Below, in pieces: positions 1 to 64,000 of a stretch of DNA of 64,000 nucleotides. Source of the DNA: Bactericera cockerelli. Its lineage: Eukaryota > Arthropoda > Insecta > Hemiptera > Triozidae. Numbering within the stretch: position 1 is the stretch's first letter; every line of letters begins with the position of its first letter. The stretch is taken from positions 20,786,668 to 20,850,667 of the forward strand of contig CM044960.1 in assembly GCA_024516035.1 (NCBI GenBank). The letters are read 5' to 3'. A program made the position numbers and the translations under genes. Below the pieces are notes generated by a model. That model was not told the origin of the DNA. It made no database searches and saw only the letters and a list, made by a program, of their open reading frames with translations.

Positions 1-47
1 TCCTCATCCAGCTCGGGGGTGGCGCCGATGTAACATTTCTCGAACGG
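1..47 (-). CDS. Nbea: Neurobeachin (rugose/Nbea) exon, partial at window edge
   Basis: This is the most downstream exon in the window and is cut by the window start. Read on the minus strand from the acceptor (AG at 48-49, context tgtcttgtttcag) it gives PFEKCYIGATPELDE in phase 0, then two bases of the next codon. The previous exon ends in phase 0 with STNE, and the joined string STNE-PFEKC..IGATPELDE matches the concanavalin-A-like lectin domain of neurobeachin/LRBA proteins. These are very large BEACH-domain scaffolds involved in vesicle trafficking and PKA anchoring. The remaining exons (armadillo, PH-BEACH, WD40) must lie to the left of the window. A SINE starts only 20 bp upstream of this exon. 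Confidence 0.93.
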
Positions 48-67
48 CTGAAACAAGACACACAACA

Positions 68-226
68 CGTTAAAGTTTTTTAAGTTATCATATTTATGTT
101 AATCACTTTCGTGATATCACAACTACTCAAACTCGCTTTACGAAATCTACGCTGAAACCGGGACTTGAACCACCGACCTCCAGGTTACAAGTCCGCCGCC
201 TTATCGATCAAGCTACTGAGCTTGGT
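68..226 (-). mobile_element. tRNA-derived SINE (family 1), full length
   Basis: On the minus strand there is a tRNA-like head with an A-box-like stretch (agtagcttgatcgataagg) and a B box (ggttcaagtcc). The body ends in tcacgaaagtgattaac-type sequence. It is flanked by a perfect 10-bp target-site duplication, acacacaaca, at 58-67 and 227-236. Related copies are at 280-363, 24871-25019 and 56025-56100. Its 3' end lies 20 bp from the acceptor-proximal end of the exon at 1-47. Confidence 0.88.
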
Positions 227-279
227 ACACACAACAGGTTTGACTGCTTAATGGTGCGTTTGCATTCAGTAGGTGATCA

Positions 280-363
280 GACCGACCTCAGTAGCTTGAT
301 CGATAAGGCGGCGGACTTGTAACCTAGAGGTCGGTGGTTCAAGTCCCGATTTTCAGCGTAGAA
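280..363 (+). mobile_element. SINE family 1, head-only fragment
   Basis: Only the tRNA-like head is present (cagtagcttgatcgataagg, then ggttcaagtcccg), in opposite orientation to the SINE at 68-226. Together they form an inverted repeat (about 149-220 against 287-361) of some 70 bp per arm with a spacer of about 65 bp. Confidence 0.8.
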
Positions 364-1547
364 CAATTTAATTCTGATAACTTTTAACGACAAGATCTAT
401 TGGTTTCCAATATTTTGCTAGTGAGCTCAATCAAATGCTCTACTTTGTTAGATTCTACATAACAAATTGAAAACCCTGTAGAACATTTATATCTCTCAGC
501 GTGCGTATCATGCCGTCTAACACCTATTCCACTTTAATTCCAAAGGATATTATGCAAGGGTATCCGACCTTTTCCCTCCCAGAGGATATTAAAGTATTTA
601 TTTTGGTAATTTTAAAATGTTTAATGTCTCTTTTCTTCCTTCTCTGTTTTTTCTCAATTTGAACCCCCCTCCCCACAAGCTCTTCAGTTTTTCATTACTT
701 CCCGCCTCGCGTCATCTCCCAGACTTTTCACCTTTATCCTACCTACAACCTATACACTAAATGTATATTGTATTCATGATAATTATTCCACGAAATTTTA
801 GGAGGGTAAAAAGAGGGTAGCGCATGAAATTTGTGTAATTATTTTACTTCTCAAAATTTTCGGCGCTTACCTTGAATTTGAGTAGATGAAATAATTAGAA
901 AGTCATTGCCATGTACTAATTGGGAAATTTAATTAGTGATATTTGTTAAAAGGTTTCATGAGACTCTTGAAACAGTACAGCAATTACTAAATTACATACA
1001 TGAAAACATTAACTAACAAATGAACAACTATGCATTAACATCGTATGTATGTAGAAATATTGTAAGTACAAGAATTATCATACACTACTTGGGAAAAAAG
1101 TACCACTAGGCTAATATTTAAGATCAATTACTATAACTTGCGCTGGAAGCTGTACAAACGGCTTACTTACGGTAAAAAGGGATTTTTTTAAAAATGAAAT
1201 CAGCTTCCTACAACTTCCTTGTTTTTATAGGAATATCAACTACCTACTCATTATTTGAACATCACTTGATAGAAATTCGAAAGAAAATCAGCTTGCTTGA
1301 AAAACTTCCTAGTTATTTTTGTTCGTTTTAAACAGGCGTGCAAAAAATAATCAGCCTAAAATTAGCAGCAATAAGAACTAACATTAGTAAAGTAAATAAC
1401 TTGTAGAACAATTAAAACTGTTTTTGTCTCTATTTGAGCACAGGAAACAACAGACTTTCATTTTTTTTTTTTTTTTTGTTTTTTTTTTTTCAAGGTACTT
1501 TATTTGTATTTTTATAAATCAATTTCCTGTTGTATATTATAACTTAC

Positions 1548-1667
1548 CTCATTAGTGGACACGAACCAGGCCATTTCGGTGCTTGACGCTAGTTGACCGT
1601 TCACAAAGCATTTTATTTCACTTTTCGTCCATCGGTTATAGATATAAACTATCGCAATCATGTACCA
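1548..1667 (-). CDS. Nbea: Neurobeachin (rugose/Nbea) exon
   Basis: The exon has 120 bp, exactly 40 codons in phase 0. The acceptor is at 1668-1670 (cttatttcag) and the donor GT at 1546-1547 (gaggtaagtt). The translation starts [17 protein letters not shown] and ends MAWFVSTNE. The WYMI.IV.IYNRW and CFVNGQL strings are diagnostic of the concanavalin-A-like lectin domain of neurobeachin/LRBA. It follows FQPRK of exon 3965-4091 and precedes PFEKC of exon 1-47 without gap, matching known family members in length. Both splice sites are strong. An unrelated 100-residue plus-strand reading frame overlaps it and is a shadow. Confidence 0.97.
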
Positions 1668-3964
1668 CTGAAATAAGTCAGAGAAAACACAAAAAAATCA
1701 ACCATATGAAATTATTTAAAAGGACAGGTACATTTATTTCAGTTTACATACTGGAGGTACGACCCAGAAAAGTTTTGCCGAAGTGTGCTTATCCATTGTT
1801 TTGTTGTATTCGTAAAATGTACCTTTATCCTGAAAAATTCTCATACCACTCAATAATGTTCCTACATACAATAAAATGGATCTAAAATAACAATCCGATT
1901 CTGATTCGCCAACAAAGTAACTAGTCAAGGTAAAGGTGTCTGTCAATTATTTTATCCAAGCTCTAATATTGACAACTTTCAAGACAGATATTGAAAAAAT
2001 CCAAACAGAAAGAGTCTTCACAGAGAAGAAAAACACGGTGGGCACGGGGACGCAAAAAAAGGAGCGTGGGTGAGAATTTAAAATTTAAAAGCAAATATAG
2101 GAATGGGAGGATGATAGGGCAAGGTGATAACCCGAGGGACAGCGGGGATGTAATACACCTCAACATGAGAAGAAAGACATCTCCCCCAGTGAATTATCTC
2201 GTAACTGTATCTACAGCATGAGAAGGCGAGTAATTTATTACCCTTGCCATGCAAGTTCCTGTGTGTACTTTCAGTGCGAGCTTGGTTTCGGTGTGAATGC
2301 CACGAAAAGGATAAAGAGAGAGAAGAGAGTAATGAGGTTAAATCTGAGGCGAGAGCAACACATAATGTATGTGCGATGTTACTTTAGAAAAAAGAAGAGA
2401 AAAATTCGTTTCCTGCCAAATCCTTTTCTAAGCATACATTTGCTAGTACACGAACGCTTTTGTTTACCAAGCTTAAAGTTAGAAATAATTTAAAAGGCAT
2501 AATACTAATTGTAATGCGTTACCAGTATTGTATGTTAAATTTTGTATCGGAATACTCGTATATTTCAAAATTAAAATATTAAAGATTGAATTTCTTTAAA
2601 AAAATTAAAGATTGAACAAATTTTTTTTTTTTATTAACATTAAAAAAAAAAAAAATTTTGTTCAATCTTTAATTTTTTTAAAGAAATTCAATCTTTAATA
2701 TTTTAATTAAAATATTAAAGATTGAAAAAAATTCGCGTTGACAAAAAAGCAATTTCGTAAACGTTCTTCGTATGGTAAAATTTAATGATTTAACGTCATA
2801 ACCAAGTGAAGCAGTAGTTGTTAAAGTATTACAAAAGAAGACATACTCCATGTAGCCCAATGGAACCATCCAGGATCACTACCAACTGTAAAAATTCTAC
2901 TCCCGGAAACTCCTCTGAGCTGCGTAACTGCTTTCGGCACTAATGCCCTAACTAAGGGGCGGGGTTATTGCCTGCGGCAATTTAGTTTGAACATTGAATA
3001 GGAAAATGTTTATGAGTATAATATGAAAGCAGACGAGACATGCAAGGAGGAGGAGGAGGATGAGAAGGAAGGGACAGTGAGTAAGAGAGAGCTCATGAGA
3101 TTTTTCTTAAACACAAAAGTTTAATTAAAAACTCCTGGTTTTTGAAAACCCTCGTCTGCTTTTTCCGGTGACATTTTCCAACTCTCAGTTGTCAGACAGA
3201 AATAGTGGAAAAGTTTGAATTAAACCACACTCGACACACGTTCATATACGTTCTTTCTATCTAGCTTTTCCCTTCCATTTATCTATCTAATTCTCTTTAG
3301 GTTAACCTATTTATCTTTTTTTTATCATTTTATTTATTTATTAACAATTTTGGATTTTTTACAAAGGTTCTTTGCCTGAGCTAATGATAAAAGCTTCTAA
3401 GAATTTGATCCTTCTCTTTCTTGTTATCCAACCAATCACTTATCTAACCACGATGATTAAATTCACAAATATCACGATACAGGCACATGGGTACATTGTA
3501 AATTCTATTCTATAGTTTGTAGTTTAAAAAGGAGGGGGACGTCTATAACCAAATTTTCAAAGTCCTATAATACACCCAATAGCATCAAAAATCATCAGGC
3601 TCTTGTACGTGTTCCAAAGCCTGAAAATTGTTCATTGCCCTGGAGGAAAGACTGAACATGTTGACACAGAAATACTTTGAATAATTAATATAAGTAATTA
3701 GGTAAGAAAAATTAATATCGAAATAAGGAGATGTTTCCTTTCTTACCTTATCTTTCCTTTTCTTATGTAATAGAAAGGAAATTAACGGAATGAACCAAAA
3801 ATATCAATAGTCAGTTTTCAGTCCCAAAACACGTTTTAGGGTCCCCAGAGCCTAAATCCAAAGTTTTCGATATTGGTCTATGTGTGTCTGTCTGTAAGTA
3901 AGTTATTTTTCAACACTCATAATGGAGTTATCAAATATATGATATAGATACTCATAGAACTTAC
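1668..3964 (-). other. Neurobeachin intron (2.3 kb)
   Basis: This GT-AG intron contains the AT-rich palindrome at 2570-2706. The rest is mostly unique-looking AT-rich sequence, and purine-rich around 3040-3100. Several 60-90 residue frames in 1730-2490 have no recognisable domains and no splice or start context, so I treat them as chance. Confidence 0.8.
2570..2706. repeat. Long AT-rich palindrome (hairpin)
   Basis: The arms at about 2571-2632 and 2642-2706 are near-perfect reverse complements built on aatattaaagattgaa and aaattaaagattgaac. They are separated by a short loop of about 9 bp (attaacatt). A third partial copy (aatattaaagattgaa) follows at 2711-2726. Predicted stem about 60 bp. 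Confidence 0.88.
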
Positions 3965-4091
3965 CTTCCTGGGTTGAAACTCGTACTTGACGCAATGCTG
4001 GAATCCTTTGCCCTTCATTTTCATAGAGGTCAGGACGAGGCAGTTACCCACGAAGTGCGCGGTGTAGCCAACACCCTTCCCGGTTTTGAAA
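3965..4091 (-). CDS. Nbea: Neurobeachin (rugose/Nbea) exon
   Basis: The exon has 127 bp. The acceptor is at 4092-4094 (tatttcag) and the donor GT at 3963-3964 (aaggtaagttc). Its first base completes a codon with the two last bases (AG) of exon 6747-6868, and 42 full codons follow. The translation runs [17 protein letters not shown] ... [20 protein letters not shown]. The [12 protein letters not shown] and [15 protein letters not shown] motifs are the core beta-strands of the neurobeachin lectin-like domain. Exon length and end phase fit the neighbours exactly. Confidence 0.97.
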
Positions 4092-4554
4092 CTGAAATAG
4101 AAAAGCAAGTTTTTTTCTTCAACAACTGTCATTGTATTTGTAATCAGAGTATGGCAGAAAATATTCAGAGTCTTGTGGTCAGTTTCATGTCGATTGAGCT
4201 GCTTTAGACACACAGGTGTTTTTGTAAAAAAATAAACAGTATAGTTGGTTTTGAAAAAACACTAAAAATTGGAATATTGGGTTTGTTAATTTTAAAGCCC
4301 TTTCTATATCCTTCTCTTGTGGCCTGGGAAAAGTATGCTAATTTACAACCTTTATCGCCCATATCAGCACCTGTTTGCACATGAGTATGCCGTATTTATT
4401 CAGGAGCAAAATAAAGTTAGTTCTACAAATTGACGGGGTGAATCAGAATTAACTTAATCACAACCGAATATTTGTATCCCTTGAGGGTAAAATCATTGCT
4501 CAAGGTGTTCGAGTGATAACTGATCTCCACACGAAATATCCATGCACTAGTATG

Positions 4555-4588
4555 AGTAATTACGGGCCTTGTGTGGCCCGTAATTACT
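4555..4588. repeat. Perfect 14-bp stem-loop
   Basis: The sequence agtaattacgggcc at 4555-4568 is the exact reverse complement of 4575-4588, with a 6-base loop (ttgtgt). It abuts the 3' end of the minus-strand SINE at 4589-4694 and may belong to it. Confidence 0.75.
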
Positions 4589-4694
4589 ATATTCATATTT
4601 AACTCATACAGAGTCGAAAATTGGGACTCCCCTGCGATTTGAATCCAGGCCCTAAAATAGTCGGCTACACCATTCAGTCACGGTGACTACTCGA
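4589..4694 (-). mobile_element. tRNA-derived SINE (family 2), diverged partial copy
   Basis: The minus-strand head begins gtagtcaccgtgactgaatg and carries a B-box-like ggattcaaatc. The head resembles the SINEs at 11331-11630 and 23964-24277, but the body is shorter and diverged. Confidence 0.65.
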
Positions 4695-5481
4695 TAATAC
4701 ATACACATAAACAAACTAGAATTTATGAAACATCTGGGCTACTGTTGGAATCCTCATGTTTCCAAAGTATCACGGGAACCACCCTGTACGTACAGTATAC
4801 AGCAAGAACAACTAGCACGGTTATACCTGGCGGTATCATAAAGTTTAATAAAAACAACAAAACTGTTCATTTGATACAAATTAAACAAGGAACGAGATAC
4901 TGCAGGGAGGTCAGTGGGTAGAGGCCCGGGGCGCCATTTCCATGTATAATTGTGCTGACTCAACCTGCGTGTAATTAACGCTGCACGATGAAAACATTAG
5001 TTGAGAAATTAGTAATGAACACTAGTTTCACCCCGTGTACACGAAATGTATTTCTGTTCAAACAAAAGAATGACAAAACCTCTTGCCGAATGGAATATTA
5101 TTTTGTGGTGAAGTGAATGTTGCAGGTTTGAATATTATTTCATTCAAAGAGTGGGTATGTATACTCGTATATTTTATGTTGAACTTTCAAGCATCATTGA
5201 AGTACAAAAGGTAAAATTTAAGCTTCTTTTCAAATTTATTTTGTGACAACATGAGAGAGAGCCTAGGTTGCAAAGACATACATACATAACATTTTTCATT
5301 TTATTCATCTGAATTTTAAAATATAACTTTGTTAGCTATTTAAACAGGCCAGAATGAAAGACATTTTAAAACTCCACTTATGTAGCTGACTACAAAGAGA
5401 AAAATTAAATGTTAATTTTAAAATGGCACGCTTAATTTTCTTCACTGTTACTGTGGAGCAAAAAGTTCTTGTTATTTGTAA

Positions 5482-5699
5482 CTAGCGGGCTGTCGCCCGC
5501 TTTGCGGGCCGAGGCATGGCCGTGAAAGCAAAAAGTCCTTTTTCGCCAATGGCAGGTGTTGTAGTTAGAATTTCGAAAAATCTTATTGCACATCTAGACT
5601 ATAAGACAAAGCTACCTACCAAATTTCAGCTTCCTAGGACTTACGGTTTGGGCTGTAGAGCGATGATCAGTCAGTGACTTTGACATTTATATATTAAGA
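5482..5699 (-). mobile_element. Non-autonomous Helitron, 218 bp
   Basis: On the minus strand the element starts TCTTAATATATAAATG after a flanking A and ends GCCCGCTAG before a flanking T. A 3'-terminal hairpin (gcgggc-gaca-gcccgc) lies just before the CTAG terminus. 5' TC, 3' hairpin plus CTRR, and insertion between A and T without duplication are the Helitron hallmarks. A second copy lies at 31336-31574. It has no coding capacity. Confidence 0.9.
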
Positions 5700-5916
5700 T
5701 TCTGACCAAATTTAGATTTTTAAACTATTACAAGAAGTGTCCAAAATCTAAAATAATTGATCATTTCAATTTAATAAGATTGAGATAACAATAATGGATA
5801 AATGACATTTTCAATAGTTTATATTGTTTGTGATTGATTTGGTAAATACTTCAATAAATATAAATTAAAAAGTAATTTGAAAAAAGAAATAAAAAATCTG
5901 GTGTAAACATCACACG

Positions 5917-6374
5917 ACTTTCCTTGTCCCCCAAAAAGAAGTCGAATTCCGCCACTGGTGACTCAACGGTAACGGATAGTTAAAAATCAGTGCCAAATTC
6001 GTAATCAGCACCTTAAAATCATTGGATTTGATATGTCGCAACCCCCATCTAGGGTAAATAATAAAAAAGTTAGTCCAAGCGGGTCCCCCCAAAATACCGG
6101 TAAATTGAGGCCGGGTTCCAAAAAGTTCAAGATATCAAAAAAATGATGAGAATAGACCCCTATTATTTTTTTAATCCGAGAAAATGTTGTTCACTAACTT
6201 TTTTTGTATCTTTAACCAATTTAAAGAAGCGGCGCTTGCGGCTAATATTTGCGGCCCTGCGGCCGCAGAATGCGGCCTATTTCAACCAAAAGTTTCATGG
6301 TTTGTCTGGTGTGTAAAATAAATTACCATACCAAATTTCAAGTCTCTAGCTCTTACCGTTCTCGAGATATCCTG

Positions 6375-6406
<32 letters not shown>

Positions 6407-6407
6407 A

Positions 6408-6477
<70 letters not shown>

Positions 6478-6631
6478 CACACACACAGACAGACAGACGC
6501 ACGGACCAATGGCTGAAAACAACTTTTTTGGTATCCTGAGGCTATGATTTGTCCAGAAATGTGAAAAACTGGGTAGGTCAAATTTTCGACGAATACAATA
6601 CTTTCCTTATTATAGGATAAGGAAAGTAAAA
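5917..6631 (-). mobile_element. Unclassified interspersed repeat containing a CA tract
   Basis: Ends read actttccttgtcc at the left and ataaggaaagt at the right. The right end itself forms a hairpin (actttccttat-loop-ataaggaaagt, about 6599-6627). The interior carries text typical of insect non-coding transposons (accaaatttcaagtc..., taccgttctcgagatatcc) and the CA microsatellite. It may be a Helitron-like relic; boundaries and strand are tentative. Confidence 0.45.
6377..6487. repeat. (CA)n microsatellite
   Basis: About 110 bp of nearly uninterrupted CA dinucleotides, followed by (cagacaga)n. The 96-99 residue frames of His/Thr or Cys/Val across it are artefacts. Confidence 0.97.
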
Positions 6632-6746
6632 AAAAAGGGAATTGAGAATTTTATGTACATTATGAAATATAAACATTCGAAAAGGAAAAAAATCATTAAT
6701 TAGGTACCTGATTAATTTTAAAAAATCTACGAATACTCAAACTCAC

Positions 6747-6868
6747 CTGTACAAATATGGCTTCTCTCGTTCTATATTCACAGAATTGATTGGATCTAAT
6801 CTAAACCACGTCGTAAATGTGAACCCATTCTCATGGGGCCATTTGGCTAAAGGTGGCAGCACCATGGC
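6747..6868 (-). CDS. Nbea: Neurobeachin (rugose/Nbea) exon
   Basis: The exon has 122 bp: 40 codons in phase 0 plus AG, which is completed in exon 3965-4091. The acceptor AG is at 6869-6870 (tttatttcgcag) and the donor GT at 6745-6746 (caggtgagttt). The translation begins [20 protein letters not shown] and ends in REKPYLY. The LPP.AKWP..NGFT..TWFR.DP string marks the start of the concanavalin-A-like lectin domain in neurobeachin/LRBA. Spacing from exon 10595-10690 ([16 protein letters not shown]) equals that of vertebrate family members, so no exon is missing between them. Confidence 0.97.
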
Positions 6869-7094
6869 CTGCGAAATAAACAGGAATTATTGTGTTTGAT
6901 TAATAAAGCAAGATATTTAAAGGAATGAAGTTGGCCCCTCTGGCCCCGACATGGGGGCCGGTAACAAAAATCGACCCCACTCTAAAAGAAGGTCTTATTA
7001 ATAATAATAATAATAATAATATCACCGGGTTTACCGGTTCATTTATTAGCCCGGTTCACCGTACAAAATTTTAAGTTTGCCGAAGGAGGCATTC

Positions 7095-7131
7095 GAAAGT
7101 TATTCAGGGGTTTCCAGACTTTTGCCCCACC
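7095..7131 (-). mobile_element. Solo terminal sequence of a TA-type DNA transposon
   Basis: The minus strand reads tata-cagggtggggcaaaagtctgg. The CAGGGTG start next to TA dinucleotides resembles mariner/MITE-like termini and the neighbouring element at 7261. No partner end was found. Confidence 0.4.
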
Positions 7132-7260
7132 CTGTATATGTTGTATATTGTATATTTTGTATAATTGTGTAGCTCTCCTTTTTTTTTTTTTTTCTTTTCT
7201 TTTTTTTCTATGTTATTTGTAAATAAAACTTGATCAAATATGTTTAAAAAAAAATATATA

Positions 7261-8145
7261 CAGGGTGAGCATAAAGTCTCACCCCACCCCCCGTATCTCG
7301 AGAATGGCTGAAAATACAAGAAAACACAAAATACCGTATTCCTTAATTTTTGGGGGGATTAATTTTCAGCCAAAAAAAAATTGCCTACAGGGCCCCAGTC
7401 AGGCTGGGCATGGACCAACTTTAAAATCTTAAATGGAATAGTATGTCTTGTGGCATATTGTTTTAAAGGTCTCATAGAGTGAATTTCATTACAACAAATT
7501 TCAGTGAGCTACGACTTACCGTTCTTGAGATACAGGGTCGGACGTCCTGCGTAATATCCATATATTTTGACCTATAACTCGTTGACCGTAAATTCCAGAA
7601 AAATGAAAATTGTTTATAATAACTTCTTATGGCGAGCACTTTCGGACAAGTTAAAACTTAATTTGTTTTTTTCGTTAAAATTTTTCGGACTGTTCGTCTG
7701 GCTGGCTGACGAAACCGACCAGAAACTAATATCAACAGAGTATTTTGAGTTATACCTTTTTCGACAGAGCTTGTCATAAGGAGTTATTATCAACTAATTT
7801 CATTTTTCTATAATTTACGGTTAACGAGTTATAGGTCAAAATATATGGATATTACACAGGACGTTCGACCCTGTAACTCAAGAACGGTAAGTTGTAGCTC
7901 ACTGAAAATTGTTGTAATGAACTTCTTTCTATGAGACCTTTAAAACAATATGCCACAAGACATACCATTCTATTTAAGATTTTAAAGTTGGTCCATGCCC
8001 AGCCTGACTGGGGCCGTGTATGTAAAAAATTTTTGGCTGGAAATTAATCCCCCTAAAAATTAAGGAATACGGGTTTTAGCGTTTTCTTGTATTTTCAGCC
8101 ATTCTCGAGATACGGGGGGTGGGGTGAGACTTTATGCTCACCCTG
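7261..8145. mobile_element. Foldback (long terminal inverted repeat) element 1, 885 bp
   Basis: It starts cagggtgagcataaagtctc and ends in the reverse complement, gagactttatgctcaccctg. The arms (about 7261-7625 and 7785-8145) are nearly identical inverted repeats of about 360 bp around a short loop. It is flanked by TATA at 7257-7260 and 8146-8149, giving a TA or TATA target duplication. There is no transposase. The 70-residue frame in the loop has no known domain. Confidence 0.9.
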
Positions 8146-8149
8146 TATA

Positions 8150-10296
8150 CAGTATGTTTCAGAAAAGGTGGCCACCCCCTCGTAACTTTTGAACGCGACG
8201 GAATTTTTCAATTCTATAAAGTCCTAGGTATAGGAAGTGCCCTATGGCCCATCCTGTGGTCATATTTATTTTTGGCCCCGGTCGGCCCTTCCGGCTTTTA
8301 GGCCATATTTTTTCATTTTTCTCACGAATTTTAAATGGAATGCTATATTTTTTATTCCTGTTAATTAAAGTCCAAGTTAGGCTGAGTATAATGAGCTTTT
8401 AAAATTTTCAAAAACCTTATCAGGGGCGGAGCTAGTAGGGTGCAAGTTTCAAAATTGTTACACCCTGTATTTCAGCGTTAGTTAGATTTTTTAGTACTTT
8501 TTTTATGTTCATAGGTTCAAAATATTGTTTTACACCATATGAAATCAAAAAAGTATTCTTGTTTACTTCTAATCAGGGTCATAGTAAGGTTTTTGTAAAA
8601 GTACTTTTTTTCTCACGTCAATTTTTCCGTAAATTAATAGTGTTCTCGAAATTGGAATTTTTAGATTTGAAAGTCTGCAGTGACATATGTTTTTTATGCT
8701 TGAAATCGAAAGAAAACTTAACGGAGAAGCGATTAAAATCATAAAAAAAGCCATTTAACCTGCTAGTTTTTTCACGACAGTGTCCGGTAAAGTGGGTGAA
8801 TTTCGTATTGGATTTTTTTGTTGTTGAGGAAACACAATTGGCATAGAAAATAAATAATACCTAATAAGGGAATAATACTTCAAATAACATAATTAAATGC
8901 GAAATTAAAGAAGATTATTTCTTCTAAATCAGTGCCGGATATTTTTTTCTCTCTCTCTCTCTCTCTCTCTCTTCGCCTCTTTAAAATAATTGAATTGGTT
9001 TAATTTTCACCCTCAAGAGTTTGGTACTTGACCTGGTATTTTTTTCTCTTAAATTTCGAGATAATTAGATTTTTATTTAGAGACCTGGTATTCATTACTA
9101 GCAAGACCAGTATGATTTTTTTTAAATTTGGGTTTAATATCGCGTTTCAACTGCATGGTCATATCATAACGGGGGTGTTACATTCCATTCGCAAGAAACT
9201 CACCAACCTCCTAAACACATTTATCTCACCCAGCCTGGGTTAGGCCGGAATGCCAGCATCACGAAGTCTTCTCCTCGCTGGACGTTGCTTAACTTCGGTG
9301 ATCCTACAAGAATCGTTGCATTCAAAACGCCATCGGACTGACTCCAGAATTATTGACAATGTGTTTTCTACAGATTTTACCAACTTACCAATGTCTCAAC
9401 AGGGGACCCCTAGGCCGACTTTAGAAGCAGCATTATCGGATAATTATTTTTGATACAACTTGAACTTTGAAAAGTGAAACAAAGAGAGAGAAAAAAAAAT
9501 ATCCGGCACTGATTTAGAAGAAATAATTTTCATTTAATTTCGCATTTAGTTATGTTTATTGAAGTAATATTCCTTTATTAGATATTATTTATTTTCTATG
9601 CCAATTGTGTTTCCTCAACAACAACAAAAAAATCCAATACGAAATTCACCCACTTTACCGGACACTGTCGTGAAAAAACTAGCAGGTTAAATGGCTAATT
9701 TTATGATTTTAATCGCTTCTCCGTTAAGTTTTTCTTTCGATTTCAAGCATAAAAACCATATGTCACAGCAGACTTTCACCTCTAAAAATGCCAATTTCGA
9801 GAACACCATTAATTTACGGAAAAATTGACGTGAGAAAAAAAGTACTTTTACAAAAACCTTACTATGACCCTGATTAGAAGTAAACAAGAATACTTTTTTG
9901 ATTTCATATGGTGTAAAACAATATTTTGAACCTATGAACATAAAAAAAGTACTAAAAAATCTAACTAACGCTGAAATACAGGGTGTAACAAATTTGAAAC
10001 TTGCACCCTACTAGCTCCGCCCCTGATAAGGTTTTTGAAAATTTTAAAAGCTCATTATACTCAACCTAACTTGGACTTTAATTAACAGGAATAAAAAATA
10101 TAGCATTCCATTTAAAATTCGTGAGAAAAATGAAAAAATATGGCCTAAAAGCCGGAAGGGCCGACCGGGGCCAAAAATAAATATGACCACAGGATGGGCC
10201 ATAGGGCACTTCCTATACCTAAGACTTTATAGAATTGAAAAATTCCGTCGCGTTCAAAAGTTACGAGGGGGTGGCCACCTTTTCTGAAACATACTG
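8150..10296. mobile_element. Foldback (long terminal inverted repeat) element 2, 2147 bp
   Basis: It starts cagtatgtttcagaaaagg and ends in its reverse complement. The arms at about 8150-8975 and 9478-10296 are roughly 820 bp each, highly similar, with a 500-bp loop that carries a CT tract and a copy of another repeat (9130-9345). TATA flanks it at 8146-8149 (shared with element 1) and 10297-10300. Mirror reading frames of 79 and 84 residues occur in the two arms but match nothing I recognise. Confidence 0.9.
9130..9345 (-). mobile_element. SINE-body repeat (family 4) inside foldback loop
   Basis: Shares atggtcatatcataacgggg, ctcacccagcctggg and cctcgctggacgttgctta with the copy at 27303-27512, and more distantly with 33308-33690, 40655-40705, 42132-42300 and 60236-60405. 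It lies entirely within the loop between the arms of foldback element 2. Confidence 0.7.
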
Positions 10297-10594
10297 TATA
10301 TACAAGTATAATGTAAGTAAGTACATTTTGAGACTTAATTCTACAATTAATAAATAAAAATCATACACTTAAAGACTTGATTCTATCACAACATTAAACA
10401 CTACACCACCTAAAAAAAGCCATTGCTTCTGATCATACTCACATAAATTCTTCAACCACAATGACTCATGGATACAAAAAGCAAGTGAAAAACACATATT
10501 AGTAAAGTTACTCATACCAAGTATGGTGAGGTAACATTCAAACATAACCATTCACACCTTGCAGTATGATAATGATACATCGGATATCACTTAC

Positions 10595-10690
10595 CGATCC
10601 CTTTTTACCGGGGAAACTAAAAAACACATCGGGGCCGTTGCGTTGCGGCATCTGCCTGAGCACATTGAGCAATTTAGTGGAATGTCGGGG
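10595..10690 (-). CDS. Nbea: Neurobeachin (rugose/Nbea) exon
   Basis: The exon has 96 bp, 32 codons in phase 0. The acceptor is at 10691-10693 (ctctgtttcag) and the donor GT at 10593-10594 (tcggtaagtgat). The translation runs [19 protein letters not shown] then [35 protein letters not shown] is a signature of neurobeachin/LRBA at the junction of the armadillo-like region and the lectin domain; the W is the last codon of exon 15196-15296. A 33-copy minisatellite begins 26 bp upstream of its acceptor. Confidence 0.97.
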
Positions 10691-10716
10691 CTGAAACAGA
10701 GGAACGACAAGGACAT

Positions 10717-11842
10717 GGTTAAATCTACTAGACAAGGGAAGGGGCACATCTACTAGACAAGGGAAGGGGCACATCTACTAGACAAGGGAAGGGTTACATC
10801 TACTAGAAAAGGGAAGGGTTACATCTACTAGACAAGGGAAGGGTTACATCTACTAGACAAGGGAAGGGGCACATCTACTAGACAAGGGAAGGGGCACATC
10901 TACTAGACAAGGAAAGGGTTACATCTACTAGACAAGGGAAGGGTTACATCCACTAGACAAGGGAAGGTTTACATCTACTAGACAAGAGAAGGTTTGGATC
11001 TACTAGACAAGTGAAGGGTTACATCTACTAGACAAGAGAAGGGTTACATCTACTAGACAAGAGAAGGGTTACATCTACTAGACAAGAGAAGGGTTACATC
11101 TACTAGACAAGAGAAGGGTTACATCTACTAGACAAGAGAAGGGTTACATCTACTAGACAAGGGAAGGGTTACATCTACTAGACAAGGGAAGGGTTACATC
11201 TACTAGAAAAGGGAAGGGTTACATCCACTAGACAAGGGAAGGGTTACATCTACTAGACAAGGGAAGGGTTACATCTACTAGACAAGGAAAGGGTTACATC
11301 TACTTGACAAGGGAAGGGTTACATCTACTAGTGTGTATGATTTTATTTGTGGTGAAGCACAAGGCCTCTTCACAATTTTTGTGGGTAGCGCAGCATTGCT
11401 AAAAGCCTCCTTCACATTTCGAATTATTCTAGTATATTCATTTCTTTTTACTCTGGTAATGCCGCCACTGGTCGTTACTCATACAAGTAACTACTCATTT
11501 TTCCTCACAAGGTATGAGTGGACCCCGAACATCCAAGTACAGAGCAGAAATATTCCTGCTCCGCTGGGAATCGGACCCAGGTCACCATGCGTGCAATGCC
11601 TAGCGCGCTAACTCACTCTGCCATGGTGACAAGGGAAGGGTTACATCTACTAGACAAGGGAAGGGTTAAATCTACTAGACAAGGGAAGGGTTACATCTAC
11701 TAGACAAGGGAAGGGTTACATCTACTTGACAAGGGAAGGGTTACATCCACTAGACAAGGGAAGGGTTACATCTACTAGACAAGGGAAGGGTTACATCTAC
11801 TAGACAAGGGAAGGGTTACATCTACTAGACAAGGGAAGGCAT
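10717..11842 (-). repeat. 25-bp minisatellite, about 33 copies, abutting a splice acceptor
   Basis: On the minus strand the consensus unit is tgtaacccttcccttgtctag plus taga. I count about 25 units between 10717 and 11330 and about 8 after the SINE insertion (11631-11842), with few substitutions (gagaagg, ggggcac, aaaaggg variants). Each unit carries a branch-point-like tgtaac, a pyrimidine run and an AG. The array ends 26 bp from the exon at 10595-10690. Its edge unit contains tttaacc, a good candidate for the real branch site, 29 nt upstream of that exon. Confidence 0.95.
11331..11630 (-). mobile_element. tRNA-derived SINE (family 2) inserted in the minisatellite
   Basis: The 300-bp copy is about 90 percent similar by eye to the SINE at 23964-24277. 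Its minus-strand head is gtcaccatggcagagtgag with ggcattgcacgc downstream, and its B box has mutated to ggtccgattcc. It splits a minisatellite unit (left flank acatctacta, right flank aagggaagg). No clear target duplication is visible, and the first bases of the SINE head (tagta) seem to be missing. Confidence 0.88.
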
Positions 11843-12222
11843 ACTTTCTTGTTGGCTGACACGATGGATACTGTGGAAGCTAGATATGAGAGAACTCAAG
11901 GGACCCGTTTTTTTTTCCAGTTTGCTCTTATAAAAAGGTTATTTTTCTTTATAGAGAGGTAAATTTGACATGAAAATTGTTCTCTTATATCCAGGTTCGA
12001 ATGTATACAATTTCTCGTAATATTGTTGGAGTAAAGCTACGTCTAGCGAGGTAGAGGTTCATATTGGTTTAAATAGAGAGACCCTGTAAAGAGAAGACAG
12101 GACGTGATAAGATTAATAGAGCAAAGCGACAGCATAGGAGACAGGAGACATGGAGGGAGAGAGAACAAAACGCTCAGAATGTGGGAGTAGGAGGGAGATA
12201 AAGACAACGAGAAGGCTTTGTG

Positions 12223-12395
12223 TATGTGTGTGTGTGTGTATGTGAGTGAGTGAGAGAGAGTGAGAGAGTGAGAGAGAGAGAGAGAAAGAGAGAGAGAAAA
12301 CAGGAAGGATAAGCAAGGTTAAACAAGAAAATAAAGTCAAAGAGAAAATAAGGTAAGCAGACATGTCAAAAAGAAATATGGTGCACATACTCGTA

Positions 12396-12467
<72 letters not shown>

Positions 12468-12480
12468 TGAGAGAAAGAGA
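12223..12480. repeat. GT and GA microsatellite cluster
   Basis: A GT/GTAT tract at 12223-12240, GA-rich repeats at 12241-12300 and a pure GT tract at about 12398-12457 running into GA. The 139-residue Ser/His/Thr-rich minus-strand frame across it is an artefact. Confidence 0.95.
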
Positions 12481-13305
12481 GACATAATGAAGAGACAGGC
12501 AAAGAGTGAGAAACGAGACACACGATAGTCATATAAGAGAAGCTTTTAAAATTCCAGCGAAAAAGCCACTCAAAGCTTTATGTTCTGCCCTTAGAATCAA
12601 CTGGAGTAAGAAACATGTGTACATGATTATTTGAAAGAGAATCAATGAAATTTCCATTGATACAAAATATATTTCGTCTCCAACATTTCTCAATGCCGAT
12701 TTCCTTTTCCTCTTTCACATGCCTCTATTACCCTGTCTCCTCCTCTCTCCCACTCATGTCATGTATAATTTCATCACATCTGCGTAAATAATATTACTTC
12801 TAATCTACATTAGTCCACTGGGAGGATTCACTCATTCAGATTAACTTATATGTCCTTAGTTTTTCATCAGATTGGTGGTTTTACCTTCCACCTAATGGGA
12901 ATAGCACTAGGTAACAATTATAAACCTAACCTAGCCTGAATTGAGTCGGTAATGTAAATACAATACATACTACACATTAGCCTACTAAATTAGAAATTGG
13001 AAAGAAAATTTCATAAGATATAAAATCTACCTATAGAAATGCTTGGGGTTTTTCTTTTTTTATTATATTATGTATAGGTTGTATAATATCAAGAAGGTGC
13101 TTGCAAATAAACCATTTTTCTTTCAAGTGTGTCTGCTCGTCCCTTAGTCTTGCAGTCTAGTTGACGTCTGAGTGGAGATGGAGGGGAGATACATTGTCAA
13201 GATGTTCAGGGTACATGACGGAATAAGAAGAGAGGGAACTATCTCACAAAGCTCTCTCATGATTCATGCCAGAAACAACTATTCATGTACTACATAATTA
13301 TATTG

Positions 13306-13596
13306 TTGTAAAACACCTAAATTAGTAATAAGTGTTTGGTGTTTTTCTCCTAATGAGACAGTTGTTTTCAATGAAAAACGTGACTGCGAAAACACATTCA
13401 ATATAATATGAATTTGAACACATTCATTATACCCAAAAACACATTCATCATACCACTAGGGCATTCAAGCAATACACGAGCGCTAATATGACGAATCCTT
13501 TTGGAACTAACATTCCTAATCAGGGAGAAAAACATCAAATACTTATTTCCAAATTAGGTGTTTTCAAACACCTAACATTTTCAGGTGTTTTACAAA
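13306..13596. mobile_element. Small inverted-repeat (MITE-like) element
   Basis: The left arm ttgtaaaacacctaaattag...gtttttctcctaat pairs with aggagaaaaa-type sequence and aattaggtgttttcaa near 13520-13567, and again with caggtgttttacaa at 13582-13595. The arms are diverged, about 55 bp. I see no certain target duplication. Confidence 0.55.
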
Positions 13597-15195
13597 AAAA
13601 TTTCAGAGGTCATCAAAATTAAAATTGCCAAGCAAAGTAGATGCATGACTAATATGGAACAAAAGAAGGTGAAACTATTGAAAGTGAAAGGTAAATTCAA
13701 TGCTACCAGCTTTCTGAAAAGGACGAAGTGAGCAAGAGAGTAAGAAAGAACAAACAAAGAAACTTGAGCAGAAGAAATAGAAACAAAATAAAGATAAGGA
13801 GGAGGGAAGGGAGATAACTAATTACTTTGACTTTTATTCTGTTACGCCAACATGTGGGCCAAGTGGCAAAGGTTGAAGAAGAGAGGAGGAGCAACACCCT
13901 CCCCCCCTAATTAACAGAAGTGTAAAGGAAATTAAAGTAAAAGAAAGAAGTGGCCTCAACAATATAGTTTCTGGGAAGAGGTCTCCTTCTTTTTCTTGAC
14001 GGCCATCTTCTTCTCCCACGCTTACTTGTGTACATGTCACTACTTGTAAGAACAAGTTTCTATAGGACAGCATGTTTTCCATGCTTTTCCTCTTCATGTA
14101 GAGAGCTCCTTTCTTTATATTTACAATTTTACACCTTTCAGGAGGGAAACTACTCTACCTGCACTCAACATGAGCTGTGAATGGCTTGCTGTGAATACAG
14201 TGGTAGACTCACTCATAATTCTATTGTGAGTTTCAATGCAAAAATATTTCTGCGAGCGATTCATTATTTTTAAAATGGCATTATGAAGGCAGAAATTAAT
14301 GATGAAAATAATTATCGTGAAACTAATGATGCAAAAAAAGTTCGAGGCAAGTTATTTAGAAGCTCTTATAACTATGTCCTTTCAAACCTATTTAAATTCT
14401 GTTATACTGAATACCCTGCATAACCTCTTAATGAACAAGTAGATAGTTACTCGGTTGTTTTCCCAATGCTCATTCATCCAAATAACACTTGTGGCTTGCT
14501 AAGATTTGAATCCACCCTGTATAAGGTTAACCAAGATGTACGTGTGAGAGCTTCAAAGGAGGCGACGCCATCTTCACAAAGGAGAAAAGAGTAATAAAAC
14601 TAGAAGGAAGTGGCGCAGAAGAAAAGGACGGGACAGAAAAAGAAATTAAAACAAAGGAGAGATATTATCTTAATTGCTCAGACTTGCCAGAATAAGGGTT
14701 CCGGGTTATACAAGCCCTGACTTTTCAATTGAGAAGGAAAGGGGGTTTTAACCTCGACAATGCTTCAACGAACTGACCTTTTCATGACCTCAGAGGTGTT
14801 TTGCTTTGCTTTCCGATTAATAATGAATGGAGCTTGTGCTCGCTTTCTAACAGGAACAGTTCCATACCTCTATCCTTTTAGAATCATTGTTTGTATTTTA
14901 ATTATGTTTTTGTATCTATCGATACTAAAACATAATTATTCTGATTGATTTTCAGGAATCATGAAATATGGACGATTATTTAATCTGCATATTTTTTTTT
15001 CTTCTGTTTCTCAATAATACTTTTTTTACTCCGCAATTCTATTGAATATGTCGATGTTCTGGGTGTCAATTTGTCAAATATAGTTTCATATTTCAAAATT
15101 ATAGCTCTTTACCTTATAGCTGTTATGTACACTGATTTTGACTTTTTGGACAAATATTGTTTTACAAGACCTTAACTTTGACTATTCATACTTAC

Positions 15196-15296
15196 CCATT
15201 TATTATTCACAGCCTTCATGGCAGCAAAGAATAGTTTCAACTCTTTGACGGTAATACTATAGCTGGCCAGAACGCCCATCATGTCGATTAGAAGAT
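15196..15296 (-). CDS. Nbea: Neurobeachin (rugose/Nbea) exon
   Basis: The exon has 101 bp: two bases (AT) completing the GAT codon split from exon 19041-19167, then 33 codons. The acceptor is at 15297-15299 (gttggttgcag) and the donor GT at 15194-15195 (tgggtaagtatg). The translation runs [20 protein letters not shown] then [31 protein letters not shown] is among the most conserved strings of the N-terminal armadillo-like region of neurobeachin/LRBA. Both splice sites are strong and lengths match vertebrate relatives. Confidence 0.97.
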
Positions 15297-18200
15297 CTGC
15301 AACCAACAAGAAGGTAGGTAAGTAAATTCTCATAATTCGAACAATAGTAAAAAAAAAAAATTATTAAAAAAAAGGTATGAATTGACAAAAGGCGATGATA
15401 ATAAGTATAGAATGTATTGTATCCATGCAATGATAGTAAAATTACTAACTCGAGATGTGCTTATTGCTAATGGAAGTTTTCTTCCTTGGACCTCCAAAAA
15501 GTGGCCTTTAGCAACAAAATGAAAAGGAGCACTTAACGTTATAATTCAATCCCCCAGGTGTCGGTTAGCTCATCTCCAAAATTATAAATATAAGTAGATA
15601 TCAATTTCTGTACTGCTGTGGAACAAGTAACATCCAATAGGTTGACACTTAATAACTTGAAAGGATGAGAAATACCTGTTGTTATTCAAACAAAATTGTG
15701 AAGAAGTAAAATTGCTGTATTTTGTTTGATATAAAAAGTATGGAAGTACTTCGACGAGAGATTTTAACTTTCTCTGTGAAGAGAAATATAAAAACCCTAT
15801 TATTAGTACATTTCTGTAAGTAGCTAGGATCAGAAGAGAGGGATATACTATAAGGATCCGCTTCTCGGGAAAGAATGTGGAACGCCTGATAACAAATCCC
15901 ATGGGTTTCTTCATTGAAAATAATGTAGTTACCGAACAAATAAAGACCACACTTGAAGGTGACAAAAGTAGAAATCATAATAATGAGATTTTCTCCCCCC
16001 CCCCCCTATTTATCATGATGTGTTTTTATTATGATTTCATACTTCAATGAGTGTGACGGGGAAAAGGGTCAGAATTTTTTTCAGCAAAAGAGAAGAAAAC
16101 GGTATCCGAACAATAACATCTTAGATTTGATGTTTCATTTTTCTTCTGCTCTCTCTACCTTTGTATTTGTTTTCCTTCAAGGGGAATTGCTGTCCCTTTC
16201 GGAAAATTGAAAGAAAATATTTGTTCTTATTGTACGCTATTTTCTTCTGCGAGTTCAGGATGAAGCTAGTTCCAGGAAAAATTTCCATAGTAATACATTT
16301 ATATAAATAAATATTGAAAAGTATTTTACAACTATTCTACAAAGTATCTCTAAAAGATGAAAAAGAGAAAAATAAGAGCATTATTGAGTTTGTTCGTTTT
16401 GAGAAGGAGAAAAGCTCCAGTTTATACCTATAGGGAAAGATCAATGAATAAAATTGAAATACTTCGACAACAATAAGGGGAAGTGACTAGAGCTATAGGG
16501 AAAATATAACAATAACAACAAATGATTGGTAAAAATAAATTCAATGGTCTAAAAAATAAATACTTACTCACGAACAAAGAGAAAAAGGAAAGAAAATGCA
16601 AACATACTCTTTCAAGAGTATGATTAATTTTTAACGAGGGGGAAAATTTGAAAAAGAAAAATTAATTCAAAGATAAAAGAATTAAATAATAGGTAATTAA
16701 GTGTATTATTGTATATGTATTCAAAATAAAGAAATTAGAATACGAAATGTACTTTAGCACATAGCAAAACATGAAAATCTGTTTTCAAAATCTGTCGCTG
16801 CAGTGCGGAAGGCGCGGCGTTTATATCTATCAATGAATTAAATTCCTCTAAATCTACCCACCACCATCCGCGATAAAGATCATAGCTAGGTGAGGTGTCT
16901 GATACTTACAGACCCCCACTGGAAAGACCATAGCTAGGTGAGGTGTCTGATACTTACAGACCCCCACTGGAAAGACCATAGCTAGGTGAGTTGTCTGATA
17001 CTTACATACCCCCACTGGAAAGACCATAGCGAGGTTAGGTGTCTGATACTTACAGACCCCCACTGGAAGGATCATAGCTAGGTGAGGTGTCTGATACCTA
17101 CAGACCCCCACTGGAAAGATCATAGAGCTAGATGAGGTGTCTGATACTTACAGACCCCCACTGGAAAGATCATAGAGCTAGATGAGGTGTCTGATACTTA
17201 CAGACCCCCACTGGAAAGATCATAGAGCTAGATGAGGTGTCTGATACTTACAGACCCCCACTGGAAAGATCATAGAGCTAGGTGAGGTGTCTGATACTTA
17301 CAGACCCCCACTGGAAAGATCATAGAGCTAGATGAGGTGTCTGATACTTACAGACCCCCACTGGAAAGATCATAGAGCTAGATGAGATGTCTGATACTTA
17401 CAGACCCCCACTGGAAAGATCATAGAGCTAGATGAGGTGTCTGATACCTACAGACCCCCACTGGAAAGATCATAGAGCTAGGAGAGGTGTCTGATACTTA
17501 CAGACCCACACTGGAAAGATCATAGAGCTAGATGAGGTGTCTGATACTTACAGACCCCCACTGGAAAGATCATAGCTAGGTGAGGTGTCTGATACTTATA
17601 GACCCCCACTGGAAAGATCATAGAGCTAGATGAGGTGTCTGATACTTACAGACCCCCACTGGAAAGATCATAGAGCTAGGAGAGGTGTCTGATACTTACA
17701 GACCCACACTGGAAAGATCATAGAGCTAGATGAGGTGTCTGATACTTACAGACCCCCACTGGAAAGATCATAGAGCTAGATGAGGTGTCTGATACTTACC
17801 AGCCACCACTGGAAAGATCATAGAGCTAGATGAGGTGTCTGATACTTACAGACCCCCACTGGAAAGATCATAGAGCTAGATGAGGTGTCTGATACTTACA
17901 GACCCCCACTGGAAAGATCATAGAGCTAGGAGAGGTGTCTGATACTTACAGACCCACACTGGAAAGATCATAGAGCTAGATGAGGTGTCTGATACTTACA
18001 GACCCCCACTGGAAAGATCATAGAGCTAGATGAGGTGTCTGATACTTACCAGCCACCACTGGAAAGATCATAGAGCTAGATGAGGTGTCTGATACTTACA
18101 GACCCCCACTGGAAAGATCATAGAGCTAGATGAGGTGTCTGATACTTACAGACCCCCACTGGAAAGATCATAGAGCTAGATGAGGTGTCTGATACTTACC

Positions 18201-19040
18201 AGCCACCACTGGAAAGATCATAGAGCTAGATGAGGTGTCTGATACTTACAGACCCCCACTGGAAAGATCATAGAGCTAGGAGAGGTGTCTGATACTTACA
18301 GACCCACACTGGAAAGATCATAGAGCTAGATGAGGTGTCTGATACTTACAGACCCCCACTGGAAAGATCATAGAGCTAGATGAGGTGTCTGATACTTACC
18401 AGCCACCACTGGAAAGATCATAGAGCTAGATGAGGTGTCTGATACTTACAGACCCCCACTGGAAAGATCATAGAGCTAGATGAGGTGTCTGATACTTACA
18501 GACCCCCACTGGAAAGATCATAGAGCTAGATGAGGTGTCTGATACTTACCAGCCACCACTGGAAAGATCATAGAGCTAGATGAGGTGTCTGATACTTACC
18601 AGCCACCACTGGAAAGATCATAGAGCTAGATGAGGTGTCTGATACTTACAGACCCCCACTGGAAAGATCATAGAGCTAGGTGAGGTGTCTGATACTTATA
18701 GACCCCCACTGGAAAGATCATAGAGCTAGGTGAGGTGTCTGATACTTATAGACCCCCACTGGAAAGATCATAGAGCTAGGTGAGGTGTCTGATACTTATA
18801 GACCCCACTGGAAAGATCATAGAGCTAGGTGAGGTGTCTGATACTTACAGACCCCCACTGGAAAGATCATAGAGCTAGGTGAGGTGTCTGATACTTACAG
18901 ACCCCCACTGGAAAGATCATAGAGCTAGATGAGGTGTCTGATACTTTACCAGCCCACTGGAAGATCATAGATGCTATAGGATGTCTGATACTTACAGACC
19001 CCCACTGAAAGATCTAAGCAAGATGAGGGTTGATACTTAC
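15297..19040 (-). other. Neurobeachin intron (3.7 kb) with a splice-donor minisatellite
   Basis: The donor-proximal 2.2 kb is the 48/50-bp minisatellite at 16875-19040. The remainder (15300-16875) is AT-rich, with a C homopolymer near 15999-16010 and two overlapping minus-strand frames at 15582-15978 that lack any recognisable domain. Confidence 0.85.
16875..19040 (-). repeat. 48/50-bp minisatellite (about 43 copies) carrying a 5' splice site
   Basis: The plus-strand unit reads gaggtgtctgatacttacag then acccccactggaaagatcat and agagctag. The first five units (from 16881) have a 48-bp period, then units are 50 bp because of an extra AG, with one 48-bp unit at 17571. I count about 43 units. 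On the minus strand each unit reads ctttccagtggtggctg (or tgggggtct) followed by gtaagtatcag. That equals the last bases and donor of exon 19041-19167. Variants are arranged in higher-order blocks: a gagag/cacact type near 17490, 17690, 17930 and 18280, and a ccagccacc type near 17800, 18050, 18200, 18400 and 18550-18600. Four units (near 17590 and 18690-18800) have lost the GT (acttata). Confidence 0.96.
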
Positions 19041-19167
19041 CAGTCCCCACTGGTCTGCGTGCGGCAGTCTATTAGGACATGCTCTATCAGGCCATTATTC
19101 TGTCACAGCCTGCAATTTCCTCACTGACTTCCAGCAGTGTTGGCGATGTTACTGACCAGATCTCCGC
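19041..19167 (-). CDS. Nbea: Neurobeachin (rugose/Nbea) exon, sequence damaged by indels
   Basis: The acceptor AG is at 19168-19169 (gttggcttgcag) and the donor GT at 19039-19040 (ctggtaagtatc). The length, 127 bp (42 codons plus one base), is exactly what the family and both neighbouring exon phases demand. Yet the frame opens with AEIWS and is then broken. Fragments in shifting frames give KSVRKLQ, GLIEHVL and RLPHAD, all in the right order for the AEIWS...KSVRNLQ...GLIE.VL armadillo-like segment of neurobeachin. I need about ten single-base insertions or deletions with a net sum of zero to restore it. That pattern, next to a tandem array, suggests uncorrected long-read sequence more than a pseudoexon. 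A 84-residue frame running through it from 19341 is intron read-through. Confidence 0.85.
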
Positions 19168-20080
19168 CTGCAAGCCAACAAGAAACCAGTCAGTTATCGA
19201 TAAAACTTTATGTGAAAGCAAATAATAATGTACCATTTTTTTTATCAATGAAATGTACCATACATTATCTATTTTACATCTACTAAACATACCAAGACAG
19301 TTGTTTAGGCTACTGCTTCCTGTGAGGCCGGAGCTGTACAAGACAGTTAGGTTAAGACTTTTATGATATTGTTATTCTTCGTTATTTACTTCTTTGACTT
19401 TAGGCAAATAAAAAGGACAAAGTATTTCGATAAATAAAATTTCTCACACATCCATTTAAATTTTGAACCATGGTCTCAAATACTAGGTATTCCTCATTAC
19501 AAGACACAGGTTGTAACCACTATTTTAAAGTCATTATAACTTTAGAACAGTGTAATAGTGGAATTATTGTAGTTTCCAACTAGCCACAATGGAAAGTATG
19601 GTGAATATGAGGAAAAACGTAATTATAATATAATTATGCACCTTTCTCCCCAGTCAACAATTCACTCGCACTTGTACACATTGTGCGGCATATCCGAGTT
19701 GGAAATTCCAAAGTCGTAACTTTCGCAAATTTGAGCCCATTACCTCATACAAGAGACTTACAAGGATTTATAATCACGTACTTAAAAGTTACTTGAACTT
19801 GGAAGTAAACTTTGAGAGTATCTAATTATTCTCTTAGAATGTAAAGTTAAAAGTTAACGCCCTCAAATTGTACTGTCAAAAGAAAACATTTCTAACGCTA
19901 TTGTGAGATTACAACTCCCGGAAATTTCAAGATAATTGGTGCGTCAGTCATGTCTATCGTACCTGATTGACAAAAGGTTCTATGGTATGACGTGAATAAA
20001 CCCTTTTACATCAAAGGAGGAAATTTTGGACAAGATATTCAAAGGTATTTCATAGTTTTTAGAAAATTCGAATACATAAT

Positions 20081-20300
20081 GTCTGTCCCGGCAGCTCAGT
20101 GGTACAGGCGGCCCTCTGTGAATCCAGAGATTCCAGAGGTCGTGGGTTCGAAACCCAGCCGGAACATGACAAGTTATCCTCCCATTTGGGATCTATACCA
20201 CAATTACCACATAATAATCTGCATTGGGCTTACTGCTGGAATAATGGAACTTTAATAGTCTTAATGGGACAGTATAAATAGGACGATATTATTATTATAA
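20081..20300 (+). mobile_element. tRNA-derived SINE (family 3), full length
   Basis: The head gtctgtcccggcagctcagt-ggtacaggcgg carries an A box, and gtgggttcgaaacccagccg a B box. The body has tcccatttgggatc and gggcttactgctggaataatg, and the tail is (att)n. Related copies are at 60772-60964 (minus) and 60150-60225 (3' part only). Confidence 0.87.
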
Positions 20301-21866
20301 CTTTCACAAGCTACTACGTTCGTTTTCCTCCAAATACTTTTCTCAAACCCAGAAACATCACATCCTTTTCCCCTGAACCTCCTCTTTCAATCAGTATCTT
20401 TGCTGTCAGCTCCACCGAATAATCAGACGTGCCTGGGATGATGAAACGCCACGTGGGCCTTTGTTTCAAACTTCTCCCTCCCCCATGCTTTTATATCAAG
20501 AAAATACTGCAATAATATTTTCCACTATTTGTTTACTCTCTCTCTTCATTTCCAATTCATGCCGAATAACAGAACAATAAACACAATTTCACTGTCTCTT
20601 CCCTACTTTTTATTCCTCTCGTTATTCGTTGATTTTACATTCTGACTATTGTTTCTAATAGATAACACTAGGATACTAAATTACTAATACATAAAAGTTC
20701 ACTTTCTTCAAAACGTACGAATTTACTTCAAGTTGTTTCAAGATCTTTTGTTTTTATACACAGCAATAATCATAGTTTTTAAAGAAACTGTGAACTCGAA
20801 CAATGAACGATTTAAGGATACCTACAAACTTATCGTGTTCTAAAATATATTACATTTTATAACCCTTAGTCAGACGGTAAACTCCTCCTGGTAGATATGT
20901 ATGTCAAAGACGGCACAAGACGCGTTCTAGACCAAGTTGCATGGAATGCATTCTTCCAAAACATAAATAGTTAAACTGTAGATGCAACAAAGGAGTGTGG
21001 TGAGACAAGGGGGGGGCTGGTTTTGTATAAGAAGGCAGCAGGTACGGTAAAGCCTCTAATGTGGCAATTTCCCCAAGACAGCCGCGATTTCACTGTAGGG
21101 CTGCGAGGCGCTCAAGTGTGAAATAGACTTCCCCGCTACTTCACAGCAAACCCCGGTAAATTAAATTGACTTTTCCTTCCTTCAGAGCGGAGGAGATGAA
21201 GATCATATCATCCAAGGGATTTTTCTGTGCCCAACTCGAGCCCTCAGGCTTAATCAACAGAGACTGGAGGAATTGGATACTATTAGCGCCAGCAAATTAC
21301 CATTAGACAAGCTCTTAGATGTTCCTGGACCAAGCCACAAATAATATCTATACAAAAACTAACATGGGAATTTAACAAAGTACCAAAACTACTGATACGG
21401 TTTGAAATATGGACCCGTAATTTTGTGCACATTTCTTCGATTAAATTCAACCTAATCTTCAAATTAAAGGGAACACAATGAGTACGAAAAATATTCAGCT
21501 CTGTCAAATAAGGTTGCACTAAAACAAGTACAGATTACTTCATGTGTTCTCGGGTACAACAACAACCCCTCCTGTTTGGAGGTTGGGCATGGGACAGGGA
21601 TAATCCTGTAAAGAAAATATTGCTTCGAGAACCATGAATGGAATAAGTGTCTGGAATAACGGCGTTAATTTTTACAACTTTTCAGGAGAAGGGTTTAAAC
21701 ATGGAAATAGCTTTTTTTTATTTTCTTTTTTAAAGGAATATCAAATAATATTTATTTTACTATCTATCAAACAAGTCAACCAACTCATCTCCCTGGGGCA
21801 CACAGGCCACACGTGTGGCCTCATTTCTTCTTTGAATAGCTAGGCTCATTTTTTGTGATAGAAAGA

Positions 21867-21957
21867 AACTTGCTCTACCATCACCTGATTTTTCAACTAG
21901 CCTTGACCCCAACTTGCTCTACCATCACCTGATTTTTCAACCAGCCTTGACCCCAAC
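21867..21957. repeat. 44-bp tandem duplication
   Basis: The segment starting aacttgctctaccatcacct is repeated twice with a 44-bp period and one C/T difference, at the truncated 3' end of the retroelement-like frame at 21897-22175. Confidence 0.9.
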
Positions 21958-22175
21958 ACGTTCACCAAGCTTTTTGCTTCAGCTCCCAACGAACCCCATG
22001 TCTCTACAGAAAAGGGGATGAAAATGTATCCATTGTTTTCCAATTCACTGTAGGTTCTGTGCTTCTTCAGAGCTGCAATTTCAGCTGCAGATCCAGGATA
22101 TTGGACAGTTCTACTTATGTAACTTGACGTTGCGTCACATGTTGCGTCCCAGATCATATGTTGACCTCGTGACAA
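21897..22175 (-). pseudogene. Retroelement ORF fragment (C-terminal region)
   Basis: This is a 92-residue open frame. Recognisable pieces are MIWDATCDATSSYIS, KHRTYSELENNGYIFIPFSV and ETWGSLGAEAKSLVNVLG. The order WDATC-D, YS.L...YIFIPF.VET.G..G.EA..L...LG.RL resembles a tail region often found downstream of reverse transcriptase in animal retroelement proteins. The usual following residues are absent because the 44-bp duplication runs the frame into a stop. There is no reverse transcriptase nearby, so it is a dead fragment. The family assignment is from memory of similar proteins and only moderately sure. Confidence 0.6.
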
Positions 22176-23963
22176 AGGGATGATTGTTAGGCCAATAAAT
22201 TAGAAGTAGGGAAGTAGCTTAATATTTCACACATATTAAATTAGAAAATGTGCAAGCCTCAAACATGAAGGTACGAGAAGCAATGACTGTCAAATTTATG
22301 CACGAAAGAGTATGATGGTTTGTGGAGGTTTTGGGTAATAACGCCTGTTACCTATAATTCAGAAGAGAATAATGTTGAGGCCACGCGGATCACATCTGAT
22401 CAAGCCTTGTCTCTGTAATAACTCTATAACCAAACTAGAAGTCAGTAGTAGGTTACTCTATCCGGTGGAAAAGTTATATATTATTCCAGTTATATCTAAG
22501 AATTTTAGTGAGATATTATTGGTTTTGAAAAGTCTTTTATTGCAAAAGGGAAGAATTGAGAATCGTTTTTGACATCATTAACATAAAGAGTTATGCCTGA
22601 ATTGTGAATTTAAAGACACATAAGAGCAAATTACCAGAACCTAAATATAGGAACTTGAAAAAAGATTTTTATTATAAATTAAAGTTGAAAGAGATGTACA
22701 TGAAGAAACAAGTAGAGGGTATCTTGGGGAAGAAATACAGAAAGAAAACCAGTATGAAAGTTTTGAATAAACAAGAAATTCAGAGAATTGGTGGCTCTAG
22801 GAGAAGGAAGAGAGGGAGATATGAGAGAGGGAAAAGCGTGAGGTATGAGAGGAAAAAGAAAGGAAAACAAGAAAAGACAAGCAAAAGTTTAAAATTCAAA
22901 TAAAAAGCAATTAAAAACATTATTTTTCTTTTTTCTCCTACCCAAGCCCTTTCTCTAATATAGAATTCAAAAATATTCTCATTATTCAGTGTAACTTTTT
23001 TATATTATTATTAAAGTCATATATAACCTTAACTGAGGATGTAATAAAAGCAAGACAAGAAAAGATGTAGAAGGAAAAAAAGGGAATATTCAGTGTCGAC
23101 TTAAATCTGCTGATTACCAGGATCGAGATCATAAACTATTGATTATAACGTACCGAAAAAGAAAGAAAAAAAAGTAATTGTTATTTTTTAGCTATGTACC
23201 TAACTTCGGCGGAATTTTGCTACGTCACCGAAGTTGGAATTCCGGCCAAGGATCAAACATGATTTGAACATTTAAAAAAGAAAAATTCACTGCAATTTTT
23301 GTAAAGCTGTTTTGAGTATTTTTAAGCCGAAAAGGATAATGTACAGAATGTGGGAGAGAAAGAGAGAACTAACAAGAAAGAAAATGGGATTTTCAGTGTT
23401 TTCTATGTAGGTAGTGAAACTATAAAATAATGAAATGACCAAGTGGGATAATAGCAGAGGGGAGTGGAAGAGTTCAAGACGTTCTTGCTTTAATTCATTG
23501 TTATTGCCCCTTGTGTCGTAAATTATACAGAGCTTTAGGTTCAATGGTTCTGGCTCCAAGAGAAGATAAGGGAGACAAGGAAAGAAAAAATAATAACGAG
23601 GGTTTTATTGCCATTTAATGGGACTCGAATGGGATTTTTTCTCTACGAAAACGACACAAGAGAAGAAAGATATTTCCGTAAGTAGTTAGTGTAAGTGCTC
23701 TGGGATGATGGAATTAACTCACTAGTATTGGGTAAATAGTTTTCACTTTCACAATCTCATTATTTCTCTCGCTTTCTCTTAAAGTTTAAATTTATAATCA
23801 ATTAATTTCCGCATCGTTCTAAATCGCTTACTTGGTCATCATGGTTCCAAGATTTCTGTACCAATGTTTCCTCAAACAAGTTATACAAAAAGAGGAGGAA
23901 AATTCAAGAAACAAAGAAAATGGAGAAGTAGAATCTGATCCAGGAGCCAAACACACATTCATT

Positions 23964-24277
23964 GTATGTATATGTATGTACGAATTTCTTTGTGGTGAAG
24001 CACAAGGCCTCTTCACAATTTTTGTGGGTAGCGCAGCATTACTAAGAGCCTCCTTTACATTTCGAATTATTCTATTACATTAATTTCTTTTTACTCTGGT
24101 AATGCCGCCACTGGTCGTTACTCATACAAGTAACTACTCATTTTTCCTCACGAGGTATGAGTGGACCCCGAACATCCAAGTACAGAGCAGAAAAAATCCT
24201 CCCCCGCTGGGAATCGAACCCAGGTCACCATGTGTGCAATGCCTAGCGCGCTAACTCGCTCTGCCACAGTGACTACT
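23964..24277 (-). mobile_element. tRNA-derived SINE (family 2), full length
   Basis: Minus-strand head tagtagtcactgtggcagag with gttagcgcgctagg, and B box gggttcgattccc. A 14-bp target duplication, aacacacattcatt, flanks it at 23950-23963 and 24278-24291. The intact TSD makes it the reference copy for the family. Confidence 0.92.
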
Positions 24278-24870
24278 AACACACATTCATTATCTTGTCT
24301 GAAATAACCACGCCAAGTGTCACGGGTGTGAATCAAACTATTCTTTTCTCTCGCTGACTAAGGAAGAAAATCTTGCGCAAGTAGCAATGTAAAAATAAAG
24401 GCCTTCAAAATTTGCCAGTTCAATAGACAATAAAAGCATATTCGGAAAATCGACTTTAAAAATTATTATTATTATCATAACAATTGCATGAAATATTCAC
24501 AAAGCCGTTTCAAAAAGATTTATTCCCAAATGATCATTAGTATCATTACTATAATGAGCTTTCGCCTACACTGAAATTTTTTAACAAATTAAAAACAAAA
24601 TTTTGATGAAAAAATCATCAAATTTCAAATCTGACACGCCAGAAATTCGAAGAATTTTGTTTTAATTTCAAAATGAAATCAACACTACACAAGTACACAT
24701 TATAGGGTGAAATATTTTCAATATCATCGCGTTATTGCTTCCCTTCTTGCGTGAAGTTGTAATGAGGACGAGGGAGAAAGAGACACCTCTTTGTCTAGCA
24801 GCTTATTATTGAACAATTTTTCAGTTCACTCTCTACTAGCATTGCAAAAAACGGTAACACTAGTTGAAGT

Positions 24871-25019
24871 TGACGTGATCATATTTGTGTTAATCACTTT
24901 CGTAATATCACAACTACTCAAACACGCTTTACTAAATCTACCCAGAATTTCGGGACTTGAGCCACCGACCTCCAGCTTACAAGTCCGCCGCCTTATCTAT
25001 CAAGCTACTGAGGTCGGTA
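24871..25019 (-). mobile_element. tRNA-derived SINE (family 1)
   Basis: Same organisation as the copy at 68-226: body with gtgttaatcactttcgtaat on the plus strand, then the inverted head with agtccgccgccttat and caagctactgaggtcgg. Confidence 0.85.
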
Positions 25020-26144
25020 ACTGTACAACTATTTTTTTATTGAACAAAAGTCATGTTTATCCTCAATAATGATTAACTGGAAATAATTTTAATAACCAAG
25101 TTCACAGTAGCAATACTCGGTAAAATTCCTTAAGGTTTCACAGTTCCTCTCTGATCTTCAGCTACTCTGATTACCCTTGTCTTCTGACATGCCCCGCCTC
25201 ATCTCTATTTGTACTGCAAAACCTCTCAACAGCGTGTTTCCTACCACTACTTAGCGTGCTTTCTCCTAATGAGGCTAATAAGCTTAAGTCAACACAGAGC
25301 TGTGAGTCAGGGAGAGCTCTCCCATGCTTCATTCCTTGAGTTTACTGTTGAAGAGCGAGAGGGAGAAATAAATATTCTACTCCAAATATTATGCCTAACT
25401 TCTATTTTACATTTCACACATCTCTATTTTTGAGTTTGCCATAGATAAGGCATGGCCGGGGTATGTTGGTCTAAAAGTCTATCTTGGTATAGACCATTGT
25501 TATCGTGACAGTTTAAAGCTTTCCTCAATCAAGATTTTCTTAAACTCAGCAAACTGCTGGTTTGATGCCTGTTTGAATTCCCCTCAGTTGGGATAAATAT
25601 ATCCCACTACTCTCATTTTATGATATCTTATTTGATGAAATATTTTGTTTAAAAAAAAGATTATGTCACAATCTTATTTAAATGTTTTATTGTAAGCAAA
25701 GTTTGTCTGCTAAAAGTATGTTTGTATTTGTAAGCAAAGTTTGTCTGCTAGTTATGTTACACAATGCTCTCCTTGCTCTAAAACTACAAATACTGAAAGG
25801 TGCCATGATATGCACTAACTATATGAGGTGACTACCAAGAAAAGAGTATCTGAAATTATTCGCCTCAGATATTCCACGTGCCTTTAGGCGTCGAATGTTC
25901 ATATATAAATGTCACCTTAGCTAGGTGAGAGGTATGGAGGTCTAAGAGGGCGAGGGGAGAGACTGTCACTTGTTCTTCCAGAACAGTTCAGATTTGTTTC
26001 AAATTCGGAAGGGTGGCAAAAAACTTTCCTAATAAGTGTCAAAAAAGAGAAAAGAGTTGAGAAAGTATGTTGGTTGTTTATGATGGTAAAAAATGAATGC
26101 AATGTCACTCGCTAGGTATACTGTTTCCTCATTTCAAAGATCCA

Positions 26145-26220
26145 GGTAGCGTTGGCGAGAGCAGTGATTTACTGCTGTAAAAGTTAGGAAGGTGGGTTCG
26201 AAGAGTAAGTCCCATCCTGT
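26145..26220 (+). mobile_element. Possible SINE head, degenerate
   Basis: The stretch gtagcgttggcgagagcagt...ggtgggttcgaag resembles A-box and B-box spacing of a tRNA-like head, but it does not fold as a full tRNA and no body can be recognised. Confidence 0.3.
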
Positions 26221-27028
26221 TAAATCATGACCTATGTGTATATTCTACCACTATAGTTGTATACATATACACCGTAGTTATAGCGTGCTCCTTATACACT
26301 TTTACCGCGACGTCTAAATACTATTAGATAGTCTGAGTGGAGAGTTCCAGTAAAATACACCAAATTACATAACTGACTGTAAAAGCGTGATCCTCATATC
26401 TACCAATAATTCTCATGAGAAGTCCGTTGTTAGAAATATCTTTGGAAAATATTAAAGAAAAGTAAACAGGAGTGCTATGCAGATACATATGAGAGTGGAG
26501 TGTCTGACCGAGAACCACATACGAAACAGCAGGATGAGAATTTTTCTTCAAATTTCCGACCCACTCTCTGAGGAAACTAATCCGACCATACGCTGCTCCA
26601 CCAAAAACATTTATTCCCAGTTTGGCCCATTTCCTTCAGATGATAGCATAAATTTCCCGTCTACACCTGTGCTTTCTTACCCTTCTCTAACACTTATACA
26701 AGGTTACAACTGGGGGCGGGTTATTTATGAACTCCCACCCATGTTTTATCACCGAGGGAGGGAAGAGAGGATATTTCCCGGTTTCCCTTTTTTACCCTCA
26801 TTTCCATCCACATCTTTTCCGTTTCTCCAACTTGTGCTTTTTTCATTAATTTATTCTATAATTTTACCCTCGCATCTCTTCTTCTTTTTCCGTGAAATTT
26901 TCGATGTAAATGAAAATTAAATTAGAAAAATGAAAAATTAGATTATTTAGAATTTAGCGAATTAGATAAAATAACACAGAACAAGTGAGAGAAAAAATAC
27001 GGAAACAAACTTAAATATAACGACCTAA

Positions 27029-27165
27029 GGGCCGAATTATAAAACAGGACTACAGCAAACATAAGCCAGACCGTCCCTCAAGTCAGCCTAGGCTGGGCTT
27101 TGATAGGTTGAAACTCAGACTCGAGTCTGGCTTATCTTTGTTTTTAATATTTTAGAATTCGACCC
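27029..27165. mobile_element. Tourist-like MITE, 137 bp, TAA target duplication
   Basis: The termini gggccgaattataaaac and ttttagaattcgaccc are inverted repeats, and the arms continue to aagccagac / gtctggctt. TAA flanks it at 27026-27028 and 27166-27168. A 3-bp TWA duplication and GGGCC-type ends suggest the PIF/Harbinger (Tourist) class. Confidence 0.75.
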
Positions 27166-27302
27166 TAAGCCCTGACTACAATGAGAGTGTGTGCATTGCA
27201 GACATATCTAATGTAAGCATCTAACCGTCTACACTCCGAAACTTTCAGTACTGGCTCAGTCTAAAAATTAATGACTTAAATTGATTTTTTTTTTTTTTTT
27301 TT

Positions 27303-27512
27303 AAGTTGTGTTTAACGTTTCTTTCAACTACATGGTCATATCACAACGGGGGTGTTACTCTCCATGCGCAGGAAATTCACAAACTACATTGACCTCACCC
27401 AGTTTGGATTGGGCCGGTATGCCAAGATCACGAAGTCTTCACCTCGCTGGACGTTGCTTAATTTCGGTGATACTTCGAGAACCGGTGCATTCAACGCGCC
27501 ATCGCCTTAGAT
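27303..27512 (-). mobile_element. SINE-body repeat (family 4)
   Basis: Closely similar to 9130-9345: acatggtcatatcacaacgg, gacctcacccag, cctcgctggacgttgcttaa. The 82-residue frame over it is not a gene. Confidence 0.72.
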
Positions 27513-30500
27513 ATCATTATATTCTATTTAAATATAGAATGTGGGGTCAGTTATAGAAAGAATACAAAAATACACTGCTTCGAGAGAAGAGAAGAAAAAG
27601 TATCAAAAGAAATTTTTAGAGGCCTGAGGGCTACAGTAGTAAAGTATTTTTTACAGTCTTAAAATTGAATAATTTGAAATAAAAATCTCTTCAAAGAGAT
27701 ATTCTTTTTTCAGACTGAAGCTACGTATTGTAAATTTCAGAAAATAAAATAATGTAATATATTTCATTTCACATTGCATATTTGAAAATTATCAGGCGTA
27801 CATACAAAAGAAGATATTTGTTAATTGTGTTCTTGAAGTAGTACTAAAATTCGTAAAATATTAAAGAATATGAAACTTTTTACTCAGGAACAAAAAAAAA
27901 TATTTTGACATTAGAAAACCCCAAAGACTCACGAGCTCAAGCCACAGGCAGGATCCGTCCTTCAGTTGAGCTCACTAATCCTGGCAGTGACAGACCCCTC
28001 ACCCCCCTACCCACCCACTGAGAATTTTCTTTTCAAAAATAGAACATAGAACTGTCAAATACAAAAAATATTTTTTTCAAATGATAAGGCTATCAGTGAA
28101 CTGTCTGTGTTTTTCTTCTTCCGCATTTTGTATCGGGGCAGTTCTGTTGTGTGTCATATAAAGTGAGGGGATATATCTTCATTCCGTGTCTGTCAAATGA
28201 AATTATTTTAAAACTTACTACAGTATCCGCGATAACTTTTATATCTGAGAGTTCCTTGTAATAATGTAGATTCGTGAGAACAGCTCTAAAAGCTACATAC
28301 TTGAATAGAATAATGGGACTTTGTACACAACATGTTATAAATTAATGAATATTTTTGAAATTATTTACTGTAGATTTTTTTATAACGAACAGTTACTTGC
28401 GATACCTATCTATAAAGTTAAATTATTATTATTATTATTTTTTTAAACATATTCACAACTTAAGTTGTAGCTTTATTTATTTCAATTGAATGTACTCGAA
28501 AGTAATTTAGCACGATTGCTCAAACTTTTCAAGATTTATGGCAAGATAAGATTTATGGTCGATAATAGTTATTCTATTACCTTATATTATAAAATAAAAT
28601 AAGTCAGCTCTGGCACTTCAGCCTCCGCTTAGCAAGCAAGGGACCTGGACTAACATCCATAAGGAAAACAGATTGCCTTACCATCGACTCAGAATGTAAC
28701 CAAGTGTTTGTGAGCTAAGGAACAGTTTCACAAGACCGCCGCGCCTCCCACAACAGCAACTAATTAGAGGAAGCTGCGAGCAGCGGATTCGGTGGAAACT
28801 ATTCTCAACAATTTTCATTAAAAACTTGTAGACACGAGCAACGGGACTTGAGATGAAAACTTACAGTGAAAAGTTCTTGTCTTGAAGAGGGGTTTTCCAA
28901 TGGGAATTTTCCTCACCCGGACGCTACTGGGCCGGGCGAGGTCCGCCCACAGAGCTACCACATGTTGAGAGAGAGACAGCTACATTGAACACACTCAAAA
29001 TTAGGAGGAGGCTGATAGCCTCTGAGTTTGGTAATGAAGAGCCCTCAGCGAGGTAATTGAGAACATTGAGATCAAAAGAGTGTCAGGTGATGGATGAGAG
29101 CAGCCCGTAATGTTGCAGGCTGGGTGAGGGGCAGTGCAAGCACTTCATCCGTACTAATGTACACTCAACAGTATATCACGGAGAGCCCGCCGCATCCTTA
29201 ATATCACCCCCCCCCCCTAATCCTTGAATTATCTCTCCCTTCTCTAATTTCTCGCGATGCCGTGAGGAACGAATCCTTCAAAATTAAAACATTCTATAGA
29301 TATCAAGAACGAAGAAAAGCTCTAGATTTTACTTTGTGGGGAACACCTTCAGAAGTCTCTTTTTTTTATTTCCGTGTTATAGGTGGCTAAGGGGTTTGCG
29401 TATTTGCAGGTAGCGTGTTTGGTTCTTATCTATGGCTAATTGTATGGCAAATCTTTTTCATAAAAGATTAAATATTTCCAATTATATCTTTTTCCTTCTG
29501 GCTTCCTTCTATCTTTTTTTTTCTTCCCAGGATAATGATCTCAAAAGCCTATCTGTTAATCTGAAGAAGTACAAACATGGGTGGATAAACAGATACTTCA
29601 CGCCGTGTCACTCACTTGCCACAAGCAAATGCCTCCATTTACATAATGCTGGGGAAGTAAGGGAAGAATAGAGCAAGAAATCTATTAATCAAGGATTACT
29701 TACATCAACGAAAAAGAATTTGTAGATGTAAATAATGATGGTGGTATCAATAACAGGTCTTGTTCTTCGTTATGTAGATGTTCTATGATAAGGTAATGCT
29801 GCCATCCAACCTATTGCATTCACTTGATAAATTACCACGGGTAAATGAGTTACAAGCTATAGAAGGTTAGGTAATATAGAAGACTAAATATTTTTGAGAA
29901 AAAAACAGATGACATACTGGTTCTTGTCTTTCAAAATATGGTAATTTTTTAATTACTGTATTTGTTGAACATCGTTTTTTTTTTATCCTTACTATAAACC
30001 TGTCGAAACAACTCACTCCCAACAATAATGCAAGTGATAAAAAATGATAGATTCCCGATTATTTTGCTGACGCCGCTATTGAAATGCTGATGAGGGCTCT
30101 AAAATTGCTCGTCAAATTTGATTGGCATCTATTTTAGCTTAACTATTGTTGTCATCAAATATTGAACACCTCCCCTCCTCCGCTCCCCTGCGTCACGTTT
30201 TATTAATCATGGCAGACGAAAATAAACGAAGGTCGGGGACTAGTACGTGACAGATAAAATTTTCAAATTCTTATCTACTGGGTGGTTTGGAAAGGTGGCC
30301 CTTTAAGTAGAGGGTTTATGTGAGTATAATATTAAATTGTTGACCGAACGAAATGAGTGTCTTGGAAGACAAAAGACGATGAACAGGATAAAAACAGAAC
30401 AAGCTTACGACCCTGCTCTGTTATTTCAACATGAAACAATGCTCGGCCTACTGGAACACAATGGGCTAAATCCACCCCCAGAATATCAATTACAGGGGTG

Positions 30501-31335
30501 TGAGTGAGAGCCCATAAACCCTTCGACTTAATTTAAACAACTCGTCATCTTCCTCTCTCCTCCTCAACTTCATTACCAAAACAACCAAGATGCTGATTTT
30601 CAGTTTTTGGCTTTTCACTTTTTCCAAGCACAGAAAATTTACATTCTTAATTCCGATTTGCCTCAACACCCCCTTCCATTGCTTCATGTCTCCCTCTAAC
30701 CATTATGTCTAGATCTTTCCTATTTTCTCGAATTTTGGCTCTTTTTCAAAAAACTCTCAAAAAAACCCTTCCTCCTTCCTAAGCTATCGGGTTGGCTGCG
30801 CACTTGAATTGAAGATTATGGAAATGACTTCCCCCTCTATCTTCACTAACATAATTTTCGTTTTGGGCATGAAAATGAATGCTCTCTCTTAAAAATCTGG
30901 TTTTGACGGGTTGGAGCTAATATTGTTCCTTCTCGATTGTTAAATATAAGAAATATAGGCTTCAAAAATTCTCTTTATTTAAAATAGAGGGAACATTTTA
31001 GTTATTTTAAGGCCTGAAACCTGAAACAAGGATTAAAATTACTAGGAAAGAATAATGAGAGAATAGGTTAAAATAGTGAGTGTTTCTCTTAAAAGTATGA
31101 AAATAGCTTCGTAATATAGGTCAGCGTTATATGGAGTACGAAAAAGTCTAATAAAGTCAACTTTTTTATTTTATATTACCTATGAGGTATACAAAGTATT
31201 GTTTTCTGTCGGTTTTTTCGAAATTGAGCTGATAACATTTATGGACGAATCAGAATCTCCTGATTTCAAAAAGTAGTTTTTATCAAATGGTCCCGTTCCT
31301 AGGTATGTGTGTGTGTATAAAAAATATCTCAAGAA

Positions 31336-31574
31336 TCTTAATATATAAATGTCAAAGTCACTGACTGACTGACCACTGACTAATCATCGCTCTACAGCCC
31401 AAACCGTAAGTCCTAGGAAGCTGAAATTTGGTAGGTAGCTTTGTCTTATAGTCTAGATGTGCAATAAGACGGGATTTTTCGAAACTCCCACTACAACACC
31501 TGCCATTGGCGAAAAAGGACTTTTTGCTTTCACGGCCATGCCTCGGCCTCGCAAAGCGGGCGACAGCCCGCTAG
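31336..31574 (+). mobile_element. Non-autonomous Helitron, 239 bp
   Basis: It starts TCTTAATATATAAATG after A31335 and ends with hairpin gcgggc-gaca-gcccgc and CTAG before T31575. It is closely similar to the copy at 5482-5699 on the other strand. The paired 64- and 69-residue frames across it are artefacts. Confidence 0.92.
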
Positions 31575-32274
31575 TAACGTATAACGATGAAATTTGGCAT
31601 GGCATTAGCTGCATGGTCCTAATAGTACGTAGACCCGGAACAATTTCATAAAAATCCGCCATTTTGTTTTTTGGTTATATCTCGAGAAAAAATAAAAATT
31701 CAAATAGGTATCTCGTTGTCGAAAAATTAATAGAATAAAATCGTCTGTAATGGTGGTTGATCTAACACACAATTTACATATTTCAAATATCAATTTCTGA
31801 CATTTTTGATATGGTCGATATTTTTTTGATAGGCCCGTGGGTAAATTTTTGCACAATAATGAAGTATGTGCAAATATCTCGTAAACGATAAGAGATGGAT
31901 TATTTTTAGTAAGAGTAGTATCGTTTTAAATGGTAATTTTACACATATTTTCGATGCTTTTAATATAGTTTTTTTGTTGACATTTTTGATAATTTAACCT
32001 GAGATTTATATGTTAATTTCTGATATAACTTCTCAATTGTAATAAGAAGCCGTGTAATATTCACACCAGTTTATTTATATTATTATGATGAGCAGTTGAG
32101 CACATAGATACGTTTACATACCTGTGCTATACGTTCATTATATTAATAAGTTCAACTCATTTCCTACCTTCCTCCTTGCCCAGGACTAATTAGTTTACAA
32201 TGAATAATGAAATAACATTAATTAAATGAACTTCAGTACAGTGAGTTAGAAGAGGTTAATAATATTAGAGCTCA

Positions 32275-32702
32275 TACAGGATGTCTCAAAGTCAAATCTT
32301 GGGTGGCACTTTCTTGGAGTGACAGTTGTAGAATCAGGTCCGTTTTATAGGAAATCCTAGTGAGTAGCGAGAAGTGGCCAATCTTTCATTGGGTGTTTGT
32401 AGAAACTGTGTGCCATAAAAAGTTAAATTAATGCTTTTAAAAGCCAATATTATAATATATAACTTATAATCATTGATTATGTATTATAGCTGATTTGCAG
32501 CATTTAAACGAGGCTGAAAAAACCATTACGGTTGAAAATGTTTATAGTAGACCCAAAATATAATATTAATAATTATTATTAATGATATTGTGAAAAGCAA
32601 GTGTTGTGGTAAACACAATTATAATTTCGAAGTCAATGAAATTGAATATCTTCAATCATTCATTTTCATCTGGCTGACTAGCATGTGGGACAGCCTGTAT
32701 GA
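32275..32702. mobile_element. Possible TA-flanked MITE
   Basis: The ends tacaggatgtctcaaagtc and gtgggacagcctgta are imperfect inverted repeats of the CAGG(G)TGTCCCA type common in mariner-like MITEs. The interior is AT-rich and non-coding. Confidence 0.4.
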
Positions 32703-33016
32703 TGAACAGCAGCCACTGACGAGTCGCTAACAATGGATTGATGAACTAGAGTTGATGAGAGGTTTCTGCGGAAAGTTTCCACGCTATGGAAAGCTCAAGT
32801 TATGAAGCAGAGCACAATGCCTCACAGAGATCAGCATTGTGGAGAATTCAAAACAAAAGAGTTTTCAATTCATAATTATAAAATTATTAATCATAATTTA
32901 ACTTTATCTGATAGCAGAGCAGCGATAGACAGGGTGAACCATTGAGAAGAGCACTGAGTGTGTCGGGACTGTCGGGGGATGACGAGGACATCCAGTCACG
33001 CTGGAAGAAGATTTCG
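32700..33016 (+). pseudogene. Candidate coding remnant of unknown gene
   Basis: The plus strand shows protein-like stretches in successive frames. They are YDEQQPLTSR, a TAA, then QWIDELELMR; after a +1 shift RFLRKVSTLWKAQVMKQS and TMPHRDQH. After about 90 bp of AT-rich sequence comes EPLRRALSVSGLSGDDEDIQ then SRWKKISM, stop. Base composition is visibly more GC-rich and codon-like than the surrounding intron. The 90-bp insert ends in acag and the last segment ends at a gtaaat that could be a donor, so this may be two decayed exons or a retrocopy with an insertion. I do not recognise the family. The stop and the frame shift argue against a working gene. Confidence 0.4.
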
Positions 33017-33307
33017 ATGTAAATAAATTTCAAGACGATATTGTATTGCACTTTGAAAAGTTTAGGATGTAAGTCTTGTCAGACAGGGAGAGAGCGGGGA
33101 TGCGAAGAACAGAGTGTAAGTAGAAAGTTGTGCAAAGTTAAATAGAAAACGAGTCCATCGTATGTAAATGAAATATAGATACGTGTACAGTTTTTAAGTA
33201 CGTGTGAAGACTGGGTAAATCTTTGTACAGCACGGGGCGGGTCGTACGTGCCGTCACGAGTAGGTACGTGAGCTCTACTACTGCCACACCTGATTCCCTG
33301 TACAGCA

Positions 33308-33690
33308 TGATGCTGTATTAACTCCGTGGCGTAACGGTTGTGACTACTGCCCGTGGTCCAGAGATCCTGAGTTCGATTCCCGGTTGGAGCAGACTTTTCG
33401 CACAGAGGATTCTGTTCCCTCCGAACATGTGAGGCTAGCAATTCCGGACCTACCCAGGTTGGGTGAGGTTAATGTGGGTAGCTGGTACGATTCCCAGCGA
33501 ATGGAGGGTAAAACCCCCGTCCTGTCTACCTCAAGTTAGGACGTTAAAACCAAATAGAATCTCAATGGACATGAAAGGAGCCTAGACATTGGATCTGGGC
33601 GTCCATAGAATCCTCTCACCACCGTGATTTAGGTTATAATACCTATCTCACGGACACGGAATTATTATAACTCTTGTTCGTCCGCGCTGC
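33308..33690 (+). mobile_element. tRNA-derived long SINE (family 4), most complete copy
   Basis: The tRNA-like head ctccgtggcgtaacggttgt...gagttcgattcccggttgg is followed by a body with acccaggttgggtgaggtta, gaatggagggtaaaacccc and caccaccgtgatttaggtta. Body pieces recur in reverse at 9130, 27303, 42132 and 60236. The 120-residue minus-strand frame here is the SINE read backwards. Confidence 0.75.
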
Positions 33691-34584
33691 ATCAGTATAC
33701 ATTACGTCTTTACGTGTAACAACACTCGCATACGCCAAAGTCAAATTACTGTCAAAGCTGTTTTATAGATTTTGGGGAGAAGAAATTTTATCTCATCTAC
33801 AGACTGGAAGAAACAACCACTACTGATTTCATTCGTAACGTGAATGAATAGCAAGATAATTCCCTTTTCCTGTCCTGTAGAGAAGTCTTGTTAGACGTCT
33901 GATACTGGAATACTCTGAATTTGACTTCAGGAAATGTAACTAGCTATAAATTCATTCAAAAGTTTTATTTTATAGTCTAGGATTCCATCCAGCCCTGAGA
34001 CTCACAGAACAGGATTGTTTGCTCCGAGTTTTCAAATTACAGCACATTAGTTAGAGAGGGAGAAGAAGACACCTGATGTCAATATTGACTCGATTGTTCC
34101 TGTTCCCGCATGTTGTTGCGGTTTGTATCAATTTGTCAGCAAGAAAACCGAAACTGAAAATGAAGAAGCGCTTCAGATGAGGTTTTCGTCAAACTGAGAT
34201 GTCAAAAGCAGTAGATGGTGCTGGGGTGAGATTTCAATTGTTTCTACCGTTTTCACTTTCAACGACTCATCAATATACGGTTCAGACACCTATTGAGTGT
34301 GAGGTATTAATTTAGGAAACATTTTTCAAATAATAATTGTATAGTGGGGGTAGAATGAAGAAGAGACCAATAAGAGAAAAGAAAAAATGCCGGAAAGGAT
34401 ACTTCAGGCTGTCCTCTTGATTGAATTTATCTTCTGTGACTGTAAAAATCAAATTCATCATATCGGTTGTTTTGTGAACTACACCCTTAAAATAAGGGAG
34501 AATGGTCGCGTGAAGATAAAGGCAATGCACTTATAAAAGATTAGAAAATAAATTAAGAAACACGTTCACATTATTACTTCCGAG

Positions 34585-35315
34585 AAATTTCTAATATTAG
34601 AAATCGGAAGTATTGTGTTCGTTTTTGTAAAAAAAAATATTTTTTTGCTCCGATTTCAATTTTTTTCATATTTCTGGACGTTTCATAACCTACTGAGTAA
34701 ATTTGGTTTTGTGTCCGTCTGTCGGTCTGTCGCTCTGTCGGTCTGTCGCTCTGTCGGTCTGTCGCTCTGTCGGTCTGTTAAAACGATTCCTTGTAACGCG
34801 CAAATCTCAGAAACTACTCAACCGATTTTGATGAAATTTTGTACACATCTAGGAGACATTCTGTAGATGGTCCCATTTTAAATTCATCGAATTCGTACTA
34901 GCGGTTCTTGGTGAAAGAGACCATGCGCCTGACCACTAACTTTTTACTTAATCGCTTATATCTCATGAACGATACACCCGATTTCGATGAAATTTTGTAA
35001 GAATATGCCTATTATTGTTTTACATAGGTTATTCATATTTATTTTCAAAATAATTATAATTTAACTCTGATATTTAAGAAATTCCGAAATTTTGGACAAA
35101 AAAGTAAAAAAATAAGGACCACGACTTGCCGATACAGAATTTTTTGTAGAATCTAGAATGTAGAAAAAACGATATTCTACCATATAAAACAAATTTGAAG
35201 AAAATCGGTGGAGCCGTTTTTGAGATACAAGTAATTTTCTATAAAATCTCAAAATTGGCACGTGTTTACAATGTGAAGCAATCACGAGGAAGTTTTGTGT
35301 CCATAATTGGCAATG
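34585..35315 (+). mobile_element. Unclassified interspersed repeat (family 5), about 730 bp
   Basis: The left end has a palindrome (tttctaatattagaaa) and then tcggaagta. The right end reads cacgaggaagttttgtgtcc-ataattggca. A partial reverse copy is at 54083-54402 and end fragments occur near 53460 and 60445. It holds a (gtctgtcggtctgtcgct)n tract at 34710-34778 and the phrase accgattttgatgaaatttt twice in variant form, typical of non-coding Helitron-like elements in insects. Class not proven. Confidence 0.6.
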
Positions 35316-36189
35316 TTTTTTATTATTATTTTTTTTTTTAAATTTTAATGGCTTAAGGAGTCTTGCGACTTCTACTTACCAGTTCACATTAATGTACATT
35401 GTACATATACATAAAGCGACCAGATTTGATTTTTCAAGCAATTGGAAAACAGATTTTCATCTGACAGCTTTTCTATGATTATTATTTGACGACAGCACCG
35501 GACAATCGTTAGAAGTAGACAAGGCCAAAAAATAATAATAGGAATCTGATTGAAAGTCATTAGTCCAAATTGCAGGAGAGGCGACACGAGGAGAAATCAG
35601 GCAACACCGGTTGGTAGCATGGTCACGTCCCAAGCTGATTGGAGGAGAGGGAGAGACACAAAGGCCATTACTAAACAAGGGGAGCGAACATGATTGATGT
35701 CAACAGAATGGGGAAGGGAAAACGTCCAATCATAAATGCAATTAATTTAAATCAGTCAATTAAAACCAGATTAAAGTCTTTAGACGACAAAATTACTTCC
35801 CATGACAGGGAGGAGAGGGAACGGGGGAGGAATTATTTTAATTGAGAGAGGAAGGGGAGAAATAAGAGAGGGGGAGCTCATTGGATTTCAAGAATTTCGC
35901 GACCACAATCTTCAGAAGTGATCACAGTAACACACGCATGACAGGATGAAGTGATTGGACCTGTGGCAGAATAAAGCTACCTTTGAAGTTATTATTAGAA
36001 AGTAACTAAAATAAAATATCAGAGCTCAACATAGTTGCATTTCAAATGAATTAGTACTATAAACGTACATGATATGCATTTATTCCATAAAAACATATAT
36101 GAAACATAAACTTAGGTAATTTAGTTTTAAAGTTCAATATGAGATGTCAACTTTTGAAAGGTAGATCGTAAAATTATTTATCCCACTGC

Positions 36190-36226
36190 CTCTCCCTCCC
36201 TCTCAAGAGACAAGAGGGAGGGAGAG
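36190..36226. repeat. Polypurine/polypyrimidine inverted repeat
   Basis: The stretch ctctccctccctct pairs with agagggagggagag across a 9-base spacer, a 14-bp perfect stem. Confidence 0.7.
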
Positions 36227-36984
36227 AGAGAGGAGAGAAAAAAACAACGCAAAAATGTAACGCAAAATGAAAGAAACGTGAGAGAAAAAGGAAAAGTCAC
36301 TTTTTGACACTTAATTGACAAGATTCAGGTTGATAAGAAAAACTGTACAAAGTGTAATTTTTCATTTCTTGGAGGAGAAATCTGAGCATTATCACGAGGA
36401 GGGGGTGGGGGGAGAGGAGAAGGGTGTACACAAAGTTGTTATGTCATGTATTCCTGTCAAATTCTTAATCAAGCCACTTTGAGCCTTCTGAGTTGAAGGG
36501 AACGTAAGGAAGAAAGCAATGGACCCAGGTGATATATAAGACAATTAATCTAGGACCTAGACACAGCTTCTACCCCTATTATAAAATGCTACAGTACTAC
36601 AGGCTACAGTGCACTGTTCAAATTAAGGGTTTCATTCACCATTAATTGAACATCTACTTGTGACAGTTGTAACACTGCCACATGACCTATCAAACTCCAG
36701 GATTTAGGTACCTCCTCTATTCTCTATAGAGTCTATAGTACCGCTTTTTCTAAAAATATCGCTGGTTTTTTTTTCGATTTTTCACCAGATTTAAAATATT
36801 TTCGTATTAAAAAAAAATATTGGGCATATTTCAACGTCTTGACTTTGTAACTTGAGAATTTATCAGATAAACTAGTTTATATATATTTTCCCAGAAAAAT
36901 TTGCTACATTCTCAAACAATATTGAGTTCTTAGCTCGCATATTTCTTGCACAAAACAGAACTCAATTTCAGTCTATTCAAGCGT

Positions 36985-37080
36985 CCTCACCCCTAAGAAA
37001 CCTCTTGTCCCTCAAACCTCACCCCTAACAAACCTCTTGTCCCTCAAACCTCACCCCTCACAAACCTCTTGTCCCTCAGC
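36985..37080. repeat. 32-bp tandem repeat, 3 copies
   Basis: The unit cctcacccctaacaaacctc-ttgtccctcaaa is repeated three times with small variants. Confidence 0.9.
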
Positions 37081-37289
37081 ACGAAAATTGAATTCTTTAG
37101 AATTTTGAATAGGGAAAAGAAAAAGTTCTTCTCCATTTGAGTTATTATGATTAAGATACATTTAGGTAAAGCATTTTCTTCTTCTTCTTCTTCCGCTTCT
37201 CATATCTGAAACTTAATTATGAAACCGTAGCAGTGAGTCGATGTTGCTCAACTTCGTTTGGGAATATTCCGAGTTTATGTGCTGACGTC

Positions 37290-37545
37290 ATGAGTATTTC
37301 ATTCGGGTTTCTATTGAAATCAACTTGGCAAGGCGTTGGTGGAGCAACAAGAGGAGACGAGAATGAGTATTTCATTCGGGTTTCTATTGAAATCAACTCG
37401 GCAAGGAGACAAGAAAGTAGAGGGGTAATCAACTTGGCAAGGAGTTGGTGGAGCAACAAGAGGAGACGAGAATGAGTATTTCATTCGGGTTTCTATTGAT
37501 ATCAGCTTGGCAAGGAGACAAGAAAGTAGAGGGGTACACAGATAG
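37290..37545. repeat. Complex tandem duplication, 2.5-3 copies
   Basis: Blocks gagtatttcattcgggtttc-tattgaaatcaa and ggcaaggagttggtggagc-aacaagaggagacgagaat recur two to three times with internal rearrangement (an alternative block is ggagacaagaaagtagaggg). The overlapping 78-80 residue frames on both strands arise from it. Confidence 0.85.
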
Positions 37546-40500
37546 TAAGGAAACACCTAATGCAAACCAAACTTGATTTAAATAGAAAAACTATATGAAA
37601 CAATTCATATAGTTTTCGAGAAATCAATGTGAAAATTAACATTTTAACATAGGTAGAACTGCTGCAAATGATCCTGAGAGAACCTATTTGAGATCTCCAA
37701 CATTTTGTATGGGTAATCTTTCAACACCAGAATGGTATAATCTTTTTTCCATGTGATGGCTTAAAATGTTTTCCATAAAAAATAGGTCCGAGTTGACAGG
37801 TGTGTAAATGGTGTCACAAAAAGTGACGTATTTAAATAATAAAACATTAAGTTTGTGTCAGACGGATTGAGTGAGCGGGAGAGAGAGGAGATTTATGAAT
37901 GTTTCATACAACAACAGAGAACACTAACCTGGAAGAAGAGAGAGAGGGGGGAGGTAAAAGAGACTAAAAAAGCTCACCTCACCTCCAGAGACCCATTTGT
38001 TATTAGGGAAAGAGGGGGGTGGGGGAGGTAGTTCAACACAAATTTGCATACAACGAGGAGAGGTATTTTATTTTTAATTTGAGGAACAAGAAGGAGGTGA
38101 TAATTGTGCAAAATATTGTTCCCGCCATCTTGCTACGAGCAATGGAAATTATAATTCTCCTCCGACGAGCATTTAACTCTCTTTTTTACCATCACTTGTA
38201 AAATGTTGGACTATAATAATGAAATTCTCTCTTGCCTTAGTCTCTCTTGTATTTATTCTCTTTTCATTAGTCTCTCTGCACCAGACAATTAGGCTCCCCC
38301 GCCCTTCCCCTCCTCCTGCTCTGCTGTGATTTAACCCTTTAATATACACTTTTAAATGGGCCACCAGAAAGAGATTCAATTATTTGATGTATATAAGTAT
38401 AAGTAGTGCTTTTATAAGACTGTCAGCGCAAAATAGGTAGTCCCATTAAATTAAATTGATTGCAACGTTAATATTATACGAGTACAATAAAAATTAGATT
38501 TTTAGATTCATTGAAAATATTGAGAGAAAAAATGAATCAAACTCATGAGATTTCCACTAAAAGTTTGCATCAGACATCTCCAATGTTGTACCCTTGTGAG
38601 CAACATCGCAGTGAGCTTTACTTTTTGTTTTTTTTTTTTTTTTTCATAACTTTTCTCAAGTTTGGCGCATTGCAACTTTCAAGGGACGTACTTCATGTTT
38701 GCATAATATCTGTCATAAATATTTTGGTTCATTTTACAAATTTCAAAGTTCATAGTCTCAAGTGTTCATTTTTTTCTTCTTCTTTTTTCTCATTAAAAAG
38801 TCGGGTTTAAACTTATTATACACGTATATAAAATAAATTTTGTTTTACAGAGTTCAAAGGATTTGTGCGTATCAAAAGTTTACTCGGGAAGCCTTTTTTT
38901 AAAGATCAAAAGATGTTTAAAATAAAAAGGCTGCTAATTCTGATGCTCGAATACAAATGTGGAAGGCTCACTTCGACTAGCAAGATGCTTCCTGGAATCT
39001 TAATACATTTCATCAAATAAATAAAAGATCTGAGAGAGCGAAAAGAGCTAGGGAGAGAAAGGAGGATGAGAAATATACGGATCTTATTTAGGTGTGACAA
39101 ATAATATAGAGTGAAGATTGAGAGGATAAGAAAGAAGGAAGAGGTAAAGGGAGAGTGAGACAGACTGTGTTGTGATGTTTTAATTGAGATGATCCATCAT
39201 CGGGAGGGGCGGGGCTCAGGTAAGTGATGGGGTACAGGGACAGGGGCGTTATGAAAGTAGCTGACGGGGAAATGCTTGACAAGGAGAAGGAATTTTATCA
39301 TCAATCTTACATTGGGACATGGACCCCGTATAGCTGTATCGTATACTCGTATACATAGTTATGCATTAGGTATGTATAATAAATTACCACTTATGCTTCT
39401 CAGTATTAAATATGATAAAAATATTGGTAAGTTAATATGATTATAAGAAAAGAATAATATAGGTAGCTCGGATACTTTATCTCTAATGAGTGAATTTTAT
39501 ATTTAATAAAAACTATTATCGTGTGGCACGTGTAGCTATTATTGTTTGTACATTAGCTAACTTTAAGCACTGATCACAAATAAATTGATGAGAATCCACC
39601 CCCCAAAAGATTGATATCGCTACTTTTGTGTGTGTGTTCTTCAAGGCTTGGTGAGGCTGCAATAAGACCATGTCTTAGTTCCGTTAGAAAGAACATGTAA
39701 ACAGCTAAACTTTTAATATATGTAAGATAGAAAAATATTAGGATCACACACTTGAACCAGTCACGGGACAGACATGTTGGCATGACGTTGTGCTGGACTG
39801 TGGCGGATTTAGGAACCACTTGCTCATCAAGACGTGTTGGTGTCGGCAAGATAAAACAAATCTGAGCTGAGAAATAAAAGTGCAAATCTCCCCACACAGC
39901 ACGTTATACCACTAGCAGAAGCTTTTGCTATTTAGATGCAAATTGATAAAAGCCAATTTAACAGCACATACTTGCCTCCCACCGTCCTGTCCCCGTCATA
40001 ACACCCATTGTAGTCAAGAAATTGCTATGGAGGGAGGAGGGAGATAGAGGAATAAAAATGTGATAGAAGATTTCGAGAAACAGGACAAGAGGGAGGACGA
40101 GAAAAATACATTTTTCCACGGATTTTCTTATATTCTTTCTTCTCCCTCTTCGACTTACATCTGGGAAAGGCGCGAAAAAGAGTGGAATAAAAATGATTTA
40201 TAAAAAGTAAACATAAGTTTTGTTACTTCCCCATTCCTTTTGTTATTTTTCAAATTTGAAGTGGTCAGGTTTGAGAAGAGATTGCGTATTCTTTGTAGAG
40301 TCGTATTGTTGGGATATTTAGTCAAGTTTGAAAGATAATTAAAAACAACTACCGTATGATGTTTATGCTAGCACTGGTGGAATACTGACTCTTTTTCTAA
40401 TAATGACTCGCCCACAATTAAATTCCAATCAACTCCAATAATGTTATTACATTGAAGCATTATTCTTTACCTTTATGAGCTACCAGGGAAAAGTAAAGGG

Positions 40501-40654
40501 ATTCAATTGGGTTTTCGATCTACAAAAAAAGCGCTCAATGTTGCTTTGACATTGTGCTTCATTCAAGAAGCAAGTTTTACGCTCTACTCATAGGAATTTA
40601 CAAATCAGCTAACCATACAAAACTCACTCAGTTCGGTTTCGCCGGGAATAGGCA

Positions 40655-40705
40655 CTATCCACCACCCACCAAGTTTAAACCTCGCTGGACGTTGCTTTAT
40701 TATAG
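40655..40705 (-). mobile_element. Family-4 repeat fragment
   Basis: A short match (cctcgctggacgttgctt) to the repeats at 9130 and 27303; flanking similarity is weak. Confidence 0.45.
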
Positions 40706-42131
40706 TCAGTCAACTTTAAAGTTTCTCAACAACCCAAAATCCTCTCCTGTTTCCAATATTAAGTTTTCTGAAGGATTCGAAGGAGAGGCGAGAGGACTTG
40801 ATAAGGAAAGTCAGCAGTCCGTTCTATGTGCAGGTGTTGCAACAGCCGTCGTCATATTATTCTTTCAGTAATACACGGGCGTCTTGCCTGTATATCTGTC
40901 CATCCTGTCGTTACATAATACAAGACTTGTTTTTTTTCTCTTGGAATTTTTACAATTTTTCTTTTACTTTTCATATGGATATGTTATTGAATTGCCTCAA
41001 TATAATCTAAACACAATAATATGAGTGAGACAAGGTGTATCATAAGAAAGGGTTAAGTGGAAGAGATTGTCAAAGGAAAGAACACACCACCACACACACA
41101 CACCACCACATTTAGTTAGGACATGTGTATAATTTTTACAAATTATTTTCGGTTTTTCTCTTCATATTTTTTCCAATTTTATGTATTAAATTGTAATTAT
41201 CAGAGTGTATTATGTTCTTATTAAAAAAATGTTTAATAATAATAACCTGTAATTTTAATTCGATATTAGTGAGTTTATATCTCGACCAACGTATGATTCA
41301 CCCTCATTAATGTAAGTACTTTTCAACTCACAAACAAGTGCTGAATTAAGAGTAAAAGATAAAAATTCTACTCAGCAGGTAGAGGATATATCATATCATC
41401 GTCACTGGACAAGACTCTAGGAATGGGCAGTAAATACATTACATAGCCCCGGGTGTTTGGCTCTCTTCGGCGACAAACATTTAATAAGGCTGACTTGATT
41501 TCTCAGTATGTACCTAGGAAGGCGTAAAGGAAAAGAGGAGAATCTACGCAACTGATAGAACGTGCTTGCCAGGGGTAAGGAATGTTAAGGGGTAAGGGGG
41601 GACATGATGACAAGCCGTTGTCTTCAATTTTATTAATCCAAATATGAAGTGGTGGCTGTGTTAGTTATTGCTTCGGAGATTCTGTTCTTAACTCTTTGAG
41701 GGGCAGAGATTTTCATTTATTTTATTACTTATATAGCTGTAGCAACCACCTTTTTCCCACCCCTAGATAAGTAGACGGTTTTTTTCTTGAATAGGTACTT
41801 GAGTTTCCTTTTCAGGAAGTATATATCTCAGTACTGAAAATATTTTTCAATACTTAAAATTGTCATATTTACTGTCTATGTTGAAAAAAAATGGTCCCGC
41901 AATGGTGTACAAAATTGTCAAAATGTTCGCCCACCTAACAAACTCAAAAAGGTGGTTAGTGCAACGAACCACCGTCCTTCAAAGAAAATGGATTGGAAAA
42001 TATGTAGATGTTTTTAGCTTGTTCATAGGACAACTAACGCGGGCTATCCCACCCCTCGAGGGAGGTCAAATGGGACCAGCCTACCACACTAGCCGATGTC
42101 AAGGGGCTTACAGAGGCTCTTTTCTTTCTTT

Positions 42132-42300
42132 TTATTATGCTTAACGTCTCTTTAACATCTAGCTGATTCGAGACGGTTTTACCCACAAAAATCAACTACC
42201 CACATTAACTTCATAAAGTCGGAATTGAGCCGAAAACCCAACATCACGAGGATTCGAATTTGTGTGGTCACCCACTAGGTCTTCACCTCGCTGGACGTTA
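42132..42300 (-). mobile_element. Family-4 SINE-body repeat, 32 bp from a donor site
   Basis: The sequences gacggttttacccac, acccacattaac and tcttcacctcgctggacgtt match family 4. Its head-proximal edge ends only about 32 bp downstream of the exon at 42332-42436 in transcript sense. Confidence 0.6.
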
Positions 42301-42331
42301 CAGTGACTCTAGAGCAAGGTGCAGAACTCAC

Positions 42332-42436
42332 CTGGAGATGAGGAGGGCAGTGGTCCAGGAGTTCCAGCATGTGGCGGATGTTCTGCGCATCCTGGATGAT
42401 GAAGTTGAGTTCCATGTCGAATTCTCCTCCCACCAG
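42332..42436 (-). CDS. Nbea: Neurobeachin (rugose/Nbea) exon, most upstream one found
   Basis: The exon has 105 bp, exactly 35 codons in phase 0. The acceptor AG is at 42437-42438 (attctcctgttccag) and the donor GT at 42330-42331 (caggtgagttct). The translation starts [20 protein letters not shown] and ends [38 protein letters not shown] is diagnostic of the N-terminal armadillo-like region of neurobeachin/LRBA, normally some 60-100 residues from the protein start. It is followed directly by AEIWS of exon 19041-19167. The exon(s) with the start codon were not found upstream within the window. Confidence 0.97.
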
Positions 42437-45400
42437 CTGGAACAGGAGAATATACATGGGTTGAATTTTCTCATTCAGTAAATCCATGATTTAATTTATT
42501 TATTTACACTTTATTTTTTATACAATACATACAAAAAAAAAATATTAACAAAGATAAAAAAATAATAATAAATAACAATAGGTATTTACAAAATAAGATA
42601 TAGAAAAAAGTATATAAATTTATATATACAATGTATTGTAATCCGGGGCGAAGTTAATGCCTTAGGCATTCTCTGCCACTTGATTTAATGCGTCAATTGT
42701 ACTTCATTATGGTTATAACATTGTTGTGTGTCTATTAGAGAATTTAAAAAATAAAAACTAGTGGTTCTGTGAACTGTAAACCTCACACAGATTCAACTAA
42801 TCAAGCATGAGGACATCGAACCCTTTCATTCAATACCCCACTTGGAAATATAAACCGGACTTTTTTTGGCCCTCTTTCGAAATTGCACCACAGTGCGGCC
42901 CCCTTAGCTTTCACGACCACAAATTTCACCATTTAAACCAAATGTTATTTCTAAATAGGCCCAAAAACAATAGGTAAAATTCTAGGACCCCAATGAACCA
43001 ATGAATTTCAACAATTTTGAAGAATCCGGTCGAGAGTTAACAGACGTAGACAGTATGCAAATCGTCCAGTATGCAAGTTAAAACAGGTACTCACTTAGTG
43101 AGGTCGCTTGGCTCCCTCACTGTGTTCGGTTAATTAAAGAATGTATCTCTTTTTTTAAAAAAAAAAAAAATAAAAAAAAAACAACATACAAGGAACGAAC
43201 ATACTCGTATAACACATTTTGTGTTGACACAAATATTTCTTTAATTTTTTTTTTAAATGCCAGGTAAAAAACTAAATTGAAAAATGTTCATGACAAACTT
43301 TTTCAATCAGCAAAATGTCATCGAATTCAATGTAACACGAAAAAAAAATGTGGGAGTATTAAAATGAAATCAAGACCACAATATTCCAACAAAGATATTT
43401 TCAAGGTATGTACTCGTATATGTATAAAAGAGAATCAATAATACTGAAATTGAACACAGAGGGCACGAACAAAGGGTAGGAATTTAGTAAAGACCCTAAT
43501 TGATCAAACAACAAAAATATTTCTTGATGCCACTGTATGAACCTCCCAGAAATTTGATTTATCGATTATATTTTTCGTAGAACTCGTCAATGTCAAAAAG
43601 CTGCTTTCGAATTGTGGCAATTAGGTATTTTGGATTACGTGGAATTTTGAAGAGTTAAAAAGCCAAAATTTACCCGAAAGTTGAACAGAGAAATTGACCA
43701 TCGTAACAGGTTTGTGTGTGTGAGAGTGTATGTGGTGGTTTGGAGAGGCAGGTGCAGCCCGCAAGTTAGAGTTCCTACCTATGTTTCGATCAATGCACTG
43801 AAATACTCAAAAATACGTAAACTAAAACTGACAGCTACCTCCTAGAAGTTCACATCTATTCACTATGACTTGTGCCCCGGAAAGCGTAACAGATACAAAT
43901 TTATCCCCCGAGATTCCATTCTAAAGGTAATAAAGACTCAGTTTATTTCTCTTCCTCCCTCCCGAGTCTCTCGCTTATATTTCTACACTTATCCAAATAA
44001 ACTTGTCCCAGATTTTCTGTCTCACCGGCAAAATAAATCTGGCTGTCTGTATGTTTGTTTCACTCACTCTATTTTCTCCAAACTGAATTTGCTATCATCA
44101 AGCAGTGTAAACAAAACCGAAGTGAGCAAATGGGAGTGAAAGGAGAGAGGGACTTATCCCTCTCACGATGTTGACTCAGAGCACAGGAATTATCACAGGA
44201 AACTGCAATCTTCCCTCCCCCAATCCACTGCTCATTTCCTTACCAATTAAGATAAGCATCATACGGAATTCTCGTGAGACCGGGAGGAGGTGTATGAAAT
44301 GGAGAACGCTTATTTGGTTTTGCCCTACTCTAGTTTTCATGGTGTGCAGAGAAGTGCACAGAGTCTGGAATAAAATAAAACGACTGCAGTGTAAAAAAAA
44401 TGAGAGGGATACTCGATTATCCGAAAGTTATTGCGATACCTTGAAATTTATACTCTGAAGTAAAATATAGTGTATTATGGATTAACTGTCCCATTTGCTC
44501 TGACACAAGGACCGGAAGAGAATGCCGAATGCATTACCATTATCACCACCCTTCATCAGGCTTTGTTTATATTTATTTCATAACTTATTATTATGTTCAT
44601 TGTATATAAAATATTGTGAATAAAGCTTGATCCAATTGTTTATAAATAAAAATTTAATTAGGCTTCAAATTAAATACGTTAAGCTTACACCAATCCCAAC
44701 CTAAAGACATCATTACTCTAAAGCCCCTAAACTAAACAATAATTAATTTTATTACAGGTTCCCTTAACTATGGACATGAGTGTCATTCGTCTCTGTCCTT
44801 TACTTGGGGTAGTACTCTCAAGTTTCATCCTCCCCTCTTTAACCTAGAGCCAAATGTACACTCAGTAATATTCTGTCAGAAGTTTAGAGGGAAGAATCTT
44901 CTTCCAGTTAATGTGTTTCTGCTGACTGAGTCAATGTTGGGAGAGTTGAAAAAAGAAAGGGTTTCAGGAAGAAGAAGAGTGGAAATCTAAAAGATTAATG
45001 ACAAGTTCGTTATTTATAAAGTTTTTTTTTTAAACTTTAGCTAAGCTCAAGGGAGAGAGAAGAGAAATAATGCATTATTCTTGACTCAATTATGCCATCA
45101 ACATTATTAAATTAAAAATATATTAATTTTTTTCTATGAAAAGTAAGGTCCCGATTACTTTTAAGTAAAGTTGCAGTTTCTGGTCCTTGAATTGTTTGAC
45201 CCCCCAACATTAGATATCTAACTTATCTAACCACCATTTCTACTTTTTCCTAAGCGCTTGCTTTCTCTCTGAATATGATAGTTTTTCAATAAAACTATAT
45301 CTTATTATCCACCTACTACATAAATGTTTGAGTAGTCTACCAAGAAGAAATCTTTCGTTTCAAGTCGTTTGTCGAAACCATAACTACTATTGAAATATTT

Positions 45401-47527
45401 GTAACACCGCCGTGTCTAATAATCATTATGCAACGTGCAATGTAGAAATAATGAGTTCATGGTGGATGTGTCCGTTGTGCTTATTGTGTGTCTACACTAC
45501 AGATTCCCAGACGGGTCTGAATAATAAAATTGCTGTTTCAATAGTAAAGTTATTGAATCAAAAGTTATTACCCTATTTTTATAACTAACTAAGTAGGTTT
45601 TTACTAACTATTCAGCCCTTAACTTTCTTGTCTTTTACTAGAAAAATAGAAACCCACTGATACATTTTTTTTTTTTAAGAAACATTATTTTCCACTTAAT
45701 TCAATTTGATACTTAGGATTTCTAGTTATTTCAGAAAACACACAAGGATTTTTTTATTGGATAAGGTAATTTTATACAATAGCACCTCTTTATGGTTAAA
45801 GACTTTTTTTTTCTCTCTCCCTCTCTCTCTCTCTCCCAGCATTTCATAATGAACGCGGTAGTAGGTAGAGAAAATAATAAACATGGCGTAGCAAAGTAAC
45901 GCGACGTGAAAGAAAGGGAAAATGAAATTGGAATGAGCTTTATATGAGAGAAGAGAAAACTTTAGAATGGTCCTTTCACATCAAGAGAGATAACGGGATA
46001 AGAAAACAGCTGATGAATGATGACTACACTTGGAAAGTAATTTCAGCTGTCTCGGGAAGTTTTTGAGCATCTCTCAGAGAGACCAGAGTGAATAGTTGAA
46101 GCTAGTCAAGTTCAGATTTATACTAACTTTAGTTCAGTGATATCTCTTGTAAGTTCTTTTATTTGTTTATCGGTCTGTAAAATTCATAAGAAACACCAGA
46201 ATTCACATCACAGTGGTATTGGAAAGGGTGGGGAGATTATTCCTGGGTGAATCTCAGCAAGTCATTCTACAGTTGTGTTTTCTGTACACTTTTTCCCTTG
46301 TTCGTTAAAAATTATTGTTAGCCCGGAATTCTACTAAATGCAACATTCTGTCTCGCAACGTTGAACAACATTTTGTCTCAAATTTTGAACGGGTAGTGTT
46401 GCAAACCGAGTGGGTTTCGAACTCATTTGATCCTTAAGGATAAGCGCAACATGAAAGGCTGCACAGCAATACGAGACAAAATGTTGCACTGGGTGGGATC
46501 CCGTCATTACAAGCACAATTTCTTTCACCTTGATAATCTCACGGGTAGTCGAAAGGGCAGAACTACCACGGGAGAGAGAAAAAGTGAAGAAACATTCATG
46601 TAATAGCTCATTTGTATTTCATTGAAAAGAAAGTGAGGAAGAACAAGGAGAAACCATAGAATGTGATGTGGTAACAGCCAAGTCAGAAAGCTTGGTGTTG
46701 CGCTTTACTCCTGGAACAAGAGGAATTCAATTTAATGGGACGTGGGGTTTCGCAACGTCCTTGAGCAAGAGTGGCAAGGTTACTCCATCCATTGAGTCTT
46801 GAGAGGTGTCAAGCTGTAAATCACCCAACAAGCCTCTATTGGGAAATACCATTTCTACACTAGAATCTTTCAATTTCTCGTTCCTTAGCACCGTCTTCAT
46901 TACATAAATATTATTTTACTTTGTAATGGACGGTAGGAATCTAACATTCTATTACAACTTTGTATAAACATTTAAGTAGTACTGGAATGTATCAACAGAT
47001 GATTCGAAAAATTTGTTTTTTTATGATGTTATTTCACTTCAAATTTGCTGGTATATAATTCTGAATCTCATCTCGTTACGTGTACGAAACATTTAATAGC
47101 TAAAGGACTCAGACTAAAGTGAGCTGGAGGAATTCAGGGTGTAGTAACTTGCTGAAATGAAAAAATTCAAACTCCATGGTACAACAATAGACATAGTAAC
47201 TCTCTTCTCCGTCTTTATTTTCTGTAAAATAAACAATAGACAGCTTCTTTCTTTTTTGAAAATTTTGGCCTGGGATTTAAAATTAGACAGAGAGCGTTAT
47301 CCTGCTTTCATTTTATGTTATCCAACAATGAAAGATAAATAAATACATATTTTCAAAAGTCGAAACAATTTCTACATAATTTTGAAAATTACTATGAACC
47401 AAACTTGTCAGGTCAACATCATACATAATAATTTTGTTATAACTCATTCATTGATGTTTTATTCAATTAACAAGAAAAATAGAGCTGTTTATTTTCGTCA
47501 CAACCAATTTCAATAATTCTGTAGGAG

Positions 47528-47655
47528 CACAGCATTACCCTGGTAAAAAGTAAAATCTCATTTGTCCTCACACGGTATGGCCCGGACCCCGTACCTACAT
47601 CCAAAGTCCGGGGCAGAAAAATTTCCAGACCACCTGCATGCAACCCAATAACTTT
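47528..47655 (-). mobile_element. SINE family 2, degenerate partial copy
   Basis: Shares cctcacacggtatggcccgg-accccg, tccaaagtccggggcagaa and acctgcatgcaa with the SINEs at 11331 and 23964, but the tRNA-like head is lost. Confidence 0.65.
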
Positions 47656-49975
47656 TTTGTGTGACTATTTTCAACACTATATTATAACTCTGTCCGCAAG
47701 GCACACCACATATAGGCGTAGAAATCTGCCAAAGGCTTAAAAAGGTACGATTGTTTTCCATACAGTAATGGAACTATTATATTTTAATAATATATTTAAT
47801 TTTGTCTAATCTTTACTCATCTAGAACGAGAATTATTCTGTTAAACCCTGTTTAGTCCTCGTCTGAGAATTATCTAAGAAAATACGTCAATCTTAATTAG
47901 TGAGTTTAAATTCTGGATTACTTGTTGTACATCATTGAATTGAATTGGAGTTCACAATTACTACAAAATAAATAAGAATTCTCTTATGTACATCAAACAG
48001 GCCCAAGGAATAATAAGAGACTAAAATTACGCAATATAACTAAACGAGTCCGGCTGTAAGTAAAACTTTAAAGTGCAAAACCTTGTAGAAACAAATTTTC
48101 AATTTCTTGTTTTGTGTAGTACGTCTTACATCTACTTCATATTATATCATTAAAATGCGTAAACGCGAAGAATGTACATACCTACCTATATTCTCCTTGA
48201 AAACTTTTCATTTGCAGGCTAAAGACATTTAGATGTACAGAGTGGAAGAGTGGGGGTGATGGTAGATTAAACAGGGTGGTCTCACTCAGAACTGTGTGCT
48301 GAGTAACAATTTGACACGTTCAAACTTGTGAGGGTGTATTATACTTAACCCATACTTTACATAATGTACTTAGACCTGCCAGTATTCTTCTAAAACGTAC
48401 AGTTCAGGCGGTACTCTCTTTTTCAAAGCAGGAAACTAGAGAGTCAGAATATATCTAGATTTATATTATTAGTTTGTTTTCTTTCTGAAAAGACGGGGTC
48501 TTTGAGAGAAATAAAATTTCTAAATTTGAACTTTAAAACCATTTATCATATTGTTTAAAAAATACTAAACATGTTGTCAAATTAAAGGAAACTGATTGTT
48601 TCCGACCTAAACGTACATACATGAAAACGTCCCTGTAGAAGAAATGCTTAAGTCCTTATTTAGATAAAAGCTTTTACTGATTTTCGCCTTACCGGGGTGG
48701 GGTGGAAGAGGGGTAGGGCGGGGGAAACGTGTAAATCCAGTTTTAATATTTTAATTCAAATCCAGGCTTCTCAGTTTCGTAATGTGTTTGCCATCTAATG
48801 TATTGTGATATGATGAGGAGAGCTTTCCACCTCTTTTCCATTAACTCTAGAAGTGGAGGTGGGGGGTGGGCGGGTGTGTGGGAGGGGGAGAGGGAGAGGA
48901 AGAAAAGAGTAATTAAAAAGTACTTGTTGTCTGAGCTCTTGTACGTTCGAAGTATGATATCACTCATTACATAATGCAAGTAATAATGAAATGTTTTCAA
49001 ACTGTTTCATGTGTTTTCTTTGCTACGTTGTTTTGCATAATTTTTAGTTCAAGAACAAGTTGAAAACGTCATAGAAGACTCGAGACGCTGCGCTGTTTGA
49101 AATCGAAGGATTTTGAGATAAGAAGGGGAAATGCAGCCTGTTTCCTTGGTTCACAACCAGATGATTTGCATATTAATGAATATTTCATTTGTAAAAGATA
49201 AGGAAACTTGACGTCAGTGATGAACAGTCTCAGTTCTGAAACCACTTTAACGCGAAAGTGACTTACTCGTGCATATTACAGTAAGTTAATTATTGACTTC
49301 ATCGTCAGTACATTTGGGCTATTTTTGAACGGATAAGGAGGTTTCAACAAATTGGAGAAGTGCTGTCATCTAGACCTATGTCAATACACTTCTTAGATCT
49401 TGTTCAAGCTCTAATAAAAGCAATGATAAATATCACATAATTTTCATGAAAACTATCGTAACTACCTATGTAAGTATTAAACTCTATGCTCAGCTCCTCC
49501 GGTACAGGTATGCAGAATCAAACGCTTGAAAATAGAGTGATAGGGAAGTAAAAATTGTGTTAGCTCCATTATTGCGAGACAAAGATATCACACCTCTCTT
49601 GATGAAAACCAGATGACAATACAAAGAAGTTGAAGCTGCTGTTTTTTTTTTTTTTTGTTTTTTTTTATTATTGAACCTTCAAAGTATGAGGTTGCATCAT
49701 CCCTTTCGTCGAGATGGAAAGTAGGAGCATTGAAGGAATAATTATTCTGGGCAAATTCTTGTGATTTACATAAAACATATTAAGTAAAAAGGTTATCATT
49801 TTCATGAAATTTTCATGTTACGGCCGGCACATGGTCATCATAAATTGACAGTTTATCTGCAAGTCAAGTTAGTTCCACTTATTTTGTAACTGAGTAGGTA
49901 AATTGAACTAAGTAGGTAAATTTACATTCCAAACAGTAAGAACTTTATAGGTAATTTTACATCCCAAGCAACTCT

Positions 49976-50025
49976 ACTATCACAAAACAAGGTGCCTGGT
50001 TCCCCAGGTACCTTAGTGTGATAGT
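49976..50025. repeat. 50-nt imperfect hairpin
   Basis: The outer stem actatcac/gtgatagt and inner stem aaggtgcctgg/ccaggtacctt (one G-T pair) enclose a ttcc loop. It is shorter than a normal pre-miRNA and could equally be a small MITE remnant. Confidence 0.5.
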
Positions 50026-50194
50026 ATAAGTGCATACTCATAAATATTTTATTTGATTCATGTTAATTGCTTATATATTTATTATGTTATTCAAAATATT
50101 GTAATGAAATGATGTACAAAAATAAAGCACAAATCTTGTTAAAAAAAACTACCCACTAGGGCAAGATACGTTACTTTTTCTACTATTTCGTACC

Positions 50195-50340
50195 TGACCG
50201 ACCAATAGCTCGATCGATATGACAGCGAGAGTGGTGGTTCTGTAGTTAGGTGGTTTGAGTCCCATGTAAAGCAAAAATTGAGTAAATCAAGTTAGAGTAA
50301 TTGTGATATCACGATTGTGATTACACAAATATGAGATTTG
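50195..50340 (+). mobile_element. SINE family 1-like, diverged
   Basis: It has a head like caatagctcgatcgatatga, the B-box relic ggtggtttgagtccc, and a body with gtaattgtgatatcacgatt resembling family 1 read forwards. Confidence 0.55.
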
Positions 50341-51313
50341 CATATCGTGATTTCAAGAACAACCCTCATATATCACTCGTCCGTTTGGATCGTAAATATC
50401 TTAGAGATATATTACTTAAGTAGGTCATTCCAGTTAAAAATACATGTTATATCTTGTACCAGTGTACCTACTATTTTTATTGGGAAGGCATTATTGAGCT
50501 GCATTTTTCATCGTTTATAAAATCAGATACATTAATATTCAGGAGGTGTTCTATGCGCGATGGAGGAGGAGAAAGCAAGATGGATAAGGAACCTTGCAAA
50601 ATAAATAATAATAACGTCTCAGGGACGAGCACAGAATAATATGCTGTCTCGCCTTGACAACATCAAAGGATTCAATAGATTCTGATTTCCACACTGGTCC
50701 TTGGAAAGTTGTGAGCAATTCAGAGACACGAGCTCTACATTAACAATCTCGCAAATTCAAAAGACTCCAGTGGAATGACTTCATATTTAGTTAAATAATA
50801 ATCTTAATTATAACATGTTTGTAGTCTTTTCAATCCATGCATAATTGTTAAGTACCCCTAAATCGCCGAAATTCCGAAAAGGTTATTCATCAATTTCTAA
50901 CAATATCATTATATTCATTACAATGGTTTAAACTAATGTCACCAGGTCTTATAGTTTCTACGCTGTACATGGTGATGGTCTATTTTATTTTATTTATTTA
51001 TTGCACTGGACCAGACCAAGATATAAGTCACAATGTATAACATATAATAGTTTATAAATAAATATTTTAAGATAGAGAGAGAGATATTTATCAAAAATCA
51101 TACATTAATAGAGAATAATACCTGTATATGTCTGCTAAAATTGATAAAAAATATTATTTTTTTAATGTAACATTAGAATTCATTTCCAAGCTGTACCTTA
51201 TGATTGATGGGGGCATAATAAAGTAATTCGTATACATACGAACTATATTTACCGTTATATAAGCACTGTAGTTTCTGGGAGGCGTTCTCCCGCGAAACGA
51301 CCGTTTCGCTTGA

Positions 51314-51661
51314 TCACCAGATATCAATTAAGTAAGTTTTACGAGCTCTTAATCTACGGTTACAATATTTATATTTATTTTTGACTACACTACAACTCGT
51401 CCGGCCTATGCCAGGGATGAGGGATAGAGGGTCAGGATTAGTTAAGACATGGGCGGCAGATCTATACACAGGAGTACGTGAAGAAACTTTGTAAGGCCTC
51501 ATCAACTGGGCCTCTCGCCTTTCAACTCTTTCCAATACAGTCTCTATTGGCTCTCCGCTCCTCTCTACAGCTCTTCCTATAGTTTCATCTTCATCGCATA
51601 GACTGCCTGCAGTGTCTACTCTTCTCTCTCCATCTTTTCCTTCAACCTCGTCTTTCTCCAT
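51314..51661 (-). CDS. Uncharacterised 115-residue open frame
   Basis: This open frame starts with ATG in a good context (aaaatcatgg). The N-terminal 50 residues are strongly charged (KDEVEGKDGERRVD, ETVLERVERREAQ) and the C-terminal part is basic (KYKYCNRRLRARK). I recognise no domain, signal peptide or membrane segment. It could be a fragment of a retroelement gag-like frame, a small nested gene on the host-gene strand, or chance. A perfect palindrome, gcgaaacg-ac-cgtttcgc, lies just downstream at 51293-51310. Confidence 0.2.
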   Translation of the reverse strand: MEKDEVEGKDGERRVDTAGSLCDEDETIGRAVERSGEPIETVLERVERREAQLMRPYKVSSRTPVYRSAAHVLTNPDPLSLIPGIGRTSCSVVKNKYKYCNRRLRARKTYLIDIW

Positions 51662-54082
51662 GATTTTCTACTTTATTATCTCTCCCTCCCTCTTGTTTGT
51701 GTTTATTACATTGTGGTGTGTGCATGTGTGTGGCTATACGCTTCAAGATTTCCAACAATATGCTGTGAGGCGGGTGACCGTGGTGTAAGGGGTAGACGAG
51801 TGTAGTTCAGATGAAATATTATGTCATTAGAAAATCATATAACTTTGTATTTATAATTAGCTACCTAGTGTATAATTATTTGTGAACCGCGCAGATACAG
51901 ATTTTTTTACTTTCAACCACTAGATCGGATTCCACGTTGAAAACTAAAAACTATCACTCGTAAGAATCAACTATCACTTTATTTCCATTACCCACCGGAA
52001 GGATATGCCAGTAATGTATCAAGAATCAGACGTAAAATTCTATGAAACAAACAGAAAGTAGAAGACTGTATAATATGCATGTACAATGTACATATTTGTT
52101 TGTCTAAGTACTATCACAATTTCAAGTGCCCATAGTGGCTAGCCCAACCTCACGAAACTCCTAATCACATCATTTGCCTAAGTAACATACGAGTACAAAT
52201 ACCTTCAGGAAAAGATTTTTCAAGTCAGGACACATATTTTAATAACAACTATTAGGATTGTCAGAATCCTAACAGTTATGCTATGCGATAGTGTTCTATA
52301 AGTATTCTTTAGTATAACTATCTCACGAGATCCAACAGGTAGAACTGTACGTTGTGTACGAAACTCCCTGAAAGGCCTGTGTCGACTAACTTCATATCGC
52401 GTGGGTTAAACGCAAAGACATTGTTTTGCTTTCAAGAAAAACATCAACAGAAATTTGCCATTAGACAGTGTCTACTATTTACCTTGGAGTCTATCAAAGC
52501 AAAGAGGATTCACAGGAAAGCTTCGATCTGAATTTGAACTTTACAACTGGCAATACGTCGAAACCGTGGGAGAGAGTGGCATTTCCTCCCCTGTGGAACA
52601 AATTAGTCTCCCCTGAACCCTAATTGAGAGTGATGTACTCTCCGTACAGGCAAAAGCTTTTAACTGTGTGGCAGCACATTCATAGAGACTGTGACGCTGG
52701 CACTTTGCTTCCTGAACAATCAGACATGTCAGAAGAGAAATGAAGCTTTCTTGCATTTCAGACTCGGCCAAACAGAAATACAGCGAGGAGGAAATTAGAA
52801 TGAGCTTATATTTGAAGAAATTAAGACTTTTAATGCATGTGTCTTTATTTTATTTTATTTATTATTTGATACGCTCAAGGTGTCAGATAAGATATAAGCG
52901 CGAAAATAATCATTCACTAACTGATTGTTCTCCATAGTATTAATACTCAATATTTTTCTTACTGACTAGATGTGCAATAAGGCACGATTTCTCTCATTAA
53001 AATTTTCCCACATCTCTTACAATTTCGACTATCCAAATGAGCATACCATGTTGAAAATTACATAGTCTGTCTATTGTATTTTTTTTTTATTATACAATTT
53101 CATCTGAGAATAAAGCAACTCATGCATTGTGCAGAACTGCTGCATCAGCACAACTACCCGCAGCATCTCATAAAAATATAAAGTATGTTCTCGTTAAACA
53201 AGATACGTCCGACGGAAGGTTGGTAGGAACAAGGGAGTAGCACACGGCTTCCCAACAGAGTATTCACAAGCATTTTCTCAAAAAATGCAGCCAACAAAGC
53301 AGTGGCTCTACATAACGGGTAAAAATTTGCAACAATTCTGAAAAGTTATTTGACTTCAAAGACAATTTTGAAGAATTAATCTACATATTTCAATAAATTG
53401 AACAGGCTAAAACCCAGTATAGGTAATATCTATCTATTCATACTGAATGTCCCATAAATTTCCAATATTAGAAGTCGGAAGTATAGAGTAAAAATTCAAA
53501 ATTTTAAGAAAATATGTTCTTTTTTATCATCTAACAAAAAAATGTCCCATTGACATTGTTTAGTTAGACTATTAGAGTAAATAAACTCTTTTGTATCATT
53601 CTTGCAGGATAAACAGAGTGAGTATAGGATTGAATGTACCAATATGTACTTAGGTGGATATGGATAGTTCTTTGTGGATATGGATAGTTCTTTGAAATAC
53701 TCTTGGACAGAGAACAAACACATCGGGAATACAAGAATCCTAGTCTGAAAAGTTATTTACCTCTTTCTCAATTTAGTAACCAAAGATAAAGAAACGGAAT
53801 AACTCGGAGAACACACCAATTGTACACCGAGCATAATACAACAAGGAAGACAAACAATGAGAAAGTATTAGGAAACTAGACGAAGGAAAAGGGATTTTTT
53901 TCAAACAAGCTCCTGAGGGAAATCACAACAGAAGGTTTTGGCTTATGTGTATTCTACAACGTCTGGTCAAGCAGGGTGAGGCAGGTAGTGGACTATCTAA
54001 TGGCGGGGTAACTTTTTACCAAACTATTCCTGGGGAGAAAATATGAATGAAATATCCGCATTTAAAAAGAAGAAAAAATACA

Positions 54083-54402
54083 CTGCCAATTATGGACACA
54101 ATACTTCCTCGTGACTGGTTCACATTGTATAGACTAGGCAATTTAGAGATTTAATACTAAATCACTTGTATCTCCAAAACTGCCTTACCGATTTTCTTCA
54201 AATTTGTTTTACATGGTAGATAGAATACCGTTTGCCCTAGATTCTAGATTTTTAAAAAAATCGTAGAATATATTTTTGCACTTTTTTTTTCAAAATTTTT
54301 GGATGTTATTAAATATCAGAACTAAAACATATTTTATTTAAAAAATAATTAAAAAAATAAAACTGTACACTATACTTCCGATTTATAATGTTAGAATTTT
54401 TA
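54083..54402 (-). mobile_element. Unclassified repeat family 5, partial reverse copy
   Basis: Matches the outer parts of 34585-35315 in reverse: gccaattatggacacaatac and ttcctcgtg at one end, cttccgatttataatgttag at the other. The interior (tctccaaaactgccttaccg) is similar but shorter. Confidence 0.65.
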
Positions 54403-56024
54403 GAAGTAATCACCTATATTACTTTATTTTCGGTGAATAACTAAGACACTCAAGGGGCAGGGAATTCCAGAAATAGATTTGTTTAATATAAGAAAGGTAA
54501 TAATAAGTTTCAAAATTCTCAGCAGGTCCGTAAGATCCGAGGATATTTTCAGTACAACGGGTTTCAACATTTCCATCTAAGAACTCTTCGCACTTTAACT
54601 TTATTGTTTTTATTTTCTGGTAACAATTTTCTGGTTATTTTCTGGTAACAAAGTCTCAAGAATGATCGACAATTCCAATTATACAGTTAATTTGCGGGTC
54701 ACTACCCATTAGTTGGACTTGACTACAAAAATACAATGAAAGTTCAAACACGTGGAATAAAGAAAATTTGACCTAAATGAAATATTTCCTGAGGCGACGC
54801 TCAAACTAAAAATCAATTAGAAAATACCCGCAGACCACGTAGAAAGGAAAATGGCAGGATGCTATTCCGAGACATTTTTCAGAACGCAAAATAAAAAGAT
54901 GAGGAAAAAGAGAAGAAGAAAAAATAAATCAGTGAAAATGTCCACACAAGATAGTTAAAAATAATATTTAATTTAGTGGATGAATAAAGAAGCCATAGGG
55001 GAAAGCTAGAAAAGAGAAAATACAATTAGGAAAAGCCACCCTTGGAGACAAGTAATGAAAGAAATTAGGAAAGATGAGATTACTACAGGATGAACCTATA
55101 AACAAACAAAAATGAGGAGGAAAAATTTTCCATTAAAAACTGTGGTGAATACTTCACATATTACAATACTTTCAGTACCAACTCACTCTTAATAGACAGG
55201 GAGAGAAAGGTTCAATGGTTAACCTTTTTCACTCGAAAGCATGTGTGAGATGACAAACAAGAAACCTCCTACAACTTTTGGACTTTCTAACCTTACGAGT
55301 TACAGCTGGCTTTAATGTTGTCATGTAAGATATGTCATCGACCCTTGTCTGAGGTGGTTGAAAATATTGCTGCAGAGTGCAAAAGGTTAACATAGGTAAG
55401 ATGGTACCTTTCGTATTGTTAGTAGAACCTATCAACTATCGATCCTTGCAATATGCCAACTGTTCAAACAATCAAAGCGCCGTGTATTTTTAAACGACAC
55501 AAAAAAAATTGCGATAGTGATATGAAAGTATGTATTGAAATACTTTTCACCCGTATAATAAATTCAGAATAGAAATCTGCTCGCTTTGGAAAGCTTCAAC
55601 TCCAGTTTCTCAACAAATCTGTCTGCTGCAGACTCTTGTACATACATAAAGCAATTTGATGCCAAAAAACAGAACGAATATGTTTCGCACAACCTGGCTG
55701 TGAAGAGAACAAAACAGTCATGCTATTTCAGTGAGCTAGTAGAATAATAAAAAATATAGAACCTTTCATCTCTGGTATGAAATCATTTTAGCCTCTGGAG
55801 ATACAACTCGGATTTAGTAGTTCTACCTACTCTTAAATATTAAATTAAGGTAAGGGAGGGGGTAGATTCAGCCTCTTGATGAGGCAGATGTAAGAGAAAC
55901 ATTTCGTATATTTAGAAAATTTAATGATTAAAAAAAAAAAAAAATGGTTTTTTAAGCGGACACATGAAATACATACTAGGTAAATCTGAATACCAAGTCT
56001 CATAGAAAATATAAGGTGAAAAGT

Positions 56025-56100
56025 TATCATATTTTAGTTAATCACTTTCGTGATGGTTACAAGTCCGCCGCCTAATCGATCAAGCTACTGAGGTCGGTTA
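56025..56100 (-). mobile_element. SINE family 1 with internal deletion
   Basis: Body end gttaatcactttcgtgatgg is fused directly to the head (gttacaagtccgccgcctaa, tcaagctactgaggtcgg). The middle of the element, including the B box, is missing. Confidence 0.75.
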
Positions 56101-56229
56101 GAGAATATATGAAGTTGTATCGGAGATATAAATGTATGTATGACATTTATCATATTAGACATTTTAGAACTCATTTAGACTCAATTAAAAGATTTTATTT
56201 CGAAAAGTGTTTAGACATAATTATTATAA

Positions 56230-56489
56230 TCTCTATATATAAAACAGAAAAAAGGACTACCTACCTACCTACCTACCTACCTACCTACCTATGTTTGTTT
56301 GTCCGGAGTTGTTTAGCCAAAACGGTAAGAGATAGCAAAAAATGTCTCAGAATTGACCCCCCCAAAACCATTATCGCTTTGTCCAGAAAAATTATAAAAA
56401 GTTCAAAAAGGCATTGCTGTCCAGCACTACGGCCATGTCTTAGTAAATTTGAAATTTAGTCCCGTTGCAAAGCACGGGCAAACGGCTAG
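56230..56489 (+). mobile_element. Non-autonomous Helitron, tandem copy 1 (260 bp)
   Basis: It starts TCTCTATATATAAAACAG after A56229 and ends with hairpin cccgt-tgcaaagc-acggg and ggctag. Near its start it has (ctac)n, expanded to about seven units. The next copy starts at the very next base. Confidence 0.92.
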
Positions 56490-56732
56490 TCTCTATATAT
56501 AAAACAGAAAAAAGGACTACCTACCTACCTACCTATGTTTGTTTGTCCGGAGTTTTTAGCCAAAACGGTAAGAGATAGCGAAAAATGTCTCAGAATTGAC
56601 CCCCCCAAAACCATTATCGCTTTGTCCAGAAAAAATATAAAAAGTTCAAAAAGGCATTGCTGTCCAGCAGTACGGCCATGCCTTAGTAAATTTGAAATTT
56701 AGTCCCGTTGCAAAGCACGGGCAAACGGCTAG
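56490..56732 (+). mobile_element. Non-autonomous Helitron, tandem copy 2 (243 bp)
   Basis: Head-to-tail with copy 1 without spacer. Start TCTCTATATATAAAACAG, end cggctag before T56733. The (ctac)n tract is shorter (about three units) and there are a few substitutions (gcgaaaaatg for gcaaaaaatg). Confidence 0.92.
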
Positions 56733-56799
56733 TATAATATATGAGCGAAAGAAGCTGACGAACATATTCTAATGTAAGGTAGTTCGATGGAATCAACCT

Positions 56800-56935
56800 C
56801 GTTCGGAGGTTGAAATTTGGAGGTTGGTACTCAGTAGTTCGAGACCCAAGTATCTGGAATATTACAAGTTCGAATTTAAGTAATCGTGACATCACTCTTA
56901 CTCTAAATTTGCATATTCTTGTCACCCTATAGCCT
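56800..56935 (+). mobile_element. SINE family 1-like, strongly degenerate
   Basis: It has relics of a B box (agtagttcgagacccaag) and of the body (gtaatcgtgacatcactctt...catattcttgtcacc). Only weakly alignable by eye. Confidence 0.4.
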
Positions 56936-57181
56936 GCAAGACTTGAGAATGTTTGTATTTCTCTGTATTATAAGAATAATAATAACGAGGAGTCTAGTGC
57001 TGCTAGCTGTCGAATGTTTCTTTATTACTTCTCAGAGTTCGCTTCAAGAGACTGAGGGGCGGGGGGTGTTGTGTGAAAACCTGGCGTAATAAATTAAGAT
57101 TCCATGCAAATATCATTGCGTACCATGCCAGTCAGGTCAGGGGAGTGTGGCGGAAGAAATACAGTCAACAGGGTCATTGCA

Positions 57182-57391
57182 AGCAAGTGAATCATTATAG
57201 GGATCAACATTACAAAGTAAATAATTACAGGACAAAGTGAATCTGTACAGGAATTAACATTACAAAGTGAATCTTTACAGGAATTAACATTACAAAGTGA
57301 ATCTTTACAGGAATTAACATTACAAAGTGAATCTTTTAAAGAATTAACATTACTAAGTGATTCATTACAGGGATTAATTCATTGCCGGGAT
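57182..57391. repeat. 30-bp tandem repeat, about 6 copies
   Basis: The unit gaattaacattacaaagtga-atctttacag is repeated with increasing divergence at both ends (ggatcaacattac..., ttcattacagggattaattc). Confidence 0.9.
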
Positions 57392-58101
57392 CAAAATTCC
57401 AAACTTACATAGATAAAAGTGATTTTTTTGGAATCAGAGATACTAATTTTTACAGAAATTTTATCAGTTTTTTTTTAAATTTTATGATAAATTTTAACAA
57501 TTTCGAAAAAGTGACCGGTTGCAATACTTTACATTTCCAGGAAATTTTATTTCATCGGTCTAGGGAAAGTAAATTTTCCCAGAGTAAGCAAGGAGAAGTT
57601 CATCTTTACATTACTGAGGGAGAATAAGCACAATATGGGGAAGGATTTCATTTTATTTTCATTAAAATATTATTATGGCTTCAACCATGTGAGCTCTGCA
57701 CATAATATTATTTCTTTCATTTCATTTTGTTATGATTAAGATATTTCAGGCGCAGGGCCTTGGCAATGGAAACACAGTTGCAGATAGCTTCCTTTCGAGG
57801 ATGTGCTTTATTTTACAGAACGAACAACAATAATTAACCTTAGAAGTTTAACTAAGAAAAAACACATTTATATAAATTGAAATTAAGTAAATAAAAGCCT
57901 ATCGAAATCAATTAAATAAGTGCATTCTCTATTAGACAAAGTAATTTGAAGTAAGTACTTTTGAAGACTTCTTGAAAACGTTCTGCGACGAACTTTCACA
58001 AGCTCAGGACCCTTCAAAACTTAAGGTCACACCATCTGATGGATTATGAAGCTGATTTGGCAACTTCTAATGTACAGGGTACAATGAAAGCGATGAGACT
58101 A

Positions 58102-58236
58102 TCATGCTAATCTCTTCCATCCTTCCCTATTCTGGGCGACGTATCCTGCTGGCTTCCTAACAGAATCCTGCCGCCTTGTGGCTGGGCAGCCTCGACCTCT
58201 GTGTCCATCTCTCGGATACCACTCCTGAACCAATCA
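58102..58236 (-). pseudogene. 3' end of a non-LTR retrotransposon pol frame
   Basis: The minus-strand frame reads WYPRDGHRGRGCPATRRQDS then VRKPAGYVAQNREGWKRLA and a tandem TGA TAG stop. The pattern RGRP.TR..D...K.AG...AQ.R..WKRL at the very end of the protein is typical of the C-terminus of RTE/CR1-like LINE polymerases. Nothing of the reverse transcriptase or endonuclease is nearby, as expected for a 5'-truncated LINE. The insertion and its 3' tail could not be delimited. Confidence 0.75.
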
Positions 58237-60149
58237 AAGCCATTTGACTTTAGTTTTCAATACTATTTAGAAACATATGTTTGGTAATATTTCCTTTGAT
58301 ATGCATCAATACTCAGTGGCTTAAAAGTTAAAGCGGTCAACTCCGTTCAAAAGTCTGATTTTTAAGAGGCTCAGTAATGACAAAGGGGTGTGAGCTGAAT
58401 GATGACAAGCTATAGACAGCTACAAAGAATAGACAGCTTGTTTAGCGGTAACACTTGAGCATAGGAGGGAGATAACTTTGATAAGAAAGAAGGGAATAAT
58501 AAGGTGGATGCAGCCATCTCTGTCTTGCCTGGTGAAAGCCCTCCCACACCATTTCCTCCCAGTACTCTTATCATATTCCTTATACTTGGGCGAACTTCAT
58601 TTTCCTCTATGCCAAGAGTGAGGTTTACTTTCTTTCTTTGAAACCTTTCTCTTTTGTTTTATTTCCATAAGGAAACGAGGATAGCATGCAGGAGGAGACG
58701 TGTGTCTCAGACAGCAGACTTTTCCCCAGACCCCTGAAAGTAGTACATTTCCTTTTCAGTGAAAATAACGAAGTTGAACTTTTCAAATCCTCCAAGATAT
58801 ACATAGCTTCAAGGTCCATTGCACAGAGACATAGCATTCAGCAAGTTTCGGCATGATGTGCGTAGGGATGAGAAATTCATAATCCGTTTTAAAAATACTT
58901 TTATTCAACCATACCACATTGTGACAAATATTCTTGATCTACTTGAAGTCTATGGTACAACAATTGAAACTTTTGGAGCACAGTTGACAGAGAACACAAT
59001 TGATACTTTTGGTTTGGCAGCTCGCTATAGATCTTCTCATGCTCCCTGTATATTGTTTACTTCCGAGAAGAGAATGACAGAGTGGAAATTAGAGTGGGGA
59101 TGAAATAAGAAGACCATCAGGTTCAGAGGAAATTAACTCAGGGGACACATGGAGTGGCCAGGGAGAGGAGAGGACAGCACTTTTTATATCAACATCGTGC
59201 TCCTTCTAATGATTAATGGCATCTTCCTTAAGGATTAAGAGGTTTATAGTTACCACAGCAGGAACTGCAGGAAGATGAAATTGAGACAATTTCAAAGAGG
59301 GATATTTATATTCGGCATATTTGGAGATAGTATAGTACCATATAATGGAGGACAATTTTACTGTCAATTGTCTCCATAATAAAATTTATATTAATTCAGA
59401 TTTCACAAACTAATGAAGACATGAAAACATTCAATAGGGGGCAAGAAATTCAATAAACGAAACCTAAAAGAATTTAACTTGGGGCAAAATTAAGAGACAA
59501 AATCGAGGTCAAGTTGTGAGACATGACTTAGCATTAGTTTTTTTATCAAAGAAAAAACGCAAAATCTATTCTTAGCTCCACAGAGGTAGTACAAAAACGT
59601 CTCTTGATTCCGCCCTTAATCTTATATACTCCGTATTGAAAAAAAACTACTTTTCATAATTATGTACCACGAATACTGGGAAAGAAAGAAATGATAAGAC
59701 ATTAACTGATCCTCAAAAACGGTGAAAACATGAAAAACGGTGAAAACATGTATTATTATCTGCGGTGGAACATCTTCTCACTGACCAAGGTTTTCCCTGC
59801 CAATACGCATTATTAGCAGGACCCACTCACTCCTGCTTTGTGCACTCCGCCGTAACTTTTATCTCCTGAGTCTTGTCCCTTTTTACTGTCTTTTTACTCT
59901 AATATACATTTATTTTTACAAAATCAACTATTACTTCCAATCATATTAGAAAGATTAAGAAATATCCTATCATTATTGCTTATTTCAAAATATTGCTACA
60001 CCTGAATAATTATGATGCACATGATACAAGTACCATTTGTCCATATTGCCTTACTGAACGTCGTCTGTGATACTACAAAAATATTTAAATATAATTATTC
60101 TAAAAATCTAGACTTTCAAGAATAATTAACATTTTTCACAATAATAGGT

Positions 60150-60225
60150 ATTGGGCTTACTGCTGGAATAATGGGATTTAATAGTCCAAATCGCGGACAG
60201 TATAAATAAGGCGACATTATTACTA
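60150..60225 (+). mobile_element. SINE family 3, 3' fragment
   Basis: Shares gggcttactgctggaataat-gg and gacagtataaataaggcgac with the SINE at 20081-20300. Confidence 0.75.
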
Positions 60226-60235
60226 TTTAACGTAC

Positions 60236-60405
60236 ATACGTAGGTCTTTGGGTAGGGGTTTTACCCTCCATTTGATATAAACTTACTAACCATGTACCCA
60301 AATTAACCTTACCCAGCCTGGATTGGATTGGGAACAACTATATAGCTTCACGAAGGATCGAATTTCAATGGCTACCCATCCAAGTCCCAACCTTGCTTTT
60401 TGTAA
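60236..60405 (-). mobile_element. Family-4 repeat body fragment
   Basis: The plus-strand text ggttttaccctccatttg, aattaaccttacccagcctg and gaaggatcgaatttcaatgg matches the inverted body of 33308-33690. Confidence 0.6.
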
Positions 60406-60771
60406 TAAATAAAACTGCAACCGAATTAATTATGTATATTCAAAATTCACGAGGAAGTTTTTTGTGCATTATTTTTTTTATCTTCTTCTTAAAACCATAT
60501 CAAGAACGAATACAGCTCTTTTTTTAATCCATTCAAACTTTCAAATTCCAACCTGGCTCCCCCGCACCTTTCTCCTCATTCTCGTAGTTCAGGACTCGGG
60601 ATTTTTTTTATCCTTAGTTTGGGTCTATCAAGCTTTAAATGTTATTGACAATCTCAATATACATGCTCAAAAATAGTACCTCATTAGGTGTAAGACAGGT
60701 AAGACTATTCATTGCATACTATTGTATGTACTCGGAGATTCAGTATTATTTATGTTAAATCTAGAATAATA

Positions 60772-60964
60772 AAAATATCGCCTTATTTATACTGTCCGAT
60801 TAGGATTATTAAGTCGCATTATTCCAGTAGTAACCCCAACACGTATTATTATGTGGTAAAAATCCCAAATGGGAGGATAATTTGTAATGTCCCGGCTGGG
60901 TTTCGAACCTGCGACCTCTGGATTCATAGAGTGCCGCCTTTACCACTAAGCTACCGGGACAGAC
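60772..60964 (-). mobile_element. tRNA-derived SINE (family 3), reverse copy
   Basis: On the minus strand: ctgtcccggtagcttagtgg head, B box gcaggttcgaaacccagcc, body cctcccatttgggat and tail with actgtccga...tataaataaggcgat. Almost full length. The 66- and 89-residue frames across it are artefacts. Confidence 0.87.
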
Positions 60965-62674
60965 AGAATGTGCAAACTTAAATAATACTTTTCCCAAATA
61001 GGGTATCAAATACTGTGTATATGGAAACTAAAAACAAGGTGTGGTGAAAAAAAAAAGTTTTTTTCCAAACTACCCAAACAATACAACCTAAAATACATGC
61101 AAACGGAACATTTTGACAATTCATAAATCACAATAGGATATAATATGTATTATGTGGTGTGAATTTTATTTTCTTCAATCTACTTTTTGTTTCTCAACTT
61201 TCAAAGCTTTAATTATTCGTTTTCTTTTTTAATAATTTTCTGTGAACTTTTTACATTTCATTTTTACCTCAGGAGAGATCAAGTTTCTTCTATGAAAATG
61301 GAAACTCCATTGGGTCATGTTTGACTCTTGCTAATTCTTTCCAAGCACTTGAAGTCTAGAGAGGGAGAATTTTCCTTCGAATTTTCAGTTTTAACTACAA
61401 AAAAGCAGGAAAAACTTATTTTCTCTTCTTGCAAGTTGTTCACTCCTAGCAAAGAAAACCACTCGTCTATGTGGAGACAAGACCTCTTGTCATGCGACCA
61501 TCCTCTCCTGGCAGCAACATACATACTCTTCATGCCTATTACTCCCTTTGATCTTCAATTTCATCACTCATCTTGTCTTTCGCTTTCATCCTCTCAGCAT
61601 TCTCTATTCCTTTCTTTATTCTTTGTAAATATATGCCGAAAACAACGTAAATACAATCTAACCTTTCTAACTGCCAGGGGGTATTGGTTGCTCGAGGTTT
61701 TCTAATCTGTTTGTTGAGTGTCCTTTGTCTGCAGTCTCGCTCACGTATAACTTGAGCAACAAAAACTAGAACTGATCTTAGACACATCACAGTACTGGAG
61801 AACCCTTTACCCTCACTGATGAGATGTGAAGAGTAAGTAAGATCAAACAATTAAGAGAACGTGTTTTACACCACAGATATGAATAAGACTCAAGTTGACA
61901 GCACCATCTCACTAACATAAGACCTCATTAGAACAATGAAAAATCTCAAGTTGTGGCTCCTGAGTCCTGACACCTAAACAACTCAGGTTTCTGCTGAACA
62001 TAGAGCTTTCAGGGATGTATCATTTTATTTCAACACAAACTATAGAATATATACTTCATTCAAAGAATTTGTGAGAGGGAATAAGCCCGCTTTCAGGGAT
62101 TTTTAATAAGAGTCTTGCAATGTACTTCTTTCCAAGATAATGTGCAGACGAATTGCCTCATCTACTTATACCAATAAATAACAGAAATAATTTCATCAAA
62201 CGTTTCCACATGACTCAACTGATCTGAAACAAATATAATAATAAACAAAGTGAACGAAAAGTCCTGGAACGGATTTGTATATTTTTAACGGGTAGATAAA
62301 GACTTGAATTTTTTATTGAAGTTCTCACGCAAGTTTTTTAATTTTTTGGCGGAGTCATTAACGTTTTTAACGGGTAAAGATAAAGACTTGAATGTTTGAA
62401 TGACGATCTAACGCAAGTTTGTGAAAATTTTGGTGGAATCGAAATTTCTACAGGGTGTCCCAAAAGTAGTGAAACAGACATCAACGTTCAATTTCTAAAT
62501 GGAACCCACTTCTTTTTTAGTGTTCAAGCGAGATTCTCGCAGCACAACATTTTCATTACAATCTGTATGAACAGACGTGTAAAATAAGGAAAAACCAACA
62601 CTACCACGTGATTTAGCATGAAAAAATACACTGATTTGATGTATCATACTCAGGGATATGATATATCACACTCA

Positions 62675-63513
62675 GAGCCCGTTCACACCGACTAAAAACA
62701 GTTTTTTTTACTGGGACAGTAATTTTACTGGTCCAGTATTTTTACTGAGTGGCGCATACATTTAAATGAGAGCGTTCACATCGGCAACGTTTTACTGTTA
62801 ACAGTAAAAAAACTGGATCGACAGATTTTTACATCAGATTTTGCCACTAGAAACGGAAACAGTAGAAAAACTGGCCCAGTAAAAAAAACTGTTTCTACAT
62901 CCAGTCGCTTGTACAATCAAATGGAGATGTTCACACTGCAGTCGGCACAGTTTTTATTGTTTCTGAAACCTATTATAATATCGTATTTTTCGAATGAAAA
63001 TTAATTCGTGTCTATTTGTGAGGCGCTACAATGGAAATCGGGGCGAGCAAATGACTTTTTGGTGGCGATCTGGTTCAAACTAGGTTCTATAGATAGGTAT
63101 GACTTGCTGCTATCTAGGGTTAGTGTTAGGGCCTTTCGTCACCTACTAGGGCCGAATTAGGGCCAAATAAGGGCCTTTTTGGAAAATCATAAATTCGGCT
63201 CTAGCGCCTCACTAATTATTAAATTAAATTTAGAAATGCTCCTTTTTGATACTTTGTGCCACTATGGGATGATTCCACCATCTTCTCTTATTCCTTCGTT
63301 GTCGTTGCCGGTACCAGTACAAAAGCATTAATGTATTCACATCCATCACGTTCAAAGGCTTTATCACGAATGAACATAAAGAAAAGCATGGAAAAGTAGG
63401 ACCAGTAAAAATACTGTTTGTAGCCTGTGTGAACGCACTCTGAGAAACAGTTTTTTTACTGGACACAGTAAAAAAACTGTTCCAGTAAAAACTGTTTTGG
63501 TGTGAACGGGCTC
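62675..63513 (-). mobile_element. PIF/Harbinger-like DNA transposon, 839 bp, TCA target duplication
   Basis: Perfect 15-bp terminal inverted repeats, gagcccgttcacacc, with TCA on each side (62672-62674, 63514-63516). Subterminal regions are packed with cagtaaaaa / tttttactg motifs in both orientations, as in transposase-binding arrays. It keeps a scrap of a PIF/Harbinger-type transposase start (63230-63346) and no catalytic region, so it is non-autonomous. Confidence 0.82.
63230..63346 (-). pseudogene. Remnant of PIF/Harbinger transposase N-terminus
   Basis: The minus-strand frame reads MDVNTLMLLYWYRQRQRRNK then RRWWNHPIVAQSIKKEHF and a stop. LLL..RRRR..RRWWVRPI....GEFH is the usual N-terminal pattern of PIF/Harbinger DDE nucleases. 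Here the GEFH-like KEHF is followed at once by a stop codon and the DDE domain is absent. The ATG sits just inside a TIR-bounded element, supporting the assignment. Confidence 0.65.
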
Positions 63514-63841
63514 TCAGGGTTTAAACACTTTTACCCAAAGAAAAGTCCATGATTCCGCGGGATTCATCGAAGATCTGTTTGATCAAAGTATCGAGTGAAG
63601 AGTCAATTGTGTGTAGAATTTAACGTAGATTTCGAATAAAATAGGGGGTTCCATTTAAAAATCGAAAGTTGGTGCCTTTATCACTACTACTTCTGGAATA
63701 CCTGTAGAAATTTCGATTCCGCCAAAAAAATTGGGTAAATTTGCGTTAGAACTACATAGTACATGTAGTTCTAACGCACACTAATACATAGTACAATACT
63801 TCAAGTCTTTATCTTTAACCGTTAAAAAGATAAAAATCCGT

Positions 63842-63915
63842 TCAGGGACCGCTGGTTTTCGAACCCGCCACCTGTTGATTACCAGACCCACGCCTTGACT
63901 ACTGATGAGAGTTAA
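63842..63915 (-). mobile_element. tRNA-like SINE head
   Basis: The minus strand reads catcagtagtcaaggcgtgg...gtggcgggttcgaaaaccagcgg, with A-box and B-box features and a tRNA-like acceptor (gaccgctgg). It overlaps the right end of the foldback element at 62261-63849. It lacks a clean tRNA fold. Confidence 0.55.
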
Positions 63916-64000
63916 AAAAAGTATTTTGTCTAGCGAACGGGCCGGGCCAGTGAAATGATGTTGAAGAGTTCAGTCTGAATGTTATTTTCCTAAACCTTTT

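Follow-up and report, generated by a model that had tools for sequence, protein, structure and literature searches.

The N-terminal part of a neurobeachin gene lies on the minus strand of the DNA analyzed here, a stretch of 64,000 nucleotides from Bactericera cockerelli (contig CM044960.1, positions 20,786,668 to 20,850,667; hereafter the window). A tblastn search with a human sequence gave matches above 25 bits near 42.4, 15.3, 10.7, 6.9, 4.2, and 1.7 kb, and nothing above 25 bits at 19.1 kb, where the gene has a broken exon. Using for the Pfam and protein searches a query of 267 aa assembled from exons of the window, we found the neurobeachin alpha-solenoid region (PF20425, Neurobeachin; E = 3.8e-6, 26.6 bits, cut-off 23.1) followed by a concanavalin A-like domain (PF13385, Laminin_G_3; E = 2e-6, 28.5 bits, cut-off 27.6), the arrangement that marks neurobeachin (NBEA/rugose). 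Of 472 candidates, 313 proteins matched the same query at E ≤ 0.001. The 120 matches listed include a neurobeachin-like protein of Teleopsis dalmanni and Apis florea neurobeachin, each aligned over 69% of the query (90% and 88% identity, respectively), and a krill protein with 82% identity across the full query. The Pfam domains and the identity to the Apis florea protein bear out the earlier note on this DNA, made from the letters alone, which had named the gene neurobeachin. A PDB search with two short queries found no relatives, and scans of the window returned no Rfam match at gathering thresholds and no tRNA.

The exon at 19.1 kb measures 127 nt, which is the length that the orthologues require (42 codons plus 1 nt), and in the nine arthropod orthologues aligned to it the D is preceded by VVA in six and by IVA in three. 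The next exon, whose open frame was checked by translating 15197-15305, begins AT-CTT after ttggttgcag and completes the split D codon as GCT G|AT, so that GTGGTGGCTG|gt fits as the end of the preceding exon. Translated, the last intron bases before this next exon give L-V-A by coincidence, and the tblastn match extends into them; judged from the sequence, the intron end is set by the polypyrimidine-rich ...ttcttgttggttgcag and by the phase.

Table 1. Positions of the neurobeachin exons and of the array features in the window
Feature	Position	Strand	Basis
Exon AEIW...VVA + split D codon	19041..19167	-	Frameshift-tolerant alignment, 9 arthropod orthologues
Next neurobeachin exon, open, donor TGG|GTAAGTAT	15196..15296	-	Sequence, tblastn match, open frame
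Tandem array	16873..19053	- (gene strand)	44 units; TRF and segmentation
Unit 1: end of the exon with its own donor (intron starts at 19040)	19008..19053	-	Edits vs A-type consensus
Stretch with six clean A-type units (10, 11, 14, 18, 21, 26)	17763..18612	-	Segmentation, unit typing
Indel-rich patch, units 1-3 and exon	18912..19167	.	Indel events and frameshifts

The 127-nt exon runs into a minisatellite that TRF reports as a single array (16875-19053, period 50, 44 copies, 94% matches). Segmentation on the gene strand yields 44 units, from 19053 down to 16873, with a total of 53 edits against three consensus forms, and the last two bases at the 16873 end may already be flank. The unit is 50 bp long, with 13 nt of exon end and 37 nt of intron start around a donor core, and a 48-bp form with a shared 2-nt difference is found in unit 30 and units 40-44. 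The sequence GTAAGTATC occurs 37 times in the window with both strands counted, always on the minus strand and between 16901 and 19040, compared with a mean of 0.55 and a largest count of 3 in 100 dinucleotide shuffles. TRF, segmentation, and the shuffle control thus confirm the array of donor-bearing 48/50-bp units on the gene strand that the earlier note had described; of its count of about 39 of 43 intact donors, the 39 stands, while the total is 44 when the exon's own donor is included. The intact cores read GTAAGT or, in units 33 and 40, GTAGGT, and the five altered ones read ATAAGT (units 6, 7, 8, and 30) or GTAAAGT (unit 3).

Three forms of the unit can be told apart by their exon parts, as form A reads CCAGTGGTGGCTG|GTAAGTATCAG..., form B reads CCAGTGGGGGTCT|GTAAGTATCAG..., and form C is a variant of B, the intron parts of all three being identical or nearly so. 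Typing of units 4-43 (40 of the 44) gave six A, four C, and four with ATAAGT, the remainder being 22 other B units of 50 nt and four units of 48 nt. In the six clean A-type units the exon end is VVA+G to the letter and the donor is CTG|GTAAGTAT; they are interspersed among B and C units. In the type string, B-A-B-C-B blocks recur at units 13-17, 20-24, and 25-29, indicating recent block duplication. Directly past unit 44, at 16800-16872 on the minus strand, the intron reads CGCGGATGGTGGTGGGTAGAT, possibly a worn, incomplete unit.

The array overlaps the exon-intron junction. Unit 1 (46 nt) takes in 13 nt of exon end followed by 33 nt of intron start. It differs from the 50-nt A-type consensus by 7 edits, of which 6 are single-base indels in one alignment, whereas the nearest places elsewhere (the window outside 16801-19200, both strands) are 17-19 edits away. 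Upstream of 19053 the letters of the exon cease to match the unit, which places the break in register 13 nt inside the exon. Six clean units carry GTGGTGGCTG|GTAAGT exactly, and A-type units read GTG GTG GCT G where the assembled exon reads GTG GGG ACT G. The minisatellite therefore spans the junction with a unit that holds both exon end and donor, and from its sequence an origin by tandem duplication across this junction is well supported. The seed was most likely the exon end and donor of this exon, as the earlier note had proposed on the argument that the exon must end in GTG GTG GCT G (VVA plus the split D codon); this ending is what six of the nine orthologues show at the protein level and what the A-type units carry to the letter. 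An array that grew beside the exon from an unrelated sequence, and resembles a donor by chance, is scarcely credible: we found no support for it, and a GTAAGT-like core alone is expected at any donor, but the likeness extends over all 46 nt of unit 1, the 13 exonic nt included, and in the register of the array. Chance likeness between unit and exon end was rejected on the edit distances given above. Under the junction-duplication origin, about 50 bp of DNA, comprising 13 nt of exon end and the initial 37 nt of intron, would have been tandemly duplicated, and would then have grown by unequal exchange or slippage to about 44 units, downstream from the true donor.

As assembled, the exon at the head of the array is broken. 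Alignment to each of the nine arthropod orthologues demands four frameshifts (two +1 and two -1), and with frameshifts forbidden each of the nine alignments contains four stops. The disturbance extends into units 1-3, which measure 46, 47, and 49 nt by segmentation and together (142 nt) show about 13 indel events against the consensus in an alignment that took unit 2 one base longer than the segmentation does; if the 2-nt difference common to the 48-nt units is set aside, units 4-44 hold one private single-base indel (unit 6). Given that the exons near 42.4, 15.3, and 10.6 kb are each open in one frame, the frameshifts are local. The most likely explanation is an assembly error, in that the indel-rich patch at the edge of the array was badly sequenced or badly joined. 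A point against this is that the broken exon is exactly 127 nt long, so that the errors must cancel in gains and losses.

The frameshifts might instead be real, the exon copy having decayed while a functional exon lies elsewhere, or the gene being broken in this individual. Such decay would agree with the recurrence of the four frameshifts against every aligned orthologue and with an exon end that departs from VVA and reads V-G-T. We nevertheless regard it as improbable, since the three other exons are open, the indels end sharply after unit 3, which better fits a local sequencing problem, and no convincing second copy of the exon is present in the window. The best other match there scored 20.0 bits by tblastn (E 0.26, 38557-38607) and 22.0 bits by blastn (E 3.1), in a search where the broken exon itself reached only 18-20 bits in pieces by tblastn and an equally broken copy could escape; an intact second exon within the window was accordingly rejected as a candidate. 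Returning to an assembly error, we take type A to be the true form of the exon end, because unit 1 without its indels is a near-perfect A unit. Of the junction as drawn in the earlier note, the seed holds, but with the exon and units 1-3 broken the fine detail is not to be trusted.

The donors of the array fall well short of uniform strength. In units 4-43, six of 40 have CTG|GTAAGT, with the exon-end G, and 34 of 40 have a T before the donor, four of these having also lost the GT. Taking U1 pairing energy alone as the measure of strength, which is a weak predictor of donor use, we obtained -11.0 kcal/mol for the A-type donor, -7.3 for the B-type, and -4.4 for ATAAGT, with four other donors of the same gene at -10.1 to -12.2 kcal/mol. 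Outside the array the gene strand has 3531 GT sites, of which 15 reach the strength of A and 94 that of B. From U1 pairing, the downstream array donors are thus predicted to be fair to good. The earlier note had spoken of dozens of strong U1 sites; this agrees with the 39 intact cores and overstates their strength, as only six of the 40 donors in units 4-43 keep the exon-end G and the majority B-type pairs more weakly with U1 than the four other donors scored.

Competition between the downstream donors and the true donor is plausible. If a later donor were used, the intron part of unit 1 would stay in the mRNA, and reading past donor 1 meets a stop after 32 nt in the consensus (after 95 nt in the assembled letters), which makes donor 1 the only one likely to give protein. 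Unit 3, 91 nt downstream of donor 1, resembles an A-type unit with indels and may be a strong competitor at that short distance. Selection for weaker donors near the exon was considered, as units 4-9 contain no A-type donor, and was rejected because the indels of unit 3 probably conceal an A-type unit. The exon's own donor would most likely still be the productive one: it is transcribed first, is nearest the acceptor of the exon, pairs better with U1 than the majority-type copies, and alone keeps the frame in the consensus. Downstream donors may occasionally bind U1 and give rise to low-level extended transcripts, which would end at the stop codon within the first unit and be degraded.

Alternatively, the array could be regulatory, its dozens of decoy donors taking up U1 and setting the share of productive neurobeachin mRNA, with array length tuning expression. 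In keeping with this, most donor cores are intact, GTAAGTAT forms 8 contiguous pairs with the U1 5′ end, and read-through in the consensus runs into the stop. A like-built human array, the CBS VNTR, has also reportedly been linked to reduced enzyme activity, going by the title of Lievers et al. 2001. We consider a regulatory role unlikely, as most typed donors have lost the exon-end G, some of them with the GT, and recent duplication accounts for the intact cores; we saw no sign of selection keeping them. The array is probably mostly neutral, and would be tolerated rather than adaptive.

A second minisatellite, of 25 bp, lies on the minus strand in the intron preceding exon 10595-10690, the next but one after the 127-nt exon, with about 33 copies in two pieces (10706-11331 and 11628-11839, by TRF), and ends 15 nt before the acceptor of that exon. 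A large share of its units contain CCCTTCCCTTGTC-TAG, which by appearance resembles a polypyrimidine tract followed by an acceptor. It has no exon overlap, unlike the donor array, and its acceptor-like look and placing may be coincidence. That the splice-signal minisatellites of two successive introns act together as length-variable decoys setting productive neurobeachin mRNA seems to us very unlikely. The 25-bp array is split at 11332-11627 by an element of about 300 bp that looks SINE-like, with tRNA-like boxes seen by eye (ARAGORN reports no tRNA), and its translation is in part similar to a stretch at 23831-24079.

Taken together, these results are probably best explained by a duplication across the junction, with the first donor productive, the array mostly tolerated, and the frameshifts and indels likely due to assembly error. 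The array constitutes a natural test of donor choice, in which about 40 near-identical donors follow one exon at a 50-nt spacing and divide into two principal classes of strength; the readout is clear, as only the first keeps the frame in the consensus. It also serves as a warning that assemblies may misrepresent an exon that adjoins a long array.

A search of the unit, as one degenerate pattern, in viral contigs gave no match. In the available text of open-licence PMC papers there was no recognisable report of a neurobeachin minisatellite, and the literature there on tandem repeats or VNTRs with donors and on multiple 5′ splice sites gave no match either. The earthworm metallothionein genes have intronic minisatellites, and the portion of that text available mentions no donor array (PMC12783039). 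This kind of array has a published precedent that the earlier note did not mention, the human CBS 31-bp VNTR, c.1444_1467+7(16_21), at exon 13-intron 13 (PMC2630376). We take this notation to mean that each unit has 24 exonic and 7 intronic nt. In both arrays the unit joins exon end and intron start, and the junction is copied in every unit; the CBS VNTR has 16-21 units of 31 bp and is length-polymorphic in people, while the neurobeachin array, in one assembly, comprises 44 units of 48/50 bp, with 13 nt of exon and 37 nt of intron. Intron gain by tandem genomic duplication creates a new intron inside an exon, unlike the neurobeachin array, where a donor already in place has been multiplied at the head of the intron it opens. 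The two are alike in that tandem duplication copies splice signals, the duplicated segments in intron gain containing AGGT (PMC4974935). A tandem copy of a splice junction is likewise found in human CBS 844ins68, where the intron 7/exon 8 junction is duplicated and the cell strongly favours one copy (PMC2630376). The units of the CBS VNTR differ by single substitutions (PMC2630376, PMC1395315). By analogy with the CBS precedent and its shared architecture, the neurobeachin array appears to be a striking new case of a known kind, rather than a new mechanism.
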